Below are positions 1 through 64,000 of a stretch of DNA of 64,000 bases, in pieces (within the stretch, counting starts at the first letter, position 1; every line of letters starts with the position of its first letter). The stretch covers positions 2,144,891-2,208,890 of the forward strand of contig NZ_ML214297.1 in the NCBI RefSeq assembly GCF_004698125.1, read 5' to 3'. This DNA is from Halosimplex halophilum (lineage in GTDB: Archaea; Halobacteriota; Halobacteria; Halobacteriales; Haloarculaceae). The position numbers were made by a program, and so were the translations under genes. A model generated the notes under the pieces. It was given only the letters and a program-made list of their open reading frames with translations. It was not told the DNA's origin and searched no databases.

Positions 1-297
1 CCGTCGGAGCTGCTCAACGAGAAGGTCGACGCGGACCGGGACCCCTACCACGTGCTGGGCGCCTGCAACCCGGCGATCGCCGACAGAGCGCTCGACGCGA
101 CGGACGGCAAGCTCGGCGCACTGATGCCCTGCAACGTCGTCGTCTGGGAGGAAGAGCCGGGCGTCCAGCGCGTCTACCACGTCTCGATCATGCGCATCGC
201 TCGGCTCGTCGGGATGGCCCCCGACGACGAGGAGATGGCGGACATCGTGGCCGAGACCGGCGCGATCGTCGACGAGGCCTTCGAGAACCTCGGGTGA
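1..297 (+). CDS. DUF302 family protein, C-terminal part (5' end outside window)
   Basis: The reading frame is open from the first base, so the gene begins before the window; 98 codons remain before TGA at 295-297. The visible sequence has the hallmarks of DUF302: an LGACNP stretch, then LMPCNVVVW, then a conserved VSIMRIARLVGM segment and a helical tail. DUF302 proteins are small soluble alpha/beta proteins, usually near 130 residues, so roughly a quarter is missing. No role is established for the family. Upstream neighbours cannot be seen; the next gene is separated by 141 bases that hold its own TATA-like box, so the two are probably not co-transcribed. Confidence 0.85.
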   Translation, partial: PSELLNEKVDADRDPYHVLGACNPAIADRALDATDGKLGALMPCNVVVWEEEPGVQRVYHVSIMRIARLVGMAPDDEEMADIVAETGAIVDEAFENLG

Positions 298-438
298 CCG
301 CGACGGCCCGTCCGCGGCGACGGCCACCGCGCCGACCGGGGACACCGACCGCTCCGTGTCCCGCTGGTTTCGCGGAGTTGCCGAACCTGAAGCCGTGAGA
401 ACATTTTTATGTGAGCGGCGTGCGACCGTCGAGATACG

Positions 439-1830
439 ATGCGTCCCCGAAACGCCTTCCCCTCCGATAGCCCCAGCCTCGGCCGTCTTCGCCGGGCGGT
501 CCGCCGCCTCGGCGCCGTGGCCGGGAGTCTCCGTCCGCGTTCCGCCCGCGAGGCGGCCGACGCGGCGGCGTACGTCGCTCTCGTCGCCGCCGTCGTCGTC
601 GCCGGCTACCTCCAGGGCGGCATGACCGTCGTCGTCGCGGTCCCGACCGTCCTCGGGATCGGGCTGGGCAGTATCGCCGTCCTCCAGGCCGTGATGGCCT
701 GTCTGTCCGTCTCGGGCATGTTCGGCTGCTCGGCGCTGGCCCTGTTCGGCCAGCGCGCCGTCGAGTGCGACGACCGCCGCCCGGCGACCGGCCCGACCGT
801 CACGGCCGTCGTCCCCGTCCACCGCGACGCCGCCGTCCTCGACCGCAGCGTCGAGAGCCTGCTCGCCGGCCGCTACGAGGACCTGCGGGTAGTCGTCGTC
901 GCCGAGCCCGACGACGACGCGTCGATCGAGCGCGCCCGCGAGTACGCCGCCCGCGAGGAACGGGTCGACCTGCTGGTCAACACCCGCTACCCCGGCAGCA
1001 AGGCCGGCGCCATCAACTACGCCGCCGAGGCGACCGACTCGGAGTACCTGGCGGTCTTCGACGCCGACGAGCGGGTCGACCCCCGATTCGTCTCGACGGC
1101 CGTCGCCCGGCTGGACGACTGCGACGTGGTGCAGGGCCGGACCGTCCCCGAGCCCGACGGCCTCGTCGAGACGGTCGCCTACTACGAGTCGGTCGTGCTG
1201 GGCGACCTGAGCAAGCGGCTGCTGACGCTGGTGACCGACTTCACGATGGCCGCCAGCCGGACCGTCGTGATGCGCCGGTCGGCCTTCGAGGCCGTCGGCG
1301 GCTACGACCCCGCGATGCTCACCGAGGACTACGCCTTCGCCTTCGACTGCTACGAGGCCGGCCTCGACGTCGAGGAGGTGCTCTCGCAGGCCTCGACCAT
1401 CGAGGGCGCCCACTCCGTCGCCGACTGGTGGGGCCAGCGCAAGCGCTGGATGACCGGCTACGCCCAGACGCTCCACGACCTCGTGGCCGAGTGTCGCTCC
1501 CCGCGCAACTACCGGACGCTGCTCGCCCCGCTGCTCTGTGCGGGCTCGGTGCTGGGCAACGTCTTCATGCTCTCGCTGGTCTCGAAGGCGGCCGTCCTCG
1601 TCGTCAGCGGCGCGGCGACCTGGCTCGCGCTGCCGGTCGCGACGCTGGCCGGCGCCGCGCTCGCGCTGCGGGTCAGCGACGCCCGCCGCGACCGGGTCGA
1701 CGACGTGGGTCTCGCGTGGCTCGCGACGCCGCTCGTCCTCCCGCTGTACAGCCTCGTCGGCATCCGCGCCGCCGTCGCCTACCTGTTCACCTGGGACGGC
1801 GAGTGGTACAGCGTCGCCAAGGGCGTCTGA
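439..1830 (+). CDS. Membrane-bound family 2 glycosyltransferase
   Basis: A 463-residue protein with two hydrophobic segments near residues 42-58 and 62-105, a GT2 catalytic domain (VVPVHRD near 123, the metal-binding FDADE near 210, TEDYAF near 300, and QRKRWMTG near 340) and further membrane helices after residue 365. The D,D,ED,QxxRW order is that of processive GT2 enzymes such as cellulose and hyaluronan synthases, which extend a polysaccharide from a nucleotide sugar on the cytoplasmic face and may export it. The product cannot be told. The ATG at 439 lies about 33 bases after the AT-rich box CATTTTTATG (402-411), which fits a leaderless transcript and decides the start. No partner polysaccharide genes adjoin it. 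Confidence 0.88.
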   Translation: MRPRNAFPSDSPSLGRLRRAVRRLGAVAGSLRPRSAREAADAAAYVALVAAVVVAGYLQGGMTVVVAVPTVLGIGLGSIAVLQAVMACLSVSGMFGCSALALFGQRAVECDDRRPATGPTVTAVVPVHRDAAVLDRSVESLLAGRYEDLRVVVVAEPDDDASIERAREYAAREERVDLLVNTRYPGSKAGAINYAAEATDSEYLAVFDADERVDPRFVSTAVARLDDCDVVQGRTVPEPDGLVETVAYYESVVLGDLSKRLLTLVTDFTMAASRTVVMRRSAFEAVGGYDPAMLTEDYAFAFDCYEAGLDVEEVLSQASTIEGAHSVADWWGQRKRWMTGYAQTLHDLVAECRSPRNYRTLLAPLLCAGSVLGNVFMLSLVSKAAVLVVSGAATWLALPVATLAGAALALRVSDARRDRVDDVGLAWLATPLVLPLYSLVGIRAAVAYLFTWDGEWYSVAKGV

Positions 1831-1917
1831 CCGCCCGGACGGCGGCCGACCACGGCCGAACCGGCCACCGCTCCACCGGCGGCTGCGAGTCGCCGGTCGA
1901 CACCCGCGGTCCGGCGG

Positions 1918-2511
1918 CTATGCCACGTCGTCGAACCCCCACTCGTCGGCCCGCTCGGCGGCCTCCTCGCGGGCCTGCTCGCGGATCGCCTCGATCTTCT
2001 CGGCGTCGTCGAGGAACGCCTCGACCGCGCCCTGCTGGCGCTCGCCGGCGTCGCCACCGGCGTCGTCGCCGTTCGTCGCCTCGGCGGCATCCCCGCCGCG
2101 CCCGTCCGACAGGCGAGCGGGCGGCGCGGCGTCGCGGGTCCGGTCGGCCAGCGCCTGGTCGCCGGCGAGCCGTTCCGCGGCCATGCCGGGCGGGACGCGG
2201 AAGCTCGTCCGGTCGTGGACCGGGGCCAGGTCCGCTGGCGCGAGCGCGAACAGTTCGAGCCGGTACGGTCCCTCGGCGGCCAGGTCGGCCAGCGCCGGCG
2301 GGCCCGCGCGGTCGGTTCCGGTGTGGTAGGCGACGACCGGGACGCCCGCGCGGAACGTGAGGACGCCCCGGCCGCGCCCGTCGAGCAGGAGCGCGTCCTG
2401 GGGCTCGAAGACGGCGTAGCCGGTGAGTTCCCGGTCCAGGGCGTCGACGAGGACGGTCCGCGGGTCCGCGACGACCCGCGACCGCAGCAGGCGGCCCTCT
2501 GGCAGCTTCAT
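1918..2511 (-). CDS. Conserved haloarchaeal protein coupled to a MinD/ParA ATPase
   Basis: This 197-residue acidic protein starts at an ATG that overlaps the stop of the upstream ATPase gene (ATGA), so the two are translationally coupled. Residues 1-100 look like a compact beta-rich domain (VLVDALDRELTGYAVF, LLLDGRGRGVLTFRAG); residues 130-197 are charged, low-complexity and partly helical (a run of EKIEAIREQAREEAAERADE type). I do not recognise a domain with a known activity. Coupling suggests that it is a partner or effector of the ATPase in positioning or polarity, as partner proteins commonly accompany MinD paralogues. That role is inference. The end converges with the glycosyltransferase across 87 bases. 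Confidence 0.8.
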   Translation of the reverse strand: MKLPEGRLLRSRVVADPRTVLVDALDRELTGYAVFEPQDALLLDGRGRGVLTFRAGVPVVAYHTGTDRAGPPALADLAAEGPYRLELFALAPADLAPVHDRTSFRVPPGMAAERLAGDQALADRTRDAAPPARLSDGRGGDAAEATNGDDAGGDAGERQQGAVEAFLDDAEKIEAIREQAREEAAERADEWGFDDVA

Positions 2512-3281
2512 GGCGACTCGGGGACGACCGCGCTGCGGAACCGGTCGGCGACCGCCCCCGAGTCGCCGTCCCGGACCGACAGCGTCGCCGCCGCCTCGCG
2601 GTAGGCGCGGGCGGGCTCGCTGTCCGGGGCGTGGGCGAGCAGGGGCCGCCCGTTCCGCCGGGCCGCCCGCACCCGCTCGCTGGCCGGCACCGTCGCCAGC
2701 GTCGGCCCCTCGAAGTAGCGCTCGGCCTTCGGGGCGATGCGCTCGATGGCGTCCGCGTCGCGCACCTTGTTGAAGACGATCCCCGCCGTCTCGGTCCCGT
2801 AGGAACTGGCGTACTCCTGGACTTTCAGCCCGTCCGACAGCGCGGGGATCGTCGGTTCGAGGACGACCACGACCCGGTCGGCCAGCACGACCGGGAGGAC
2901 CGCGGCCCGGGAGGAGAGGGTGGCCGCCGAGTCCAGCAGGAGTACGTCGGTGTCGGCCGCCAGCGCCGCGACCACCTCGCGCAGGCGTGCGGGGTCGGCG
3001 GCCTCGAAGTCCGCGAGGTTCGTCCCGCAGGGGACGACATCCATCCCGTGGCGCTCGTAGACGGCCGCCTCGACGGGCGCGCCCCCCTCGACGAGCACGT
3101 CGTGCAGCGTCGTCTCCACGTCGGCGAGGCCGGCGTGGAAGAGCAGGTTCGCCATCCCCATGTCGGCGTCGACGACCGTCACGTCGTACTCCTCGGCCAG
3201 CGCCATCCCCAGCGCGAGCGTGCTCGTGGTCTTGCCGGTCCCCCCTTTCCCGCTGGCGACCGCGAACGCCTCGACCATCAT
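2508..3281 (-). CDS. MinD/ParA-family P-loop ATPase
   Basis: A 257-residue ATPase with the deviant Walker A motif GKGGTGKTTS at residues 11-20, the switch I region VVDADMGMANLLFH near 36-49, LLLDSAATLS as Walker B/switch II near 115, and FNKVRDAD near 170 for base recognition. This is the MinD/ParA/SIMIBI fold; members dimerise on ATP and set positions of division, chemotaxis or DNA cargo. Haloarchaea carry several MinD paralogues, some affecting motility and cell shape rather than division. No MinE or ParB relative is nearby; the only partner is the coupled downstream gene. Two consecutive Met codons (3281 and 3278) are both possible starts. The specific paralogue cannot be named from this window. 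Confidence 0.9.
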   Translation of the reverse strand: MMVEAFAVASGKGGTGKTTSTLALGMALAEEYDVTVVDADMGMANLLFHAGLADVETTLHDVLVEGGAPVEAAVYERHGMDVVPCGTNLADFEAADPARLREVVAALAADTDVLLLDSAATLSSRAAVLPVVLADRVVVVLEPTIPALSDGLKVQEYASSYGTETAGIVFNKVRDADAIERIAPKAERYFEGPTLATVPASERVRAARRNGRPLLAHAPDSEPARAYREAAATLSVRDGDSGAVADRFRSAVVPESP

Positions 3282-3484
3282 CCCGGGGTGGTTCCCCCTC
3301 CCTCAAAAACGTTCGGACCGGCGACAGGTACGGGCGATCCAGTTCGGACAGCACTCGAACAGCGGTCCGCGCTCCAAGACAGTGTGACGATGTGAGTCAA
3401 CACCACCGTCTTCCGTGGTCGGCACCCACATTTAGATCCACGTTCGTCCGCGGTGGACTTCACAGCGAATGTGGAGAGTACCCA

Positions 3485-3805
3485 ATGCAAACCGACAGTG
3501 CGGTCACCACGACCGAAGAACTACTCACTGCCGTCGCTGATCCGAGGCGGCGCAGGATACTTCGCTACCTCCGGGACACGGACGGGGAAGCGATATCGGT
3601 CGAGGAGTTGACGGACGCACTGGCGGACGGCTGCGACACGGCCGCCGAGCGGGACCAGCTCCGCGTCAGCGCCCAGCACGTCCACCTGCCGAAACTGGCC
3701 GACGCGGGGATCGTGGTGTTCGACCCCCGGTCGGGGACCGTCCGCTACGCCGGCGACGAGCGCGTCGCGGCGCTTTTGGAGTTCGTCGCGGCGGAACTGG
3801 AGTAG
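3485..3805 (+). CDS. Small winged-helix DNA-binding protein (DUF7344 type)
   Basis: A 106-residue protein with a single ArsR/winged-helix-like domain: helices around TEELLTAVADPRRRRILRYL (a typical start of these domains), a recognition region SVEELTDALADG, and a wing containing LPKLADAGIVVFDPRSGTVRY. The layout matches the small haloarchaeal HTH proteins grouped as DUF7344. There is no sensor or metal-binding domain. It is presumably a local transcription factor; its target is unknown. The ATG at 3485 was chosen because homology to the domain begins right after it, whereas the open frame upstream to 2987 only mirrors the ATPase gene on the other strand. Its end lies one base from the end of the convergent TrmB-like gene. 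Confidence 0.75.
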   Translation: MQTDSAVTTTEELLTAVADPRRRRILRYLRDTDGEAISVEELTDALADGCDTAAERDQLRVSAQHVHLPKLADAGIVVFDPRSGTVRYAGDERVAALLEFVAAELE

Positions 3806-3806
3806 C

Positions 3807-4601
3807 TCAGTCGCGGGCGCCGTCGAGTTGCCAGGTGAATATCGCACGGAGGACGACGACGAGGCTGTTGGTCTCGCCGGCGCCCCAGATGGCGGTCTCG
3901 TCGCGCGGTTCGAGCGGTCGGTCGCCCTCGCCCTCGACGAGGACGCTCACGAGCGCACGCTGCTGGTCGACCATCAGCAGGCGGCCGGCGGGCATGTCCG
4001 ATCCGACCCAGATCGAGTCAAACGTCTCGATGCCGGGAACCCGTTCGTCGAGGACCGCACCGACGGAGTCGGAGAGTCCCGACACCCGGATCGAGACGCC
4101 GCGGTCGCTCGCGGCGGCCAGGCGGTCGACGACCTCGTCGGTCAGCAGCGACTCGACGGTCATGAAGACGACCTCCTCCTCCGCGTCGTCGAGCAGTTCG
4201 AGTACTCGTTCGGTCACCGTCTCCCGGCCGGTGACCGTCCAGACGCCGCGTTGCTCGTCGGCGCGGTCGACGGGTTCGACCGCGTCGAGCGCCTCGGTCA
4301 GTCGCTCGACGCGGTGGCGGTAGTACCGCTCGAAGTGGCGCGCGCCCGTCGACGCCGAGACGGGCCAGAAGCGCTTGGGCGTCGACTGGCGCACGTCGAC
4401 CAGCCCTCGGTCCCGTAGCTCGGCGGCGGCGTCGTAGACGCGCGTCCGCGGCACGTCGGCCACGTCGCTCACGTCCTGGGCCGTCCCCTCGCCCAGTTCG
4501 ACCAGCGCCACGAACGTCCGCGCGGCGTAGGTACTCAACCCGAGTTCGGTGAGCGTGTCGATCGCGACGGCGCGAGCCGCCGGCGATGCGTCCTGAGCCA
4601 T
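3807..4601 (-). CDS. TrmB-family transcriptional regulator (leftward copy)
   Basis: A 264-residue protein with an N-terminal winged helix (LGLSTYAARTFVALVELGEG, then VADVPRTRVYDAAAELRDRGLV) followed by a coiled linker near residues 95-120 and a PLD-like TrmB C-terminal domain. TrmB proteins sense sugars or metabolites and repress or activate sugar genes. The start at 4601 is preferred over the longer open frame to 4757 because the HTH family begins here. A perfect inverted repeat, CCACTACC-4-GGTAGTGG (4616-4635), lies 14 bases upstream, a good place for autoregulation. It is a paralogue of the rightward gene at 4953, with matching PRTRVYDA recognition helix. Confidence 0.87.
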   Translation of the reverse strand: MAQDASPAARAVAIDTLTELGLSTYAARTFVALVELGEGTAQDVSDVADVPRTRVYDAAAELRDRGLVDVRQSTPKRFWPVSASTGARHFERYYRHRVERLTEALDAVEPVDRADEQRGVWTVTGRETVTERVLELLDDAEEEVVFMTVESLLTDEVVDRLAAASDRGVSIRVSGLSDSVGAVLDERVPGIETFDSIWVGSDMPAGRLLMVDQQRALVSVLVEGEGDRPLEPRDETAIWGAGETNSLVVVLRAIFTWQLDGARD

Positions 4602-4952
4602 TGGTGTTCTCGAAACCACTACCGGAGGGTAGTGGGGCACGCGGCGACAGCGTGGTTGGGACCCTACTGGTTGCCGCGTGCCATCGGATCGTTCGGTACC
4701 CTCCCATATAGTGATGTTGTGATTATTTGGGTGAACAAGCTGGCGGCCGGGAGGCACCGACGACCCGCCGAGCGGTCGCAGCCCGACCGGATGGATCGCC
4801 GTACGGGTCCAGAACCCGATAAATCGGTCGGGAGAGCGGCGTCGAACGACGGCAGCGACGGGAGGCCGGGAGTTGCCAAGGACAAGTGGTTTTCACGTGG
4901 AGTGGTTACACTGACGATAGTGACCGGGCGACCGGCGCTAGGTTGGGACCCT
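4602..4952. other. Divergent intergenic region between two TrmB-like genes
   Basis: This 351-base stretch holds no convincing gene. It contains the inverted repeat at 4616-4635 and two exact copies of the 13-mer GGTTGGGACCCTA, at 4654-4666 and 4941-4953. The second copy ends on the first base of the rightward start codon. An AT-richer part at 4706-4733 may carry a core promoter. The shared 13-mer on both sides suggests that one protein controls both genes. Confidence 0.6.
4616..4635. promoter_or_regulatory. Candidate operator: perfect 8-bp inverted repeat upstream of trmB-like gene
   Basis: CCACTACC and GGTAGTGG are separated by GGAG. The repeat sits 14 bases before the ATG of the leftward TrmB-like gene, where a bound protein would block transcription initiation of a leaderless or short-leader message. 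The two TrmB-like genes flanking it are the obvious candidates for the binding protein. No TrmB-type consensus known to me matches exactly. Confidence 0.45.
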
Positions 4953-5768
4953 ATGGATGATATCTCGAATACGGACGAGGCGATCGAACTGTTACAGGGC
5001 CTCGGGCTCAAGGAGTACGAAGCGAAGGCGTTCGTCGCGCTGACGCGGTTGCCCCAGGCCACGGCCAAGGAGATAAGCGAGGTCTCGGAGGTGCCCCGCA
5101 CCCGCGTCTACGACGCGGTGCGCGTGCTGGAGACGAAGGGGCTGGTCGAGATCCAGCACGCCAACCCCCAGCAGTTCCGCGCGGTCGACATCGACGAGGC
5201 CGCCGAGACGCTCCGGGCGGAGTACGAGACCAAGACCGACTCGCTGCGGGAGGCGCTGGAAGGCATCGAGCCCGCCGGCGACACCGACGAGGCCGACGGC
5301 ACCCACGAGGTCTGGTCGCTCACCGGGCGCGCGGCCATCGGCAACCGGACCAGACAGCTCCTCGGGGAGGCCGACGAGGAGGCCGTCCTGATCCTCGGCT
5401 CCGAGGCGGTAGCCACGGAGTCGTTGTTCGACTCGCTCGCGTCCGCCGAGACCCGGGACGCCTCGATCGTCGTCGGGACGGTGACCGAGACGCTGCGGGA
5501 CCGGGTCCAGGCGGCCCTCCCCGACGCCGAGGTGTTCGTCTCCGAGCTGGAGTGGCTCCGCGGGTCGGCCCTCGACGAGGACATCGAGATCACGCGCATC
5601 CTGCTGATCGACCGCTCGACGATCCTGATCAGCACGACCCACGGGTCCGACGAGGAAGCCGACGAACAGGCCGTCTTCGGCCGCGGGTTCGACAACGGCC
5701 TCGTCACCATCGTCCGACGCCTGATGGCCACCGGCCTGCTGCCCGTCGACGACCCCGGCACCGACTGA
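4953..5768 (+). CDS. TrmB-family transcriptional regulator (rightward copy)
   Basis: A 271-residue regulator with the winged-helix region at residues 8-75 (LLQGLGLKEYEAKAFVALTR, then VSEVPRTRVYDAVRVLETKGLV), a short coiled segment near 90-110, and a TrmB C-terminal domain with VWSLTGRAAIGNRTRQLLGE and a final LVTIVRRLM helix. It is clearly paralogous to the divergent gene at 3807-4601. The ATG at 4953 is chosen because the HTH starts there; upstream in-frame codons to 4632 have no homology and include the regulatory repeats. The next gene downstream, a secreted GH5 glycosidase in the same direction, is 133 bases away and is a reasonable regulatory target, though that is inference. Confidence 0.87.
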   Translation: MDDISNTDEAIELLQGLGLKEYEAKAFVALTRLPQATAKEISEVSEVPRTRVYDAVRVLETKGLVEIQHANPQQFRAVDIDEAAETLRAEYETKTDSLREALEGIEPAGDTDEADGTHEVWSLTGRAAIGNRTRQLLGEADEEAVLILGSEAVATESLFDSLASAETRDASIVVGTVTETLRDRVQAALPDAEVFVSELEWLRGSALDEDIEITRILLIDRSTILISTTHGSDEEADEQAVFGRGFDNGLVTIVRRLMATGLLPVDDPGTD

Positions 5769-5901
5769 CCGGCCGACGGACGGACCCCGGCCGCTTCGAC
5801 GGACCGGCGCCGTTTCACGATGTGGGAACGGTGTGTTTCAACGATCGTGACGTTTCAGTCGGGACCGGTATTACGGTGACGGCTTTCGTCTGCAAGGTCG
5901 C

Positions 5902-7569
5902 ATGACACCTGCGAACGAGGGTCGCGATTCCGACGGGGGACAGGCACGGAACGGCGGGCGGACGGCGACCAGGCGGGGCGTGTTGCGCGCCGCGGGCGCC
6001 GGGGCCGCGGGCGTCGCGCTCGGCGGGATCTCCGGTACCGCTGCGGCCGACGAGGGGACGCCGCCGCGGCTACACACAGAGGGCAAGTGGGTGCGAGACG
6101 CCGACGGCGAGGCGGTCAGGCTGCGCGGCCTCGCGACGGCGTCGATGGGGTTCTACGAGGTCGAGGACACCCACCCGAAGACGCCGACGGAGGTCGTCGG
6201 CTGGGCGAGCGACCCGGCCCGCGGCTGGTACCCCAACGTCGTCCGCCTGCCGGTCACCCAGTGGGACGTGGACCAGCTTGGCGTCGACGCGTTGGTCTCG
6301 GACGTGCTCCGGCCGGTGGTCGACCTGCTGGGCGAGCGGGGCACCTACGCGATGATCGACTACCACCTCATCCGCCCCTACACCGAGGCCGCCTCCGAGG
6401 ACGCCGGCTACGACACCAGCCCGGACGAGATCGTCCGGAACTTCTGGGGCGGCGTCGCGCCCGCGTTCGCCGACGACGAACACGTCCTCTACGAGCTGTT
6501 CAACGAACCGACCTACCCGATCTTCTGGAGCGACAACGGCGAGAACGTCGAGAGCCCCGAGGCGGAGTGGCTGCTGTGGCGCGAGACCGCTCAACCGTGG
6601 GTGGACATGGTCCGCGAGGAAGCCCCGGAGACGCCCATCGTCATCGGGTCGCCCAGCTGGACCTCCCGGACGAACTTCGCCCCGGAGTACCCCTTCGAGG
6701 GCGAGAACCTGGTCTACGCCGCCCACATCTACCCGGACAACGGCCAGCCCGACGAGTTCGACGACACCTACGGCGCGCCCGCCGAGGACGTGCCCGTCTT
6801 CGTCACCGAGTTCGGCTGGGACCCCTACAGCGACGGCCTCGACTACGGCACCAACACCGACTGGGGCCAGCCCTTCCGCGAGTGGGTCGAGAGCTACGAC
6901 AACATGGGGTGGGCCGCCTGGTGTTTCGACGACTCGTGGGCGCCGGCGATGTTCGACTCCCCCGGCGCGGGCGGCGCCGACGACTGGACGCTACGCTCGG
7001 CGCCCGAGGAACACGGCGGGTTCGTCCGCCAGTGGCTCGCCGAGACCTCCGAGGAACCCATCGCGCGTCTCGTACCGGGCAAGACCCAGGCCACGGAGGG
7101 CGACTGGGTCCAGTTCGAGGCCCGCGACGCCTCGGGCGCGGACAGCCACGTCTCCGGCCTGGAGTGGGACCTCGGGAACGGCGCCGCCGGTGAGGGCTGG
7201 TGGGTCGACGCCCAGTACGACGACCCCGGCCAGTACGAGGTACAGTTGACCGCGACGAACGACGCCGGCGAGTCGACGACCCACGGGCTGGCGATCACGG
7301 TCACCGAGCTGACCGACAAGGTCGCGAAGGCCGACCCGGGCGCGACCGACGTGGAGGTCGACGAAGCCGTGGCGTTCGAGGCCCGCGACACCACCGGCGA
7401 CGACCGCTGGGTCGACGCGCTCGCGTGGGAGTTCGGGGACGGGGCGACCGCCGAGGGCTGGTGGGCCTCCCACGCCTACGAGGCCGCGGGGACCTACACC
7501 GTGGCGCTCACGGCGACGGACAACACGGGCCACTCGACGACCCACGAGGTCGAGATCACCGTCGAGTGA
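5902..7569 (+). CDS. Secreted GH5 glycoside hydrolase with two PKD-like domains
   Basis: A 555-residue protein. Residues 24-50 form a Tat signal (TRRGVLRAAGAGAAGVALGG ending at AAADE). Residues 55-370 are a GH5 (beta/alpha)8 catalytic domain: the acid/base is the Glu of LFNEP and the nucleophile the Glu of VTEFGW. Two PKD-like domains follow (about 375-465 and 470-555; WDLGNG and WEFGDG motifs). GH5 enzymes of this type cut beta-1,4-glucans (cellulase) or related polymers outside the cell; the exact substrate is not decidable. A TATA-like GGTATTACGG (5867-5876) lies about 30 bases before the ATG, so a leaderless start is likely. It is related in domain logic to the glycosidases at 54-64 kb but lacks their shared module. 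Confidence 0.9.
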   Translation: MTPANEGRDSDGGQARNGGRTATRRGVLRAAGAGAAGVALGGISGTAAADEGTPPRLHTEGKWVRDADGEAVRLRGLATASMGFYEVEDTHPKTPTEVVGWASDPARGWYPNVVRLPVTQWDVDQLGVDALVSDVLRPVVDLLGERGTYAMIDYHLIRPYTEAASEDAGYDTSPDEIVRNFWGGVAPAFADDEHVLYELFNEPTYPIFWSDNGENVESPEAEWLLWRETAQPWVDMVREEAPETPIVIGSPSWTSRTNFAPEYPFEGENLVYAAHIYPDNGQPDEFDDTYGAPAEDVPVFVTEFGWDPYSDGLDYGTNTDWGQPFREWVESYDNMGWAAWCFDDSWAPAMFDSPGAGGADDWTLRSAPEEHGGFVRQWLAETSEEPIARLVPGKTQATEGDWVQFEARDASGADSHVSGLEWDLGNGAAGEGWWVDAQYDDPGQYEVQLTATNDAGESTTHGLAITVTELTDKVAKADPGATDVEVDEAVAFEARDTTGDDRWVDALAWEFGDGATAEGWWASHAYEAAGTYTVALTATDNTGHSTTHEVEITVE

Positions 7570-7620
7570 GGTCGCCCGGCTCGCGCCCGGGCGGATCGTG
7601 AGCGGGGCCGCGACCGGCGA

Positions 7621-8934
7621 TCAGTCCCCGGCGGCCGCGGCGTCGACCCCGACGCTCGCGCGGGTGCGGTAGAGCCGCTCGGCGAGCGCGACCGACGCCA
7701 GCGCGAGCGCGACGAAGACGACGAAGCCGGTGGCGTAGCCCGACTCGCCGAAGCTATCGACGAACAGCCCCAGCACCGGCGGGACGACGAACCCGCCGAA
7801 CGCGCCGAGCCCGCCGACCAGCCCCGAGGCGCCGCCGACGGCCTCCGGGACGTACTTCGGGACGAGCTGGAAGACGGCGGCGTTGGCGACGCCGACCCCG
7901 ACGGCCAGGCAGACGGTCGCCCCCAGCGCGGTGCCGTAGGTGCGCGTGACGACGAGCCCCAGCGCCGCGAGGCCGACGACGACGAAGCTCCCGACCGCCG
8001 TCACCTCGCCGCCGATCCGGTCGCTGAGGTACCCGCCCGGCACCCGCAGGATGGCCGCCGGCAGGGTGAAGGCGACGGCCGTCAGCGCCCCGGCTCCCTG
8101 GACGCCCATCCCGTGGATCGCCGTCCAGTAGGTCGGCAGCCACACCGTCAGCGCCAGGAAGCCCCCGAAGGAGGTGAAAAACAGCGCCACGAGCGCCCAC
8201 GTCCGCGGGATCGCCGCCGCCTCGCGGATCGAGGCGAACGCGTCGCCGCCCGGGAACAGCTCCTGGCCGTACGCCTCGGCCCGCTGGCGTGCCTCGTCGG
8301 TGTCGAGGCCCTGCTCGCGCAGCTGAAAGGAGGGCGGGTCGACCGCCAGCGCGGCGTAGGCGACCGTCCCGACGAGGAGGAACGCGAACCAGACGAGGTA
8401 GGCGGTCGTCAGCCCGAGCGCCGACAGCGCGACGGGGAGCAGGAGCGTGAACAGCCCCGGCGAGCTGTTGCCTAGCCCCGCGTACACCGCCAGTACCGTC
8501 CCCTGTCGGTCCTTCGGGTACCAGTAGGCGGTCTGGGTGGTCCCCACGGAGAAGGTGGCGATCCCGCAGCCGCTCAGGGCGCCACAGACGAACACCAGGG
8601 GGTACAGCTCCATCGTCAGTCCCCCGGGATAGCCCGTCACCAGCAGGACCGACAGCCCCGCCATCCCGACGATCGACAGGCCCAGGAGGACTAAAAATGG
8701 CTTGCGCGGGCCGACCTCGTCGACCCACGCGCCGAAGGGGACCCGCAGCAGCGACCCCGTCAGCTGGGGCGCGCCGACGAGCAGCCCGAGCGCCAGCCCG
8801 GACAGCCCCATCGCCGACTCGAACTCCGTCGCGACCGGCCCGTACAGCACCACGCCGGCGAAGCCCACGAAGAACCCCAGGGTCGCCGACACCAGCCCCC
8901 GGCGCGAGCTGCCACGTATCCGATGCACGCTCAT
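7621..8934 (-). CDS. narK: NarK-type nitrate/nitrite transporter (MFS)
   Basis: A 437-residue, 12-helix major facilitator protein. The first helix pair is followed by a loop with the MFS motif FGAWVDEVGPRKP, and the second half carries a glycine-rich signature GGASGLVGGLGAFGGFVVPP typical of the nitrate/nitrite porter family. It would import nitrate or exchange it for nitrite across the membrane for assimilation or respiration. The start at 8934 (MSVHRIRGSS) is preferred over the longer frame to 9024, since the family begins there and the extension covers the promoter. A CGAA-N4-TTCG box at 9018-9029 upstream points to control by the anaerobic regulator NarO. No nitrate reductase gene is in the window. 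Confidence 0.88.
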   Translation of the reverse strand: MSVHRIRGSSRRGLVSATLGFFVGFAGVVLYGPVATEFESAMGLSGLALGLLVGAPQLTGSLLRVPFGAWVDEVGPRKPFLVLLGLSIVGMAGLSVLLVTGYPGGLTMELYPLVFVCGALSGCGIATFSVGTTQTAYWYPKDRQGTVLAVYAGLGNSSPGLFTLLLPVALSALGLTTAYLVWFAFLLVGTVAYAALAVDPPSFQLREQGLDTDEARQRAEAYGQELFPGGDAFASIREAAAIPRTWALVALFFTSFGGFLALTVWLPTYWTAIHGMGVQGAGALTAVAFTLPAAILRVPGGYLSDRIGGEVTAVGSFVVVGLAALGLVVTRTYGTALGATVCLAVGVGVANAAVFQLVPKYVPEAVGGASGLVGGLGAFGGFVVPPVLGLFVDSFGESGYATGFVVFVALALASVALAERLYRTRASVGVDAAAAGD

Positions 8935-9017
8935 ACGGAGTCGGAAATAGTACGACCGTAATTTTGTTCCGATCTGTCTCGCAAATACTGCATCGCTCCG
9001 CGGCATCCTGGAGTGAT

Positions 9018-9029
9018 CGAACACATTCG
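9018..9029. promoter_or_regulatory. NarO-type box CGAA-N4-TTCG upstream of narK
   Basis: The sequence CGAACACATTCG is an exact match to the semi-palindrome reported in promoters of denitrification genes controlled by NarO in Haloferax volcanii. It lies 84 bases upstream of the narK start, a sensible place for an activator site. A second inverted repeat, CGAACG-8-CGTTCG (9045-9064), follows just upstream and might be a second site. Confidence 0.65.
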
Positions 9030-9222
9030 GCTACGTTATTCGGACGAACGTTCACAGTCGTTCGCCAGTCACCGAGTGGGTTGGCCGCGACCGCGGCCTG
9101 GTGTTGCCCGTCGCCGGTGCTGTGCGCTCGCGCGCGGATGAGGATCTCACCGGTGGCGATGACCCGGGGAGGCGAGGGCGGGCGGCGACCGACGGCGGGC
9201 GACAACCGCGAGCCGAAGGCGG

Positions 9223-10785
9223 TCAGCGGTCCGGGAGCAACGGCCCGAGGTCGACGTTGTCCCCGACGAGCGCGGCCGCCCGGTCGTACGGGGATAGAGT
9301 CGCCGCGTCACTCTCCGGTCGCTCGATACCCACGTGGGCAAAAACGCTGTCGACGAACGCCTCGCGGGCGGTCGCGTTCTCGAAGAGCCCGTGGAGGTAG
9401 GTGCCGAGCGTGCGGTCGGTCGCCGCGCCGGTCCCGCCCTCGGGGAACGGGCGGTCGATGTCGGCGGTCGGGCCGTCGACCGGAGTCGTCTCGCCCATGT
9501 GGATCTCGTAGCCCGAGACCCGCCCCGCGGCGCCCGCGAGCGGGCCCGCGCCGTCGATCCGGCGGGTCGCTTCCTCGACCCGCTTGTCCGTCGAGAACCG
9601 CGTCTCGACCGGTAACAGCCCGATACCTTCGAGGGTATCGAGGTCGTCGGTGCTCTCGACGCCGGCGTTCGTGATCCGCCGACCGAGCATCTGGTAGCCC
9701 CCGCAGAGGCCGACGACCGGGCCGTCGAACGCGCGGAGTCGCTCGGGGAACCCGGCCGCCCGGAGCGCCCGCAGGTCGTCGACCGTGTTCTTCGTGCCCG
9801 GGAGGACCACCGCGTCGGCGCCGCGACCGGTGCCGGCGCCGGCCGCCTCGGGGTCGGCGAGGTCGGCGTCGAGCGGCAGGTAGGCCACCCGGACGCCGGG
9901 TTCGCGGGCCAGCGGCTCCAGATCTGTGAAGTTCGAGATCCTCGGGAGTCTCGGGACGGCGACGGTGACCGCCCGGTCGTCGGACACGCCGTCGTCGCGC
10001 CCCCGCACGGCCCGCTCGCCCTCCGCGGGGAGGTCGACGCTGTCCTCGGCCGGGAGCCCGGGGTCGTCGTGGGGGACGACACCCAGAATTGGGACGCCCG
10101 TCCGCTCCTCGACCTCCTCGATCGCGGGGTCGAGCAGCGACGCGTCGCCGCGGAACTTCGTCAGGACCGCGCCCGCGACCCGCTCGCGCACGTCCGCCGG
10201 CAGGAGTTCGACCGTGCCCACGAGGCTGGCGAACGCGCCCCCGCGCTCGATGTCCGCCACGAGGAGAATCCGGGCGTCGGCGAACCGCGCGGTCTCGACA
10301 TTCGCGAGGTCGCGCTCGCGGAGGTTCGGCTCGGCGATCGAGCCCGCGCCTTCGGCGACGACCACGTCGTGGTCGGCCGCGAGCCGTTCGTGTGCGCGGC
10401 GGGCCGTCTCGCGAGCGCGCTCCCAGTGGTCGTCGTAGTACTCGCCGGCCTCGTAGTGGGCGACCGCCTCCCCGTCGAGGACGAGCTGCGACTCGCTGTC
10501 CCCGCGGGGCTTGAGCAGGACGGGGTTGTGGTCCGTCGTCGACGCGACGCGGGCCGCGCGGGCCTGGACGTACTGCGAGACGCCGATCTCGCCGAACGCG
10601 GTGTCGGACCCGGCCTCCGTGACGGCCTCGGCTTTCGGCACCGCGCGGGCGTTGTTGCTCATGTTCTGGGCCTTGAACGGCGCCACGGCGACGCTCCGGT
10701 CGGCGAGAAGCCGGCACAGCCCCGCGGCGACGGTGCTCTTGCCGACGTGACTTGCGGTGCCCGCGACGAGTATCGTCGACGCCAT
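9223..10785 (-). CDS. cobQ: Cobyric acid synthase
   Basis: A 520-residue amidotransferase that makes adenosylcobyric acid from adenosylcobyrinic acid a,c-diamide by four glutamine-dependent amidations. The N-terminal half is the ATP-binding synthetase domain ([19 protein letters not shown] at residues 9-27, [10 protein letters not shown] at 37-46, and the SQYVQARAA stretch). The C-terminal half is a class I glutaminase-like domain with the catalytic Cys in [11 protein letters not shown] (about 350-360) and LHGLFEN near the end. Length fits the family. A TATA-like TATTTACC on the minus strand (10816-10823) lies about 33 bases before the ATG. It is separate from the main cobamide block but clearly belongs to the same pathway. 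Confidence 0.95.
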
Positions 10786-10932
10786 TCGGTACCGTCTCGT
10801 CCGTTCGGCCGCGAGCGGTAAATACGGGACGGGGTTCGGTCAGCCGCCGTGACGGCCGGTCGCGAGCGGGGCCGTCGGCCGCTCGGCCGAGACCGCCCAG
10901 TCGGGGGTGGCCGGTCCCGCAGCGGTAGCCGA

Positions 10933-11121
10933 CTACTCGGTACGCGCCGACTCCGAAACGGGCACGATCTCTACCTCCCAACTCCGCACGTCGGATTCCG
11001 TGTTGTGGAAGGCCCATCGACTTTCGGCGACCTGGACACCGTTCTTCGAGGCCGTGACGAGCAGGTCATTGAGCGCGGCTCGCAACTCTGCATCCGTCGT
11101 CGGTCCGGTGTCGTCACTCAT
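10933..11121 (-). CDS. Small conserved-looking haloarchaeal protein, function unknown
   Basis: A 62-residue acidic protein that begins MSDDTGPTTDAELRAALNDL, followed by a beta-like stretch VQVAESRWAFHNTESDVR and an SWEVEIVPVSE end. It has an amphipathic helix and then predicted strands, no signal peptide, membrane segment or Cys motif. A TATA-like CTATAGAAG on the minus strand (11137-11145) lies about 20 bases before the ATG, which supports a real, separately transcribed gene. I do not recognise the family; the charged composition is typical of halophile cytosolic proteins. The alternative is a chance open frame. Confidence 0.62.
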   Translation of the reverse strand: MSDDTGPTTDAELRAALNDLLVTASKNGVQVAESRWAFHNTESDVRSWEVEIVPVSESARTE

Positions 11122-11256
11122 ATCTGAGTTACACTTCTATAGCTTCGGTTACTGTCCCTGACAGATATGTCTGGCGCCGTCCGGTCCGCGGCTCGAACGG
11201 AACGGTCGATCAACTGAAGTGAGCGCCCCGAACAGACCGAGTGGGAACCCGACGGT

Positions 11257-12063
11257 ATGTCCGACGACCACTACGACGACCTCGCAGCGGACTGGAGCGA
11301 CTACGCGGAGGTACCGTGGCGCGCACAAGTCCTCTGGCCGACGCTGACCGACCTGCTCCCCGACCTCGACGGGCTCCGGGTCCTCGACGCCGGCTGCGGC
11401 GACGGCTACCACGCGGCCCGACTCGCCGACCGCGGCGCCGACGTGCTCGGCGTCGACGCGAGCGAGGCGATGGTCGACCGCGCCCGCGAGCGCTACGGCG
11501 ACCGCGTCGACTTCCGCCGCGGCGACCTCGCCGAGGGACTCGACTACCCCGACGACGGCGGTTTCGACCTGATACTCTGCCAGCACGTGCTCTCGCACGT
11601 CGCCGACCTCGAACCGGTCGCCGCCGAGTTCGCCCGCCTGCTCCGCCCCGGCGGCGGGGTCGTCCTGTCGACGCACCACCCATTCCACGAGTATCTCGTC
11701 GTCCGCGAGGAGTCCTATCCCGACGCCCGTGCTATCGACGGGCTCGACGCCCAGCCCGCAATCGACGCCGATGGCCGCTCCCCCACCTACGCCGACACCG
11801 AACGCTACGAGCTCTACTGGGGCGGTGAAGTACCCGCGGAAGGATCGGACGGGGACGACGACGGGGTAGCGGAGCCCACGGTCTTCCACCGGCGGCCGCT
11901 CGACGCGCTCGCCGGCCCGCTGTTCGACGCCGGCTTCGCGCTGGCGGACCTCCGGGAGCCCGACCTGTCCGAGCGGCTCGACCCGGAACTGGTGGACGAG
12001 GTTCCGGAGTTGCTCGACCGACCGCCCCGGTCGCTCTGTCTCCGCGCCGAGCTCACCGAGTAG
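11257..12063 (+). CDS. Class I SAM-dependent methyltransferase
   Basis: A 268-residue enzyme with the Rossmann-like methyltransferase domain: motif I VLDAGCGDGYHAARLADRGA near residues 46-65, the acidic ADVLGVDAS that binds the ribose, FRRGDLAEGL as motif II and FDLILCQHVLSHV as motif IV. The C-terminal part (VLSTHHPFHEYLVV, then a region ending RPPRSLCLRAELTE) is common in small-molecule or ubiquinone/menaquinone-type methyltransferases. The substrate cannot be told. The gene is alone; its 3' side runs straight into composite repeat copy A. The other class I methyltransferase in the window, at 39792-40604, is also next to these repeats. Confidence 0.85.
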   Translation: MSDDHYDDLAADWSDYAEVPWRAQVLWPTLTDLLPDLDGLRVLDAGCGDGYHAARLADRGADVLGVDASEAMVDRARERYGDRVDFRRGDLAEGLDYPDDGGFDLILCQHVLSHVADLEPVAAEFARLLRPGGGVVLSTHHPFHEYLVVREESYPDARAIDGLDAQPAIDADGRSPTYADTERYELYWGGEVPAEGSDGDDDGVAEPTVFHRRPLDALAGPLFDAGFALADLREPDLSERLDPELVDEVPELLDRPPRSLCLRAELTE

Positions 12064-12099
12064 GGTTGCGAATGTGTTTGGTTCGTTCCTCCGAGTGGA

Positions 12100-12460
12100 T
12101 CCGACCGCACTCGACTCCACCGCACTCGACTCCACCGCACTCGACTCCACCGCACGAGACAGCAGGCGCTGAAAGCCCTCGCCGCGCTCGCGGTCGCTGA
12201 GCGACATATCCTCGCGTCCTCCGGCCGCTTCGGATAGGGGTCGCTCAGACGACTACATAAACGCGAGCGCGCCTCGCCCTTTCAGTCCGCCAGGAGTTAT
12301 CTCGTCACGGTGGCCTCGGAACGGCGGCTGAACGGACAGGCGTGAGCCTCACACCTCCCCAGCCTCTTGCGCGTCTCGGCCTTCGGCCTGCGATGCTCAT
12401 CCCTCGCGCGGTGTTGTCGCGCGCATGAAAGCGCGCTCCAGCGCGCGCCGGCTCGGAGAT
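12100..12460. repeat. Composite non-coding repeat, copy A
   Basis: This copy shares several blocks with copies B, C and D: the ACCGCACTCGA-type unit, GGTCGCTGAGCGACATATCC, GCTCAGACGACTACA, GCGAGCGCGCCTCGCCC, TTCAGTCCGCCA, and GATGCTCATCCCTCGCGCGG. It is oriented like copy C and opposite to B and D. It starts with a 15-bp tandem repeat (12105-12155). It fills most of the gap between the methyltransferase and the ABC transporter genes. No coding function is evident; an open frame beginning MSLSDRERGEG on the minus strand arises from the repeat. Confidence 0.8.
12105..12155. repeat. 15-bp tandem repeat, 3.4 copies
   Basis: The unit CCGCACTCGACTCCA occurs three times head to tail (12105, 12120, 12135) followed by a partial CCGCAC. 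The unit is part of the larger composite repeat, where the same sequence appears once per 57-base period in the other copies, so this looks like local slippage expansion. Confidence 0.9.
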
Positions 12461-12570
12461 TCAGAGAGCGAAACCACTGGTGCGAAGCTCACGACCACGA
12501 GCGGGTCGGGGAGACAGCCCGGTCACCGTCCGACCGATCACATAAGGGTTGGACGCGTGAAAGGACGAGT

Positions 12571-13395
12571 ATGTCCCCTGAACGTCCCCCGGACGGGCCC
12601 GCGATCGAGACGGCGGACCTGACGAAGTGGTTCGGCGACGTGCTGGCGGTCGACGGCCTCGACCTCTCGATCGACCGCGGCGAGGTGTACGGCTTCCTCG
12701 GGCCGAACGGCTCGGGGAAGACGACGACGATGCGGATGCTGACGACGCTCACCCGGCCGTCCAGCGGGTCGGCGCGGGTGATGGGCATCGACGTGGCCGA
12801 CCGGCGGGAGCTGATCTCGGTGGTGGGCTATCTCCCCGAGGAGCCGCCGCTGTTCGACGAGCTGACCGCCCGCGAGCAGCTGCGCCACGTCGCCGCCCTC
12901 CACGACGTGCCCCGCGAGCGGGCCCGCGACCGCATCGACCGCTACCTCGACCGCTTCTCGCTGGCCGGCGAGGCCGACCGCCGACTGGAGGGCTTCTCGA
13001 CGGGGATGCGCAAGAAAGTCGGACTGATCGCGACGGTGATCCACGAGCCGCCCGTCCTGTTCCTCGACGAGCCGACGAGCGGGCTCGACCCGCGGGCCGC
13101 CCGCACGGTCAAGGACCTCATCGCAGAGCTCTCGGGCGGCGAGACGACTGTCTTCCTCTCGACGCACATCCTGCCGGTCGTCGACGAGCTGGCCGACCGG
13201 GTTGGGGTGCTCCACCGCGGCGACCTGGTCGCGGAGGGGCCGCCCGACCGGCTCAAGCAGCGCGCCGAGCGCGGGGAGGCCGGGTCGCTGGAGGACGTGT
13301 TCCTCGAAGTGACCACCGACCACGCCGAGGAGGCGACGGCGACCGGGGCGAGCGCGGCCGACCGGGACGCGACGGCGCCGGACTCCCAGCGATGA
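12571..13395 (+). CDS. ABC transporter ATP-binding protein
   Basis: A 274-residue ATPase with Walker A GPNGSGKTT at residues 44-52, a Q-loop region VVGYLPEEPPLF, a signature FSTGMRKKVGL that departs from LSGGQ as is usual in DrrA/CcmA-like exporters, Walker B PVLFLDEPTSGLDP, and the switch His in STHIL. It energises the permease encoded by the next gene, with which it overlaps by four bases (ATGA). The ATG at 12571 follows ACGAGT, and the family starts there; the open frame upstream to 12367 lies in repeat copy A. Substrate unknown: ABC-2 type exporters of this kind move drugs, lipids or proteins, or serve cell-envelope maintenance. Confidence 0.92.
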   Translation: MSPERPPDGPAIETADLTKWFGDVLAVDGLDLSIDRGEVYGFLGPNGSGKTTTMRMLTTLTRPSSGSARVMGIDVADRRELISVVGYLPEEPPLFDELTAREQLRHVAALHDVPRERARDRIDRYLDRFSLAGEADRRLEGFSTGMRKKVGLIATVIHEPPVLFLDEPTSGLDPRAARTVKDLIAELSGGETTVFLSTHILPVVDELADRVGVLHRGDLVAEGPPDRLKQRAERGEAGSLEDVFLEVTTDHAEEATATGASAADRDATAPDSQR

Positions 13396-15101
13396 ACCTC
13401 GGCCACAGCCTGCGGCTGACCCGCATCGACGTGCGGCGGATGCTCCGCAAGCGGACCGACCCGGACAGGCGACTCGCCTCGGTCGTCTCCGTGGGGCTGT
13501 ACGCCCTGCTGATGCTCGGGCTGACCGCCGGCGGGGTCTACGGCGGCCGGGCGCTCGGCGAGGCGCTGGCCGCGGGGTCGCTCGAGTTCATCCCGACGGC
13601 GACGGCGGTCGCCGTCCGGGGGTTCGCCGGCGTCGTGTGGGTGATCACCGTCGTCGTCTTCGGCGTCCGCGCGGTCGGCCAGCGCGGGACGCTCACCAAC
13701 GCCGAGGGCGTCCTCACCGTCGTCCCGACGCCGGAGGCGTACCTCGGCCACGTCGCCGGCGAGTACGTATACCTGCTCCTCTGGACGCTGCTGCCCGCCG
13801 TCGGCGCCGGCGTCGGCCTCGCGCTCGGCACCGGGGTGCTCTGGCCGGCCGCGGGCGTCCCGCTGGCGGTCGCGCTCGGGGGGGCGACCGTCGTCACGGC
13901 GGCCTACGCCCTCGGACTCGCCCTCCGGCACGTCGTCACCCGCTTCCCGTTCGTCGCCCGGCACAAGAACGGGCTGATCGTCCTCGTCTTCGTCCTCTAC
14001 ATGGCCGCCATCGTCAGCGGGTCGCTCAACCAGGCCATCGCCGCGCTGTTCGACCCGATGGCCGCCTCGCCGATGGGCTGGTACGCCGACCTGGCGCTGG
14101 TCGGCCTGCCGAACGTGGCCCTCGACGCGACGCGGGCGGGCGCGGTCGTCGCCGCCACGGTCGCGTTCGCCGCCGTCGCCGTCGCCGCCGGCACGGCGAT
14201 CGCCGACCGCCACTGGTTCGCCGACCCCGCGCTCGCCGGCGAGGACGAGGACGAACCCGCCGAGTCCGACACCATCGCGGACGCGGTCACCCCGGCGACG
14301 ACCGACGAGGACTGGCTGACCCGCCGGCTCGAAGCCGTCGTCGACCGGCCGACGGCTGCGCTGGTCGTCCTCGCGTGGCGCCGGGCCGCCCGCGCCCCGC
14401 TCAAGCTCATGTACGCCGCCTACCCCCTGTTCTTCGCGACCGGCGTCTTCGTCGACATCGTCCAGACGGGGCAGATCCCCGCCTACCTCCCGTACGGCCT
14501 GCTCGTGTTCGTCGCCTGGGCCGGCGGCGTCGTCTTCACGCTCAACCCGCTGGGCGACCAGGGATCCGTGCTCGCCACGACGCTGCTCTCGGCGGTGACC
14601 GGCCGGAAGTTCGTCCTCGCGCACGTCCTCGCCGGCCTCGTCGTCGTGATCCCGGCCGGCACCGCGCTGGTCGCCGTCGCCGCCCTGTTGAGCCCGGTCG
14701 GCGCCCGGAACACGGCGATCCTGGTCGGCCTCTCGCCCGTGGCGATGGTCGTCGCCGCGGGCCTCTCGGTCGGTATCGGGACCGCATTCCCCCGCTTCGA
14801 GGCGACGAACGTCACCCGCTCGATGGAGGCCGTCGTCCCCAGTCCCTGGGCGTTCGTCCTCTTCAGCGCTCACGTCGTCGTCACCGCCGTCGCCGCCGTC
14901 TTCGTCGGCCTGGAGGGCGCCCGCGAACTCGGCGTCGCGCTGGTCGCCGCGGTCGCTTCCTTCGCCCTCTCGGCGCAGGTGACCCTCTCGACGACCGCGC
15001 TCTACTACGCCAGCGCCGTCGCGCTCGTGGCCCTGTTGCTCCTGCCCGCCCTCTCCTATCGCTACGCCGTCCGCACCTTCGACGGCTACGAACTGGCGTG
15101 A
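13392..15101 (+). CDS. ABC-2 type exporter permease
   Basis: A 569-residue membrane protein with about 12 hydrophobic helices (residues 30-60, 75-100, 125-160, 175-200 and so on), split by an acidic cytoplasmic stretch rich in EDEDEP near residue 285. The second half begins near residue 320 with ALVVLAWRRAARAPLKLMYA. The organisation resembles large haloarchaeal ABC-2 permeases that work with DrrA-like ATPases. Start codon ATG overlaps the stop of the ATPase gene, so the two proteins are made together. No further subunit is present; the next gene, PAC2, begins 122 bases later with its own start context. Confidence 0.85.
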   Translation: MNLGHSLRLTRIDVRRMLRKRTDPDRRLASVVSVGLYALLMLGLTAGGVYGGRALGEALAAGSLEFIPTATAVAVRGFAGVVWVITVVVFGVRAVGQRGTLTNAEGVLTVVPTPEAYLGHVAGEYVYLLLWTLLPAVGAGVGLALGTGVLWPAAGVPLAVALGGATVVTAAYALGLALRHVVTRFPFVARHKNGLIVLVFVLYMAAIVSGSLNQAIAALFDPMAASPMGWYADLALVGLPNVALDATRAGAVVAATVAFAAVAVAAGTAIADRHWFADPALAGEDEDEPAESDTIADAVTPATTDEDWLTRRLEAVVDRPTAALVVLAWRRAARAPLKLMYAAYPLFFATGVFVDIVQTGQIPAYLPYGLLVFVAWAGGVVFTLNPLGDQGSVLATTLLSAVTGRKFVLAHVLAGLVVVIPAGTALVAVAALLSPVGARNTAILVGLSPVAMVVAAGLSVGIGTAFPRFEATNVTRSMEAVVPSPWAFVLFSAHVVVTAVAAVFVGLEGARELGVALVAAVASFALSAQVTLSTTALYYASAVALVALLLLPALSYRYAVRTFDGYELA

Positions 15102-15223
15102 GCGACGCGAGCGACCGACGGCAGGAGACGGCGGACGACCGCCGCCCGATGCCCGCGAGCCGTCGCCCCAACCCGGCTTGCGCGCGCAGCGTCCTCTTGA
15201 GGCCGGGCGCCGAGTCCCACAGT

Positions 15224-16003
15224 ATGACACACAGACCCGAACCCGCGGCGTTCGAGGCGAGCCGCGACCTCGACACCGCGGGCTCGACGGTGCTGGTCGG
15301 CCTGCCAGGGCTCGGGCTCGCCGGCGTCATCGCGGTCGAGCACGTCGCCGACGAATTCGGACTCGCCGAGCGGGGCCACTTCGACTCGGAACGGTTCCCC
15401 CACGTCGCCACCTACGCCGAGGGGCGCGTCCGCGAGTCGGTCCGGGTGTACGCCGGCGAAGGCGGCGAGGGCGCGAACGTGACGGCGCTGCTGTCGGATC
15501 TGGTGTTCCCCCCGCGCTCGTTCGGCGCGCTGGCCGAGGGCGTCGTCGAACACCTGACCGACGGCTGCGACCAGGTGGTCATCCCCATCGGCGCGCCCTA
15601 CGAGTCCGTCGAGGACCACGCGGCGGTGACCGCCGTCGCCACGACCGACTCGCTGGAACGGACCCTGCGCGACGCCGGCGTCCCGCCCGCGCCGGGCGTG
15701 GGCACCATCGGCGGTCCGACGGGGGCCATCGTCGACGCCTGCGTCCGCGAGGGCGTCCCCGCCGTCGCCCTCGTCGTCGGCGTCGAACCGTATCGCCCGG
15801 ACCCCGCCGCCGCGAGCGCGCTCCTCCGGGAGGGCCTCGAACCCGTCGTCGACGCGACGTTCGACACGAGCGACCTCGAAGCCAGCGCGGACGCGCTCGC
15901 CGCCGGGATGGCCGAGATGGCCCGTCAGATGCAGCGCGTCGACGCCCAGGAGGGCTTCCAGCGCCCGCCGCCGGAGGACGACGAACCGAGCATGTTCCAG
16001 TAG
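15224..16003 (+). CDS. PAC2 family protein (proteasome assembly chaperone-like)
   Basis: A 259-residue soluble protein of the PAC2 family. Recognisable parts are VLVGLPGLGLAGVIAVEHV near residue 24, FPPRSFGALAEGV near 93, VVIPIGAPYESVED near 118 and GTIGGPTGAIVDACVREGVP near 155. In eukaryotes PAC2 relatives chaperone 20S proteasome assembly; archaeal members such as PbaA are homologous but bind other partners, so the role here stays open. The start ATG is preceded by AGT, a usual context for leaderless genes. The gene ends 15 bases before a long inverted repeat that separates it from the convergent cobA. Confidence 0.85.
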   Translation: MTHRPEPAAFEASRDLDTAGSTVLVGLPGLGLAGVIAVEHVADEFGLAERGHFDSERFPHVATYAEGRVRESVRVYAGEGGEGANVTALLSDLVFPPRSFGALAEGVVEHLTDGCDQVVIPIGAPYESVEDHAAVTAVATTDSLERTLRDAGVPPAPGVGTIGGPTGAIVDACVREGVPAVALVVGVEPYRPDPAAASALLREGLEPVVDATFDTSDLEASADALAAGMAEMARQMQRVDAQEGFQRPPPEDDEPSMFQ

Positions 16004-16018
16004 GCTCGAAACCGCGTC

Positions 16019-16100
16019 ATACGGATTATTGCAAGACAGTCCGGGATCGACCGCACGATTGCGTGGGGTCGGTCCGGTAAACGCTTGCAATAATCCGTAT
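16019..16100. terminator. 82-bp element with 17-bp perfect terminal inverted repeats
   Basis: The arms ATACGGATTATTGCAAG (16019-16035) and CTTGCAATAATCCGTAT (16084-16100) are exact reverse complements, and the 48-base middle has a further partial stem (CGACC/GGTCGG). The element lies exactly between two convergent genes, its right arm touching the last base of the cobA stop codon. It could be a bidirectional terminator or RNA-stabilising hairpin, or a miniature inverted-repeat element. A similar-sized ATACGG...CCGTAT element follows ftsZ2 at 28164-28242. Confidence 0.7.
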
Positions 16101-16774
16101 CAGTACTCGGTGCCCTTGCGGGCGCTGTGGCCCGACTCGATGGGGTGGGCCTCCTTGCGGACGTTGGTCACCAGGTCCGCGAGGTCGGTCACGAACGCCG
16201 GTCGCTCGTGCCCCCCGGTCAGGACGAGTTCCAGGTCGTCGGGCTTGGACTCGACCAGCTCCCGCACGTCGTCGGGGTCGACGAGGCCGCGGTTGCCCGC
16301 GTAACAGATCTCGTCGAGGATCAGCATGTGGACGCCGTCGTCGGCGGGGCCGTCGAGCGGCAGGGGCGCGGACAGGTCGGCCTCGCCGGCGGCCGCCACG
16401 AGTTCCTTCGCGCGCTCGAACCCGCCCTTCGCGCGGGCGGCGTGCTCGTCGTCGTCGGTGCCGTCGTGGAAGCGGTGCCAGCCGTAGTGGCCGCTGTTCT
16501 CGTAGGAGTACCCCGGCAGGGCGTGGATGGCGTTGTACTCGCCGCGCACGTCTTCCACAGTACTCGTCCCGCCCTTCATGAACTGGAGCATGTGGACGCG
16601 GTAGCCGTGGCCGGCCGCGCGCATCCCCATGCCCATCGCGGCGGTCGTCTTGCCCTTGCCGTCGCCCCACCAGACCTGCGTCAGCCCGAACTCCTCGGGC
16701 GCCGCCGGTTCGATGGGTCGGGGCTCCAGCGGGTCGCTACGGTCGGCTCCGTCGCCGGACGCGTCGTCGCTCAT
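16100..16774 (-). CDS. cobA: Cob(I)alamin/corrinoid adenosyltransferase
   Basis: A 224-residue enzyme of the CobA/CobO/BtuR family, which transfers the adenosyl group of ATP to the reduced cobalt of corrinoids. The P-loop GDGKGKTTAAMGMGMRA is at residues 37-53, followed by the family motifs VHMLQFMKGG, and LILDEICYA. The C-terminus (LTGGHERPAFVTDLADLVT) also fits. Length is slightly above the usual 200 because of an acidic N-terminal extension typical of halophile versions. It is the last gene of the leftward cobamide block, 63 bases after cbiZ. It allows scavenged corrinoids to be adenosylated before CbiZ, CobY and CobS act. Confidence 0.94.
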   Translation of the reverse strand: MSDDASGDGADRSDPLEPRPIEPAAPEEFGLTQVWWGDGKGKTTAAMGMGMRAAGHGYRVHMLQFMKGGTSTVEDVRGEYNAIHALPGYSYENSGHYGWHRFHDGTDDDEHAARAKGGFERAKELVAAAGEADLSAPLPLDGPADDGVHMLILDEICYAGNRGLVDPDDVRELVESKPDDLELVLTGGHERPAFVTDLADLVTNVRKEAHPIESGHSARKGTEY

Positions 16775-16837
16775 ACCCGGCTCGACGGCCCCCGGGGTCG
16801 TAGCCGCTTCGACACGGCGATCCCGGTCCCAGGCCGA

Positions 16838-17575
16838 CTACCTGTCGACCCGCGAGACCGTCGGTTCGCCGTCGGAGACCGCGCCGTACTCGGCCGTCCC
16901 CACGCTCTCGGGGACGGCCGCTCCGTCGGCCCCCTCGTACCGCGCGGCGAGGCTCGCCCGGACGGCGTCGCGCACGCAGACCCGGGCGGCCCGCCCCACG
17001 GGCGTCGCGCTGCCGGCGAACGCCGCAGACTCGCCCGCCGGGTCCGAGCCGACGACGACCGCATCGGAAGTCGTCCCCGTGAAGCCCGTCTCGGCCAGCA
17101 GCGTCGCGGTCTTGGCCTCGACGGCCGTCGCCAGCAGCGTCGCGAGCGCACCCTCCTCCAGCGCCCGCGTCGTCCCGACGACGAGGTTCACCGTCCCCGG
17201 CCGTGGGGGATCGTCGCCGCTGCGGGAGCGCATCGCGGCGTCCTCCGGTTCCGCCTCGACCCCGTCACCCATCGGCAGCGCGGCCGGGTTCGAGACGCCC
17301 GCGGTCGCCACGACCTCGACGCCGGTCAGGCGGGCGCGGCGGGCGTGGCGGACCTCGACGCCGGTCAGCATCGCCGGCCCCTCGTCGGGAAAGCCCGCCC
17401 GCTCGCGGCGCTCGGCGACGTAGGCGGCCAGGTCCGTCCGGTCGAACCCCTCGGGGACCGTGCAGTTGTACGCGGCGTCGGCCCGGCGGTACCCGCCCGA
17501 GAAGCCCGTCGAGAGCCAGCGGGTGTCCGGCCGCCGAACCCGCAACACGCCCGCGGACACCTCACTCTCGAACAT
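16838..17575 (-). CDS. cbiZ: Adenosylcobinamide amidohydrolase
   Basis: A 245-residue protein of the CbiZ family, which removes the aminopropanol arm of salvaged adenosylcobinamide (or remodels pseudo-B12) to give adenosylcobyric acid, so that imported corrinoids enter the de novo route. Recognisable segments are RWLSTGFSGGYRRADAAYNC near residue 20, VEVVATAGVSNPA near 88, NLVVGTTRALEEGALATLL near 130 and the TGTTSDAVVVGS near 165. The start codon at 17575 overlaps the end of cobD by 14 bases, so the two are tightly coupled. CbiZ is characteristic of archaea and of some bacteria that salvage cobinamide through archaeal-type enzymes. Confidence 0.92.
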   Translation of the reverse strand: MFESEVSAGVLRVRRPDTRWLSTGFSGGYRRADAAYNCTVPEGFDRTDLAAYVAERRERAGFPDEGPAMLTGVEVRHARRARLTGVEVVATAGVSNPAALPMGDGVEAEPEDAAMRSRSGDDPPRPGTVNLVVGTTRALEEGALATLLATAVEAKTATLLAETGFTGTTSDAVVVGSDPAGESAAFAGSATPVGRAARVCVRDAVRASLAARYEGADGAAVPESVGTAEYGAVSDGEPTVSRVDR

Positions 17576-18611
17576 CCAGCGCCCCCAGCAGGCGGTCGTG
17601 GTCGTCGGCCGTCCGGACGGCGACCCGGACGTGCGAGTCCAGCCCCGCGAACGACCGGGCGTCCCGGAGTTCGATGCCGGCCGCCCGCGCCCGCGAGAGC
17701 AACTCCTCGACGCTCTCCTCGCTCCCGCAGTCGACGAGGAGGAACGGCGCGGTCGCGTCTTCCATCGGGGGTTCGGGTTCGTACACCGAGAACCGCGGGT
17801 CCCGATCGAAGGCCGCCCGCAGTCGCTCGCGCTCGCTCGCGACGCGGTCGCGCGTCTCCGCGACGAATCCCGGACGGTCCATACAGTGCGCACCGACGGC
17901 GGCGGCCGGCCAGCCGAGCCCCCAGGTGATCGCCGCAGTGCGGATCCGCTCACCCAGTTCGCCCGTCGCGACGGCGAAGCCCGCCCGCAGCCCCGGCAGC
18001 CCGAACAGTTTCGTCAGCGACCGCGCGACGACCACGCCCGGCTCGCCCGCCAGCGACGGTCGGTCCGTGAATCCCAGGAACGCCTCGTCGACGAGCAGCG
18101 GCGTCCCGGCCGCGCGACAGCGGTCGGCGAAGTCGGCCAGGGCCCCCGGTTCGTAGGCGTCGCCGGTCGGGTTGTTCGGATTGCAGAGGATCGCGAGCGC
18201 GAACTCGCCGGGGTCGCGGCCGGGGACGGCGTCGTGGTCGGCCGTCACCGCTTCGCCGCCCTGCAGTTCGACCTCGAGGGCGTACTCGCCGAACGTCGGC
18301 GCGGGGACCAGCGCCCGGTCGCCGGGGTCGACCGTCACCGCGACGGCCAGCCGGATGGCCGCCAGCCCGCCCGCGGTCGGGACCACGTCGCCGGCCTCGC
18401 AGTCGGCGTACCGCGCCGCGGCCCGCCGATACTCGGGGTAGTCCTCCGGCGGGTACGTCCGTGAGTCGTCGAGCGCGCCCGCGTAGGTCTCGGCGACGCC
18501 GTCGGGGACCTCCGGGTTGACGTTCGCGCTGAAATCGAGCGCGTCGGGGTCGTCGCTGCTCCCGTGGACCACCCCGCTCCCGGCGAGCCGCGCGACCGCC
18601 TCGTTGTCCAT
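17562..18611 (-). CDS. cobD: L-threonine-phosphate decarboxylase, PLP-dependent
   Basis: A 349-residue fold-type I PLP enzyme close to histidinol-phosphate aminotransferase. The N-terminal LDFSANVNPEVPD pattern, PNNPTGD loop, VDEAFLGF and the Schiff-base Lys in SLTKLFGLPGLRAG are those of CobD/CobC, which makes aminopropanol phosphate for the nucleotide loop of B12. Context decides against HisC: it is placed between an adenosylcobinamide amidohydrolase and cobamide assembly genes. It supplies the substrate condensed by CbiB, encoded upstream in the same direction. Start ATG at 18611 gives the full-length family N-terminus. Confidence 0.9.
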   Translation of the reverse strand: MDNEAVARLAGSGVVHGSSDDPDALDFSANVNPEVPDGVAETYAGALDDSRTYPPEDYPEYRRAAARYADCEAGDVVPTAGGLAAIRLAVAVTVDPGDRALVPAPTFGEYALEVELQGGEAVTADHDAVPGRDPGEFALAILCNPNNPTGDAYEPGALADFADRCRAAGTPLLVDEAFLGFTDRPSLAGEPGVVVARSLTKLFGLPGLRAGFAVATGELGERIRTAAITWGLGWPAAAVGAHCMDRPGFVAETRDRVASERERLRAAFDRDPRFSVYEPEPPMEDATAPFLLVDCGSEESVEELLSRARAAGIELRDARSFAGLDSHVRVAVRTADDHDRLLGALDVRE

Positions 18612-18733
18612 ACCGAGGGGTCGGGAAGCGGCGACAAGAAGCTCCCGCTCCGGTCACAGCCGATCCGGAACATCGCACACACAGGCGATCGGGACGCCCG
18701 CGAGCGGCGGTTCGGGTTCTACCGCCGTCCCGC

Positions 18734-19186
18734 TCACTCCCAGGTGTAGCCGAACGCCTCGGAGCTGCGGTCGACGTAGCGATTTTCGAGCACCTCGCTG
18801 ACGGTCCGGCCGAGTTCGTCCAGCGCCTCCTCGATGTCGGCGCGGTCGCTCCGGTCGAGCCGCTCGTCCCACGGCTCGGGAAGGTCCGCGGCGAGTTCGG
18901 GCGCGAGATACCCCACGTCGCCGGCCGACTCGTTCCAGTAGAAATCGAGGGCGTCGAGCAGGCCCAGCGCGCGGGCGGCCTCGAACTGGTCGTCGTCCAT
19001 GTAGGTGTGGTCCGCCCACTCGACGAAGCCGTCCTCCCAGGCGCCCTCTTCGAGGAACTCCGCGAGCGCCTCGCGGCGACCCTCCTCGCCCGGTCGGTCC
19101 TCCGGTTCCTCGACGGCGTCGTAGTCGCCCGGGTCCTCCGCGGCGTCGAGTCTCGGCGGGTCGGGCACCTCGGGGTCGAATGACAT
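18734..19186 (-). CDS. Acidic protein of unknown function inside the cobamide gene block
   Basis: A 150-residue, very acidic protein (MSFDPEVPDPPRLDAAEDPG at the start). Residues 40-110 look helical (AEFLEEGAWEDGFVEWADHT, FEAARALGLLDALDFYWNE) and residues 115-150 form a helix-rich end. No Cys/His cluster, signal peptide or membrane segment. The family is not recognised. It is encoded in the same direction as its neighbours, 83 bases after cobY and 122 bases before cobD, a spacing looser than the rest of the block, so it may be a passenger. An involvement in corrinoid handling would be inference from position only. Confidence 0.75.
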   Translation of the reverse strand: MSFDPEVPDPPRLDAAEDPGDYDAVEEPEDRPGEEGRREALAEFLEEGAWEDGFVEWADHTYMDDDQFEAARALGLLDALDFYWNESAGDVGYLAPELAADLPEPWDERLDRSDRADIEEALDELGRTVSEVLENRYVDRSSEAFGYTWE

Positions 19187-19269
19187 ACCCCACCTTCGGC
19201 GGTCAGCCCATTGAGGGTTTCCCACCCGTGACCGGGACCCCAGTCGGGGGACGACCGCCCGTCGCCGTC

Positions 19270-19827
19270 TCAGAGCAGGAGTCGCTCGGCGACCTCGGCG
19301 TCCTCGCGGCGGTTGACGTTGACCGCCAGCCGCGCGTCGTCGCGGACGAGCGTCCGGTCGGGACCGTCGCCGACGACGTTGACCCCGGCCGGAGCGAGCT
19401 CCTCGCCGTCGTGGACGAAGGTCGTGTCGACGCTCACGCCGAGCGCGCTCTTGAGGAAGGTCGGCGTCGCGACGGTCAGCGACCCCGACTCGTAGGCGTC
19501 GAGGACGCCGTCGACCGCCTCGGCGTCCAGCAGCGGCAGGTCCGCGGCGACGGTCACCACCGGCCCGTCGACCCGGTCGTCGGCCAGCGCGTGCTGCAGG
19601 TCCGCGACGTACCCCTCGCCGGGCGTCTCGATGGTCGGGCAGTCCACGTGGGCCGCGGTCTCCGGCGCGTGCGGCGAGACGACGGCGTAGACGCGGTCGA
19701 CCCGGCTGTCCGCCAGCGCCGCCAGCACCCGGTCGACCATCGGCTCGCCGCCGACGGGAAAGAGGGGCTTCTCGCCGTCGTAGTCGAGTCGGGTGCCCTT
19801 CCCGCCGCAGATCACCAGGGCGTCCAC
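19270..19827 (-). CDS. cobY: GTP:adenosylcobinamide-phosphate guanylyltransferase (CobY type)
   Basis: A 185-residue nucleotidyltransferase. The N-terminal ALVICGGKGTRLDYDGEKPL is the nucleotide-binding loop of the MobA-like fold, followed by VVTVAADLPLLDAE with the metal-binding Asp. In archaea CobY replaces the bacterial CobU: it activates adenosylcobinamide phosphate as the GDP derivative. The start is a GTG at 19827 preceded by GGGAGGTG, a strong ribosome-binding site seven bases away, which decides this start; the gene overlaps the end of cobS by 16 bases. Context with cobS, cbiB and cobD makes the assignment firm. Confidence 0.9.
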   Translation of the reverse strand: MDALVICGGKGTRLDYDGEKPLFPVGGEPMVDRVLAALADSRVDRVYAVVSPHAPETAAHVDCPTIETPGEGYVADLQHALADDRVDGPVVTVAADLPLLDAEAVDGVLDAYESGSLTVATPTFLKSALGVSVDTTFVHDGEELAPAGVNVVGDGPDRTLVRDDARLAVNVNRREDAEVAERLLL

Positions 19828-20648
19828 GCGACCACCTCCCCGAGCCCCACCGACTCCCCGAGCGCCGCGGGGGTCGCGAGGTCCGCGCGCCAGGCGACCA
19901 GCCCGGCGTGGAGCGCGACCACCCGCGCGAGCTCGTTCGCCCCGCCGACCACGTCGCCGGTCACGCCGCCCAGCCGCTCGCGGGCCCACCACAGGAGCGC
20001 GACCGCGACCACCAGGGCGCTCGCGAGCGCCGCGGCGGCCGCGAGCGACGGGAGCGTCAGTGCGACCGCAGGCACGGCGAGCGCGAGCGGGGCGACCAGC
20101 CCGCGGGGCGGCGTCTCGTCGGCGACCGCGGCGCCGAAGCCGTCGTGGGCCGCCGAACCCAGCGCGACCAGCATCGCCATCGCGGCCTTCGCCGCGACCT
20201 CCGCGGCGACGACCAGCCCCGCAGCGGCGGCGACCGGCAGCGCCGCGAGTCCCGTCCCTGCGAGCGCCAGCCCGGCCACCACCGCCGCGAGCGCGAGCGT
20301 CCCGCCCACGCCCAGGACGGTGTCGCCCATCACCTCCCGGCGGCGCTCGGCGTCGCCGTGGACGACCGCCGCGTCGCCCAGGTCCGCGACGCCGTCGAAG
20401 TGGTTGATCCCCGTCAGCGCGACGACGGCGAGGAGGTACGCGAGCGCGACCGTCACCGCGGGCACGGGTGCGGCGACGCCGACCGCGACCGGGACGGCGA
20501 CGAGCGCGCCCAGCAGGTAGCCCGCGACCGGCAGCGTCCACGGGGCCCGGCGGAACGCCTCCCAGGCGCGCTCGTCGCGGCCGACGGGCAGCCGGGAGAG
20601 AAAGCCCAGCGCGCCGCGGACCGCCGTCAGTCCGCCGCTCAGACCCAC
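19812..20648 (-). CDS. cobS: Adenosylcobinamide-GDP ribazoletransferase (cobalamin synthase)
   Basis: A 278-residue integral membrane protein that joins adenosylcobinamide-GDP to alpha-ribazole (phosphate). Key features are the FLSRLPVG start, LTGINHFDGVADLGDA near residue 77 and HGDAERRREVMGDTVLGVGG near 93, which together carry the Asp-rich metal site of the CDP-alcohol-phosphatidyltransferase-like CobS family, followed by several membrane helices. The start is taken as a GTG at 20648, which overlaps the end of cbiB by ten bases; no ATG is suitably placed. CobT, which would supply the activated lower ligand, is not in the window. Confidence 0.92.
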   Translation of the reverse strand: MGLSGGLTAVRGALGFLSRLPVGRDERAWEAFRRAPWTLPVAGYLLGALVAVPVAVGVAAPVPAVTVALAYLLAVVALTGINHFDGVADLGDAAVVHGDAERRREVMGDTVLGVGGTLALAAVVAGLALAGTGLAALPVAAAAGLVVAAEVAAKAAMAMLVALGSAAHDGFGAAVADETPPRGLVAPLALAVPAVALTLPSLAAAAALASALVVAVALLWWARERLGGVTGDVVGGANELARVVALHAGLVAWRADLATPAALGESVGLGEVVAWTPW

Positions 20649-21628
20649 GTGACCACCCCCCCAGTCAGGTACGTCACCGCGCCCGCACCCAGGTACGCCA
20701 GTCCGCCGGCCAGCCCGACCCGGCGGACCGCCCGCTCGGCGTCGTCGACCGTCGGCAGCGCCGCGTCGGCGTTGATGTCGTAGGCGCCCGGCTTGACGAG
20801 CCGCACGCTCAGCGCGGCGGCGACGGTCCCCATCGGCCACCCGGAGTTCGGCGAGGGGACGCGGTCGAGCCAGCGGTGCGCGGCGCGGAGCGACCCCGGC
20901 GACAGCGCCGCGGCGGCGATCAGGACCGCGCTCGCCCGCGCGGGGAGCCACATCACGGCGTCGTCCAGCCGCGCGGGCGCCCACCCGACGGGTTTCGAGC
21001 GGTAGCCGAGCATCGAGTCCATCGTGTTCACGGCCTTGACCCACGCCGCCCCCGCCGCGCCGAGCGCGACCGCCGCGACGGCGGGGTCGACGCTCGCCGG
21101 GGGTGCGGACAGCGGCCCCGCCGACAGCACGGCGTCGGCGGCGACCGCCAGGGCGGCGAACGCGCCCAGCGGCGCGACCAGCCCGTCCGCGAGGTTCTCG
21201 GCGACGCTCTCGACGACCGCGCTCCGCACCTCGCCGGGCGACAGCGCCGCGGCGTCCCGGCCGGCCAGCGCGCGCAGCTCCGACCGCGCCGCCTCCGGGT
21301 CCGTCTCGGTCAGCGCCGTCACCTCGCGGGCGACGGCGAGCAGCCGCCGGAGACTCGTCGTCAGGAACAGGGCGACCCCGCCGGCGACGGCGCCAGCGAC
21401 CGGCCGCCAGGCGCCCGCTCCCGCGACGGCGACGCCGACGGCCAACGCCGCCGCGAGGGGAAGCGCGACCGTCGCGAGCACACCGACGACCCGCGGGTGG
21501 GCCCACGCGCGGTCCAGCGGTCCGACCAGCCGGCCGAACCAGGCGACCGGGTGGGTGCGGGTCGGCGGCTCGCCGACGGCCGCGTCGAGCGCGAGCGCAA
21601 GCCCGACCGCGCCGGCGCTCAGCGACAT
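20639..21628 (-). CDS. cbiB: Adenosylcobinamide-phosphate synthase
   Basis: A 329-residue membrane protein of the CbiB/CobD family, which attaches aminopropanol phosphate to adenosylcobyric acid. Typical motifs are LALDAAVGEPPTRTHPVAWFGRLVG near residues 10-34, the region GRDAAALSPGEVRSAVVESVAENLADGLVAPL near 145-178, and KAVNTMDSMLGYRSK near 205. About five membrane helices. It overlaps the HAD hydrolase gene upstream by ten bases and cobS downstream by ten bases, so all three form a coupled unit. In the pathway it acts between CobD/CobQ (or CbiZ salvage) and CobY. Confidence 0.94.
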   Translation of the reverse strand: MSLSAGAVGLALALDAAVGEPPTRTHPVAWFGRLVGPLDRAWAHPRVVGVLATVALPLAAALAVGVAVAGAGAWRPVAGAVAGGVALFLTTSLRRLLAVAREVTALTETDPEAARSELRALAGRDAAALSPGEVRSAVVESVAENLADGLVAPLGAFAALAVAADAVLSAGPLSAPPASVDPAVAAVALGAAGAAWVKAVNTMDSMLGYRSKPVGWAPARLDDAVMWLPARASAVLIAAAALSPGSLRAAHRWLDRVPSPNSGWPMGTVAAALSVRLVKPGAYDINADAALPTVDDAERAVRRVGLAGGLAYLGAGAVTYLTGGVVTWV

Positions 21629-22272
21629 CCCATCGCCTCCAGCTCCCCGGGGAGGTCCGCCAGGTCGGTGTCGGTCAGGAGGACGCTCCGCGCGCCGGCG
21701 TCCTCGGCGCCGCCGTCGGTCGCGGGGTCGTCGCCGACGTGGACCAGGTCCGCGACCGCCACGTCCAGGGCCCCGGCGACGGCCTCGAACGCGCGGCGGT
21801 CGGGCTTGCGGTACCCGCAGTCGACGCTGGCGACGACCGCGTCGAACCGGTCGGGGTCGAGGGCCGACCGCCGTAGCGTCCGCTCGACCAGCCCCGCGAC
21901 GCTGCAGTTCGAGAGCACGCCGACCGGCCCGCGCTCGGCGGCGGCCGCGACGGCGGTCTCGGCGCCTTCGCGAGTCTCGACCGGCCCGTCGAACGCCCCG
22001 CGAACCGCCGCGGCGACCGTCTCTGCGTCGGCGTCGACGCCGCGGCTCGCGAGCGCCTCCCGGACGTGCTCGGACAGCGGGAGCTCCGCGCCCGCCTCGA
22101 CGGTGACCTGCGGCTCGCGGTAGGCCGTCGCCCAGTCGTCGGGGACCGCGACGCCGCGCTCGCGGAGTTCGCGAGCGACCGCGTCGGCGGGCTCGGCCGG
22201 CCGGGAGACGGCGACGAGCGTGCCGAACAGGTCGACGGAGACTGCCACGAACCCCCCGTCGAACCGCCGCAC
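21619..22272 (-). CDS. HAD-superfamily hydrolase at the head of the cobamide block
   Basis: A 217-residue HAD hydrolase. Motif I is SVDLFGTLV (residues 12-20), in which the second Asp of the phosphatase DxD is replaced by Phe, as in dehalogenase-like HADs; motif II is VLSNCS; motif III/IV is YRKPDRRAFE and HVGDDPATD. The cap is the helical C1 type. It is the first gene of a tightly overlapping run with cbiB and cobS. Archaeal pathways need a phosphatase for adenosylcobalamin-5'-phosphate (CobZ), and this could fill that place, but that is inference from position; the missing motif I Asp argues for caution. GTG at 22248 is a possible later start. Confidence 0.85.
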   Translation of the reverse strand: MRRFDGGFVAVSVDLFGTLVAVSRPAEPADAVARELRERGVAVPDDWATAYREPQVTVEAGAELPLSEHVREALASRGVDADAETVAAAVRGAFDGPVETREGAETAVAAAAERGPVGVLSNCSVAGLVERTLRRSALDPDRFDAVVASVDCGYRKPDRRAFEAVAGALDVAVADLVHVGDDPATDGGAEDAGARSVLLTDTDLADLPGELEAMGCR

Positions 22273-22500
22273 CTTGAACGATACGGACTGTTCAGCCCCG
22301 CGGCGACCGCGGGACGCGGCGGGCGCTCGGGTGCCGACCGCCGTCCCGGTCCGTGACCGGCGGACCGGCGGCTCTGCGACGAGGGTCGCGATAAATAAGG
22401 GGTATGCGGGCCGGTTCGGCCCCGGGTCACATGGGTCGTGGGCCGCGCGCCCGGCTTCGGGCAGGCCTGGGCTGTCGGCGAGGCGTCCGGACGGCCGTCG

Positions 22501-22674
22501 TCAGCGGCTGCCGCCCGCGTTCACCCACTTGGCCCGTCGGATGTCGTACTTCCCACAGACCGGACAGGTGTGATACTGGACGTCGAACTGCGTCTCGCAG
22601 GCGAGACACAGGTACGGCGACGCCTCGGACTTCGACAGCCCTGAAGCGCGTTTGGCCCGTTCCAAGACGCCCAT
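22501..22674 (-). CDS. Small CPxCG-type zinc-finger protein
   Basis: A 57-residue protein with two Cys pairs, CLAC (residues 23-26) and CPVCG (37-41), forming one treble-clef or zinc-ribbon-like site, and a basic end DIRRAKWVNAGGSR. It belongs to the many small CPxCG-related zinc-finger proteins of haloarchaea, some of which affect biofilm and swarming, but this one has no assigned role. The start at 22674 (MGVLERAKRA) is preferred to the extension to 22692: on the minus strand a TATA-like CTTTTTAG (22706-22713) would place the transcript start about eight bases before it. Confidence 0.8.
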   Translation of the reverse strand: MGVLERAKRASGLSKSEASPYLCLACETQFDVQYHTCPVCGKYDIRRAKWVNAGGSR

Positions 22675-22899
22675 CGTGACCACACCGATCACAGGACCGC
22701 TCCCACTAAAAAGAGCGAGGATAGTTTACACCCGCCGAAAACGCTCCCGTCCCGGCCTAAATCCGCGCTACCCCGTGATCCCGTCGACCGGGGCCTGAAG
22801 GCCGATCGACCCCGTCAACGAGCACCGCGACGGGCCGATACCGCCGACGCACGCCGGCGGCGCGGTCCGCGGGGGCCGCCGTCCGCACCGCGTCGCTGG

Positions 22900-23286
22900 T
22901 CACGCCCCGTCGGACCCCTCGCCGTCGTCGCCCTCGGTCACCGGGACGCGCGTCGGGCCGTCGTCGTCCCCGCGGTCGCCGCGGTGGCGGCGCTGTCCGT
23001 CGCCGCCGACCGGGAGCTTCTCCCGCACGTCGCTGGCGAACGACTCCACGCGGTGGCGGACCGTCGAGGCCTCCTCCTCGAAGCGCTCGACGTTGCGCTC
23101 GACGTAGTGGACCCGATCTCTGGGGATCTGTTTCATCAGGTCGTTGCCGTCGTCGTCGCTGCCCGACCGGAGCATCCAGTGGTCGCGCGCGTAGACGACC
23201 TCCTCGTTGTCGACCGTCAGCTCGGTCGTCCCCTCGTCCGGGTCGTCGTAGACGATCGTCGCCTGGCCGAGTTCGATCTCGTCCAT
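22900..23286 (-). CDS. Conserved haloarchaeal hypothetical protein
   Basis: A 128-residue soluble protein. Residues 1-55 look beta-rich (QATIVYDDPDEGTTELTVDN, then EVVYARDHWMLRSG), residues 60-95 form a helix (RDRVHYVERNVERFEEEAST), and the end is a charged disordered tail (RRHRGDRGDDDG). I do not recognise a family with known activity. On the minus strand a TATA-like GTAAAACC (23310-23317) lies about 28 bases before the ATG, which fits leaderless expression. Its divergent or adjoining neighbours (a zinc-finger protein and a lipoprotein) give no hint of function. Confidence 0.72.
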   Translation of the reverse strand: MDEIELGQATIVYDDPDEGTTELTVDNEEVVYARDHWMLRSGSDDDGNDLMKQIPRDRVHYVERNVERFEEEASTVRHRVESFASDVREKLPVGGDGQRRHRGDRGDDDGPTRVPVTEGDDGEGSDGA

Positions 23287-23330
23287 ACCTCGGCTTGGGG
23301 TCCCAGGGTTTTACGCTCGGCGGCGACCGG

Positions 23331-23660
23331 TCACGCACCGTCCGACCCGCCAGTCGTCGCCGTCCCGTTCGGTCGGTCGGAGGTCGCGGCCAGGTCGCCG
23401 TCCTCCCCGGGGGTGACGGTCCCGGCGGGCGTCGTCGCACTGGTCCCGGCCGAAGTGGTCCCCACGCCGGGGTTGACGGGCTCGGCGCCCGCGTCGTTGT
23501 CGACGGTCGTCGGCGACTCCGCGCCGACGGCGTCGGCCGTCGTCGGCGTCTCCTCGTCTTCGATCTCGGTCGCGCTCGGACCCGGCGCGCCACAGCCCGC
23601 GGCGACCGCGAGCGCGACGAGGACGGCCGCCCCGAGGGCGGCGCGCAGTTGGTTACGCAT
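23331..23660 (-). CDS. Short secreted lipoprotein, Thr/Gly-rich
   Basis: A 109-residue protein. Residues 1-22 form a signal peptide with a lipobox ending AVAAGCGAP; the Cys would carry the lipid anchor. The remainder is a low-complexity tail rich in Thr, Ser, Gly, Ala, Asp and Glu, with no fold evident, as seen in cell-surface spacer proteins that are O-glycosylated in haloarchaea. The signal begins MRNQLRAALGAA, without twin arginines, so Sec export is likely. The gene ends 44 bases before the start of the preceding hypothetical gene in the same direction and might be co-transcribed with it. Confidence 0.7.
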   Translation of the reverse strand: MRNQLRAALGAAVLVALAVAAGCGAPGPSATEIEDEETPTTADAVGAESPTTVDNDAGAEPVNPGVGTTSAGTSATTPAGTVTPGEDGDLAATSDRPNGTATTGGSDGA

Positions 23661-23763
23661 CGCCCGCCCTACGGGAGCGCCGTGGATGCGGTCGCGGCGC
23701 GCGCTCGCAAGGGGCTGCAGTGGTCGACCCGCGGCTTTTCCCGCCGAGGGCCCAATCGGCCAC

Positions 23764-24567
23764 GTGAGCAAGCAGCTGACACCCGGTGAGATCTTCGACC
23801 GGGCCGTCGAGGAAGGCGACCGTCGGCTCGACCAGTCGGCGCTCGAACTCGTCTCGACGAGTTTCATCGCGGGCTTTACCGTCCTGTTCGGCATCGTCGC
23901 GCTGGGCATCGTCGAGGGGCTCGTCGAGCCGGCCGTCGGCCACGCCGCCAAGGTCGCCGGCGCGCTCGCCTTCGCGCCCGGGCTCGTCTTTCTCGTCGCC
24001 GGCCAGACCGAGCTGTTCAACGAGAACTTCTCCGACCCGGCCGCGGCCGCCGTCGAGCGCGGCGTCGCCGCGCTGCCGTCGCTGCTCCGCCTGTGGGCGC
24101 TCACGTTCGTCTTCAACCTCCTCGGCGGCGGCCTGCTGGCGCTCGTGTTCGCCGTCGAGGGCGCGATCCCCCCGGCCGGGGCCGACGCGCTCCAGCGCTT
24201 CGCCGAGGAGACCGCACACCGGCCCGCACACACCTGGTTCACCCGCGGCGTCGCCGGCGGCGCGCTCGTGAGCCTGCTCTCCTTTCTCGTGGTCTCGGTT
24301 CGGAGCGACGGGAGCCGGCTGTGGCTCGCCTACGCCGTCGGCTTTCTGCTCGCGCTCGGCCCGTTCGACCACGTCGTCGTCTCCGTCCTCCATCTCGTCC
24401 TCGGACGGCTGCTGGGCGCGGCGGTCGGCTGGGGGACGCTCGGCGCGCTGACCGCCGTCGTCACCGCCGGCAACTTCGTCGGCGGCCTCGGCCTCGTCAC
24501 CGTCACCCACGTCACACAGGCGATGGGCGCCGACACCGCCGGGGAGTCCGGGGAATCCGAGGAGTGA
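23764..24567 (+). CDS. Formate/nitrite transporter (FNT) family channel
   Basis: A 267-residue membrane protein starting at GTG 23764. It has six hydrophobic helices and the FNT signature regions: a first re-entrant half-helix near STSFIAGFTVLFGIVALG (residues 31-48), FLVAGQTELFNENF near 78, WALTFVFNLLGG near 110, and TAGNFVGGLGLVTVTH near 237. FNT proteins form pentameric channels for formate, nitrite, hydrosulfide or acetate. The substrate cannot be read from the sequence. It is a single gene; the divergent lipoprotein gene starts 103 bases upstream. An upstream in-frame extension is only a mirror of other genes. Confidence 0.87.
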   Translation: MSKQLTPGEIFDRAVEEGDRRLDQSALELVSTSFIAGFTVLFGIVALGIVEGLVEPAVGHAAKVAGALAFAPGLVFLVAGQTELFNENFSDPAAAAVERGVAALPSLLRLWALTFVFNLLGGGLLALVFAVEGAIPPAGADALQRFAEETAHRPAHTWFTRGVAGGALVSLLSFLVVSVRSDGSRLWLAYAVGFLLALGPFDHVVVSVLHLVLGRLLGAAVGWGTLGALTAVVTAGNFVGGLGLVTVTHVTQAMGADTAGESGESEE

Positions 24568-24752
24568 CAGCGAGTGCGGCCCCTGATACCCGGAGTCCGC
24601 CGGCGCGCCTGTGGAGGGGTCGGGGGTCGGATGCGCGCCGGCGGCCGGGATATCACGGTGAGCTGGCAGACGCCAACCCCAGGGAACTCAGGACTGGTCG
24701 GGGAAAACCCCCCGGATCGCTCGGTCCGACCCGGGCCGACGGCCCGAGCCCG

Positions 24753-25301
24753 TCACTCGGCCGGCGCCTCGACGTCCGTGTCCCGAGCCTCGTAGCCGCT
24801 GTAGAGCGCCAGGACGCCCGCCAGGAGCCCGGTCGCGACGTAGTTCCACGCGACGGCGGCGTCGGGGTCGAGTTCGAACAGCCACGGGGAGACGAGCAGC
24901 CACAGCCCGAGCAGACCGACGAACCCCGCGGCCGCGACGCTCCCCAGGCGCTCGCCCGCCCGGCGGGCGTAGTTGTACCCGCCCAGCAGCGCCAGGGTGA
25001 CCCCGACGACCACGCTGTTGAACCCCATCGTGTCGCCGAACTCCAGCGCGAACAGCCACGGCGACGCGACCAGGTACGCGCCCAGCAGCGCGGTCGCCAG
25101 CGACACCCACGTCCCGTGTTCCGCCGGGTTCGTGTCGACCGTCGGCTCCGCGGTGTCGACGCCCGCCGCTCGCTGGTCGCGGTCCCCCTCCGCGCCCACG
25201 TCGTCGTCCGGCTCGCCCCCGTAGGACCCCGCGTCGTCCCCGTCGGACACGCCCGGGCCGTCCCTGTCTGACGCCGCGGTGTCGTCGTCTCGGTCGCTCA
25301 T
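24753..25301 (-). CDS. SPW-repeat membrane protein
   Basis: A 182-residue protein. The first 60 residues are a very acidic, probably disordered cytoplasmic tail. After residue 70 come four hydrophobic helices arranged as two repeats, each carrying a SPW motif (VASPWLFALEF and LVSPWLFELDP), the mark of the SPW family. The family occurs widely in bacteria and haloarchaea without an assigned role. The ATG at 25301 is used because the acidic segment begins there; the open frame continues upstream to 25586 but has no typical composition. The gene is alone. Confidence 0.82.
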   Translation of the reverse strand: MSDRDDDTAASDRDGPGVSDGDDAGSYGGEPDDDVGAEGDRDQRAAGVDTAEPTVDTNPAEHGTWVSLATALLGAYLVASPWLFALEFGDTMGFNSVVVGVTLALLGGYNYARRAGERLGSVAAAGFVGLLGLWLLVSPWLFELDPDAAVAWNYVATGLLAGVLALYSGYEARDTDVEAPAE

Positions 25302-25632
25302 GATTCCCTCCCGACTCGGGTCCGAACCCGCAAAAGCGGAGAGCTTGTGTGCGAAACGGTCCGCTGACGCGTCGACCGCCCGAGAACCCGGACCGCCGAG
25401 CGGGCCCGTCGACGGCTCGTCGAGCGGGTTAGCGGGCTCGCTCGGCGCGCGCTGACTCGTGCCGACCCCTCCTCGGCCACAGGATTCGCAGGACAGCACG
25501 GACCCGCGGCTTGTATCCGGTTGAACTCCCCAAACCGGGCCGGTTTTCCCGAACCCGGTTCCGGGAGTAGCCGGCCCACTGCCCACGAAAACAGATGCGT
25601 AGCTGTCTGTCGTGGTTCAACGGGAAGACAAG
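25302..25632. other. Gene-free stretch upstream of the SPW gene and downstream of tRNA-Tyr
   Basis: These 331 bases show no gene that I can support. The only structure is a set of short inverted repeats around 25535-25566 (AACCGGG...CCCGGTT and CCGGTT/AACCCGG), which may terminate or process the tRNA transcript. Open frames here lack the acidic composition of real genes. Confidence 0.6.
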
Positions 25633-25706
25633 TCCGCCCTCCCCGATTTGAACGGGGGACAAGTCGATCTACAGTCGACTGCTCTACCAGTCTGAGCTAA
25701 GGGCGG
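25633..25706 (-). tRNA. tRNA-Tyr (anticodon GTA)
   Basis: Reading the minus strand, the 74-base cloverleaf has a perfect 7-bp acceptor stem (CCGCCCT with AGGGCGG, discriminator A), a D arm GCTCAGACTGGTAGAGC, an anticodon arm TCGACTGTAGATCGA with anticodon GTA, and a T arm CCCCGTTCAAATCGGGG. The C1-G72 pair is the archaeal tyrosine identity element. CCA is not encoded. No intron is present between anticodon positions. A TTAAGT box about 30 bases upstream on the minus strand (25733-25738) is a plausible promoter. Confidence 0.97.
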
Positions 25707-25872
25707 GCACACGAAGGTAGCCGCCGTGTCGGACTTAACCGTTTTGACTCGCCGCGGGGGTGGGAGAGTGACCCAGCCACACGCGCGGCGGCGGACACCC
25801 GCGGCGACAGACACGCGTCAGACACTCCGGGAAGATTGAAATACCCGCGCGACGACGGATCGGACGAGCCGG

Positions 25873-26472
25873 ATGAGCAAGATAACCTTCCGCGCGGACG
25901 ACGACCTCATCGAGCGACTCGAGGAGTTCGACGCCTCGAAGAGCGAGATCATGCGGGAGGCCCTGCGGGAGTACCTCGGCGACGCGTCGGACGCGCGGCC
26001 GAGCGCGTCGCCGACGCCGACCTCGACTGCGGAGGCGTCGGACACGAGCGAGTCCATCGACGACCTCATCGCCGAGCGCGTCGACGCCATCGTCGCCGAC
26101 CGGCTGGAGGGCGCGTTTACGCCGAGCCAGCCGCAGGACATCAACGTAAACATCGCTCTCGACGGCGAAAACGCCGGTGCGAGCAGTGCCGAGGCGGACG
26201 CCTCACCGGCCCCAGAGACGGGGGCGTCCAACGCCGACCCCGGTCGTAAGACAGGCGCGGACGCGGGCGAAAACGCGCCCGAGGACGCGGAACGCTCGTG
26301 CGCCAAATGCGGCGAAACCGTCTCCGCTGGGCACGTTTACTGCCCGAACTGCGGGGAGAAGGCGTCCCACCGCGTCTTCTGTGACTGCGGCGACGAGCTC
26401 CGGTCGGACTGGGCCTTCTGCCCCAGTTGCGGCCGCCGCACCCCCGCAGCGGACGTGCTCGATCAGCCGTGA
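25873..26472 (+). CDS. cdrL: RHH plus double zinc-ribbon protein, cell division regulator CdrL
   Basis: A 199-residue protein. Residues 1-38 form a ribbon-helix-helix ([20 protein letters not shown], then [14 protein letters not shown]), a DNA-binding fold; the middle is disordered and acidic, with a short helix [20 protein letters not shown]; residues 140-190 carry four Cys pairs (CAKCG, CPNCG, CDCG, CPSCG) making two zinc ribbons. This architecture directly upstream of a short RHH protein and ftsZ2 is that described for cdrL in Halobacterium salinarum. It probably binds the palindromes upstream of cdrS. The gap to cdrS is 252 bases and holds that promoter. Confidence 0.88.
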
Positions 26473-26543
26473 ATACGCCGCAAACGCCACCCACAGACCG
26501 TTAAACGGCGTAAACGCGCGAGTGTATGACGCTCGCCGTTACC

Positions 26544-26550
26544 TTTATAA
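26544..26550 (+). promoter_or_regulatory. TATA box of the cdrS-ftsZ2 operon
   Basis: TTTATAA sits in an otherwise GC-rich region. A transcript start is expected about 25-30 bases downstream, that is at 26573-26580, which is exactly where the first operator palindrome begins. This implies a leader of about 145 bases before the cdrS ATG. Confidence 0.7.
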
Positions 26551-26575
26551 CCCTGCACCCGGATGTAATTCTTGC

Positions 26576-26593
26576 GTAAGACGGTCGTCTTAC
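26576..26593. promoter_or_regulatory. Operator candidate GTAAGACG-GT-CGTCTTAC at the cdrS promoter
   Basis: Two perfect 8-bp arms with a two-base spacer, at the predicted transcription start of cdrS-ftsZ2. Two more half-sites lie downstream: GTAAGACG at 26665-26672 and CGTCTTAC at 26698-26705, again in inverted order. RHH proteins bind such palindromes as dimers of dimers, and two RHH proteins (CdrL, CdrS) are encoded on either side, so autoregulation is likely. Confidence 0.65.
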
Positions 26594-26724
26594 ACGGGCC
26601 GCGGCGCGGACGTGTGACCCGCGCCATCGTGCGATTACGCCGGATGGGCGTTCGAAGCCACCGTGTAAGACGAACGGGCGACCGCGTCCGCGGATGCCGT
26701 CTTACCCAAAGGGGAACATCAAAC

Positions 26725-26913
26725 ATGGAGCGTGTGACACTACGGATTCCGAAGCAGCAGATCGAAGAGGTCGAGCGAATGGTCGAAACGGGGGAGTACC
26801 CCAACCGGAGCGAAGCCATCCGGGCGGCCGTCCGCGAGAAACTGAACGAGCAGGACGGGAGCAAGGAGCGCCCGTCGGAGAAACGGAAGCGCCGCAGCTT
26901 CCAGAGGGCCTGA
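26725..26913 (+). CDS. cdrS: Short RHH cell division regulator CdrS
   Basis: A 62-residue ribbon-helix-helix protein: strand [20 protein letters not shown] (residues 2-21) followed by two helices ([19 protein letters not shown]), then a basic tail KRKRRSF. CdrS is a transcription regulator of cell division in haloarchaea, controlling ftsZ2 and other genes. The ATG at 26725 is preceded by AAGGGGA ten bases upstream, a usable ribosome-binding site, consistent with a long leader. The stop is three bases before the ftsZ2 ATG, so the two genes form an operon. Longer in-frame extensions to 26572 are arginine-rich and unlike halophile proteins. Confidence 0.93.
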
Positions 26914-26916
26914 ACG

Positions 26917-28164
26917 ATGCAGGACATCGTCAAGGAGGCCCTCGAACGGGACGAGGCCGAGCAGAACCAGATGGAGGAGCAGGAGGGCGACGGCTTCGGC
27001 GACCCCCGGATCGTCATCGTCGGTTGCGGTGGCGCCGGGAACAACACCGTCAACCGCCTGTACAACATCGGCGTCGACGGTGCCGACACCGTCGCCATCA
27101 ACACCGACAAGCAGCACCTCCAGATGATCGAGGCCGACACGAAGATCCTGGTCGGCAAGTCGCTGACCTCCGGCCTCGGCGCCGGTGGCGACCCCGAGAT
27201 GGGCAAGCGCGCCACCGAGATGGCCCAGGGCACCATCGAGGAAGTCCTGGGTGACGCCGACCTGGTGTTCGTCACCGCCGGCATGGGCGGCGGGACGGGC
27301 ACCGGCGCGGCGCCGGTCGTCTCGAACATCGCCAAAGACCAGGGCGCCATCGTCGTCGGCATGGTGTCGACGCCGTTCAACGTCGAGCGCGCCCGCACGG
27401 TCAAGGCCGAGAAGGGCCTCGAGACCCTCCGCAGCGAGGCCGACTCCATCATCGTGCTGGACAACAACCGCCTGCTGGACTACGTCCCGAACCTGCCCAT
27501 CGGCAAGGCCTTCTCCGTGATGGACCAGATCATCGCGGAGACCGTCAAGGGCATCTCGGAGACGATCACCCAGCCCTCGCTCATCAACCTGGACTACGCC
27601 GACATGACCGCCATCATGAACCAGGGCGGCGTCGCGGTGATGCTCGTCGGCGAGACCCAGGACAAGAACAAGACCGAGGAAGTGGTGAAAGACGCGATGA
27701 ACCACCCGCTGCTCGACGTGGACTACCGCGGGGCCACCGGCGGCCTCGTCCACATCACGGGCGGCCCGGACCTCGCGCTGAAGGAGGCCGAGGGCATCGC
27801 GCAGAACATCACCGAGCGCCTCGACGCGAGCGCCAACGTCATCTGGGGCGCGCGCATCGAGGAGGAGTACAAGGGCAAGGTGCGGGTCATGGCCATCATG
27901 ACCGGCGTCAAGTCCGCGCAGGTCCTCGGTCCGACGACCCAGAAGCAGGCCGACAAGTCCCGCCAGGCGCTGGACGACGTGGACGACGTGGACGACTCCA
28001 CCTTCGACGCCAGCCAGAACGTCGACACCGAGTTCGGCGACTCCGGCGGCATGGGCGGCGGTGCCGGCGGCAGCTCGGGCGGCGAGCCCGACTACGGCCA
28101 CACCGACGGCGGCCGCGACAACCTCGAGAAGAACAACGGGCTGGACGTCATCCGCCCGGACTGA
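26917..28164 (+). CDS. ftsZ2: Cell division tubulin homologue FtsZ2
   Basis: A 415-residue FtsZ. The GTP-binding signature GGGTGTG is at residues 124-130, with [15 protein letters not shown] near 34 and the T7 synergy loop [15 protein letters not shown] near 223-240. The C-terminus after residue 360 is acidic and Gly/Ser-rich and ends [10 protein letters not shown], a likely partner-binding tail. In haloarchaea FtsZ1 scaffolds the ring and FtsZ2 drives constriction; placement behind cdrS marks this as FtsZ2. Transcription is probably from the promoter at 26544. Codon use is notably cleaner (C/G-ending) than neighbours, as for highly expressed genes. Confidence 0.95.
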
Positions 28165-28242
28165 TACGGTCGGCTGTAACTGTTTCCGGTGGTTCGCCGG
28201 GCGGTCCGGGGAACTCCGGAAACGACGTACAATCGACCGTAT
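28164..28242. terminator. 79-bp imperfect palindrome directly after ftsZ2
   Basis: It begins on the last base of the ftsZ2 stop codon with ATACGGTCG and ends with CGACCGTAT; TTTCCGG and CCGGAAA pair further in, leaving an internal loop. Size, placement at a stop codon, and the ATACGG/CCGTAT ends resemble the element at 16019-16100. It may end or protect the ftsZ2 message, or be a relic of a miniature mobile element. Confidence 0.6.
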
Positions 28243-28488
28243 GACGGCTCCCGGGTCGACCCGCTGGAGACCCCTCCACTGTTTCCAGGGACCGCTCGAC
28301 CCACTCTCTCTTTCCGTTTTCGACCGGCCAGTGACGACGCCGACCGGCTCGCGGGCGTGTGACGGTCGTGTCCGACCCACCGTGGCTGTCCGACAGCCGG
28401 AGCCGCACCGATCGTCACACGGTGTCCGACGGTGGAGACGACGACAGACGAGCGCCCACGGGGGCGGCGACCCGCGCGGGAGCGGCGG
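28243..28488. other. Gene-free gap between convergent ftsZ2 and ncsA
   Basis: Nothing coding is supported here. The only feature noted is a 7-bp perfect inverted repeat GGCTGTC-C-GACAGCC (28383-28397). Together with the preceding palindrome the gene-free region spans 324 bases. Confidence 0.6.
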
Positions 28489-29508
28489 TCAGACCGCTTC
28501 CAGCGCGTCCAGCAAGTCGCACTTCCGACACACGTCCCGGCCGGTGGGCGCGCCGCAGCGCTCGCACTCGCCGTAGTCGGCGGCGTCGCTCCCGCCGAAC
28601 GCCGACGCCGCGAGCGCCGCGAACTGCTCGTAGCCGGCCATGACCGAGTGGCGCGTCCCGGGGTGGTTGTCCTCCATGTCGAGCAACAGTTGCTGGACCT
28701 CCCCCCGGTAGGCCTCCTCGGCGTGGGGACACTCCGTGATGTGGGCGGGCAGGTCCCGGAGGTGGGCGTACAGCGCGACCTCCTTCTCGGGCACGTCCCG
28801 GAGCGGCTTGGCCCGCGGGACGTGGTGGTCCTGTGGGTTCCGCGGCCGCTCGGTCGGGTCGGCGGGCGGGTCGACCGGCTCCCCGTCGCGGTCCTCCTCG
28901 GGGAACGGGCCCAGCGAGGCGTCGTAGTGGCTGGCCATCTGCTCGACGTCCCCCTCGAAGACGTTCATCAGCGCGGTCTGGGCCTCGTCGTCGAGGTTGT
29001 GGCCGGTCAGCAGTTTGTCGGCGCCGAGCTTCTCGGCGTACCGCTCCAGCACGTCCCGGCGGAAGACGCCGCAGTAGGCGCAGGCGGCCATCCCCTCGGG
29101 GTCGTCCTCGACCACGTCGTCCATCCGGACGCCGAACTCCTCGGCGTAGGAGACGACCTCGTGGCGCAGGTCGAGGTCCGCGGTGAGTTCCTCGCAGGCC
29201 TCGATCGACTCGTCGCGGTAGCCCTCGATGCCCTCGTGGATCGAGAGGGCGACCAGTTCGATCCGGGGGTCCTCGCGGAAGGTGTCGTGGAGGATCTCGG
29301 TGAGGACGACCGAGTCCTTCCCGCCGGAGAGGCCGATCACCCACGTCTCGGGCTCGTCGGGCGTCGCCGACCGCGGGACCAGGTTGTCCTCGCGGACGCG
29401 CCGGCGGACGCGGGTCTCGACGGTCCGACAGAAGTGCTCCTCGCAGAGGTGCAGCCCCGAGTAGGCGGCGCCCATCACCGCCGCCGACCCGCACTTGTCG
29501 CAGTCCAT
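28489..29508 (-). CDS. ncsA: tRNA 2-thiolation enzyme (TtuA/Ncs6 family)
   Basis: A 339-residue adenylating sulfurtransferase. An N-terminal zinc finger (CDKCG at residues 3-7, then CEEHFC) precedes the PP-loop SGGKDS at 61-66; the active-site Cys pair is in ACAYCGVFRR (143, 146), GHNLDDEAQTALMN follows, and a C-terminal zinc finger CERCGAPTGRDVCRKC closes the protein. The family makes 2-thiouridine at tRNA position 34, or 2-thiothymidine at 54, with sulfur passed through a ubiquitin-like carrier (SAMP2 in Haloferax). An insertion near residues 200-235 rich in Asp, Glu and Pro is typical of halophile versions. It stands alone. Confidence 0.92.
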   Translation of the reverse strand: MDCDKCGSAAVMGAAYSGLHLCEEHFCRTVETRVRRRVREDNLVPRSATPDEPETWVIGLSGGKDSVVLTEILHDTFREDPRIELVALSIHEGIEGYRDESIEACEELTADLDLRHEVVSYAEEFGVRMDDVVEDDPEGMAACAYCGVFRRDVLERYAEKLGADKLLTGHNLDDEAQTALMNVFEGDVEQMASHYDASLGPFPEEDRDGEPVDPPADPTERPRNPQDHHVPRAKPLRDVPEKEVALYAHLRDLPAHITECPHAEEAYRGEVQQLLLDMEDNHPGTRHSVMAGYEQFAALAASAFGGSDAADYGECERCGAPTGRDVCRKCDLLDALEAV

Positions 29509-29596
29509 CGCCCCGACCTACCGGGGCGACGGCCCTCAGGGTTTCGCTCCCCGCCCGTCGAGGCGCTCGCCGCCGGTCGCTCCCCGCTCGGCTCTC

Positions 29597-31255
29597 TCAC
29601 CCGTCGCTCGATCCGTCCGCGCCGCCGTCGGGCTGGCAGGGGACCGCGACGGTGACGGTCGTGCCGTCGTCGACCGCGACATCGATCTCGCCGTCGGCCC
29701 AGTGGACCAGCCAGGTGACCAGCCAGAGGCCGAGGCCCGCGCCGTGCTGGGTGGGCGTCTCGACGAAGCTCTCGGTGAGCACGCGCCGCTCGACGGCCGG
29801 CATCCCCGGCCCGTCGTCGGCGACGGCGAACCGCACTGTCCCGCCGTCGACCGCCGCGCCGATCTCCACCGTCGGCTCGGGGGCGTCGCTGTGGGTGACC
29901 GCGTTGCGCGCGAGTTCGTCCAGCGCCACGAGCAGCAGGTCCCCGTTGGGGACCGCGACCGGCTCGTCGGGGCCGGTCGTCCGCACGTCCGCGTCGGGGA
30001 ACTCCTCGCGCAGCGTCGTCACCACGTCGCCGACGATGTCGGCGGCCGGGCGGGTCGCCACCTCGTCGGGGCGCGCGCCCAGCGACGACTCGACGGCCCG
30101 CGCGTGGTCGGCCAGCTCCAGCAGCGACTCGCCCCGGCGGCGGATGCGCTCGGCCTCGGTCCGGGTCGTCTCGTCGTCGGTCCGGTCGGCGATGCGGTCG
30201 GCGTTGCCGACGACGACGGTCATCGCGTTGCGGAGGTTGTGCCGCAGCACGCGGTTGAGGACGATCACCTCCGAGCGGCGCTGGGCGAGCACCTCGCTCA
30301 GGTCGTTGAACCCCCCTTCGAGCTCGGTCCACTCGGTCGCGCCCGTCAGCGAGACGGTCGACCCGTAGTCGCCGGCGACCAGCGCCCCGAACCCGTCCCG
30401 GAGCCGCTCGATGTTGCCGAGGAACTCGCGGTAGAGCCAGGCGCCGAACGCGGCGAGCGACAGCAACACCAGCCCGAGCGCGGCCGCCTGCGCGACCGTG
30501 GCCTCCCACAGCCGCGACTCGAAGGCCGCCCGGGTCGTCGTCACCGAGACCGTCCAGCCCGTCCCCTCAACCGTCTCGTCGGCGGCGATCAGATCGGCGT
30601 CCGTCCCGGCGCCCGTCCCCGCGACCGGCCCGGCCGCGTACAGCGTCGTCTCGTTCGCGGCGATCCGGACCCCCTGTGTCGGACCGGAGTTCGCCCGGAC
30701 GATCGACGCCAGGTCCCCCCGGTCGAGGTGGAACGCGGCGTTGAACGTCCCGACCGTCTCGCCAGCCCGGCGCAGCGGCGTGCTCACCGTCACGATGAGG
30801 TTGCCCGTCTCCGCCCTGACGGGGTCGCTGACGTACGTCTCGCCGGCCATCGCCCGCCGGAAGTACGTCCGCTCGTCGAACTGGCGCCCGACGACCCGCT
30901 CGCGGGCGCTCGCGGAGAGCCCCTCGGCGTACAGCGCCGTCATCGTCCCGTTGGCGGCGATCACCGAGGCGCCGCTGAACTCCGTGGTCTCCACGAACGA
31001 CTGCAGCCGCGCCGCCTGGGAGGGAGAGCCGTGCTCGACCAGCGACGGCGCCTCCCCCCACAGCTGGACCTGCCGCTCCTTCTCGGCGAGCACGGCGTCG
31101 AGCTGGGACGCCACGGAGTCGGCGGAGTGGGCCAGCTCCGTCCGCTCCTGGCCGACGACCGCGTCCCGGTAGAGGACGAACCCGACCAGCGACGTGGCCG
31201 ACAGCACCAGCGTCACCAGCGCCAGCGCCAGGACGAACCGCGTCCGGAGTCGCAC
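29597..31255 (-). CDS. Membrane sensor histidine kinase with extracellular sensor domain
   Basis: A 552-residue kinase. TM1 spans residues 8-30; residues 31-255 form an extracytoplasmic dCache-like sensor (FVETTEFSGASVIAANGTMT, TYVSDPVRAETGNLIVTVS, STPLRRAGETVGTF); TM2 is near 256-276, followed by a HAMP-like linker, an H-box VLRHNLRNAMTVVVGNAD, and a HATPase domain with N box DELARNAVTHS, G1 VADDGPGMP and G2 GAGLGLWLV. It senses an outside ligand and phosphorylates a partner, but no response regulator is encoded nearby. A minus-strand TATA-like GTTTTATG (31281-31288) lies about 30 bases before the ATG and fixes the start. Confidence 0.9.
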   Translation of the reverse strand: MRLRTRFVLALALVTLVLSATSLVGFVLYRDAVVGQERTELAHSADSVASQLDAVLAEKERQVQLWGEAPSLVEHGSPSQAARLQSFVETTEFSGASVIAANGTMTALYAEGLSASARERVVGRQFDERTYFRRAMAGETYVSDPVRAETGNLIVTVSTPLRRAGETVGTFNAAFHLDRGDLASIVRANSGPTQGVRIAANETTLYAAGPVAGTGAGTDADLIAADETVEGTGWTVSVTTTRAAFESRLWEATVAQAAALGLVLLSLAAFGAWLYREFLGNIERLRDGFGALVAGDYGSTVSLTGATEWTELEGGFNDLSEVLAQRRSEVIVLNRVLRHNLRNAMTVVVGNADRIADRTDDETTRTEAERIRRRGESLLELADHARAVESSLGARPDEVATRPAADIVGDVVTTLREEFPDADVRTTGPDEPVAVPNGDLLLVALDELARNAVTHSDAPEPTVEIGAAVDGGTVRFAVADDGPGMPAVERRVLTESFVETPTQHGAGLGLWLVTWLVHWADGEIDVAVDDGTTVTVAVPCQPDGGADGSSDG

Positions 31256-31406
31256 AGCTACCTGTTTCCGATACCCACATAAAACTCCGCGCCTCCGGGA
31301 TCGACCACTGATAGCTGCGGCGGTTCGGGGGGCCGGCGACCGCGCTGGCGACGGCGGCGACGCCGTCGAGAAACCGTTTTCCCCCTCGGGCGGCTACTCC
31401 GGCCCG

Positions 31407-32060
31407 ATGACCGACCTCTCGCGCGAGGAGGCCGTCGCCCGCGTCGAGGAGCTCGTCGCCCGCGTCGAGGACGACCGCATGCCCGTCCCAGTCCGGGAGA
31501 TCTGGGTCTTCGGCGACGTGACGCTCGGCCTCGACCCCGTCGAGCGCCTCGACGTCTATCTCACCAAGGACATCCTCGTCGGCGGCGACGACAGCGAGGT
31601 CGACCCCGACGACGTGGCGCTGGGCGTCGACGGGATCGGCGAGACGGTCCGGGCCGACTGGGCCGCCGAACACACCGAGCACGTCCGCACCAACGCCAAC
31701 GGCTACGCGGCCCCCGAGAAGTGCCTCGGCGCCCACCTCGTCGACGACGACGAACCGGTCCACCTCGAAGTGTGCAACGCCTCCTTCGACGACAACGTCA
31801 CCCAGCGCCTGGAGGGGGCGCTGGCCACCGGCGACTACGAGCAGATCCTCGACCCCCGCGGCGCCTGCCTGTGGGTCGACGGCCAGCGCAGCGAGGAGGC
31901 CTTCCGAAAGCTCCGCGAGGGCGAGTTCGTCCTCCCGACGCTCTCGGGCGCCCTGGAGATGCTCGGCGCCGACCCCGAGGTCGCCGAGGAGGCCGCCGAC
32001 GCCCTCCGCGCCTACCGCGAGCGCCAGGAGGGCGCGTCCGTCCGCGGCGACGTGGTCTGA
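31407..32060 (+). CDS. Conserved haloarchaeal protein (DUF7095 type)
   Basis: A 217-residue soluble protein found across haloarchaea. Visible segments: LSREEAVARVEELVARVEDD, VREIWVFGDVTLGLDPVERL (residues 28-47), LDVYLTKDILVGGDD, NANGYAAPEKCLGAHLVDD and LEVCNASFDDNVTQRLEGAL, ending in a helical region. The pattern of a nucleotidyltransferase-like strand (VWVFGD.TLG) is suggestive but no complete active site is visible, so no activity is claimed. The ATG at 31407 follows a TTTTCC box at 31376 by about 30 bases. It stands alone, divergent from the sensor kinase. Confidence 0.75.
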   Translation: MTDLSREEAVARVEELVARVEDDRMPVPVREIWVFGDVTLGLDPVERLDVYLTKDILVGGDDSEVDPDDVALGVDGIGETVRADWAAEHTEHVRTNANGYAAPEKCLGAHLVDDDEPVHLEVCNASFDDNVTQRLEGALATGDYEQILDPRGACLWVDGQRSEEAFRKLREGEFVLPTLSGALEMLGADPEVAEEAADALRAYRERQEGASVRGDVV

Positions 32061-32182
32061 TCGACCCCGTTCCGACGGCCCCGCGGTAACGACCGCCGAA
32101 CTGCAGTCGCTCCCGAATCAATGACTGCCTGACGCCGATCAAGCGGTGCATTACAATCGGCCGCGGCGGTCTACGTCGGGGT

Positions 32183-32296
32183 ATGCTCCTGTGGGCGATC
32201 CTCCTCGGCCTCCTCGCCTGGGCGCTGGTCACCCTGCTGTTCCTGGCACTCGTGTACGCTTACGGGGACCGATCCCGTCGCCGGGCGCGCGCGTGA
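32183..32296 (+). CDS. 37-residue single-helix membrane protein
   Basis: A very short frame starting ATG 32183 (preceded by GT, a common leaderless context) and ending TGA 32294-32296. Residues 1-27 are one continuous hydrophobic helix ([20 protein letters not shown] and LALVYAY), followed by a strongly basic tail [10 protein letters not shown], which would keep the C-terminus in the cytoplasm. An AT-richer GCATTACAAT (32148-32157) lies about 30 bases upstream. Small membrane proteins of this type are commonly missed in annotation. The alternative is that it is a chance frame, but hydrophobicity this even is unusual in the surrounding GC-rich sequence. Confidence 0.55.
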
Positions 32297-32390
32297 CTGC
32301 CGGCGCCGCGGTGTCCGCGGTCCCGGCGGGGCCCGCGACCGCCCGCGGCGGTCCGATACGACTTTCCCGGTCGACTCCCTGCGGTCGGCC

Positions 32391-33227
32391 ATGACCCGTG
32401 TCGGCGCACACACATCGATCGCGGGCGGCGTCCCCAACGCCGTCGACGAACAGCTGGAGATCGGCGGCAACTGCGGCCAGATCTTCTCCCACTCGCCGCA
32501 GGTTTGGCAGGACCCGTCGATCGGCGACGAGGAAGCCGCCGAGTTCCGCGAACTGACCGACGAGCACGATCTGGGCCCGTGGGTGATCCACTCCTCCTAT
32601 CTCGTCAACCTCTGTACCCCGAAAGACGACCTCCGCGAGAAGTCGATCGACTCGATGCAGAAGGAGGTCGACGCCGCCGACAAGCTCGGCATCGAGTACG
32701 TCAACGTCCACCTGGGCGCCCACACCGGCGCGGGCGTCGACGGCGGCCTCGACAACGCCGCGGGCGCCCTTGACGAGCTGGAGATCCCCGAGGGCGTCAC
32801 CGTCCTCGTCGAGTCCGACGCCGGCTCGGGCACGAAGCTCGGCGGCGAGTTCGAACACCTCGCGGACGTGCTCGACCGCTCCGAGCAGGACCTGGACGTG
32901 TGTCTCGACACCGCCCACATGTTCGCGGCGGGCTACGACCTCTCGACGCCCGAAGGGGTCGAAGAGACCGTCGCGGAGTTCGACGACGTGGTCGGGCTGG
33001 AGCACCTGGAGTGTATCCACCTCAACGACTCGAAACACGCCTGCGGGACGAACAAGGACGAGCACGCCCACATCGGCGAGGGCGAGATCGGCGAGGACGG
33101 CATGCGCGCGTTCCTGAACCACGAGGATCTTCTGGACGTGCCGCTCGTGCTGGAGACGCCGACCGAGGACGGCAAGAGCTACGCCTGGAACGTCGAGCGC
33201 GTGCACGAACTGCGGGACGGGGAGTAG
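32391..33227 (+). CDS. nfo: Endonuclease IV (apurinic/apyrimidinic)
   Basis: A 278-residue AP endonuclease of the xylose-isomerase-like TIM barrel. Metal-binding signatures are all present: [10 protein letters not shown] at the N-terminus, VHLGAH near residue 105, [15 protein letters not shown] near 142, [13 protein letters not shown] near 172, and [25 protein letters not shown] near 207-231, supplying the His, Glu and Asp ligands of three zinc ions. It cuts DNA 5' of abasic sites in base excision repair. Length fits the family. The gene is alone, with 94 bases to the tiny membrane-protein frame upstream. Confidence 0.95.
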
Positions 33228-33341
33228 CGGACGAGAGCGGAGTCCCACTCGGTCACGATCGCGGCGATAGCGGACGGAAGTTGGTGGCGGAGTATGTGCC
33301 GCCACACGAGCGTTTATTGTGGCCTGTACGCAGGACTCGGT

Positions 33342-35723
33342 GTGAACGGACAGGGTTTCGGTGAACCACCGGCGGGCGGGGTTTCGGGCGACGACGCCGG
33401 CCGAGTGGGTGCGACCGGGTCGTCGTGGCCGCAACCGCACTACGACGCGCGCAACAGCGCGTACACCCCCAACACCGTTGTACCGGACACGGAGCCGGGA
33501 CGACTCTGGACCTTCGGGGTCGACGCCGAGCTGGAGACCGAACCGGTCGTCGCCGGCGGGTCGGCGTTCGTGGTGCCCCGGGACGACGTGCTGTACGCGG
33601 TCTCGCTACGGGAGGGGACGGAGCGGTGGCGGTTCGACCCGGACGCTCCGATATTCACGGCGCCCGCAGTCGCGGACGGAACCGTCTACGTCGCGCCGAA
33701 CAACGGGCAGGTCCGCGCGCTCGCCGTCGAGGACGGGACCGAACGGTGGGCGGTCAACCCCGGACGGAGCGTGAATCCGCAGGTCACCGTCGCCGACGGC
33801 ACCGTCTACGTCGTGACCTACTACGGGAACGTCTACGCGCTGTCGGCGTCCGACGGGGAACAGCAGTGGACGGCGTCGCTCGACGAACGGGTCGCGACGC
33901 GGCCCCCGGTGGGCGACGGGGCGCTCTACGTGAGCACGCAGAGCGGGAACGTCCACGCGCTGGCGACCGCCGACGGGAGCGAGCGGTGGCGCTTCGAGAC
34001 GGACAGCGAGTACATGTTCACGGAGCCGACGGTCGGTGACGGGACGGTGTACGTGCCGGTCGGGCGCGTCGACGGCGGGAGCTACTACTACGCGCTGTCG
34101 ACCGACGACGGGAGCGAGCGCTGGCGCCTCGAACGGTCGTCCGGGAGTCTCGACATGTCGCCGGCGGTGACCGACGACACCGTCTATCTCCAGGATGTGA
34201 AGGGGATCACCGCCCGGTCGCCCGCCGACGGGAGCGAGCGGTGGACCGGGTCGGTCGAGGGGGAGGCGACGGCGGTGGCGGTCACCGAGTCGGCGGTGGT
34301 CGTCGGCGGCGCGGGCGATGTCGTCACCGCGTTCGCGCGCTCGGACGGGTCAGTCCGCTGGCGTCGCGAGGTGGGCGGGACGACCGCGCCCGTCGCGGTC
34401 GCCGGCGGCGTCGTCTACGTGGCCAGCGGGAACCGCGGGCTCGTCGCCCTCGGCGACGAGTTGCCGCCGACGCCCAGTCCCACGCCGTCCCCGACGCCGA
34501 CACGGAGTCCGACGCCCACGCCGACCGCGACGCCCACGGCGACGCCGTCGCCGACACCGACCGAGGCCCCTACGCCGACCGAGAGCGTGTCCGCAACGCC
34601 TGGAGACGTGCCCTACGCGCTCCGGGAGGGCGTGAAGACGGTCGTCGACACCGGCTACGGGACCTACTACCTGATCCGGTCGATCCCGGAGGTCGACCCG
34701 GAGCGTGTGGCGGTGACGACGACCGACTACGGGCTGGTCGGTCGGACCACGACGAAGGACGTGGTCGCGCTCGACACCTTCTCGGAGGGGCTGTGGGCGG
34801 CCGACTGGGGCCGGGAGGTCGAGCGGATGCGGACGGTCCGCGAGGCGTCGGCCGCCTACGAGACGCTCGGCCGTCTCAACGAGATCGGGTGGGATCTGGC
34901 CGAGATCGTCGTCTTCCTGGCGTCGCCGTACAAGAAGGCGGCGGTCGCGCCGGCGCTGGAGATCGCGACCGACGCGATCAGCTGGACGATGGACGAGGTC
35001 CAGCGCCCCTATCGCGCGGCGTTCCAGCGGCTCACCGCCTGCCTCAACAACGCCCGGTCCATCGACCAGCACGCTCGCAACGTGGTCTCGCACGGCGGGC
35101 TGGGGGAGGCGATCGAGACCTGGGTCGGCGCCGCCCAGTTGATGCACGGCGCCTACGACACGGGGTCGGACCTGGCGACCGCCTGGAGCCAGCTGTCGAC
35201 GGCGCTGCAGAGCGGGGGCGGCTACTCGGCCTCGGCGTCGACCGCGCTGTCGACCGCGAAGGGGTTTTTCGTCGGGTTCTTCGTCGGCGCCGCGAGCGGG
35301 ATGATCGAGGGCGACGTCGAGAAGAAGACCGCGGTTCACGGGCTCCAGAACGCCTACGCCAACATGCGGCTCCCGGTCGTCGAGACCCTGCGGGACCTCC
35401 AGGGCCGGTTCGACAGCGGGGACCGGACCGTCGGCGACATCTACAGGTACAACGCGTACCTGCTGTCGGCCTACCAGATGGACGCGCTACTGTTCGCAGC
35501 CTCGGAGCTGTACTGGGAGGCGATCTCCGACGGGTGGCTCGGCGGGGTCTGGGACGCGTGGTCCGGCGCCCAGCGCAGGGCCGACGAGTACGCGACGAGG
35601 GCCGAGACGGCCAAGCGGACCGCCCGGACGACCCAGCGGCTGTTCGGCCTCGCCCAGACCCGGATCGGCGAGGACGTGACCGGGTCGATCAACGCCGAGT
35701 TCCGGGCGGGGGGTGGGAGCTGA
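33342..35723 (+). CDS. PQQ-like beta-propeller fused to a helical C-terminal domain, function unknown
   Basis: A 793-residue protein. Residues 15-370 are seven or eight PQQ/BamB-like propeller repeats (each with a DGTVYV...ALSADGSERWR pattern); residues 375-415 are a Thr/Pro repeat linker of the PTPSPTPT kind; residues 420-793 are helical, unclassified, with one weakly hydrophobic GxxxG-rich stretch (AKGFFVGFFVGAASGMIEG). No signal peptide is visible. I chose GTG 33342: TTTATT at 33313-33318 lies about 27 bases before it, as for leaderless genes; an ATG at 33294 in frame is upstream of that box. The stop overlaps the next gene's ATG (TGATG), so the pair is coupled. Confidence 0.82.
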   Translation: MNGQGFGEPPAGGVSGDDAGRVGATGSSWPQPHYDARNSAYTPNTVVPDTEPGRLWTFGVDAELETEPVVAGGSAFVVPRDDVLYAVSLREGTERWRFDPDAPIFTAPAVADGTVYVAPNNGQVRALAVEDGTERWAVNPGRSVNPQVTVADGTVYVVTYYGNVYALSASDGEQQWTASLDERVATRPPVGDGALYVSTQSGNVHALATADGSERWRFETDSEYMFTEPTVGDGTVYVPVGRVDGGSYYYALSTDDGSERWRLERSSGSLDMSPAVTDDTVYLQDVKGITARSPADGSERWTGSVEGEATAVAVTESAVVVGGAGDVVTAFARSDGSVRWRREVGGTTAPVAVAGGVVYVASGNRGLVALGDELPPTPSPTPSPTPTRSPTPTPTATPTATPSPTPTEAPTPTESVSATPGDVPYALREGVKTVVDTGYGTYYLIRSIPEVDPERVAVTTTDYGLVGRTTTKDVVALDTFSEGLWAADWGREVERMRTVREASAAYETLGRLNEIGWDLAEIVVFLASPYKKAAVAPALEIATDAISWTMDEVQRPYRAAFQRLTACLNNARSIDQHARNVVSHGGLGEAIETWVGAAQLMHGAYDTGSDLATAWSQLSTALQSGGGYSASASTALSTAKGFFVGFFVGAASGMIEGDVEKKTAVHGLQNAYANMRLPVVETLRDLQGRFDSGDRTVGDIYRYNAYLLSAYQMDALLFAASELYWEAISDGWLGGVWDAWSGAQRRADEYATRAETAKRTARTTQRLFGLAQTRIGEDVTGSINAEFRAGGGS

Positions 35724-36316
35724 TGGACCCCGACCGCCGCGACCTGCTGAAAGTGCTCGGCGTGCTCGGCGTCGGCGGAGCGGGGTCGGCGGTGTTGCTC
35801 TCCGGCGACGACGGCGACCAACCCTCGGACTCGCCCTCGACAGCGTCCGACGTGGGAACGCCGACAACTGGAGGGGAGCCTCAGTCCGGTGGCAGGGAGG
35901 ACTACGCCGCGGCCGTCGAGCGGGTCGGGAGCGACCTGACGGAGCCGCCGTCGCTCCCGGAGCCGACCCGCTTCGACTACGACCCCGTCGACGTGAGCTT
36001 CGAGGACCGGTGGCTCGGCCGGTTCGCCGCGAGCCCGGCGAACGGCGGGGACGGCGACCGGATGCGCGCGACGCCCGGGACGGGCTCGCCAGACGAGGTG
36101 CTGACGACGTTTCGGCGGTGGCTCGGCCTCCCCGACGAGCGGTGGGGCGAGGCGACGCTCGCCGGCGAGACCGTCGAGCTCCGCGGCGGCGCTATCGGAG
36201 GCGTGATCGCCGTCCTCGGGACGGTCGACGGCCGGGGTCTGGTCGTCGGCGCGCGGGCGGTCGACGAGGCGACGCTCGACGGGGTCGTCTCCTCGTGGGA
36301 GCTCCCCGAGTCGTAG
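35723..36316 (+). CDS. Membrane-anchored or secreted partner of the propeller protein
   Basis: A 197-residue protein starting at ATG 35723 inside the previous gene's TGATG. It begins MDPDRRDLLKVLGVLGVGGA, a Tat-type signal with RRDLLK and a short hydrophobic core; no Cys lipobox follows. Residues 30-75 are a Ser/Thr/Gly/Asp-rich spacer, and residues 80-197 form a compact domain (DVSFEDRWLGRFAASPANGG, TFRRWLGLPDERWGEATLAG, IGGVIAVLGTVDGRGLVVGA) of unknown family. Translation coupling makes it a likely partner of the propeller protein at the cell surface, although the propeller protein itself lacks an obvious signal. Confidence 0.75.
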   Translation: MDPDRRDLLKVLGVLGVGGAGSAVLLSGDDGDQPSDSPSTASDVGTPTTGGEPQSGGREDYAAAVERVGSDLTEPPSLPEPTRFDYDPVDVSFEDRWLGRFAASPANGGDGDRMRATPGTGSPDEVLTTFRRWLGLPDERWGEATLAGETVELRGGAIGGVIAVLGTVDGRGLVVGARAVDEATLDGVVSSWELPES

Positions 36317-36334
36317 GACCGGCCGCGACCGCCG

Positions 36335-37738
36335 CTACTTCTCGACGGCGTCGGGTCGGTTCTGCACGCGGGGGTACCTGACACCCAGCGCTTTCCAGTC
36401 CAGCCAGCGCGCGCCGGGGCGGTCGTCCGCGAGTTGCCCGTACGGCGGATCCCCGCCCGTCGGAACCCCGTCGACCGGGCCGCTGGGATCGACGGCGTCG
36501 GCGACGAAATCGAGGGCGTCGTCGGTCGCCTGCCAGACGCCCGCCGCGCAGGAGGGGAGCGCCACTCCGACGTTTTCGACCCCCGCCAGCGGTTCCGCGT
36601 GGGGGACCGCGTCGCCGTCGATTCGCTGCTGGAGCGTCGCGTAGGCGTAGAACTCCAGGTCGGCCCCGTCGGCCGCGCGGTCCTTGACCGCGGGGACGAG
36701 GTCGAACAGCTTGTTGTAGCCGACCTCGACCTTCTCGGGGTCGAGCGTGCCCATCGCCTCGTCGGTGGTGTCCTCGGGGTCGACGTCCTCGGCGGCGGAG
36801 TCGTTGGTGACGTACCAGGTGACGTAGTTCGCCTCGCGGTGGCGGTGGCGCCGCGGGACGACGGACATCCCCTTGTGCGGGAGGTAGGCGCCGACCGCCG
36901 GGAGGTCCTCGGCCGGGCCGCGCACCGCCAGCACCAGCTGGTTGCGGCAGGTCACCGGGTCGATCGACCCGCGGACCGCGTCGGCGTCGCCCCCCGCGTC
37001 GCGGAACGACTCGCCGCCGACCAGCGAGTCGACGAACCGATGGGTGCCCGTGCCGGTCGCGGCGACGACGTAGTCCGGTTCGACCTGCAGGGTCAGCTCC
37101 TGGTGGGTCTCGACGGTGAGCCGCTCCAGCGCGGGGGCGGACGCCTCCCCCGTCGCGAACTCCGCGGCCGTGATGTCACCGACGACGACCCGCTCCTCGT
37201 GGTCGGCCGCGAGCGCCTCGACGAGCGCCTCGCGGTCGATCACGTACTCGTCGATCGCGGCGACGTGCTCGCCGCTGCCCTTCGCGAAGACGGTCCCCTC
37301 GCGGTAGACGTCGTGGAGGTCCGCGAGTTCGCGTTCCTCGTACTCGTAGCCGGCCTCGTCCCACTGGTCGACGAGGTGCCGGTAGGGGTGGTCCGTCGAG
37401 CAGACGTACCACTCGCCGCCCTCGACGGGGACGCGGGCGTCCTCGGCGAACGGCAGCCACCGCTCGTCGACGGCCTCGCGGCGGGCGCGGTCGGGGTTCA
37501 GGTAGCCCTTCGCGAGGGCGCCCGGCCAGTCGAACGTCTGGCCGCCGCCCAGCGGCGTGTTCGAGACGAGCGCGGCGGCGTAGCCGCGGTCGACGAGTTC
37601 GTCGAGCAGCACGAGCCCCTGGACCCCGCCGCCGACGACCAGCACGTCAACGTCGGCGGTCGGGTACCACTCCAGGTACTCGCGGGCCTGCTCCCACAGC
37701 GACACCCCACGGTCGAACTCCGGCTCGTCCGCTCCCAT
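36335..37738 (-). CDS. FAD-dependent oxidoreductase (DAO-like)
   Basis: A 467-residue flavoprotein. The dinucleotide-binding fold VDVLVVGGGVQGLVLLDELV is at residues 30-49, preceded by about 28 acidic residues. YVVAATGTGTHRF near residue 222 is the second FAD motif, and VGVALPSCAAGVWQATDDAL near 400 the C-terminal FAD-binding part. Such enzymes oxidise amino or hydroxy acids or related substrates; nothing identifies which. A minus-strand CATATGG (37766-37772) lies about 30 bases before its ATG and is the likely TATA box, which also argues that the overlapping ATG on the plus strand is not a start. It ends close to the convergent upstream gene. Confidence 0.82.
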   Translation of the reverse strand: MGADEPEFDRGVSLWEQAREYLEWYPTADVDVLVVGGGVQGLVLLDELVDRGYAAALVSNTPLGGGQTFDWPGALAKGYLNPDRARREAVDERWLPFAEDARVPVEGGEWYVCSTDHPYRHLVDQWDEAGYEYEERELADLHDVYREGTVFAKGSGEHVAAIDEYVIDREALVEALAADHEERVVVGDITAAEFATGEASAPALERLTVETHQELTLQVEPDYVVAATGTGTHRFVDSLVGGESFRDAGGDADAVRGSIDPVTCRNQLVLAVRGPAEDLPAVGAYLPHKGMSVVPRRHRHREANYVTWYVTNDSAAEDVDPEDTTDEAMGTLDPEKVEVGYNKLFDLVPAVKDRAADGADLEFYAYATLQQRIDGDAVPHAEPLAGVENVGVALPSCAAGVWQATDDALDFVADAVDPSGPVDGVPTGGDPPYGQLADDRPGARWLDWKALGVRYPRVQNRPDAVEK

Positions 37739-37850
37739 TCGTTGTCCGCCCTTTTCGCCCGGCCACCATATGTCTGACTCCCCGGCCCGTTCGGCGGCTA
37801 TCCCGCCCGGGAACCGTGACCCTCAACTGAGCGACCGCCGAGATTCGGCT

Positions 37851-39128
37851 ATGCGAGTCCCCGCCGTCGGCCGCCCGGGACCGCTCGCGGTGGTCGCCTC
37901 GAACGCGGTGGCCCCCGTGGGCGTCCTCGCGCTCGGGTGGTCGGCCACCGTCCTCCTCGGCGTGTTCGTCCTCGAACTCGCGGCCGTGCTGTTCTGGTCG
38001 GCGGTGAAGGTCCCGTTCGCGGCCAAGCGCCCGAACAACCTGATGGACGACCAGCGACTGCTGGGCCCGCTGCAGGCCAAGCGCGGCGGGATCGACCTCC
38101 CCGGTCCGGTCCCGCCGGTCTACCTCCGGAACGTCCCGACGCTGGTCGCGCTCGTCGCCCTCCTCGCGCCGATCGAACTCGGGGCCGCGTTCCTCGTGTT
38201 CGCGCTCTCGGACCCGACGATCACCACCGGGACCACCGGGCAGCTGCTGGTCGGCGGCGTCGGCGTGTTCGCCGCCCGCGGCGTCGAGACCTGGGCCGAC
38301 TACTTCCACAGCGGGGGTTACCGGGACCACTCGCCGCGGTCCGTGGTGCTGGCCCCGTTCAAGTACGTCTTCGGCGTCGGGACGCTCCTGTTCGTCGTCG
38401 GCCCGTTCGGCCTCGACAGCGGCGCGGTGCTGGCGCTGGTCGTCGCCGGCAAACTCGCCTACGACCTCCGGACGATACAGGTCGAGCGCGACCCGGACAG
38501 GCGGGGCGTCTTCTACCGCCTCTACGGGAGCAAGGAGACCGAGATCGAGCCCGAGCCGATCCCCGAACCCGACGGCGAGCCGGTCGTCCGCGCCCGTCCC
38601 CCGCGGGCGGTCGCCGTCGCCGACGCGCTCTTCCGCGGCGGCTTCTACACCCTGACCAGCCCCGTCGTCCTCTGCTACGTCGTCGCGGGGCTGCTCGCCG
38701 TCTTCGCCCCCTCCTGGCTCGTGGCGGTCCCCCTTGCCGTCGTCTTCGCGTTCGGGGCGGTCCGCGCGACGACGCGCTACCTCCGGTTCGGCCGGCTGGA
38801 GTACCGCTCTTACGACGGCGTCCTCGTCGCCTACGACACGCTGTTCGACGAGCCCCAGGACCGGATCGAGCGCGACGACGTGAAGCGCGTCGCCGTCGAG
38901 CCCGACCCCGTCGACCGGTGGTTCGACACCGCCACGATCGAGTTCGACCGCGGCGACGACACCCCGCCGCTGCAGTTCACGGTCCCCGACCCCGAGGACG
39001 TCGAGCACGACGACACGCCCGGGTCGCTGGTCGCCGCCCACGTCGACGACCCCGAGGCGCTCGCGGACGCGCTCGGCGTCGGCTGGCTCTACGAGCGCGA
39101 CGTCGAGTCGCCCGCCGCCGCGGACTGA
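37851..39128 (+). CDS. DUF6498 membrane protein
   Basis: A 425-residue membrane protein. The first helix pair (LAVVASNAVAPVGVLALGWS, then VFVLELAAVLFWSAVKVPFA) is the DUF6498 signature, followed by four or five more helices up to residue 240, a cytoplasmic loop, two helices near 290-335, and a C-terminal soluble domain of about 110 residues with YRSYDGVLVAYDTLFDEPQD. The role of the family is unknown. The start at 37851 matches the family start. An in-frame ATG at 37770 would lie inside the probable TATA box of the divergent gene and only 31 bases from its start, so I consider it unlikely, though it remains possible. Confidence 0.8.
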   Translation: MRVPAVGRPGPLAVVASNAVAPVGVLALGWSATVLLGVFVLELAAVLFWSAVKVPFAAKRPNNLMDDQRLLGPLQAKRGGIDLPGPVPPVYLRNVPTLVALVALLAPIELGAAFLVFALSDPTITTGTTGQLLVGGVGVFAARGVETWADYFHSGGYRDHSPRSVVLAPFKYVFGVGTLLFVVGPFGLDSGAVLALVVAGKLAYDLRTIQVERDPDRRGVFYRLYGSKETEIEPEPIPEPDGEPVVRARPPRAVAVADALFRGGFYTLTSPVVLCYVVAGLLAVFAPSWLVAVPLAVVFAFGAVRATTRYLRFGRLEYRSYDGVLVAYDTLFDEPQDRIERDDVKRVAVEPDPVDRWFDTATIEFDRGDDTPPLQFTVPDPEDVEHDDTPGSLVAAHVDDPEALADALGVGWLYERDVESPAAAD

Positions 39129-39164
39129 GCCATCCCGTGAGGCCGATACGGGCGAGTGCCGGTG

Positions 39165-39735
39165 CGGAGGGGGTTGCGGTGCGGTCGGCGCGCGCTGTCG
39201 TCTCGGAATCGCTTGCGATTCCGAGGGCCGTCAGAGCTTGCTCTGACGTTGGCGCGCTCTCGTGCGCGCGACGGCATCGCGCGAGGTCTTCGTGAACTGT
39301 GCGAACGAAGGCTCGTCGGAGCTTGCTCCGACGGTGGATGAGCGACGACAGGAGCGAATCGGCTGGGGAGGTGCGTGGCCTGTTGCGGTGCTGTGCGGTG
39401 CGGTCGCGGTGCCGTGCTGTTCCTGGCGTCCGCGCGAACGTGTGAGCTCGGTCCCGGTGGACTGAACGGGCGAGGCGCGCTCGCGCCGATAGTCGCCTGA
39501 GCGGGCCACTATCCGCGCGGGCGGTGCCGAGAGCGCGGATATGTCGCTCAGCGACCGCGAGCGCGCCGAGGGCGGTCATCACTCGCTGTCGAGTGCGGTA
39601 GCGTCTCCAGCGAGCGCGCCGAGGGCGGTCATCGCTCGCTGTCGACTGCTAGTGAGCGCGCCGAGGGCGTTCACAATCTGCTGTCTCCAGCGGTCGCAGT
39701 CACTGAACGGGCCGAGGGCGTTCAGCGTTCAGCCA
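39165..39735. repeat. Composite non-coding repeat, copy B (inverted relative to A and C)
   Basis: The left two thirds contain perfect hairpins: CTCGGAATCGC-TT-GCGATTCCGAG (39202-39225), GTCAGAGC-TT-GCTCTGAC (39230-39247) and GTCGGAGC-TT-GCTCCGAC (39315-39332). Conserved blocks such as AGGTCTTCGTGAAC, ACGGTGGATGAG, GGTGGACTGAACGGGCGAGG and GATATGTCGCTCAGCGACCG are shared with copy D. The right part (39545-39735) is an array of about 57-base units containing GAGCGCGCCGAGGGCG. It occupies a 663-base gap with no supported gene. Confidence 0.8.
39545..39735. repeat. Degenerate 57-base tandem array in repeat copy B
   Basis: The block GCGCGCCGAGGGCG (or CGGGCCGAGGGCG) followed by GTTCA/GTCATC and a CTGTCGA/CTGTCTC segment recurs about four times, at roughly 39561, 39617, 39657 and 39708. 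Translated, units read like ERAEGVQRSLSSAVASPAS, which produces many false open frames. Single or paired units also occur in copies A, C and D. Confidence 0.7.
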
Positions 39736-39791
39736 TCTTGCAGTCGAACCTCCGCCGAAAACGACTGCAGGGAGTCCCTGGTCAGTATCGA

Positions 39792-40604
39792 CTACACGCG
39801 GCCGACGGTCACGAAGAAGGGGACCGTCTCGGTGCGGACGTACTCCTCGTCGCTCATCTGGTCGACTACGTCGCGCCCCATCGCGCGCCACGCCGAGCGC
39901 AGGTCGTCGTACTCCCCTTCGGTGGTCTCCCCGGAGAGGATGGTCTCGCGGTCGTCGGCCAGCCCCTCCCCGGTGACCTTCCGGCGGGCGGCTTCGACGG
40001 CCGCCTCGGAGTAGGGCGGCGCCACCACTCGCTCGTGGTCGTACCGGCGCGTCGAGACGATGTCGAGACCAGCTTCCTCGAACACGTCGCGTGCGCCCGC
40101 ACCGAGGGTCACGTCCGTCTCGACGCCGTCGAGGAACCGTTCGCGGGCGCGGCGGGCCAGCGACGGCTCGGCGTCGACCGTCGAGTCAACGCTGACGGCG
40201 CCGTTGTCCGGTTCGACCGCGGCCACCAGATCCGAGGAGACGCGGGCGAACTCCTCGACCGCGCCGACGGGGTCGGGCAGGTTGATGAGCAGCGCCTGGC
40301 AGACCACCAGGTCGACGGCGTCCGCGGAGAAGGGCAGACGCGTCGCGTCGGCCTGGACGACCGGGGCGAGTTCGCTCGCGGCGGCGAGCAGCCGCGGGTC
40401 GGCGTCGACGCCGATCACCTTGGCCCCGCTCTCCTCGGCGAGGACCCGGGTGAGTTCGCCCGTCCCGCAGCCCACGTCGAGGATCCGCTCGCGGCCGTCG
40501 AGGTCGAGATCGGCGAGGGCCTCGCGAGAGTCGGCCCACATCCCCTCGCGGGTCGTCTCCAGGTAGTCGGCGCTGAACTCTCGCACTGGGCGTTCGTTCG
40601 ACAC
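39792..40604 (-). CDS. Class I SAM-dependent methyltransferase bracketed by inverted repeats
   Basis: A 270-residue enzyme. Motif I ILDVGCGTGELTRVLAEESG is near residues 44-63, GVDADPRLL follows, QADATRLPFSADAVDLVVCQ marks motifs II-III, and the C-terminal half (ARDVFEEAGLDIVSTRRYDH) is of the UbiE/Methyltransf_11 type. The substrate cannot be deduced. The start is placed at GTG 40604 (VSNERPVREF), where the typical family start lies; the frame is open to 40676 without plausible content. Repeat copy B lies directly downstream and copy C directly upstream, in opposite orientation, so the gene may have travelled with them. Confidence 0.82.
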   Translation of the reverse strand: MSNERPVREFSADYLETTREGMWADSREALADLDLDGRERILDVGCGTGELTRVLAEESGAKVIGVDADPRLLAAASELAPVVQADATRLPFSADAVDLVVCQALLINLPDPVGAVEEFARVSSDLVAAVEPDNGAVSVDSTVDAEPSLARRARERFLDGVETDVTLGAGARDVFEEAGLDIVSTRRYDHERVVAPPYSEAAVEAARRKVTGEGLADDRETILSGETTEGEYDDLRSAWRAMGRDVVDQMSDEEYVRTETVPFFVTVGRV

Positions 40605-40689
40605 CGCGGCCGCATAGGCGCGTCGGTCGATACTCGGTACCGGTCGCGAGTGAAGCGGTCGAACCGTCCTCCACACTGGGTATCGAAGT

Positions 40690-41185
40690 CGAACGCCTCG
40701 GCCCGCTCGCTCGCTGGAGACGCTACCGCACTCGACAGCGAGCGTTGAACACCTCGGCCCGCTCGCGGTCGCTGTCTCCGAAAATCGAAGATTTTCGGGA
40801 TCTCGCAGGAGCGGAGCTCCTGCGGACCTCGCGAATCTCCGATTCGCTCAGTGACGAGAGAGCGGAGCTCTCTCGAACCAAGCGGGATATCCGCGCTCTC
40901 CGCACCGCCCGTCACGGCATAGCCGTTCGCTTCGAGGCGCGCAGCGCCTCGCACCGCCCGGATAGTGCCCGCTCAGACGACTACACGAGCGCGAGCGCGC
41001 CTCGCCCGTTCAGTCCGCCAGGGACCGCGACTGCACGGCACGGCACCGCAACCGCACCGCACAGCACCGCAACAGGCCACGCACCTCCCCAGCCGATTGC
41101 GCTCCGCGCGCCTGCGGCGTGCGGTGCTCATCCCTCGCGCGGCTACGGTCGCGCGCATGAACGCGCGCTCCAGCGCGCGCCGAGG
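40690..41185. repeat. Composite non-coding repeat, copy C
   Basis: Same orientation as copy A. Perfect hairpins: CCGAAAATC-3-GATTTTCGG (40778-40798), GCAGGAGC-3-GCTCCTGC (40805-40823), GCGAATC-3-GATTCGC (40831-40847), CGAGAGAGC-3-GCTCTCTCG (40855-40875) and CGAGGCGC-3-GCGCCTCG (40934-40952). Conserved blocks: GCTCAGACGACTACA, GCGAGCGCGCCTCGCCCGTT, GCACCTCCCCAGCC, GATGCTCATCCCTCGCGCGG. It fills the gap between the methyltransferase and cysK, with no supported gene. Confidence 0.8.
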
Positions 41186-41201
41186 AGGAAGGTTGGGGTG
41201 T

Positions 41202-42164
<963 letters not shown>

Positions 42165-42308
42165 CGTCTCGCCGTAGGCGCTCGCCGCGGTTGGGTCGCC
42201 GCCCTCAACATCGGGGGTAACGACCCCTTCCCCCTGAGTCGGTCCCTCGAAGGAGACGGGACCGCTCCGTCGGGGAACCGTTAATTGGCTGCCGGATGAC
42301 ACGCCGGT

Positions 42309-43409
42309 ATGGATCCCCGAGTCGAGGACCACGCCGACGTCATCGTCGACCACTCAATCGACCTGCGGGCCGGCGACGAGGTGCTGATCACCGCGCCGCC
42401 CGCCGCGGAGGAGCTGGCCGTCGCGCTCGCCGAGCGGGTGGGCGAGCGAGGCGCCTACAGCCTCTCGATGGGCGGCAACAGCCGCGCCCGGCGGGCGTTC
42501 ATGCGCGCGATGGACCCTGACGACTACGACGAGGTGCCGGACGTGGTCGAGGCGATGGTCGACTCGGTCGACGCGATGGTGTCGATCCGCGCCTCGCGCA
42601 ACACCCACGAGACGAGCGACGTGCCGCCCGAGAAGAACGCCGCCTACGCGAAGATCATGGAGCCGCTGTTCGACGCGGTCGCCGACAAGCGCCGGGTCAT
42701 CACCCAGTATCCCGCCCCCGGCGACGCCCAGGCCGCCGAGATGAGTACCGCCGCGTATGAGGCGTTCGTCTACGACGCGGTGACCAAAGACTGGGACGAA
42801 CAGCGGGAGTTCCAGGCCAGCATGGTCGAGATCCTGGAGGGCGCCGACGAGGTCCGGATCGTCTCCGGCGACACCACCGACGTGACCATGTCCGTCGCGG
42901 GGATGAACCCCGTCAACGACTACGCCGAGAAGAACCTCCCCGGCGGCGAGGTGTTCACCGCGCCCGTGCCCGACTCCGTCGAGGGCGAAGTACTCTTCGA
43001 CAAGCCCCTGATGGCCCAGGGCCGGGAGGTCGAGGACGTGCGCCTCGTCTTCGAGGGCGGCGAGGTCGTCGACTCGTCGGCCGCCAAGAACGAGGGGGTG
43101 CTCGCCGCGATGCTCGACACCGACCCCGGCGCGAAGCGGGTCGGCGAGCTGGGCATCGGGATGAACCGCGACATCGACCGGTTCACCTACAACATGCTGT
43201 TCGACGAGAAGATGGGCGACACCGTCCACATGGCGCTCGGTCGCGCCATCCCCGAGAACGTCCCCGACGACGGCGATGTCGAGGCCAACGAGTCCGCCGT
43301 CCACACCGACATGATCGTCGACATGAGCGAGGATTCGTACATCGAGGTCGACGGCGAAGTCGTCCAGCGGGACGGCACCTTCCGGTTCGAAGACGGCTTC
43401 GACGCGTAG
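42309..43409 (+). CDS. M29 family aminopeptidase
   Basis: A 366-residue peptidase of the thermophilic aminopeptidase (AmpS/AP-T) family. N-terminal nucleotide-fold-like part: [20 protein letters not shown]. The catalytic half has [20 protein letters not shown] (typical of M29), [37 protein letters not shown] and HTDMIVDM, which supply the Glu, His and Asp ligands of the two-metal site. It trims N-terminal residues from peptides in the cytosol. The ATG is about 27 bases after TTAATT (42280-42285), consistent with leaderless translation. Confidence 0.92.
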
Positions 43410-43439
43410 ACCGCCTCGACCGCACCAACACCCCTACTC

Positions 43440-44249
43440 TCACAGCGGGTCGTCGTCGTCCCGCGTCCACCCGTCGGTCTCGTATTTCTCCCGCGCGCGC
43501 TCCCGCGCCCGCGACAGTTCCGCGTCTGACCACGTGCCCTCGTGGGCATCGGCCCACGACCGGAGCGCGGCCTCCAGCTCCGCGACGACCTCTTCCCGGT
43601 CGATCCCCGACTGCTCGCGGACGCTCGTGACGCGCTCGTCGAACTCGGCGGCGGTCGCGTCCGGGTCGTCGAAACAGTTCAGGTGGCGGTCGGTCGTCCG
43701 CGCGAAGGTGATCGACCCGTGCTGGACGACCGCGTCCTTCCGGCGGTACTGGGCGTTGCCCGAGATCTTCCGGCCGTCGCCGGCGACCACGTCGTGAGCG
43801 GGGTGCAGCGCCCGGAGGTAACACGCCGGCTCGTACACCGCCGGCCGCTCCTCGTCGACGAACCGCGCGTCGACACCCATGCCTTCGAGGGCGTCGAACA
43901 GCGGCTCGCAGAGCAACTCGTAGGAGTCCATCAGGTCGCCGGGGAGTTCCTCGGCCGGCGCGACGATGGAGTAGGAGATGTCGCCGTGGCTGTCGTGGTA
44001 GATGCCGCCGCCGCCGGTCGGTCGGCGGGCAACCGTGACCCCCTCGCGCTCGCAGAACTCCCAGTCGACCGTCGCGGGGTCCTGGTGGTAGCCCAGCGAG
44101 AGCGTGCTTGGTTCCCAGCGGTAGACCCGGAGGGTGCGGACCCCCTCCTCGGCGGCCGACTCGGCGGCCGTCTCGTCCAGCGCCATGTTCATCGGCCCCG
44201 GGCGGGACTCCTCGGGGATCAGCCGCCACTCCCGGTCGGCCAGGCTCAT
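43440..44249 (-). CDS. lplA: Lipoate-protein ligase A-like protein
   Basis: A 269-residue member of the BPL/LPL cofactor transferase family. The N-terminal ESRPGPMNMALDETA, the lipoyl-binding ARRPTGGGGIYHDSHGDISY near residues 73-92, and the catalytic Lys in DGRKISGNAQYRRKDAVVQHGS near 160 are all present. It attaches lipoate (or octanoate) to E2 subunits and GcvH. Whether it is a ligase or an octanoyltransferase (LipM type) cannot be settled; haloarchaea use an LplA-type system. It lies between the aminopeptidase (convergent) and a small membrane protein in the same direction. Confidence 0.88.
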   Translation of the reverse strand: MSLADREWRLIPEESRPGPMNMALDETAAESAAEEGVRTLRVYRWEPSTLSLGYHQDPATVDWEFCEREGVTVARRPTGGGGIYHDSHGDISYSIVAPAEELPGDLMDSYELLCEPLFDALEGMGVDARFVDEERPAVYEPACYLRALHPAHDVVAGDGRKISGNAQYRRKDAVVQHGSITFARTTDRHLNCFDDPDATAAEFDERVTSVREQSGIDREEVVAELEAALRSWADAHEGTWSDAELSRARERAREKYETDGWTRDDDDPL

Positions 44250-44289
44250 ATTCGGGGTTGGCAGGGCGCCAGGAAATCGGTTGCGTTCG

Positions 44290-44631
44290 TCAGGCCCGAC
44301 GACTGCGAGCGACCAGGACCAGCGTCACGACGCCGGCGACGACGAACGGCCCGGCGACCAGCGGGCTCGTCAGCCGCGAGACGAGGAAGTCGACGAACTG
44401 GAAGGCGTACGGCTGGACCACGTCGAATCCGAACAGGCGCGCCCACTCGGCTCGGAACCCCGGCTCCAGCGGTGCCACCGGCCGGACGGCCGGCAACAAC
44501 CGCGTGCTGAAGGGCAGGTACAACAGGAACGTCAGCACCAGCGCCGCGAACAGCCGGCCGACCGCGCGCCCGTACGCGCGGACCACCCAGCTGCGCCGGC
44601 CGTGCGCCTCGATCGGTGTCGCTCGGTTCAT
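44290..44631 (-). CDS. Small two-helix membrane protein, unknown function
   Basis: A 113-residue protein. Residues 25-50 (RLFAALVLTFLLYLPFSTRL) and 85-110 (LTSPLVAGPFVVAGVVTLVL) are membrane helices, separated by a loop with FRAEWARLFGFDVVQPYAFQ. The ends are basic (VARSRRA). I do not recognise a family. It is encoded 40 bases upstream of lplA in the same direction. An AT-rich minus-strand GTTTATCAAC (44657-44666) about 30 bases before the ATG supports a promoter. Beyond that starts repeat copy D. Confidence 0.65.
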   Translation of the reverse strand: MNRATPIEAHGRRSWVVRAYGRAVGRLFAALVLTFLLYLPFSTRLLPAVRPVAPLEPGFRAEWARLFGFDVVQPYAFQFVDFLVSRLTSPLVAGPFVVAGVVTLVLVARSRRA

Positions 44632-44724
44632 CGGTGGTCGGAAGTTGACAGTCGAAGTTGATAAACGTCAGTCACCGGGGCGGCAGTGGTCAGTACAGGC
44701 AGTAGCTGTTGCGGTGAGCGGGCG

Positions 44725-45235
44725 CGGTGCGGTCGGCGTGCGCTGTCGAGCGTGCCCGCCTCCTGGCGGGCCGCTCGAAATAGCCGCGCGAGGTCTTCGT
44801 GAACGTGTGAACGAAGGCTCGTCAGAGCGAGCTCTGACGGTGGATGAGAAGCGCAGCCTGCGAGCAGCGAGGGACCGGCGGTCCCTCGGGCCATGCGGGC
44901 GACGCTCGGGTCGCCCGCAGACAGCGCAAGAGGTTGGGGAGGTGTGAGGCCCGCTGCGGTTGCTGTGCGGGGCGGTCGCGGTGCCGTGCTGTTCCTGGCG
45001 TCCGCGCGAACGTGTGAGCGCGGGCTCGGGAGAGCTTGCTCTCCCGGTGGACTGAACGGGCGAGGCGCGCTCGCGTTTATGTAGTCGTCTGAGCGACCCC
45101 TATCCGAAGCGGCCTCCGGCCGCGAGGATATGTCGCTCAGCGACCGCGAGCGGGCCGAGGGCTTTCAACACTTGCTGTCGAGTGCGGTCGATCCAACTCC
45201 GAGCGAGCGCGCCGAGGGCGTTCAGCGCTCACCGG
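44725..45235. repeat. Composite non-coding repeat, copy D (same orientation as B)
   Basis: Perfect hairpins: GCCCGCC-4-GGCGGGC (44754-44771), GTCAGAGC-GA-GCTCTGAC (44821-44838), GGGACC-3-GGTCCC (44871-44885), GCGGGCGAC-6-GTCGCCCGC (44895-44918), GGGAGAGC-TT-GCTCTCCC (45028-45045). Shared blocks with B: AGGTCTTCGTGAAC, GACGGTGGATGAG, GGTGGACTGAACGGGCGAGG, GGATATGTCGCTCAGCGACC. It fills most of a 697-base gap (44632-45328) in which I see no gene. Confidence 0.8.
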
Positions 45236-45328
45236 CGAGGCGGCCACTCCGAGACGACTTCCTTCCACGATAGACCCAACAGAAACATCCACTCAACGAG
45301 CACATCCGATCGAACGAGACGCGACGAC

Positions 45329-45994
45329 TCAGAACGGTCCCGTCGAGACGACGTTTCGCATGACCGAGCGCTCGGCCCGGCGCAGTAGTTCGGCGGCGGT
45401 GCCGGGCGCGCAGCCGAGGCGGTCGCCCACGTCCTCGACGCTGCCCTCGCGGGGCGTCTCGTAGTAGCCGCAGTCGACCGCCGCGACGACGGCCTCGAAC
45501 TGCCGGTCGGTCAGGTCGCCCCCGGCGTCCAGCCGGCGGGCGTCGTACTCCCCGACCTCCAGCACCTCGGCGTCCATCCCCGCGGGCATCTCCTCGACGG
45601 CGGTCTGGAGCTTCTCGGCGGGGCCGACGGCGGTCAGCCGGACCGTCCCGTCCGCGCGGTACTCGATGGGCATCAGCCCGACCAGCCCCGGCTGGGTGAG
45701 CGCGCCGACGAAGTCCCGGCTGTGCTCCGGGATCGACTCGCGGACGTAGAGGTAGAACGTGTCGTCGGGACACCGGGAGATCTCGTAGGCGCTCACGCTC
45801 TCGGTCTCCCGCAGCGCCGGCTCGTAGGGGTCGGGGTCGCCGTCGACGTGAAACAGGAAGGCGGGGTCCTCGTCCAGCGCCGTGTTGTACTGCAGCAGCC
45901 GCGAGACGCTGTAGCCCTCCCGCTCGACGACGAACTGATGCATCGGGTGTCGCACGGCCGGCTCCTGGTGGACCGCGACGCGCAGGTACCGCAT
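45329..45994 (-). CDS. Bacterio-opsin activator-type HTH regulator
   Basis: A 221-residue regulator. Residues 1-160 are a mixed alpha/beta sensor-like domain (RYLRVAVHQEPAVRHPMHQF, LLQYNTALDEDPAFLFHVDG), and residues 168-221 hold the HTH_10 domain (LTDRQFEAVVAAVDCGYYET, then VEDVGDRLGCAPGTAAELLR and SVMRNVV), the mark of the haloarchaeal Bat-related regulators. The ATG at 45994 is about 28 bases from TTTAAG on the minus strand (46020-46025). It is divergent from nuoCD, 85 bases away, with repeated sequences between, which suggests that it regulates that gene. Confidence 0.85.
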   Translation of the reverse strand: MRYLRVAVHQEPAVRHPMHQFVVEREGYSVSRLLQYNTALDEDPAFLFHVDGDPDPYEPALRETESVSAYEISRCPDDTFYLYVRESIPEHSRDFVGALTQPGLVGLMPIEYRADGTVRLTAVGPAEKLQTAVEEMPAGMDAEVLEVGEYDARRLDAGGDLTDRQFEAVVAAVDCGYYETPREGSVEDVGDRLGCAPGTAAELLRRAERSVMRNVVSTGPF

Positions 45995-46063
45995 CGCCCG
46001 ATCGGTTCCGCCGGTTCGACTTAAATCCCGCCCACCCGTGAGGGCCAACGGCGATTGTCCGGC

Positions 46064-46078
46064 CGCGCCAACGGCGCG
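46064..46078. promoter_or_regulatory. Operator candidate CGCGCC-AAC-GGCGCG just before nuoCD
   Basis: A perfect 6-bp inverted repeat with a three-base spacer, ending one base before the ATG of nuoCD. The nine-mer CCAACGGCG inside it also occurs at 46045-46053, 23 bases upstream, giving a direct repeat in the short divergent promoter region. The divergent Bat-type regulator is the natural candidate to bind. Confidence 0.4.
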
Positions 46079-46079
46079 T

Positions 46080-47762
46080 ATGGACCAACGACAGCGACAG
46101 GTGGGCGAGCGGGCCGGGAGCGCCACACCGGCGGCGGACGCCGACTCGCCGCTGGAGACGGCCCTGTCGGTCGTCCCCGACGACGCCGTCACCAGTACAG
46201 AGGAGCACCTGAACGCGCCTGCACTCGTCGTCCGGGCCGACCGCGTACAGGCGGCGCTGTCCGCGCTGCGCGAGCGGGCGGGCTTCGACCACTGCGCCTG
46301 CGTCACAGGCCAGGCCTACGGCGACCGCTACGAGTCGATCTATCACCTCCGGAGCTACGACGACCCCACCCGGGAGCTCTCGGTGGTCGTCCCGACCCCC
46401 GCCGTCCGCCCCGAACAGGAGAGCGCGGCGCCGGTGTACCCGACCGCCGACTGGCACGAGCGCGAAGCCTACGACCTCGTGGGCATCGAGTACGACGACC
46501 ACCCCGACCTGCGGCGGATCCTCCTGCCGGAGACATGGCAGGGCCATCCGCTCGATCCCGATTTCGACCAGACGGAGCCGCAGATCGTCACCTTCCGCGA
46601 ACACGAGAACCCGCTGGCCGACGACCGCCGCGACGGCGACACGATGTACGTCAACATGGGACCGCACCATCCGGCGACCCACGGCGTGCTCCGGCTGGGC
46701 GTCACGCTCGACGGGGAGTACGTCGCCGCGGTCGAACCCGACATCGGCTACATCCACCGCTGCGAGGAGCAGCTGTGCCAGCAGGGCACCTACCGCCACC
46801 AGATCATGCCCTACCCGGATCGGTGGGACTGGAGCGGCGCCGGCCTCTGCAACGAGTGGGCCTACGCCCGCGTCGCGGAGGATCTGGCCGACATCGAGGT
46901 GCCCGAGTACGCCCAGGTGATCCGCACCATGAGCGCCGAGCTCTCGCGGCTGCTCGGGCACTTCCTCGCGGTCGCCACCTACGCGCTCGACGTGGTCGGC
47001 GAGTTCACCGCCGTCTTCATGTACGGGATCGAGGAGCGCGAGCGCGTCCAGTCGATCCTCGAAGATCTGACCGGCCAGCGGCTGATGTTCAACTACTTCC
47101 GGCTGGGCGGCGTGGCGTGGGACCTGCCTGATCCCCGCGCGGAGTTTTTCGCGGAGATACGCGAGTTCCTCGACGGCCTGCCCGACCGGCTGGCCGAGTA
47201 CCACGACCTGCTGACCAGCAACGAGATATTCCAGATCCGCACGGTCGACACGGGCGAGCTGTCGGCCGAGACGGTCAGGGAGTACGGCTGTACCGGGCCG
47301 GTCGCCCGCGGGTCCGGCGTCGACTACGACCTGCGCCGGGACGACCCGTACGGCTACTACCCCGAACTCGACTGGGACGTGGTCACCGAGGACGGCGGGG
47401 ACAACTACGCGCGCGTGCTCGTGCGCCTGCGAGAGATAGAGGAGTCCGCCCGGATCATCGAGCAGTGCGTCGACCTGCTGGAGGAGTGGCCCGAGGGCGA
47501 CCGCACCGTGCAGGCGAACGTCCCGCGCACGCTGCGGCCCGACCCCGACACGGAGATCTACCGCGCCGTCGAGTCCGCGAAGGGGGAGCTGGGGATCTAC
47601 GTCCGCAGCGACGGCACCGACTCGCCGGCCCGCTTCAAGATCCGCGGCCCCTCCTTCTCGCACGTCTCCGTCCTGGAGGAGGCCGCCCGCGGCGAACTCG
47701 TCCCCGACCTCATCGCGACCATCGGCAGCCTCGACCCCATCATGGGCGACGTGGACCGCTGA
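46080..47762 (+). CDS. nuoCD: NADH dehydrogenase-like complex I subunit C/D fusion
   Basis: A 560-residue fusion of NuoC (about 1-180: YESIYHLRSYDDPTRELSVV, EREAYDLVGIEYDDHPDLRR) and NuoD (190-560: NMGPHHPATHGVLRL, GYIHRCEEQLCQQGTYRHQI, NYFRLGGVAWDLP, TVDTGELSAETVREYGCTGP, SPARFKIRGPSFSH). These line the quinone-binding site of complex I-like enzymes; in haloarchaea the electron donor is probably not NADH. The usual gene sits inside the nuo operon, yet here no other nuo gene adjoins it, so it is a dispersed or additional copy. The MDQRQ start at 46080 gives a short acidic N-terminal extension. Confidence 0.93.
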   Translation: MDQRQRQVGERAGSATPAADADSPLETALSVVPDDAVTSTEEHLNAPALVVRADRVQAALSALRERAGFDHCACVTGQAYGDRYESIYHLRSYDDPTRELSVVVPTPAVRPEQESAAPVYPTADWHEREAYDLVGIEYDDHPDLRRILLPETWQGHPLDPDFDQTEPQIVTFREHENPLADDRRDGDTMYVNMGPHHPATHGVLRLGVTLDGEYVAAVEPDIGYIHRCEEQLCQQGTYRHQIMPYPDRWDWSGAGLCNEWAYARVAEDLADIEVPEYAQVIRTMSAELSRLLGHFLAVATYALDVVGEFTAVFMYGIEERERVQSILEDLTGQRLMFNYFRLGGVAWDLPDPRAEFFAEIREFLDGLPDRLAEYHDLLTSNEIFQIRTVDTGELSAETVREYGCTGPVARGSGVDYDLRRDDPYGYYPELDWDVVTEDGGDNYARVLVRLREIEESARIIEQCVDLLEEWPEGDRTVQANVPRTLRPDPDTEIYRAVESAKGELGIYVRSDGTDSPARFKIRGPSFSHVSVLEEAARGELVPDLIATIGSLDPIMGDVDR

Positions 47763-47783
47763 CGGGGACGCCGGCGACCCGCT

Positions 47784-48203
47784 CTAGAAAAGACCGACGC
47801 CGAGCGCGTAGGGCCACGCCTGGCCGCCCAGCGCGAGGAGCGCGAGCGCGCCGCCGGCCAGCGCGACGTTCTTCAGGAAGCCAGTCATCTCGTCCTGGGT
47901 CTGGTCCTCGGGGACCGCCCAGAAGTCGTGCATCGTCACCGCCGAGACCAGCAGGAAGGTGGCGAGCGCGCCGGCCGCCAGTACGGGCGCGACGCCGAGC
48001 GCGATCCCGACCCCGCCGAGGACGAGCACGACGCCGGACGCGATCACGGAGAACGCCGGCGCCGGGATCCCCTTCATCTCCGCGTAGCCGCTCATTTGCT
48101 CGACACCCGAGAAGTGGTTGAGGCCCATGAACGCGAGGACGCCGCCGAACAGGACTCGCGCGAGCAGGAAAACGACCTCGCCGGCGGCCGACTCGACGGC
48201 CAT
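47784..48203 (-). CDS. DoxX family membrane protein
   Basis: A 139-residue protein with four helices and the DoxX pattern: LLARVLFGGVLAFMGLNHFS (residues 13-32), GYAEMKGIPAPAFSVIASGV, LVLGGVGIALGV, and AVTMHDFWAVPEDQTQDEMT, followed by KNVALAGGALALLALGG. DoxX relatives act in quinone-linked redox or membrane stress, with no firm substrate here. The start ATG overlaps the stop of a 32-residue upstream frame (TGATG), so translation is probably coupled to it. A divergent HxlR regulator gene 300 bases away likely controls it. Confidence 0.86.
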   Translation of the reverse strand: MAVESAAGEVVFLLARVLFGGVLAFMGLNHFSGVEQMSGYAEMKGIPAPAFSVIASGVVLVLGGVGIALGVAPVLAAGALATFLLVSAVTMHDFWAVPEDQTQDEMTGFLKNVALAGGALALLALGGQAWPYALGVGLF

Positions 48204-48301
48204 CAGGCCGTCACCCCCGGAACCGCGGAGCCGTCGTCCGTGTCTTCGCCGCCCGTGCTATCGTCGCGCGTGCTACCGTCGTGAACGCGTGCCTCTGACA
48301 T
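48203..48301 (-). CDS. 32-residue leader ORF coupled to doxX
   Basis: On the minus strand an ATG at 48301 opens a frame of 32 acidic, hydrophilic residues (beginning MSEARVHDGSTRDDS) that ends in TGA, whose last base is the first base of the doxX ATG. A TATA-like ATATTTGTG (48324-48332) lies about 27 bases before this ATG, the distance expected for a leaderless message, whereas doxX itself has no such box. So ribosomes would begin on this mini-gene and pass to doxX. It may be a real small protein or only a leader needed for coupling. Confidence 0.55.
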   Translation of the reverse strand: MSEARVHDGSTRDDSTGGEDTDDGSAVPGVTA

Positions 48302-48529
48302 CGGTACCACGTACAGCCCCCACACAAATATACGTTATCTGACACTCATGTCACCGGGAGACACCGGTGTTACCGGCTGTGCTCGACGTGACTTCCCCGA
48401 CGCGCCCGGTAGCGAGTAGCGCCTGTCGACCGCGGCGGCCGCCGAGTGTCGGCCGGAAATCAGGTGTCTCCGTGTTACCGGGTTCGTGAACGAACTACCT
48501 AAGTGTGTGGGCGCAGTATGGCGGGGTAC
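48204..48529. promoter_or_regulatory. doxX/hxlR divergent control region with repeated motifs
   Basis: Besides the doxX leader ORF, the region has the ten-mer GTGTTACCGG twice (48367-48376 and 48472-48481), the perfect palindrome ACACCGGTGT (48361-48370), and GTTCGT-GA-ACGAAC (48482-48495) about 35 bases before the HxlR start. These are plausible sites for the HxlR regulator or a redox factor. Confidence 0.45.
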
Positions 48530-48913
48530 ATGGCGACCAACGCGAACGCGGAGGCGGCCAACCCCGAGGCCTGTCCGGTAGTCGACTCGCTCGAACAGAT
48601 CGGCTCCCAGTGGCGGCTGGTGGTGCTGTACGACCTCCAAGAGGGCGAGAAGCGGTTCAACGAGCTGAAACGGTCGACCGGCGCGAGCTCGCGGACGCTC
48701 TCGCGCGTGCTCGACGACCTGCAGGAACTCGATCTGGTCGACCGCCGGCTCGAAGAGGACGCCCCGGTGGCGACGTTCTACTCGCTGACCGCGAAGGGCG
48801 AGTCGCTCTGTCCGGTGTTCGACGCCATCGAGTCGTGGGCCGACGAGTGGCTCGGCGAGGACGCCGACGGGAAAGAGGCGATGGCGGCCGTCGAGGCCGT
48901 CGCCGGCGAGTAG
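48530..48913 (+). CDS. HxlR-family winged-helix regulator
   Basis: A 127-residue regulator of the HxlR/MarR-like class. CPVVDSLEQIGSQWRLVVLY is the family start (with the N-terminal Cys often used for redox or aldehyde sensing), GEKRFNELKRSTGASSRTLS is the recognition region, and DDLQELDLVDRRLEEDAPVA with TFYSLTAKGESL forms the wing. The ATG at 48530 is preferred to 48518: a CCTAAG box at 48497 fits a start a few bases downstream. It is divergent from doxX, a recurrent pairing in haloarchaea in which HxlR controls the DoxX gene. Confidence 0.88.
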   Translation: MATNANAEAANPEACPVVDSLEQIGSQWRLVVLYDLQEGEKRFNELKRSTGASSRTLSRVLDDLQELDLVDRRLEEDAPVATFYSLTAKGESLCPVFDAIESWADEWLGEDADGKEAMAAVEAVAGE

Positions 48914-48944
48914 TCCCCGACTGCGGAGCGGATTCCGGCGGTTT

Positions 48945-49994
48945 TCACTCCTCGACCGGCCGGAGCCGGACCGACTTCCCGCGATAGTCTTCGAGGAAGC
49001 CTCCGGGAGCGCCGACGCTGACGGTTCCCTCGTCGGTGTCGAGGACGAACCCGTTCTCCAGCGTGAACTGGTTGGTCGCGGGGTCGACCAGCGCCTGACG
49101 CACGTCGTTGACGCGCCCGGCGACGCGCTCGCCGGACTCGGTCTCGACCTCGGCGCGCAGGTCGGTCCCCATCCGCCGGTGGCGGACGGCGGTGAACGTC
49201 GCCTTGCGGAACCACTCGAACGTCGCCGGGAGCTCGGGCGGGTCGGCGACGTGGACTTCCCACGGGAACGGCCAGTAGGCGCCGAGGAAGGTGGCGATGA
49301 CCGCGCCGGTCAGGCCCCACTCCGAGACCCAGACGACCCCCTCCTCGAAGTAGGCGCCGTCGAACACCTCGGGGCTGCCGATCATCGCCCGCTCGTCGTC
49401 GGCGGCGTAGGCGAACGCCATCTCGTCGCCCCAGCAGCGCACCACCGTCGCGAGCCCCGCGTAGCGCTCGGCCGCCCGGTCGAGGTCGTCGACCTCGCCG
49501 ACCAGCAGGAGGACGAGCGCCCCGCGCTCGCGGGCCGCGCGCAGCTCCGACTCGACCTCCGGGACCACGTCCGCCGGCACCGAGACCAGCACCTCCGACT
49601 CCGCGCTCTCGACGTCCTCCCGGAGGTTCTTCAGCGCCTTCCGCCGGGACTTGGCCATCTCGATCTCCGAGGTGCGCGGCCCGGTCTCGGTGAACCGCTC
49701 CTCCAGCGCGGGGGTCATCGCGTCGATGCGCTCGGAGATGTCGGCCATCGCCTCCCGCGGCGGGAGCGCGCGGATCGTCGTCGGCGAGACGTGGTCGTTG
49801 ACCCGGACGAGCCCCCGCTGTTCGAGGCGCTCGACGATGTTGTACACCGTCCGCTGGGTGACGCCCGCCTCGTCGGCGACGGCGCTGGTCGTCGCCTCGC
49901 CCAGCTCCAGCAGCGCGAAGTACGTGTTGATCTCGTTGTCCGAGAGCCCGAACACCCGCAACTGTTCGCGCAGCGCCGCGTCGTCGGAGTCCAT
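48945..49994 (-). CDS. TrmB-family regulator with C-terminal sensor domain
   Basis: A 349-residue regulator. The winged helix is at residues 8-75 (LRVFGLSDNEINTYFALLEL, then AGVTQRTVYNIVERLEQRGL), a coiled linker at 85-115, and a long C-terminal part: ESEVLVSVPADVVPEVESEL, CWGDEMAFAYAADDERAMIG, and a final beta-rich TrmB effector-binding portion (ATFLGAYWPFPWEVHVADPP onward). Members bind sugars and switch sugar transport and metabolism genes. It is encoded just downstream of an orphan solute-binding protein in the same direction, 174 bases apart. A minus-strand TATA-like GGATTAC is about 25 bases before its ATG. Confidence 0.88.
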   Translation of the reverse strand: MDSDDAALREQLRVFGLSDNEINTYFALLELGEATTSAVADEAGVTQRTVYNIVERLEQRGLVRVNDHVSPTTIRALPPREAMADISERIDAMTPALEERFTETGPRTSEIEMAKSRRKALKNLREDVESAESEVLVSVPADVVPEVESELRAARERGALVLLLVGEVDDLDRAAERYAGLATVVRCWGDEMAFAYAADDERAMIGSPEVFDGAYFEEGVVWVSEWGLTGAVIATFLGAYWPFPWEVHVADPPELPATFEWFRKATFTAVRHRRMGTDLRAEVETESGERVAGRVNDVRQALVDPATNQFTLENGFVLDTDEGTVSVGAPGGFLEDYRGKSVRLRPVEE

Positions 49995-50168
49995 TTGTAT
50001 CGACCTCTCGCTCGTGAGTAATCCGTGTGTTGTTCGGCGGGAGTCGCCCCGACGACCGCGACGGATGGGAGCGACGCGCGGCGTCGCGGTCGCCGGAACT
50101 GCGTGACAAGGAGTACGGTCGGGTGCCGGACCGACGCAGGGCCCGGCGACGGCGGCGTCGCTACATCC

Positions 50169-52334
50169 TTACCCCTCCTCCGGCGGTTCGAACTCGGTGT
50201 CGTAGCTGGCCTGGGCGATCCCGCCCAGCACGAGCACGTCCTCGATGCCGAACGAGCGCTCGTAGTCGAACGCCCGCGCCGAGGGGCCGGGCCAGTCGAA
50301 GTCGCGGACGTTCCCGAACGACCCCTGCATGTACTGGTGGAACGGGAAATGCGGGACGTAGAAGTTGTAGTACTTCGCGCAGGTGCGGTACAGCTGCTGG
50401 CGTTCCGCCTCGGAGTTGCCCGGCTGGCGGATCCTGTTGACCGTCTCGACGAGGTTGACCTCGGTCGCGTCGTCCAGATCGGGCGACTTCCCGGCCTCCT
50501 CGGGCGCGTCGAAGGCGCCGGGCTCGTTCGGGACCTGCTGGACGATCGGCTTGCCCTGGGTGTCGACGGTGTCCTCGGGCTTGGCCTCGAAGGGGTCCGG
50601 CGCGGTCGGGCTGCCGGCGACGAGCGTCTCGTCCCACCAGGCGCCCACGTCGTGGTAGTACTGGAAGACGTACGGGTCGCCGTGCCAGTACAGCGACGAC
50701 TCGTAGTTGAGCCCGCCGTTGGGGTCCAGGTTGTTCGACCACGTGTTCCAGCCCTGCGTCGAGAGGTTCACGCCGAAGCCCCAGTTGGCCAGGTTCGCCC
50801 GGATCGTCTGGGCCGCCTGGATGTGTTCGGGGATCGTCGACGTGGCGAACAGGTCGATCTCGGCGGCGTTGCCCGAGGGGTCGACCCACTGGCCGCCCTG
50901 CTTGCTGTACCCCGCGTTTCGCATGTACTGGTCGGCGTTCTCGACGTTCCGCTCGCGCGAGTAGGTGTGGAGGCCGTCGAGGAACTCCTCTGAGAAGACC
51001 GCCTCCGACTGGGCGTCCAGCAGGAACGTGTCGTGGGCGAGCGGCTGGGCGCCGCCCTCCCCCCAGCCGTTCTGAGAGACCGCGTTCCAGTCGACGGCCT
51101 CGACCAGCGCCCGGCGCACCCAGAGGTTCGCCAGGTGCGGGTTGTTCCAGTTGAACTTCCACATGTCCCCGCCGGTGGCGCGCAGCCACCGGGTGAACTC
51201 CTGCATGTAGTCGGGCAGCACTTCCCGGTTCAGCGACGCGCCGGGCGACACGTCACCGACGTTCACGTCGAGGACGCCCTCGGTCTTCAGCGTCTCCGCG
51301 CGGTCGCCCTCCGCCCAGTAGATGGCGAGCTTCTCGACGTTGGTGTTCCCGGCGTTCGGATGCTCCGGGTCGAGGTGGAGGACCATCCGCTCGGAGCCCA
51401 CGTCGTCCATCGACTCCAGCCGGTAGGGCCCGGTGCCGGCGAGGTACTCGTCGGTGCCGCCCGAGAGCGCGATGCGGTCGAGGGAGACCCGGTCGCTTTT
51501 CAGCTCATCGGTCACCGACGTCACCTGGTCGCGCGACCCCGCGTCGCGGTACCGCTCCAGGTACGGCTCCGTGAACGACGGATGCAGCGGCGGGTCGCCG
51601 TCGACCGGCCCGGCGTTCGTCTCCAGGATGTTCCGCGCGGTCGGGTCCGGCTCCTGCTCGGGGACCGACCCCTTGTCCGTCCACCGGTGGAGCGTCCACT
51701 GCTCCTCGGCGCGCTGGTTGAACGTGGCGTCCTCCGTGAACTTGTTCCCGGCCTGGAAGAACTCGACGTGGTTGTGTTTCTCGCGGGCGACCGCGTCGTG
51801 GGGGTCGCCGTTCCAGTAGGCCGACCGGTCGTCGTGGTGGTCGTACCAGTCGAAGGGCGGTTCGACCTCGGTCCCCTCGATCCACGTCATGATCTCGATC
51901 TCCTCGTGGTCGGGCTTGTGCGGCGTCGGCACCGTCGTCCCCGAGTACGACAGGTTCGTCGTGTGGACGTTCCGCAGCCCGTGGAGGTCCGACATCCACA
52001 GGTCCCCGGCCGTGTTGTCCTGGGGCGTCCAGGGGTTCCAGTCGAACACGTCCGGGGAGTTCGCGTGCGCGTAGGCGATCGTGTCGACGACCGGCTCGCG
52101 GTCCGTCGCCGTCGGCGCCGCCGTGTTCCCCGACCCGTTGGCCACCGTGTTCTCACGCTCGATCGGCTCGACCGTGTCGTCGCTCGACCCCGGCGTCGCC
52201 GTCGACCCGCTCTCGCTCGGACAGCCGGCCAGCCCGGCCGCGCCCAGCCCCGCGATCAACTGTGCGTACCGGCGACGCGAGACGCCGCCCGTCGAGTCGC
52301 CGCCCGCCTCGCCACCCTCGTTATTGGCTACCAT
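50169..52334 (-). CDS. ABC transporter solute-binding protein, family 5, Tat lipoprotein
   Basis: A 721-residue binding protein. Residues 20-38 are a Tat lipoprotein signal (RRRYAQLIAGLGAAGLAGC; the Cys at 38 would be lipidated). The large two-domain SBP_bac_5 fold follows, including DVNVGDVSPGASLNREVLPD and WVRRALVEAVDWNAVSQNGW, the usual hinge regions. Family 5 proteins bind oligopeptides or, in several archaea and Thermotoga, cello- and other oligosaccharides. No permease or ATPase gene is present here, so partners must be elsewhere. With a TrmB regulator downstream and glycosidases nearby, an oligosaccharide role is reasonable but unproven. Confidence 0.87.
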   Translation of the reverse strand: MVANNEGGEAGGDSTGGVSRRRYAQLIAGLGAAGLAGCPSESGSTATPGSSDDTVEPIERENTVANGSGNTAAPTATDREPVVDTIAYAHANSPDVFDWNPWTPQDNTAGDLWMSDLHGLRNVHTTNLSYSGTTVPTPHKPDHEEIEIMTWIEGTEVEPPFDWYDHHDDRSAYWNGDPHDAVAREKHNHVEFFQAGNKFTEDATFNQRAEEQWTLHRWTDKGSVPEQEPDPTARNILETNAGPVDGDPPLHPSFTEPYLERYRDAGSRDQVTSVTDELKSDRVSLDRIALSGGTDEYLAGTGPYRLESMDDVGSERMVLHLDPEHPNAGNTNVEKLAIYWAEGDRAETLKTEGVLDVNVGDVSPGASLNREVLPDYMQEFTRWLRATGGDMWKFNWNNPHLANLWVRRALVEAVDWNAVSQNGWGEGGAQPLAHDTFLLDAQSEAVFSEEFLDGLHTYSRERNVENADQYMRNAGYSKQGGQWVDPSGNAAEIDLFATSTIPEHIQAAQTIRANLANWGFGVNLSTQGWNTWSNNLDPNGGLNYESSLYWHGDPYVFQYYHDVGAWWDETLVAGSPTAPDPFEAKPEDTVDTQGKPIVQQVPNEPGAFDAPEEAGKSPDLDDATEVNLVETVNRIRQPGNSEAERQQLYRTCAKYYNFYVPHFPFHQYMQGSFGNVRDFDWPGPSARAFDYERSFGIEDVLVLGGIAQASYDTEFEPPEEG

Positions 52335-52362
52335 GGTTCGTGCCCTACTGTGGCCCACCCCT

Positions 52363-52384
52363 TGAAATAATTTCTGGAAGAAAT
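52363..52384 (-). promoter_or_regulatory. AT-rich promoter with inverted repeat upstream of the solute-binding protein
   Basis: On the minus strand ATTATTTC lies about 30 bases before the ATG at 52334 and should be the TATA box. Overlapping its upstream side is ATTTCT-GGA-AGAAAT (52370-52384), a perfect inverted repeat, in the best place for a repressor to block TBP or for TrmB-type control. The whole stretch 52361-52400 is unusually AT-rich for this genome. Confidence 0.6.
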
Positions 52385-52629
52385 ATTTTTTCGAGATGTT
52401 TTCACCGTGTTCGTCCGCCCGTTCAGGCCTGGAAAACGCCGATTCCGTTTACCGACTCCCGGTTGCAACGATCGCGAACGAGTGGTCGACCCCCGCGAGG
52501 TCGGGTGGACCCTCGCTCCCGGCCACCAGTCAGGGTGCACCGGCCGATTCGATATCGCGCTATGGGATTTATCGCCGGAACGGGCCCGACGCGTCGGGCT
52601 TTTCCCTATCGACGGAGTACGGGCGAGTG

Positions 52630-53538
52630 ATGGTCCAGAACGTGGCATCCGTGATAGCCGACCTCGAGGCCGAGGACTTCTATCTGCTCTCGGGGGTCGA
52701 GCAGGGGATGCGCTTCTCGGAGTACGTCAACCGCGAGAAGCTCCCCGAGTACACCCGTCTCTCCCCGGAGGACGTGGACTACCGGCTGGACCGCTGCGAG
52801 GACCGCGGGCTGGTCGAGCGCAAGACCATCCAGTACGAGGGGTTCAAACTCACCTTCGAGGGGTACGACGCGCTCGCGTTGCACACCTTCGCCGAACGGG
52901 AGACCTTCGACGGCGTCGGCGCCCCCCTCGGCGTCGGCAAGGAGAGCGACGTGTACGAGGTCCGCTCCTATCGCCCGCTCGCGCTGAAGTACCACCGCGA
53001 GGGCTACACCAACTTCCGCGAGGTGATGAAGGAACGCGACTACACGGCCGACCGGGACCACGTCTCCTGGCAGTACACCGCGCGCAAGGCCGCCGAGCGC
53101 GAGTACGACGCCCTCGAAACGCTGTATCCCGACGTGTCCGTCCCCCAGCCGGTCGACCACAACCGCCACGCGCTCGTCATGGAGAAGGTCGACGGCGTCG
53201 AGCTCTCCCGGACGAAACTCACCGACGCCCAGGTGATCCCCGTCATGGAGCTGATCCTGGAGGAGATGGCGACCGCCTACGCCGAGGGGTACGTCCACGC
53301 CGACATGAGCGAGTACAACGTCTTCGTCACCGAGGAGGGCGTCGTCGTCTTCGACTGGCCCCAGGCCGTCCCCACCGACCACGACAACGCGCGCGAACTC
53401 CTCGAACGCGACGTGGAGAACCTCGTCGGCTACTTCGCCCGCAAGTACCCGGGCCACGTCGACGAGGTGGACGTTCCCGGCCTCGCCGAGTCGCTCGCCG
53501 ACGATTCCTTCGAGTCCGTCGACGAGTTCGCGGAGTAG
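52630..53538 (+). CDS. rio2: RIO-type serine/threonine protein kinase Rio2
   Basis: A 302-residue kinase. Residues 1-85 are the winged-helix domain that marks Rio2 (SEYVNREKLPEYTRLSPEDV, then LDRCEDRGLVERKTIQYEGF). The kinase part has the P-loop GVGKESDVYEVRS near 102, the catalytic loop VHADMSEYNVFV near 222 and the metal-binding VVFDWPQAV near 238. In archaea and eukaryotes Rio2 acts in maturation of the small ribosomal subunit. Start ATG 52630 (MVQNVASVIADLEAEDFYLL) fits the family N-terminus; the open frame upstream to 52396 overlaps the divergent promoter. Confidence 0.93.
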   Translation: MVQNVASVIADLEAEDFYLLSGVEQGMRFSEYVNREKLPEYTRLSPEDVDYRLDRCEDRGLVERKTIQYEGFKLTFEGYDALALHTFAERETFDGVGAPLGVGKESDVYEVRSYRPLALKYHREGYTNFREVMKERDYTADRDHVSWQYTARKAAEREYDALETLYPDVSVPQPVDHNRHALVMEKVDGVELSRTKLTDAQVIPVMELILEEMATAYAEGYVHADMSEYNVFVTEEGVVVFDWPQAVPTDHDNARELLERDVENLVGYFARKYPGHVDEVDVPGLAESLADDSFESVDEFAE

Positions 53539-53563
53539 ACCCCGTTCTCGGCCGGCCTGCAGA

Positions 53564-53590
53564 TTTCTGTCCGACAAGTTCCGACAGAAA
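53564..53590 (+). terminator. Stem-loop after rio2
   Basis: TTTCTGTC and GACAGAAA form an 8-bp stem around an 11-base loop, 25 bases after the rio2 stop. There is no following T-tract, so it may be a processing or stabilising hairpin rather than a strict terminator. Confidence 0.5.
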
Positions 53591-53609
53591 CGCCGTTAGC
53601 ATCTCGAAC

Positions 53610-53640
53610 GTATAAACTACATATCGCGATACTAAATACG
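53610..53640. promoter_or_regulatory. Promoter-like AT-rich island with palindrome between convergent genes
   Basis: GTATAAAC (53610-53617), the perfect palindrome TATCGCGATA (53622-53631) and ACTAAATACG follow one another in a gap where the genes on both sides point inward. No open frame downstream in either direction looks real, so an unannotated RNA is possible. Confidence 0.35.
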
Positions 53641-53758
53641 AACCGGGCCGGATCCGAACGCCCACAGAATGCGGCGAGACAGCGCCGCTTCGGTGATGGT
53701 CCGGGAGACAGACGGAAACAGGCGGATGCGGAACACCGGACCGGTTCGGCCCCCGGCG

Positions 53759-54322
53759 TCAGCCGAGGACGTAGCGCAGGCGGGGGTAGCGCTCGACGAG
53801 CGCCTCGCCGCCGACCTCGTAGCGCTCGATCAGGGCGTCCAGTCCGAGGATCCGGCCGGCGCCGAAGGCGGCGACGGCGAGGAACACGAGCATGTAGGCG
53901 AAGTCGCCGTTGATGAGCCCGTGTTCGATGCTCCAGTTCCCGAAGTAGAACAGGAGCATCATCAGCGCGCCGAACAGGGCCGCGAGGCGGACCAGGGCGC
54001 CGACGAGCAGGCCCAGCCCGATGAGGACCTCGCCCCACGGGACGGCGACGTTCGCGAACGCGACGAACCAGTCGGTCGTCCCCATCCAGACGAACACCCC
54101 TTCCAGGGGGTTGCCGTTCGTCCCGGCCGCGTGGACCAGGTAGCCCCGGGCGGAGAACCCGCCCTCCAGGACCTTCGTCGCGCCCGAGTACAGGAACGCG
54201 TAGCCCATCATGAGCCGCAGCGCCAGCACGAACCACGCCGACAGGCTGTGTGCCTTGCCGCGGACCGTGTAGCCGCCGATCTTGCTCTCGAACTCGTTCA
54301 CTCCGGGGGTAGTCGTCGACAT
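53759..54322 (-). CDS. DoxX/DoxD-like quinone-linked membrane protein
   Basis: A 187-residue membrane protein with four helices: LSAWFVLALRLMMGYAFLYS (27-46), a loop with TKVLEGGFSARGYLVHAAGT typical of the DoxD subunit of thiosulfate:quinone oxidoreductase, WGEVLIGLGLLVGALVRLAA, and FGALMMLLFYFGNWSIEHG, ending with ALIERYEVGGEALVERYPRL. DoxD couples thiosulfate oxidation to quinone in Acidianus, but distant relatives in haloarchaea have no proven substrate. A minus-strand TATATA (54359-54364) and an inverted repeat CTCTA-4-TAGAG (54332-54345) lie upstream of the ATG. Confidence 0.85.
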   Translation of the reverse strand: MSTTTPGVNEFESKIGGYTVRGKAHSLSAWFVLALRLMMGYAFLYSGATKVLEGGFSARGYLVHAAGTNGNPLEGVFVWMGTTDWFVAFANVAVPWGEVLIGLGLLVGALVRLAALFGALMMLLFYFGNWSIEHGLINGDFAYMLVFLAVAAFGAGRILGLDALIERYEVGGEALVERYPRLRYVLG

Positions 54323-54472
54323 TGGTGTGACCTCTATCTGTAGAGACGACGGACGCGAGTATATACCCGACAGGCTGTTCTCCGCTTTCGGGAACTGTTC
54401 CCGGCGGCTGAGAATCGCTCACCACGAGATCGGACGGTTCGGCCCCACCGGGCGCGAGGGCGGGCGACGGCG

Positions 54473-56314
54473 CTACTCCAGCCGGACGCCGCCGACCCGC
54501 AGGGTACCGGTTCCGCCCTGCCAGAAGTTCAGCCGCAGCGAGAGGTCCCCCACAGAGCGGTCGACCCCCGCCGACGCCATGTCGACGACGACCGGCGAGA
54601 GCGAGGTACCGATCGAGTCGTCGGTCACGTCGGCGAGCAGTCCGCTGGCGCCGCCCATGCTGAAGCGGATCTCCGACCCCTCGCCCCCGTCCGCGCCGGC
54701 AACCGTGAGGACGAGCGTGTCGTAGTCGCTCACGTCACGGTTGATCTGCTCCTGGTACCAGCCGCCGTTGTCGTACGCTAACACGAGCGCGCCGTCCTCG
54801 ACCTCGCCGGAGCCGTTCTCGAAGGACTCGGCGCCGCACCACTGTCCGAGGTCGTTGCGATGGGACGACCACGCCGGGTCCCCGTCGTAGTCGTTGACCA
54901 CCAGCGCGTCGCTCGCCGGCGTGTCGGTCGGCGTCTCCGGCTCGTCGGTCGGCGTCGCCGTCGACGTGGGGCCGCTGGGCGTCGGCGTGTCCGTCGGCGC
55001 GGGCGTGGCCGTCGGCGGCGGCGTCGCGGTCGAGGTGCCGGTGGGCGTCGCGGTGGCCGTGTCGGAGTCGGTGTCCGTATCGACCTCGCCGGCGGGCACG
55101 TCCTCGTCGCGGTGGGCGGCGAGTTCCTCCCGCCAGAACTCGCCGTACTCCTTGACCGACCAGTCGTGGTCGAGCATCGCCGGTCGCCACTTGCTGTCGA
55201 AACACCAGACCTGCCAGTGGACGTCGTAGTCGGCGAAGAAGTCGAGGAACTCCTGGCCCTCGTCGTCGGCGGTCCCGGTGATGTAGTCGGCGCCGTGCTC
55301 GCCCCAGCCGAACTCGGTCACGAACACCGGCACCTCCTCGGCGGGCGTCCCGAAGTACTCCGAGAGCGGGCGGAGGTTCTGATGGCCGTAGACGTGGCCG
55401 GTGTAGGCGAGGTTGTCGCCGTCGAACTCGTTTCTCGGCGCCTGGTAGGTCCACTGGCTCCACCGGGGCGAGCCGATCAGGACCAGGTTCCGCGGGGCGT
55501 GCTCGCGGATGGTGTCGACCCACGGCTGGGCGGCCTCCCTCCAGGTGTTCCACGTCTCGATGGCCTCGTCGTCGTTCGGCGCCACGTCGACGTTCGGCTC
55601 GTAGTGGCCCTGGTAGGGGTGGATCGGCTCGTTGTACACCTCGAAGAGGACGTGCGACTCGTCGGCGAACTCCGGGGCCACCGTCTCCCAGAACATCGTC
55701 AGCTCCTCGTCGATGCCCTCGCTGGTGTAGGCGTGCTCGTCGTCCTGGCCGCGGTGGCGGTGGTAGTCGACGATGCAGTAGACGTTCTGCTCCGCACAGG
55801 TGTCGACGGCCGGGCGGAGGTGGTTCTCGACGTACCGTTCGAGCTGGGACTGCGAGAAACCGGGGACCGGCGGGATACCGCCGGGGTCGTGGTCCCCCAC
55901 GTCGGTCGGCTGGATCGGGAGGCGGACGATCCGCGAGTACCACCCCTCGTCGGCGCTGGTCGCCCGTTCGATGGTCTCGTCGGCGTCGGGGCGAAAGTCC
56001 TTGACGTTCATCCGCCTGGCGTCGGGGACGTTCACCCCCCGGAGGATCACCTTGTTGTCGCTGGGGTCGCGGATCAGGTTGCCGTCGCGGTGGAGCCACG
56101 GCGTGGGAATGCCGTCGGCGGCGGCGCTGCCGGTGATCCCGACGCCGAGCGCCGTCGCGGCGCCCGCCCCCGCGGCCGTCCGCAGGAACCTCCGCCGGGA
56201 GACGGCGTCGACGCGGTCGCTGAGGCCGTCGGCGGACCCGGCGGTTCCGTGGGTCCGGTCGCGCTCGGGTCGGTCGTCGGTCGATTCGTCGGGTCGTGGT
56301 CGTTCGTGTGACAT
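54473..56314 (-). CDS. Secreted GH5 glycoside hydrolase (cellulase-like) with C-terminal shared module
   Basis: A 613-residue enzyme. The Tat signal RRRFLRTAAGAGAATALGVG begins at residue 40 and ends at SAAADG. Residues 70-395 are a GH5 barrel with the acid/base Glu in VYNEPIHPY and the nucleophile in VTEFGWGEHG; VDYHRHRGQDDEHAY near 160 fits cellulase-type subfamilies. A Thr/Pro/Ser linker (about 410-465) leads to a 145-residue module (469-613) present in four other proteins of this cluster. Closely related in catalytic domain to the GH5 at 5902. It is last in the leftward run of polysaccharide-degrading genes. Confidence 0.9.
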   Translation of the reverse strand: MSHERPRPDESTDDRPERDRTHGTAGSADGLSDRVDAVSRRRFLRTAAGAGAATALGVGITGSAAADGIPTPWLHRDGNLIRDPSDNKVILRGVNVPDARRMNVKDFRPDADETIERATSADEGWYSRIVRLPIQPTDVGDHDPGGIPPVPGFSQSQLERYVENHLRPAVDTCAEQNVYCIVDYHRHRGQDDEHAYTSEGIDEELTMFWETVAPEFADESHVLFEVYNEPIHPYQGHYEPNVDVAPNDDEAIETWNTWREAAQPWVDTIREHAPRNLVLIGSPRWSQWTYQAPRNEFDGDNLAYTGHVYGHQNLRPLSEYFGTPAEEVPVFVTEFGWGEHGADYITGTADDEGQEFLDFFADYDVHWQVWCFDSKWRPAMLDHDWSVKEYGEFWREELAAHRDEDVPAGEVDTDTDSDTATATPTGTSTATPPPTATPAPTDTPTPSGPTSTATPTDEPETPTDTPASDALVVNDYDGDPAWSSHRNDLGQWCGAESFENGSGEVEDGALVLAYDNGGWYQEQINRDVSDYDTLVLTVAGADGGEGSEIRFSMGGASGLLADVTDDSIGTSLSPVVVDMASAGVDRSVGDLSLRLNFWQGGTGTLRVGGVRLE

Positions 56315-56396
56315 CGGTCGAAAAATTCGGGTCGCGGTTCGCGGGAACGCCGCGACTGCCGCGAGGGCGTCCCCGGAGTGGAGCGTCCGGTCGCGG

Positions 56397-58247
56397 TCAG
56401 TTCGGCACCCGGTAGGTCAGGTCGATGGCGTCGATGATCGGGTCGTTGCGGTTCAGGTCCGTCTCCAGCTCGACGTGCAGCGAGTCGAGCATCGTGTCGA
56501 CGAGGTCCTGCCGTTCGGCGCTCGTCGACCACGCGCTCCCGTCGCGGGGCGTCCCGATCTCCATCGCGACGCTCTGTCCGGGGTAGATCGTCCGCATGTG
56601 GTACGGCTCGTCGTGGTTGGCCAGCCGGACGGCGTACACCGACAGCTCGTCGTAGTCCGGGTGGTTCACCTCGATCACGTCGCGCTGGGGGTGGCCCAGC
56701 GACGCGCTCGGACGGTGGGGGTTGTTCCAGTGGCCGTCCGAGAGATTGGCGGCGTCGCCCGACGGGCCGAGCCACCAGATGACCGCCGCGTCCTGGAAGT
56801 ACGGCACCTCGCTGGTGTTCTTCAGCTTGATGTACTGGTTGAGGTAGCTCCCGCCGGTCTCGTGGATGCGGATCTCCGCCGCCATCGGCGCCGTTGCAGT
56901 GAACCCGTCGCCGCCGAGCGACTCGCCGGTCACCGGGTCGACCTTCTCGGCCGCGGCGTCCAGCACCGGATTCGTCTCGTCGTTGTAGACCGAGTCGGGG
57001 AGGTTCCCCGAACTACCCCACTCGCGGCTGTCGTCGTACTGGGGCTGGTCGTGGGCGCGGTCGCGCACGCGGACCTCCATCGGCTGGTAGGTCCGGGCGT
57101 CGGTCGGCCAGCGGTCCTGGACGAACTGGTCGGGGTCGTTCGTCGCCGCGGTCGGCCCGGCTGTCTCGTCCCACACGGTCTCGGGCTCGTCGTGGACGCC
57201 GGGGTCCTCCTCCTCGTCGGGCAACAGCGCCAGCCGCGGGAGCAGCTTCACCGTCGCGTGGGCCGGGAAGTCGTTCTCGGCGAGCTGTTTCACGTACGGC
57301 AGCGCCTGGGTGCCCAGCTGACCCAGCGTCAGCGACCCGTCGCCGACGTTGTTCTCGACGGCGCTCACGTCGTAGCCGAACTCCTCGGCCTTCTCGGAGT
57401 CGGTCCACTCCTGGAGCTTCGAGCCCGTCTCGCCCGGCAGGTAGTCCGTGAAGTCCCGCGGGACGTAGTAGGGGTCGTCGAAGTGCTCGTACAGCTCCGC
57501 TACGGTCGTGCTCTCGGTGATCTCCGAGGCCGGCGGCAGCGAGTCGGGTTCCGGCGGCCGGTCGGGGAACGGCACGTCCCAGGTGCTCCCGTCGTCGGGC
57601 GCGTCCGTCGGCGTGTCGTCGTCGGGTTCGTCGGTGGGTGTGTCGTCCTCCGGCGTGTCGGTCGGCGTGTCCGTCGGCGTCGACGGGTCCGTCGGCGTCG
57701 GCGTCGCGGTCGACGGCGGCGCCTCGCCGTCGCTCGTGAACGCGATGCGGTCGATCTCGACCGCCCCCGACTCGCCCTGCCAGAAGTTCAGCCGGACGGA
57801 CTGCGGACGCTCCAGGTCGGCGCCGGCCGCCGCGAGGTCGACCGACACCGTCGACCACTCCGTCCCGATCGCGTCGTCGGTGAGGTTGCCGAGCAGGTCC
57901 CTGGCGCCCCCCACGTCGACCAGGAAGTCGCTCTCCTCGCCGCCGGCGTCCCCGCGGACCCGCATCGTCAGGTGTCCGCGGTCGGCGACCGACTGCGAGA
58001 CGTTGCTCGCGAACCAGCCGGCGTTGTCGTACTCCAGTCGGAGCGCGCCGTCGGCGACCTCGCCGCTGCCGTCGCCGTTGGCGAAACTCCCCGCGCCGGC
58101 CCAGTTGCCCAGGTCGTTCGACCCGGGATAGCTCCCCCCGTCGAAGTCGTGGACGACCAGCGCGGACTCCTGGGCCAGGGCCGTCGAGGCCAGCCCCAGG
58201 CTTCCGAATGCGATACCCCCCTTCAGTACGGTTCGTCTGTCGACCAT
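56397..58247 (-). CDS. Secreted protein of unknown family with N-terminal shared module
   Basis: A 616-residue protein. Residues 3-27 are a Tat signal (DRRTVLKGGIAFGSLGLAST). The shared module (subtype B, LVVHDFDGGSYPGSNDLGNW) is at 28-171, followed by an acidic Thr/Pro linker (172-225). Residues 226-616 belong to no family I recognise: motifs include DPYYVPRDFTDYLPG, VKLLPRLALLPDEEEDPGVH, AAEIRIHETGGSYLNQYIKL, AAVIWWLGPSGDAANLSDGH and MRTIYPGQSVAMEIGTPRDG. Company of GH5 and GH10 enzymes suggests a polysaccharide role. ATG 58247 is chosen because GTTAAATTTAAC (58275-58286) upstream is its likely TATA element; GTG 58259 is the alternative. Confidence 0.82.
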   Translation of the reverse strand: MVDRRTVLKGGIAFGSLGLASTALAQESALVVHDFDGGSYPGSNDLGNWAGAGSFANGDGSGEVADGALRLEYDNAGWFASNVSQSVADRGHLTMRVRGDAGGEESDFLVDVGGARDLLGNLTDDAIGTEWSTVSVDLAAAGADLERPQSVRLNFWQGESGAVEIDRIAFTSDGEAPPSTATPTPTDPSTPTDTPTDTPEDDTPTDEPDDDTPTDAPDDGSTWDVPFPDRPPEPDSLPPASEITESTTVAELYEHFDDPYYVPRDFTDYLPGETGSKLQEWTDSEKAEEFGYDVSAVENNVGDGSLTLGQLGTQALPYVKQLAENDFPAHATVKLLPRLALLPDEEEDPGVHDEPETVWDETAGPTAATNDPDQFVQDRWPTDARTYQPMEVRVRDRAHDQPQYDDSREWGSSGNLPDSVYNDETNPVLDAAAEKVDPVTGESLGGDGFTATAPMAAEIRIHETGGSYLNQYIKLKNTSEVPYFQDAAVIWWLGPSGDAANLSDGHWNNPHRPSASLGHPQRDVIEVNHPDYDELSVYAVRLANHDEPYHMRTIYPGQSVAMEIGTPRDGSAWSTSAERQDLVDTMLDSLHVELETDLNRNDPIIDAIDLTYRVPN

Positions 58248-58274
58248 TGCAGAATACACATACGGCCGATAGCT

Positions 58275-58286
58275 GTTAAATTTAAC
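58275..58286 (-). promoter_or_regulatory. Palindromic TATA element GTTAAATTTAAC
   Basis: A perfect 12-bp palindrome about 30 bases upstream of the ATG at 58247, in a strongly AT-rich island (58270-58310). It shows that the unknown secreted protein has its own promoter within the glycosidase cluster, and the palindromic TATA could double as an operator. Confidence 0.55.
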
Positions 58287-58431
58287 GAATAGAAAAATAA
58301 TTTTTGCGGAACGCTAACCACGCCGGGTCGAGCGGACCCGGCGACGGCCGGCCCCCGCAGCGCGGGCCGGAAACGGTGTGGAGGCGGGGCGAAGCCCCGG
58401 GGAACGGCAGCCGTGGAGCGGCGGGCGGTCC

Positions 58432-60069
58432 CTACTCTAATCGCACCTCCTCGATCCGCAGCGTGCTGGTTCCGCCCTGCCAGAAGTTCAGCCGCACCGA
58501 CAGCGCCGAGGACGACCGGTCGATCCCCGCCGCCGCCATGTCGACGCGCACGTCCGTCGCACTCGTCCCGACGGCGTCGTCGGTCACGTCGGCGAGCATG
58601 GTGCGGACCCCGCCCATGTCGAAGAGGACCTCCGACTCTTCGCCCCCGTCCGCGCCGCTGACGCGCAGGACGAGGTCGCTGTAGCCGTCGACCGGCCGGT
58701 TGATCTGCTCCTGGAACCAGCCGCCGTTGTCGTACGCTAACACGAGCGCGCCGTCCTCGACCTCGCCGCCGCCGTTCTCGAAGGACCCGGCCCCGCACCA
58801 CTGTCCGAGGTCGTTGCGATGGGACGACCACGCCGGGTCCCCGTCGTAGTCGTTGACCACCAGCGCGTCAGCCGCCGGGGTGTCCGTCGGCGTCTCCGGC
58901 TCGTCGGTCGGCGTCGGGGTCTCCGGTTCGTCCGTGGGCGTCGGCGTGTCGGGCTCGTCCGTCGGTGTCCCCGGTTCGTCGGTCGGCGAGTCCGTCGCGG
59001 TCCCGCCGTCGCCGAGCCGGCTGTAGACGACCGAGAAGTAGTCGCTGGCCGTGTAGCTGTCGGCCGAGCAGTCGTCGCCCCAGTACGGCGAGGCCATGTT
59101 CATCGGGTCCGCCGAGCCGTCGCCGTTCCAGGCCCAGCCGACGACCGGCCAGCCCAGCTCGCTCGCGTAGTCGACGATGGCCGACCAGTCGGCGCCCGTC
59201 GAGTTCGCGTAGTTGCCGAACTCCCCGATCATGCAGGGGTAGCTCGTCTCGTCCATCGCGTCGAGGTCCTCCGGGACGAGGTACTCCCCCGTCGTCGCGT
59301 TCCACGCGCTGGGGTAGACGTGCGCCGAGAGGATCAGGTCGTCGTCGTCGATCCCCTCGGCGGCGTCGGCCAGGCGGTAGGTGCCCTGGCCCCACCCGGG
59401 CGCGTCGCAGACGATCGGCCCCGAGTAGCTCGTCTCCGAGCGGACGGTGCCGATCGCCTCGTCGTACGCGTCGGCGTACTCCCCGGCGGTCACCTGGTGG
59501 TTGCCCCACTCGTTCATCATGTTCACCGTGAACGAGGTGTCGGCCGAGAGCGTCTCGTAGTGCTCCGCCCAGAACTCCGCCGCGTTCTGGAGCGCCGCGG
59601 CACTGGCCGACCCGTTGTCGGGGTAGTGGTGGTACGTGGCGATCACGTCCAGCCCGTGGGCCGCGGCCTCGTCGATCCAGCGCTTGGCGTCCTCGACCGT
59701 CGTGGCGACCTCGCCGAAGTCGAACGGCTCGATCTCGATCCGGACCGTCTCGATGTCCGGGTACTCCGCCATGAGGTCGTAGCCCAGGTCCTGGTCCCCG
59801 TCGCAGAAGTACGACGGCTGGAGGTTGACGCCGTCGCCGAACGAGGCGCCGGCGGCCGTCGACACGGTCGCGCCGAGCGTGCCGACCGCGCCGAGCGCGA
59901 CGCCGCCGCCGAGCCCGCGCAGCACCGTCCGCCGCCGCGGGCCGCCGTTCGACGCGTCACCGCCGCCGCCCGGTGCGTCGCCGCTGCCACCGGACCGGGC
60001 GCGGTCGACCGCCCGGCCGCGTCGCTGTTCGCCGTCCTGTGCCTGTCGTGGTGAGTCGTCGGAGTCCAT
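58432..60069 (-). CDS. Secreted GH5 mannanase-like enzyme with C-terminal shared module
   Basis: A 545-residue enzyme. The Tat signal RRRTVLRGLGGGVALGAVGT starts at residue 45 after a long hydrophilic leader. The catalytic domain (75-355) starts with GVNLQPSYFC and has DVIATYHHYPD, the acid/base in NMMNEWGNH and the nucleophile in MIGEFGNY, then GWPVVGWAWNGDG; this GEFG and WAWNG pattern resembles GH5_8 beta-mannanases, though subfamily assignment needs alignment. A Thr/Pro/Glu linker (358-400) connects to the shared module (402-545, subtype A). It lies 99 bases downstream of the GH10 xylanase gene in the same direction. Confidence 0.88.
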   Translation of the reverse strand: MDSDDSPRQAQDGEQRRGRAVDRARSGGSGDAPGGGGDASNGGPRRRTVLRGLGGGVALGAVGTLGATVSTAAGASFGDGVNLQPSYFCDGDQDLGYDLMAEYPDIETVRIEIEPFDFGEVATTVEDAKRWIDEAAAHGLDVIATYHHYPDNGSASAAALQNAAEFWAEHYETLSADTSFTVNMMNEWGNHQVTAGEYADAYDEAIGTVRSETSYSGPIVCDAPGWGQGTYRLADAAEGIDDDDLILSAHVYPSAWNATTGEYLVPEDLDAMDETSYPCMIGEFGNYANSTGADWSAIVDYASELGWPVVGWAWNGDGSADPMNMASPYWGDDCSADSYTASDYFSVVYSRLGDGGTATDSPTDEPGTPTDEPDTPTPTDEPETPTPTDEPETPTDTPAADALVVNDYDGDPAWSSHRNDLGQWCGAGSFENGGGEVEDGALVLAYDNGGWFQEQINRPVDGYSDLVLRVSGADGGEESEVLFDMGGVRTMLADVTDDAVGTSATDVRVDMAAAGIDRSSSALSVRLNFWQGGTSTLRIEEVRLE

Positions 60070-60168
60070 GGGTCGTGTCTCGCCTGTGTCGTGTCTCGCG
60101 TGGGGTGTCGCCGGACGGGCGCCGCGGCGGACCGCCGGCGATGTGTCGCCGACCCGCCGCCGCGGCCG

Positions 60169-62868
60169 TCAGGAGACGGTGACTTCGACCGTGTCGGTGG
60201 TCGAGGCGCCCTCGTTGTTCGTCGCGGTCAGTTCGACGGTGTAGGTGCCCGCCGAGCCGTAGGTCGCCTCGGCGTACCAGCCGCTGGCCGACTCGCCGTT
60301 GCCCAGGCTCCAGGACAGCGAGTCGACCCAGTTGCCCGACTCGGTGGTGTCGGTCACGCGGAAGCTGACCCGCTCGCCGACCGACGCCGAGGTCGCGCTC
60401 GGGTCGATCTCCGCGACGAGGTCGCCGCTCGACCCGTCGGAACCGTCCGACCCGTCCGACCCGTCGGAGCCGTCGGAGCCGTCCGACCCGTCGCCGCCCC
60501 CGCCGGAGCCGCCGAAGGCGATGCGGTCGATCTCGACCGCCCCCGACTCGCCCTGCCAGAAGTTCAGCCGGACGGACTGGGGGTCGTCGAGGTCGGCACC
60601 GGCCGCCGCGAGGTCGACCGACACCGTCGACCACTCCGTCCCGATCGCGTCGTCCGTGAGGTTGCCGAGCACGTCGCTCGCGCCGCCGACCTGGACGGTG
60701 AAGTCGTCCTCCTCGCCGCCCGCGTCGCCGCGGACGCGGAGGCGCAGCGTCGGCCGGTCGGCGACCGACCGCGTGACGTTCGACCCCATCCAGCCGGCGT
60801 TGTCGTACTCCAGCCGGAGCGCGCCGTCCGACACGTCGCCGCTGCCGCCGCCGTTGGCGAAGCTACCGCCGTCGGCCCAGTTGCCCAGGTCGTTCGACCC
60901 GGGGTAATTGCCGCCGTCGAACTCGTGGACGACCAGCGCGTCGCCGGCCGGCTCGTCGGTCCCGTCCTCGCCGTCGCCGGCGGCGTCGGTCGTCGCCGTG
61001 ACGGTCGCGGCGTCGGACTCGTTGCCGGCGGCGTCAACCGCCGAGACGCCGACCGTGTAGCTCGTCTCGGCCGACAGCCCCTCGACGGTCGCCGTCGTCA
61101 TGCCCGCACCCACGGTCTGGTCCTCGCTGCCGTCGACGTAGACGACGTACTCCGAGAGACCGGCGGAGCCGTTGTCGGAGACGCCCTCCCAGGTGACCGT
61201 CACCGTCGAGTCGGTCGTCGCCGACACCGAGAGGTCCTCCGGTACCGACGGCGGCTGGGTGTCGTCGCTCCCCTCTCCGTCGCCCTCGACGGTGACCGTC
61301 ACGGTCGTCGTGCCCGACGCGTCCGACACGGAGACCGTCTCCGTGGTCTCGCCGCTGTCGGTGCTGACCGTGACCTCGTGCTCGCCGAGGAAGGCGGTCG
61401 TCGCGTAGGCGCCCGAGCCGTCGGTCGTCCCGCTGTCGTCGGTCCACCACTCGTCGTAGACGAGGCCAGTCCACACGTCGTAGGCGGGTTTCTGCGACCA
61501 GTCGTCGTAGAACAGCGGCGCCTCGTTCTCCCAGTGGCGGCCGTCCCAGAAGCCCCACATGATGAAGTCGTCGCAGCCGGGGTGGGAGAAGGCGCCCCGC
61601 AGGTAGTTCTCCAGCATCTGCGCGCGCTCCTCGTCGTCCTCCCAGTCGTCGCCGTTGTACGTGTCGAACTCCGTGATCTTCAGTCGGCCGCCCAGGTCGG
61701 CCCACTTGTTCATCTCCTCGGCGACCTGGGCGGCGCTGATCCGGCCGTCCGGGTCGTCGTTGCTGTTGAACTCCCCCTGTCGGGCGGCGACGTGAGCCTG
61801 TAGCCCGACGGTGTCGACCTGAACGGCGTTGGAGTTGATGTGCTGGATCTCGTTCTGATACCGGTTGTCGGTGTAGGCGTAGGGGAACTGGTTGAAGTCG
61901 TTGACGGCGATCCCCAGGTCGTAGCCGTTCTCGCTGATGACCGATTCGGCCTTGTCGTACCAGTCGGCCAGCAGCTGGGAACTCCAGGGGACGACCTCGC
62001 CGGTCCAGGGCTCCTCGGTGTCGATCTGGTCGCCGTAGACGCCGATCTGCATCTGGTAGACGTGCATCGCCTCGTTGACGACCTCCCACTCGGTCAGGTC
62101 GTCGCCGTAGTGGGTGATGATCTCCTCGATGTGGGCCATCGACCGCTCGCGGATCGTCTCGGCGTCGTTGTTGTCGATCGCGGTCTGGATGTCCGAGGGG
62201 ATGGCGCCGACGTCCTCGCGACCCCACAGGCAGACGTGCCCGCGCATGTCCAGCCCCTGGTCCAGGACCCACTGGGTCGCCTCGTCGGCCAGCGCCTGCT
62301 CGTTCTCGAAGAAGTCCCACTTGTGGCGGTTCTCCATCACCGCCTTGTTGAACAGCTCCGGGATGTACGTCCGGTAGTTGTCCCCCTCGCTGGAGCTGTT
62401 GATCAGCGTGTTGGCGTTGACGGCCGTCCCGAAGCCGAACTGGTGTTCCCGCTGGGAGACCGAGACCTCCGCCCCCGAGACCGTCGAACCGTCGGGGTTC
62501 TCGACGACCACTTCGAGGTCGCCTGTCCGGTGTTCCCGGATGCGCTCGTCGACCGTCTTCGACGTGTCGGCCGTCTCCGCGGCCGCCGTCCCCGTCCCGG
62601 CGCTACCGAGGCCGGCCATCGCGGCGGCCGCCAGCGACGCCTTCAGGTAGTCCCGCCGGTCCATCGACGCCAGCGCCTCGGCGGCCTCCTCGTCTACGAC
62701 CTCCGGGTCGTCCACGTCTGCGACCTCGGGGCCGCCCGCGTCGCACCGCTCGGCCTCGATCCCGTCCGCATCGGCCGCTTCGATGTCGGTTTTGTCGGCC
62801 GATCCGTCGGCCGTCGGTACGTCTGTCCCGTCCGTCTGTGCTCGGTCGGATGTGTCGTCGTTCGTCAT
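60169..62868 (-). CDS. Secreted GH10 xylanase with FN3, shared module and PKD domain
   Basis: An 899-residue modular enzyme. A 68-residue acidic extension precedes the Tat signal (DRRDYLKASLAAAAMAGLGS). The GH10 domain (about 105-470) has REHQFGFGTAVNANTL, the acid/base in WEVVNEAMHVY and the nucleophile in KITEFDTYNGD. Then come a small beta domain, an FN3 domain (about 535-625), the shared module (641-784, subtype B), a GSD repeat linker and a PKD domain (815-899). GH10 enzymes cut beta-1,4-xylan. ATG 62664 (MDRRDYLKAS) is a possible alternative start that removes the extension. Its neighbour upstream is a second GH10 gene, 30 bases away. Confidence 0.9.
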   Translation of the reverse strand: MTNDDTSDRAQTDGTDVPTADGSADKTDIEAADADGIEAERCDAGGPEVADVDDPEVVDEEAAEALASMDRRDYLKASLAAAAMAGLGSAGTGTAAAETADTSKTVDERIREHRTGDLEVVVENPDGSTVSGAEVSVSQREHQFGFGTAVNANTLINSSSEGDNYRTYIPELFNKAVMENRHKWDFFENEQALADEATQWVLDQGLDMRGHVCLWGREDVGAIPSDIQTAIDNNDAETIRERSMAHIEEIITHYGDDLTEWEVVNEAMHVYQMQIGVYGDQIDTEEPWTGEVVPWSSQLLADWYDKAESVISENGYDLGIAVNDFNQFPYAYTDNRYQNEIQHINSNAVQVDTVGLQAHVAARQGEFNSNDDPDGRISAAQVAEEMNKWADLGGRLKITEFDTYNGDDWEDDEERAQMLENYLRGAFSHPGCDDFIMWGFWDGRHWENEAPLFYDDWSQKPAYDVWTGLVYDEWWTDDSGTTDGSGAYATTAFLGEHEVTVSTDSGETTETVSVSDASGTTTVTVTVEGDGEGSDDTQPPSVPEDLSVSATTDSTVTVTWEGVSDNGSAGLSEYVVYVDGSEDQTVGAGMTTATVEGLSAETSYTVGVSAVDAAGNESDAATVTATTDAAGDGEDGTDEPAGDALVVHEFDGGNYPGSNDLGNWADGGSFANGGGSGDVSDGALRLEYDNAGWMGSNVTRSVADRPTLRLRVRGDAGGEEDDFTVQVGGASDVLGNLTDDAIGTEWSTVSVDLAAAGADLDDPQSVRLNFWQGESGAVEIDRIAFGGSGGGGDGSDGSDGSDGSDGSDGSDGSSGDLVAEIDPSATSASVGERVSFRVTDTTESGNWVDSLSWSLGNGESASGWYAEATYGSAGTYTVELTATNNEGASTTDTVEVTVS
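60427..60492. repeat. 9-bp tandem repeat coding a GSD linker
   Basis: About seven copies of a nonamer of the GACCCGTCC/GAGCCGTCG kind encode Gly-Ser-Asp triplets in the linker between the shared module and the PKD domain of the xylanase. Such a run can vary in length by slippage. Confidence 0.8.
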
Positions 62869-62898
62869 AGTTCCGTGTGTGCCTGTGTGGTTCGCGCG

Positions 62899-64000
62899 CT
62901 ATTCGAGCCGGATCTCCGCGATCCGCAGCGTGCTGCTACCGCCCTGCCAGAAGTTGAGCCGCACCGAGAGATCCCCCACAGAGCGGTCGATCCCCGCCGA
63001 CGCCAGGTCGACGCGGACTTCCCCCGTGCTCGTGCCGATGGCGTCGTCGGTGACGTTCGAGAGCATGGTCCGCACCCCGCCCATGTCGAAGAGGATTTCC
63101 GACTCCTCGCCGCCGTCCGCGCCGCCGACCTCGAACACCAGCGTCGAGTACGCCTCGATCGACCGATTGATCTGCTCCTGGAACCAGCCGCCGTTGTCGT
63201 ACTCCAGAACGAGCGCACCGTCCTCGACCTCGCCGGAGCCGTTCTCGAAGGACCCGGCGCCGCACCACTCGCCCAGGTCGTTGCGGTGGCTCGACCAGCC
63301 CGGGTCCCCGTCGTAGTTGTCGACGACCAGCGCGTCGGCCGGCTCGTCGCTCCCGCCGTCGTCACTCGCGTCGGTCGCGGCCGTGACGGTCGCGGCGTCG
63401 GACTCGTTGCCCGCCCCGTCGACCGCCGCGACACCGATCTCGTAGGCCGTGTCGGCCGACAGTCCCTCGACGGTCGCCGTCGTCATGCCCGCACCCACGG
63501 TCTGGTCCTCGCTCCCGTCGACGTAGACGACGTACCCGTCCAGCCCCGAAGAGCCGTTGTCGGAGACGCCCTCCCAGGTGACCGTCACCGTCGAGTCGGT
63601 CGTCGCCGACACCGAGAGGTCCTCCGGTACCGACGGCGGCTGGGTGTCTCCCGTGTCGCCGCCGCCCTCGACGGTGACGGTGACGGTAGTCGTCCCCGAA
63701 GCCTCGGACAGCGAGACGGGTTCGGTCGTCTCGCCGCTGTCGGTGCTGACCGTGACCTCGTGCTCGCCGAGGAACGCCGTCGTCGCGTAGGCGCCCGAGC
63801 CGTCGGTCGTCCCGCTGTCGTCGGTCCACCACTCGTCGTAGACGAGGCCGGTCCACACGTCGTAGGCGGGTTTCCGCGACCAGTCGTCGTAGAACAGCGG
63901 CGCCTCGTCCTTCCAGTGGTCGCCGTCCCAGAAGCCCCACATGACGAAGGCGTCGACGCCGGGGTGGGAGAACGCACCGCGCAGATAGTTCTCGGTCACG
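62899..64000 (-). CDS. Second GH10 xylanase, C-terminal part (5' end outside window)
   Basis: At least 367 codons are visible; the gene continues beyond the right edge. The visible part begins in the last strand and helix of a GH10 domain (LRGAFSHPGVDAFVMWGFWD, EAPLFYDDWSRKPAYDVWTG), then the same small beta domain and FN3 domain as the neighbouring xylanase, and ends in a shared module of subtype A (the last 146 residues). Large stretches match the neighbouring gene almost base for base (around 63560-63650 and 61180-61262), which shows recent duplication or conversion. The catalytic Glu residues lie outside the window, so activity cannot be judged. Confidence 0.88.
   Translation of the reverse strand, partial: VTENYLRGAFSHPGVDAFVMWGFWDGDHWKDEAPLFYDDWSRKPAYDVWTGLVYDEWWTDDSGTTDGSGAYATTAFLGEHEVTVSTDSGETTEPVSLSEASGTTTVTVTVEGGGDTGDTQPPSVPEDLSVSATTDSTVTVTWEGVSDNGSSGLDGYVVYVDGSEDQTVGAGMTTATVEGLSADTAYEIGVAAVDGAGNESDAATVTAATDASDDGGSDEPADALVVDNYDGDPGWSSHRNDLGEWCGAGSFENGSGEVEDGALVLEYDNGGWFQEQINRSIEAYSTLVFEVGGADGGEESEILFDMGGVRTMLSNVTDDAIGTSTGEVRVDLASAGIDRSVGDLSVRLNFWQGGSSTLRIAEIRLE

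What the first reader, a model, noticed from the sequence alone, without database searches (positions are those of the whole stretch)
54476..63339. One putative carbohydrate-binding module shared by five adjacent secreted proteins, in two subtypes
A module of about 145 residues occurs at 54476-54908, 57735-58165, 58435-58868, 60515-60945 and 62902-63339. Subtype A begins LVVNDYDGDPAWSSHRNDLG (three copies, always C-terminal); subtype B begins LVVHEFDGGNYPGSNDLGNW (two copies, internal or N-terminal). Both have an NDLG.W core, a YDNxGW strand, a DDxIGT loop and a closing RLNFWQG...IxxIRL strand, a plan like the galactose-binding beta-sandwich of CBM11-type modules. I cannot place it in a named CBM family. 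Its fusion to GH5, GH10 and an unclassified domain predicts polysaccharide binding in high salt.
Basis: partly seen in the sequence, partly recalled or inferred. Interest (0 to 1): 0.75.

Follow-up and report, generated by a model that had tools for sequence, protein, structure and literature searches.

The report
Unnamed carbohydrate-binding module in haloarchaeal cellulases
Salt-loving archaea that eat plant polysaccharides carry a previously unnamed ~143-residue protein module on many of their secreted cellulases and xylanases; it is predicted to fold like known cellulose-binding modules and probably holds the enzymes onto their substrate, though binding has not been measured.

Summary
Five modules of 141-143 residues lie in five adjacent minus-strand secreted proteins, at the stated places to within about 10 bases. 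The window cuts the cluster: the genome has nine such proteins in a row (five GH5, two GH10, one GH12, one unclassified), one module each and none elsewhere. AlphaFold2 (pLDDT 97.5) gives the CBM beta-sandwich; nearest solved structures are CBM8, CBM30 and CBM11 (Z 13.7, 12.6, 11.3; 8-16% identity). No Pfam, NCBIfam or PDB sequence family reaches a cut-off; weak Pfam hits include CBM11 (0.0083). I collected 140 distinct copies: 21 of 391 haloarchaeal genomes, one actinobacterium, distant relatives in the same phylum. Partners are GH5, GH10, GH12, PL14, dockerin-like tails, and a conserved 390-residue domain ("X"). Elsewhere X carries a Pfam-confirmed CBM5/12 in the same slot. Best reading: a new sequence family of polysaccharide-binding CBM, shuffled among enzymes. 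Binding is untested; dbCAN/CAZy could not be searched. Side lead of higher interest: a genome matching Halococcoides cellulosivorans in size has 64 dockerin matches, many on secreted GHs, and a module-(cohesin-like)3-dockerin protein, a possible archaeal cellulosome.

The parts
54476..54904 (-). module copy 1, subtype A, C-terminal in p1
57738..58160 (-). module copy 2, subtype B, N-terminal right after the signal peptide in p2
58435..58863 (-). module copy 3, subtype A, C-terminal in p3 (sequence used for the AlphaFold2 model)
60514..60936 (-). module copy 4, subtype B, internal in p4 between FN3 and PKD
62902..63330 (-). module copy 5, subtype A, C-terminal in p5
54473..56314 (-). p1: TAT signal, GH5 (about 55193-55969), Thr/Pro-rich linker, module
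   Evidence: Pfam Cellulase 2e-29
56397..58259 (-). p2: signal, module, Thr/Pro/Asp linker, X domain (start codon may be the ATG 4 codons downstream)
56400..57587 (-). X domain of p2, about 396 residues, no Pfam or PDB sequence family; in 40/391 haloarchaeal genomes
58432..60069 (-). p3: TAT-like signal, GH5 (about 59119-59703), linker, module
   Evidence: Pfam Cellulase 7e-15
60169..62868 (-). p4: TAT signal, GH10 (about 61477-62445), FN3 (about 61009-61245), module, PKD (about 60175-60393)
62899..64000 (-). p5: GH10-FN3-module, 747 aa; cut by the window end (gene runs to G000:C1:2210032, i.e. window 65142)

Best explanation
The module is a carbohydrate-binding module, a beta-sandwich domain of about 143 residues that belongs to no family in Pfam. 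It is attached through flexible Thr/Pro/Asp linkers or FN3 domains to secreted (mostly TAT-exported) polysaccharide-degrading enzymes. By binding a beta-1,4-linked plant polysaccharide (most likely amorphous cellulose or a related glucan) it keeps the catalytic domain near insoluble substrate. Repeated copying and shuffling, with homogenisation inside a genome, has put nearly the same module on unrelated enzymes (GH5, GH10, GH12, PL14, X), which gives the whole cluster one shared targeting address. Shown: the copies, the fusions, the predicted fold, the swap with CBM5/12 on the X domain, the shuffling. Inferred: that it binds carbohydrate, which one, and that binding raises activity.
For: Fold: AlphaFold2 pLDDT 97.5, pTM 0.91, all-beta; best PDB matches over residues 1-143 are CBM8 Z 13.7, CBM30 12.6, CBM11 11.3, CBM4 11.3, CBM29 10.8, nearly all glycan-binding domains. 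Fusion partners are polysaccharide-degrading enzymes: GH5, GH10, GH12, GH5-CBM6, PL14; an actinobacterial copy is C-terminal after DUF4832-FN3. Slot swap: the p2 X domain carries this module in some haloarchaea and a Pfam-confirmed CBM5/12 plus PKD in others. Genome association: 20 of the 21 module genomes have an X protein, against 40 of 391 overall, hypergeometric p 1.6e-21 (not corrected for kinship). Organisms: Halosimplex carlsbadense carries it and grows on amorphous cellulose (PMC10267330). Sequence: aromatic at columns 12, 22, 44 and 49 in 90-100% of the weighted sequences, and Asn17 in all. Shuffling: modules 72-90% identical on GH5/GH10/GH12 domains that are at most 52% identical, while the twin GH10s p4/p5 are 83% identical but carry subtypes 53% alike.
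Against: No binding data. The beta-sandwich/galactose-binding-like fold is also used by non-lectin domains (complex I assembly factor and reelin rows). The position of the conserved aromatics on the ligand face was not checked, because model coordinates cannot be read here. Pfam is not CAZy: a CAZy-only family could already contain it.
Confidence: 0.86

Rival explanations
1. It is not a new family but a very divergent branch of an existing CBM family such as CBM11, CBM30 or CBM8, or a CAZy family without a Pfam model.
For: Weak Pfam hits: CBM11 in 4 of 32 members (best 0.0083), CBM60 0.017 and CBM30 0.049; a distant relative hits CBM11 0.02 and CBM30 0.07; the deeper profile A4 lists a xylanase CBM (3jxs 0.065) and CBM30 (2c24 0.27) first in PDB; same fold.
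Against: None reaches a curated cut-off; hhalign against the CBM11 sequence gives E 0.067 and probability 0.8%, not clearly better than CBM6 at 0.17; identities are 8-16%.
Confidence: 0.25
2. It is a galactose-binding-like domain that mediates protein-protein or cell-surface attachment (e.g. to S-layer glycans or to a partner in an enzyme complex) rather than substrate binding.
For: The same fold family holds non-carbohydrate roles; in some haloarchaea the module sits with dockerin-like domains.
Against: Its slot on the X domain is taken elsewhere by CBM5/12; it occurs on unrelated polysaccharide-active enzymes and in a bacterium; dockerin could already supply the anchoring role where both occur.
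Confidence: 0.07
3. It is a structural appendage that only stabilises the acidic enzymes in high salt.
For: Fused to many haloarchaeal enzymes.
Against: Long flexible linkers separate it from the catalytic domain; aromatic columns are conserved; a bacterial copy exists.
Confidence: 0.04

Closest known systems
CBM11 (PF03425; C. thermocellum Lic26A-Cel5E, PDB 1v0a)
   Same: Beta-sandwich of similar length aligned over residues 1-143, Z 11.3, rmsd 2.5 over 120 residues; attached to a GH5 enzyme; weak Pfam hits
   Different: 8% identity in the structural alignment; no member over the Pfam cut-off; hhalign not significant
CBM30 (PF21582; C. thermocellum Cel9D-Cel44A, PDB 2c24/1wmx)
   Same: Z 12.6, rmsd 2.5 over 127 residues, 16% identity; listed, not significant, by profile A4
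   Different: No Pfam member hit over cut-off (0.049 best); the solved CBM30 chain is about 30 residues longer
CBM8 (Dictyostelium, PDB 7t7y)
   Same: Top structural match, Z 13.7, rmsd 2.3 over 128 residues
   Different: 10% identity; no sequence match found
CBM5/12 (PF02839)
   Same: Occupies the same N-terminal slot on the X domain in other haloarchaea
   Different: A short (about 44 residue) unrelated module
Undetected domains of haloarchaeal GH5 proteins noted in PMC10267330
   Different: No module is defined or named in the text read

Membership tests
Carbohydrate-binding modules in general | Discrete domain attached to carbohydrate-active enzymes | tested here: met
   GH5, GH10, GH12, PL14, GH5-CBM6 fusions, separated by linkers
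Carbohydrate-binding modules in general | Folds as an independent unit of a CBM fold | tested here: met
   Prediction only: pLDDT 97.5 for the module alone; CBM structures dominate the top of the list, Z up to 13.7
Carbohydrate-binding modules in general | Demonstrated carbohydrate binding | not testable with these tools
   Needs a binding assay
CBM11 | Sequence match over the Pfam curated cut-off (PF03425, 27 bits) | tested here: not met
   32 diverse members scanned, best E 0.0083; no CBM11 match in the own genome (but that search also rang in no control genome)
CBM11 | Beta-sandwich fold | tested here: met
   Z 11.3 to 1v0a, prediction against crystal structure
CBM30 | Sequence match over the Pfam curated cut-off (PF21582, 27 bits) | tested here: not met
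   best 0.049; distant relative 13.5 bits
CBM30 | Fold | tested here: met
   Z 12.6 to 2c24
CBM8 | Fold | tested here: met
   Z 13.7 to 7t7y
CBM8 | Sequence membership | tested here: inconclusive
   No PDB sequence match to 7t7y; no CBM8 profile was compared
CBM60 | Sequence match over the Pfam curated cut-off (PF16841) | tested here: not met
   2 of 5 members matched, best E 0.017, no strong match; none listed among 32 diverse members
CBM6 | Sequence similarity to a Pfam-confirmed CBM6 | tested here: not met
   p6 carries both a CBM6 (4e-18) and the module as separate domains; hhalign E 0.17 over 13 columns
Any CAZy/dbCAN CBM family without a Pfam model | dbCAN HMM match | not testable with these tools
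   dbCAN is not among the libraries

The most novel reading that the evidence does not exclude
The module is the substrate-targeting part of a polysaccharide-degrading apparatus of haloarchaea that in some members is assembled like a cellulosome. In Halococcoides-type genomes the module is fused to dockerin-like domains, and one protein is module-(cohesin-like)3-dockerin, a scaffoldin candidate. The X domain would be a new secreted enzyme or binding class acting on both cellulose and chitin, with its CBM swapped to fit the substrate. The window's own organism uses the module without cohesin or dockerin.
Probability: 0.25. Interest if true: 0.85.

Novelty: new member of a known kind. Interest (0 to 1): 0.5.

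Why it matters
Published surveys of cellulose-eating haloarchaea noted undetectable extra domains on their GH5 enzymes (PMC10267330). This module accounts for many such stretches in the genomes examined here, gives a profile to annotate them, and marks genomes likely to degrade insoluble plant polysaccharide. Binding modules that work in near-saturated salt would be useful in high-salt or ionic-liquid biomass processing. It also points to two larger questions that can now be tested: what the conserved X domain does, and whether some haloarchaea build a cellulosome-like complex.

Tried and rejected
(1) Profile search of PDB sequences with 5, 32 and 17 rows: nothing significant. (3) CBM11 search of the own genome: no match, but the control genomes did not ring either, so uninformative. 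(4) Cohesin (PF00963) looked perfectly correlated with dockerin-bearing module genomes (8 of 8 against 0 of 13); the class-wide base rate is 137 of 381, high in one family, so this correlation is mostly kinship and is not used as evidence. (5) The long repeats in L028, L075 and L088 do not hit Pfam cohesin at E 0.1 nor the two Halococcoides cohesins by hhalign; only their profile against PDB gives a scaffoldin C chain, E 4e-4. (6) X domain fold: no clear match; the C-terminal half is weakly like CBM3/CBM2 beta-sandwiches (best Z 6.9), too low to rely on. An LPMO identity for X was considered: it lacks the N-terminal histidine of mature LPMOs because the module or CBM5/12 precedes it. (8) Promoter and terminator scans gave nothing that matters (the tool's promoter model is bacterial).

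Full report
Observation. The five modules are present in frame in five adjacent minus-strand ORFs: 54476-54904, 57738-58160, 58435-58863, 60514-60936 and 62902-63330. Alignment A1 has 58 invariant columns of 145. The window cuts the set: the host genome (4.47 Mb, 7 contigs, about 70% GC in the window, haloarchaeal) has nine modules, one in each of nine consecutive genes at G000:C1:2199363-2219109, and none elsewhere. Their domain plans are p1 GH5-module, p2 module-X, p3 GH5-module, p4 GH10-FN3-module-PKD, p5 GH10-FN3-module, p6 GH5-FN3-CBM6-FN3-FN3-module, p7 GH12-module, p8 GH5-module, p9 GH5-module. Most have a TAT-type signal. A TrmB-type sugar regulator lies at the upstream end of the cluster and another inside the window at 48945-49994.

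What it is by sequence. Pfam and NCBIfam find nothing over the module in the five proteins at E up to 1. Scanning 5 and 32 diverse copies gives only weak hits. The CBM-type ones are CBM60 0.017, CBM30 0.049, CBM11 0.0083 in 4 of 32 members, and CBM6 0.1; several unrelated families reach similar values, so these hits alone carry little weight. PDB sequence searches find nothing significant.

What it is by fold. AlphaFold2 with 32 homologues gives pLDDT 97.5 and pTM 0.91, an all-beta domain. Against solved structures, the best matches over residues 1-143 are CBM8 (Z 13.7, rmsd 2.3, 128 residues), CBM30 (12.6), CBM11 (11.3), CBM4 (11.3) and CBM29 (10.8), at 8-16% identity.

Where it occurs. A pattern scan of about 85,000 prokaryote genomes found relatives only in haloarchaea (Halosimplex, Halocatena, HArc-gm2, Natronoglomus mannanivorans, Halovivax, Actinarchaeum). 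A profile search of 391 haloarchaeal genomes found 21 with the module, and I extracted 140 distinct copies. One bacterial copy, 40% identical, sits at the C-terminus of a DUF4832-FN3 protein of Nonomuraea gerenzanensis. Two distant relatives occur in another family of the same phylum (hhalign E 5e-6), and one of these also brushes CBM11 and CBM30. Reach into bacteria was limited, because the only GTDB-wide scan uses short conserved peptides.

How it spreads. A tree of 103 copies groups the C-terminal subtype A in one clade (SH-aLRT 98), and the position of the module in the protein changes only 6 times on the tree. Copies cluster by genome in several species (six of one genome in one starred clade). 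In the host genome, modules on GH5, GH10 and GH12 enzymes are 72-90% identical although the catalytic domains are at most 52% identical; the two GH10 enzymes p4 and p5 are 83% identical but carry different subtypes (53%). This is domain shuffling with homogenisation.

The X domain and the slot swap. The 'unclassified' C-terminal part of p2 is a conserved domain of about 390 residues with no Pfam or PDB relative. It occurs in 40 of 391 haloarchaeal genomes, including 20 of the 21 that carry the module (hypergeometric p 1.6e-21, which ignores kinship). In other haloarchaea the same X domain follows a Pfam-confirmed CBM5/12 (PF02839, 34.0 bits, over the 26.2 cut-off) and a PKD domain; in Halocatena it stands alone. 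The module therefore occupies the place of a known chitin/cellulose-binding module. This is the strongest functional argument beyond the fold.

Literature. Cellulotrophic haloarchaea carry many GH5/GH10 genes; Halosimplex carlsbadense, which carries the module here, grows on amorphous cellulose, and the authors state that many GH5 proteins hold 'yet undetectable domains' (PMC10267330). The Natronoglomus paper tabulates most cluster GH5/GH10 proteins without a CBM and mentions galactose-binding-like and dockerin domains (PMC10963439). In the papers read I found no name for this module; the library lacks most subscription journals.

Mechanism. Shown: the copies, fusions, predicted fold, slot swap and shuffling. 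Inferred: the module binds a beta-1,4-glycan, most likely amorphous cellulose or a related glucan, through conserved aromatics (columns 12, 22, 44, 49; Asn17 invariant), so that every enzyme of the cluster is held on the same insoluble substrate. Which of these residues face the ligand was not checked.

Beyond the window. In genome G002 (2,723,120 bp, the size given for Halococcoides cellulosivorans HArcel1 in PMC10267330) Pfam dockerin rings 64 times, against 0 in the host genome and up to 18 in the other module genomes. Of 42 dockerin-bearing ORFs examined, 17 are GH5, 4 GH10, 2 GH43, and GH9, GH16 and PL14 one each, and the dockerin is C-terminal. One G002 protein is module-three repeats-dockerin (L088); a profile of these and similar repeats matches a scaffoldin C chain in PDB at E 4e-4, though Pfam cohesin does not ring. 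This is a lead for an archaeal cellulosome-like system, not a result; single cohesins are common in haloarchaea (137 of 381).

Verdict. A real, widespread, unnamed CBM-type module: a new member of a known kind. Confidence in carbohydrate binding 0.86; in a new family as against a divergent known one about 0.7.

Noticed in passing
window 56400-57587 (-); L123-L152: X domain: about 390 residues, highly conserved (45-53% across families) with RDRxHDQ, GHPQRD and HDxPYxxRT motifs, no Pfam/PDB family, in 40/391 haloarchaeal genomes; carries either this module, a CBM5/12, or nothing. AlphaFold2 pLDDT 75; C-terminal half weakly CBM3/CBM2-like. Candidate new secreted enzyme or binding class for cellulose and chitin.
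   Followed up: partly
L085-L088 and L173-L192 (genome G002, size equals Halococcoides cellulosivorans): 64 Pfam dockerin matches in one archaeal genome; of 42 dockerin ORFs examined, 17 GH5, 4 GH10, 2 GH43, GH9, GH16, PL14; L088 is module-(cohesin-like repeat)3-dockerin. Possible archaeal cellulosome; no paper in the library joins haloarchaea, dockerin and cohesin except one unrelated review.
   Followed up: partly
L173 (G002:C1:2196219-2198362): Neighbouring pair: a 502-aa secreted beta-helix-like protein with cohesin and C-terminal dockerin, and a 208-aa signal-cohesin-transmembrane protein, i.e. apparently a membrane-anchored cohesin.
   Followed up: no
L028/L076 (Natronoglomus mannanivorans), 1801-aa ORF: GH5 followed by about eight near-identical 130-residue repeats and then the module; repeats without a Pfam family.
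   Followed up: partly
L077, L078, L081-L085 (natronoarchaea and G002): Conserved gene pair: a short signal-module-dockerin protein (239-266 aa) next to the module-X protein.
   Followed up: partly
window 6220-6930 (+): A further GH5 match (Pfam 7e-27, frame of 572 aa) in the window, far from the cluster; the module search places no module copy there.
   Followed up: no
window 48945-49994 (-) and 50169-52358 (-): TrmB-type sugar regulator and an SBP_bac_5 solute-binding protein close to the cluster; a second TrmB-type regulator at its other end (G000:C1:2219503-2220573).
   Followed up: partly
L094 (genome G664, same phylum, other family): Two adjacent secreted/lipoprotein-like proteins with C-terminal domains distantly related to the module and to CBM11/CBM30; a possible bridge between the families.
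   Followed up: partly
class-wide search: Pfam cohesin is over its cut-off in 137 of 381 haloarchaeal genomes, often in short frames of 220-340 aa, and very common in one family.
   Followed up: no

Follow-up and report, generated by a model that had tools for sequence, protein, structure and literature searches.

We describe a domain of 390 residues, hereafter DOM, that forms the C-terminal part of an apparently exported protein of Halosimplex halophilum. As judged from sequence comparisons, DOM is a real haloarchaeal family that belongs to no described family. We consider it rather likely that the proteins with DOM form a new family of auxiliary enzymes which polysaccharide-degrading haloarchaea secrete, and that DOM is their working domain, i.e. 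the one in the catalytic slot. Such a protein would probably be metal-dependent and act on insoluble beta-1,4-glycans.

The gene lies in a stretch of 64,000 nucleotides, called the window below, from whose first letter all coordinates are counted. The features used in this work are as follows.

56397..58247, minus strand: DOM-bearing gene, 616 aa, with ATG at 58247 and a stop codon ending at 56397 (translation)
58276..58287, minus strand: TATA-like element CGTTAAATTTAA upstream of the DOM gene, conserved in 8 relatives
58170..58247, minus strand: Tat-like signal peptide MVDRRTVLKGGIAFGSLGLASTALAQ, residues about 1-26 (twin-arginine motif in the sequence)
57738..58160, minus strand: MOD, a CBM-like beta-sandwich module of 141 aa (HMM matches, AF2 model, PDB fold matches)
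57561..57737, minus strand: linker rich in T, P and D (sequence)
56397..57569, minus strand: DOM, unclassified C-terminal 390 aa (residues 227-616) with the stop codon (no Pfam, NCBIfam, PHROGs or PDB match)
56679..56693, minus strand: H519-P-Q-R-D523, invariant in 31 diverse members
56613..56615, minus strand: H545, invariant in the same 31 members
56469..56477, minus strand: H591-x-E593, invariant in the same 31 members
54473..56314, minus strand: GH5 and MOD with a Tat signal (Pfam PF00150, E 2e-29; MOD HMM)
58432..60069, minus strand: GH5 and MOD (Pfam PF00150, E 7e-15; MOD HMM)
60169..62868, minus strand: GH10, fn3, MOD and PKD (Pfam PF00331, E 5e-34; MOD HMM)
62899..63999, minus strand: C-terminus of GH10, fn3 and MOD, cut by the window end (Pfam; MOD HMM)

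Read from its N-terminus, the protein consists of a Tat-type signal, the CBM-like MOD, the T/P/D linker and finally DOM. An earlier note on this DNA placed the gene inside a glycosidase cluster, and Pfam agrees: both immediate neighbours are GH5 proteins, followed by GH10. The same note proposed Tat export and a promoter of the gene's own. The signal DRRTVLKG is indeed Tat-like, and most DOM homologues have a Tat-like twin arginine close to the start. The 8 relatives retain an AT-rich block with the TATA-like element some 30-40 nt ahead of the ATG, and this is consistent with a separate promoter. The domain span proposed there, 56397-57570, describes a real domain, but its end is one base out of frame and 57569 fits. 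The upstream part of the cluster also contains a gene at 50169-52358 (minus strand) for a protein of 729 aa with a Tat-like, lipobox-like N-terminus; it reads like a solute-binding protein, possibly that of an oligosaccharide importer.

MOD had been noticed as a module shared within the cluster, and its HMM finds it in all five cluster proteins (54476-54904, 57738-58160, 58435-58863, 60514-60936 and 62902-63330, all on the minus strand); together with related loci there are 60+ copies. The AF2 model of MOD (pLDDT 86) matches CBM8, CBM30, CBM29 and CBM11 in the PDB with Z of 11 to 14, and also a mannanase CBM. MOD is accordingly modelled as a CBM30/CBM11/CBM29-like beta-sandwich. It resembles CBM30, CBM11, CBM29 and CBM8 in predicted fold and in attachment to GH5/GH10 enzymes, but its identity to the structural matches is only 9-18%, and no Pfam family matches above the cut-off, the weak CBM60, CBM30 and CBM11 matches falling below it. 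MOD is probably an undescribed CBM family. Given these fold matches of the predicted structure, binding of polysaccharide by the window protein is very probable.

With thresholds of E 1 for Pfam and NCBIfam and of E 10 for PDB sequences, DOM of the window protein has no match. Thirty further members, scanned singly, could not be assigned credibly to any family of Pfam, NCBIfam or PHROGs, and a search of the PDB with the DOM profile found no solved structure. Comparison with known GH, lyase and esterase families in Pfam and NCBIfam was likewise negative. Weak Pfam matches, including DUF1830 and BtrH_N, each touch one or two members and were rejected as chance; two PDB profile matches (E 0.75 and 2.1) were rejected as local helix matches. 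At the level of sequence, the 390-residue domain thus remains as unclassified in Pfam, NCBIfam, PHROGs and the PDB as the earlier note had it.

The genome of Halosimplex halophilum has a single copy of DOM, and other Halosimplex genomes (H. carlsbadense, H. pelagicum) have copies that are 93-94% identical. The domain is present in 25 of 146 genomes of the host's taxonomic family and in 40 of 391 sampled Halobacteria genomes, i.e. about a tenth, distributed over 20 of 86 genera. A profile search of the phylum sample gave no credible DOM outside Halobacteria, the three stretches that were picked up (E 0.1-0.6) being at chance level. Bacteria were covered by exact 8-residue patterns in the genome collection and by tblastn of plasmids only. 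No relatives were found in viral contigs with three different DOM queries, nor any DOM in phage records; among plasmids, tblastn found it only in Halocatena salina.

Genes of GH5, GH9, GH10, GH12 or GH18 (cellulases, xylanases, chitinases) lie within about 9 kb in 32 of 39 DOM loci and in none of 20 same-size stretches placed at round coordinates in the same genomes (Fisher 3e-10), a contrast that is indicative and not exact because of this placement and because part of the seeds of the GH models came from the DOM loci under comparison, which are related and so not independent. Pfam, applied to a subset of loci, independently confirms the GH18, GH5, GH9, GH10 and GH12 neighbours. In the seven loci with no GH detected nearby, the DOM proteins still bear CBM5/12 or a CBM-like module. 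Loci of the chitin type extend over several Halobacteria families. GH18 itself occurs in 27 of the 40 genomes with DOM and in 50 of 391 overall (Fisher 1.6e-18), a co-occurrence that is partly phylogenetic. The suggestion that the domain serves polysaccharide loci has therefore stood: no known family matches it by sequence, and its relatives sit in chitinase and cellulase clusters. The latter makes it probable that DOM is an accessory enzyme, so far unrecognised, that helps to break down tough polysaccharides.

The domain architecture points to the same role. DOM is located C-terminally to binding modules, where the neighbouring proteins hold their catalytic domain. In particular, CBM5/12-PKD-DOM proteins adjoin CBM5/12-PKD-GH18 chitinases, and MOD-DOM proteins adjoin MOD-bearing GH5, GH10 and GH12 proteins. 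Haloarchaeal chitinases of the former architecture, e.g. those of Natrarchaeobius in the comparative genomics of PMC12343721, share with DOM proteins the Tat signal, CBM5/12, PKD and the clusters, and differ in having GH18 where these have DOM. The type of module follows the type of neighbour: among GH-containing loci, all 12 of the CBM5/12-DOM type have GH18 and none has GH5/9/10/12, while all 16 of the MOD-DOM type have GH5/9/10/12, one of them also having GH18 at the edge (Fisher 4e-7). On the DOM tree, CBM5/12 and MOD are separated by one switch. A carbohydrate-binding module precedes DOM everywhere except in one truncated ORF and in the Halocatena proteins, which are solo DOM proteins inside GH5/GH10/GH12 operons. 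DOM proteins thus combine an export signal, a CBM and placement in a polysaccharide locus, as would be expected of a secreted auxiliary CAZyme.

Two irregularities were seen in the loci. In L088:7469-9450, CBM5/12-PKD and DOM are in overlapping frames, likely due to a frameshift or an assembly error. Three CBM5/12 proteins (L078:4582-5949, L081:9925-11472 and L082:6281-7699) have weak and partial GH18 matches and are similar to the "ambiguous chitinases" of the comparative genomics in PMC12343721.

The constant tie of DOM to polysaccharide loci and CBMs would also suit a non-catalytic protein, either a large CBM or an expansin/swollenin-like amorphogenesis factor, that binds or loosens the polymer and opens it to glycosidases. 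The solo forms in Halocatena fit this view, and invariant W380, W410, Y549 and Y555 could bind sugars. We regard it as unlikely: DOM stands in the position of a catalytic domain, and the protein would then have two binding domains, no Pfam expansin or CBM matches it, and its conservation is dominated by H, R, D, E, N and Q, not by aromatic residues. Both the architecture and the invariant-residue pattern speak more for an enzyme than for a pure binder.

That pattern comprises 36 residues invariant in 31 diverse members with identity down to 37%. About 22 of the 36 are polar or charged, and many lie within the last 108 residues. The strongest motifs are GHPQRD (518-523), HDxPYxxRxxYPxQ (545-558) and HxE (591-593); R552 is among the invariant residues, and so are the four aromatic residues named above. 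The motifs singled out in the earlier note coincide with the conserved ones only in part, at H462 and W492 (30/31 each). Three invariant histidines and the invariant acids suggest a metal centre, and the whole resembles a catalytic, perhaps metal-dependent, candidate site made up of H519, D523, H545, H591 and E593 with R512, R522, R541, R552, Y549 and Y555. The conserved residues could be structural instead. The AF2 model of DOM, built from six near-identical sequences (window and L002-L006, 79-94% identical), has a pLDDT of 39 and is unusable, so the catalytic site is one that we infer.

The conservation of His and Asp is of a metal type, and no Ser or Cys is invariant in the 31 members. A metal-dependent, CE4-like carbohydrate esterase or deacetylase would remove N-acetyl groups from chitin and O-acetyl groups from xylan or mannan, a single activity that is sensible in chitinase and xylanase/mannanase clusters alike; this conservation and the absence of an invariant Ser would suit it. 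We hold it to be quite improbable, since no Pfam esterase or deacetylase matches DOM and clusters of the cellulose type do not necessarily offer an acetylated substrate.

A copper- or iron-dependent oxidative cleaver of polysaccharides, analogous to LPMOs but of independent origin, is possible, if doubtful. The three histidines and the acids would suit it, and the chitin and cellulose modules are exchanged as they are in AA10 LPMOs, which few of the Halobacteria genomes (7 of 391) have. Like AA10 LPMOs (PF03067), which are used on both chitin and cellulose, DOM proteins are apparently secreted, carry CBM5/12 or another CBM and are encoded with chitinases or cellulases, the DOM loci being of both types. 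Moreover, two DOM proteins with a length near 1,070 aa (L065:8477-11692 and L080:6228-9419) have several PKD, CBM5/12 and a cupredoxin domain, a possible electron donor; the one in L080 matches Pfam Copper-bind (E 5.5e-05), and the type-1 copper ligands H, C, H and M can be seen in both. Against this, DOM has no N-terminal histidine brace. Haloarchaeal AA10 domains begin with H, whereas DOM, with its 390 aa, follows a signal, a CBM and a linker, and in the solo forms from Halocatena the predicted signal region is not directly followed by a His. Compared as profiles, DOM and the AA10 of haloarchaea are not similar (hhalign probability 0.4%), and PF03067 matches none of the 31 members; membership of DOM in AA10 was rejected on these grounds. 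Four of the seven AA10 genomes also hold DOM, and therefore it is no simple replacement of AA10. A haloarchaeal cleaver of chitin and cellulose of this kind, metal-dependent, lacking the N-terminal brace and unrelated to known LPMOs, seems slightly less probable still. To read DOM as an oxidative enzyme or as a deacetylase is to specify the auxiliary-enzyme reading further, and the likelihoods overlap accordingly.

In several cellulose-type loci, dockerin-like modules are found on the GH proteins and DOM is preceded by a small MOD-dockerin protein, as might be expected if DOM were a cohesin-like scaffold partner of dockerin-bearing glycosidases. This is very improbable: DOM has no cohesin match, the genome of the window yields no dockerin or cohesin match, and the chitin-type neighbours examined are free of dockerin.

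The dockerin-like modules occur on GH5, GH9 and PL14 proteins, with small MOD-dockerin proteins beside DOM, in L063, L066, L073, L076, L077, L079, L086 and L093. Dockerin and cohesin matches are present in genomes G046 (64 dockerin, 3 cohesin), G399, G417 and G210; an archaeal cellulosome-like system is possible.

For DOM as an auxiliary enzyme we propose the following course. Tat would export the folded protein, and its CBM would anchor it on the solid polymer, CBM5/12 on chitin and MOD on cellulose or hemicellulose. Through its candidate site, DOM would then modify the beta-1,4-linked chain, or groups attached to it, and thereby help the adjacent glycosidases to work better.

Breakdown of crystalline cellulose and chitin by haloarchaea is called almost unexplored in PMC10267330, where Halosimplex carlsbadense is reported to grow on amorphous cellulose. 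The comparison of haloarchaeal cellulose use given there names GH5, GH9, GH10 and GH12, and mentions GH5 proteins with "yet undetectable domains". The comparative genomics of PMC12343721 reports CBM5-PKD-GH18 chitinase clusters and an AA10 in Natrarchaeobius. DOM is not mentioned in the searched passages of these two works. A domain that takes the catalytic position in clusters of both kinds, chitinase and cellulase, across several haloarchaeal families, and that is free of matches in Pfam, NCBIfam and the PDB, offers a well-delimited candidate for a new CAZyme family, and one that comes with named candidate active-site residues.
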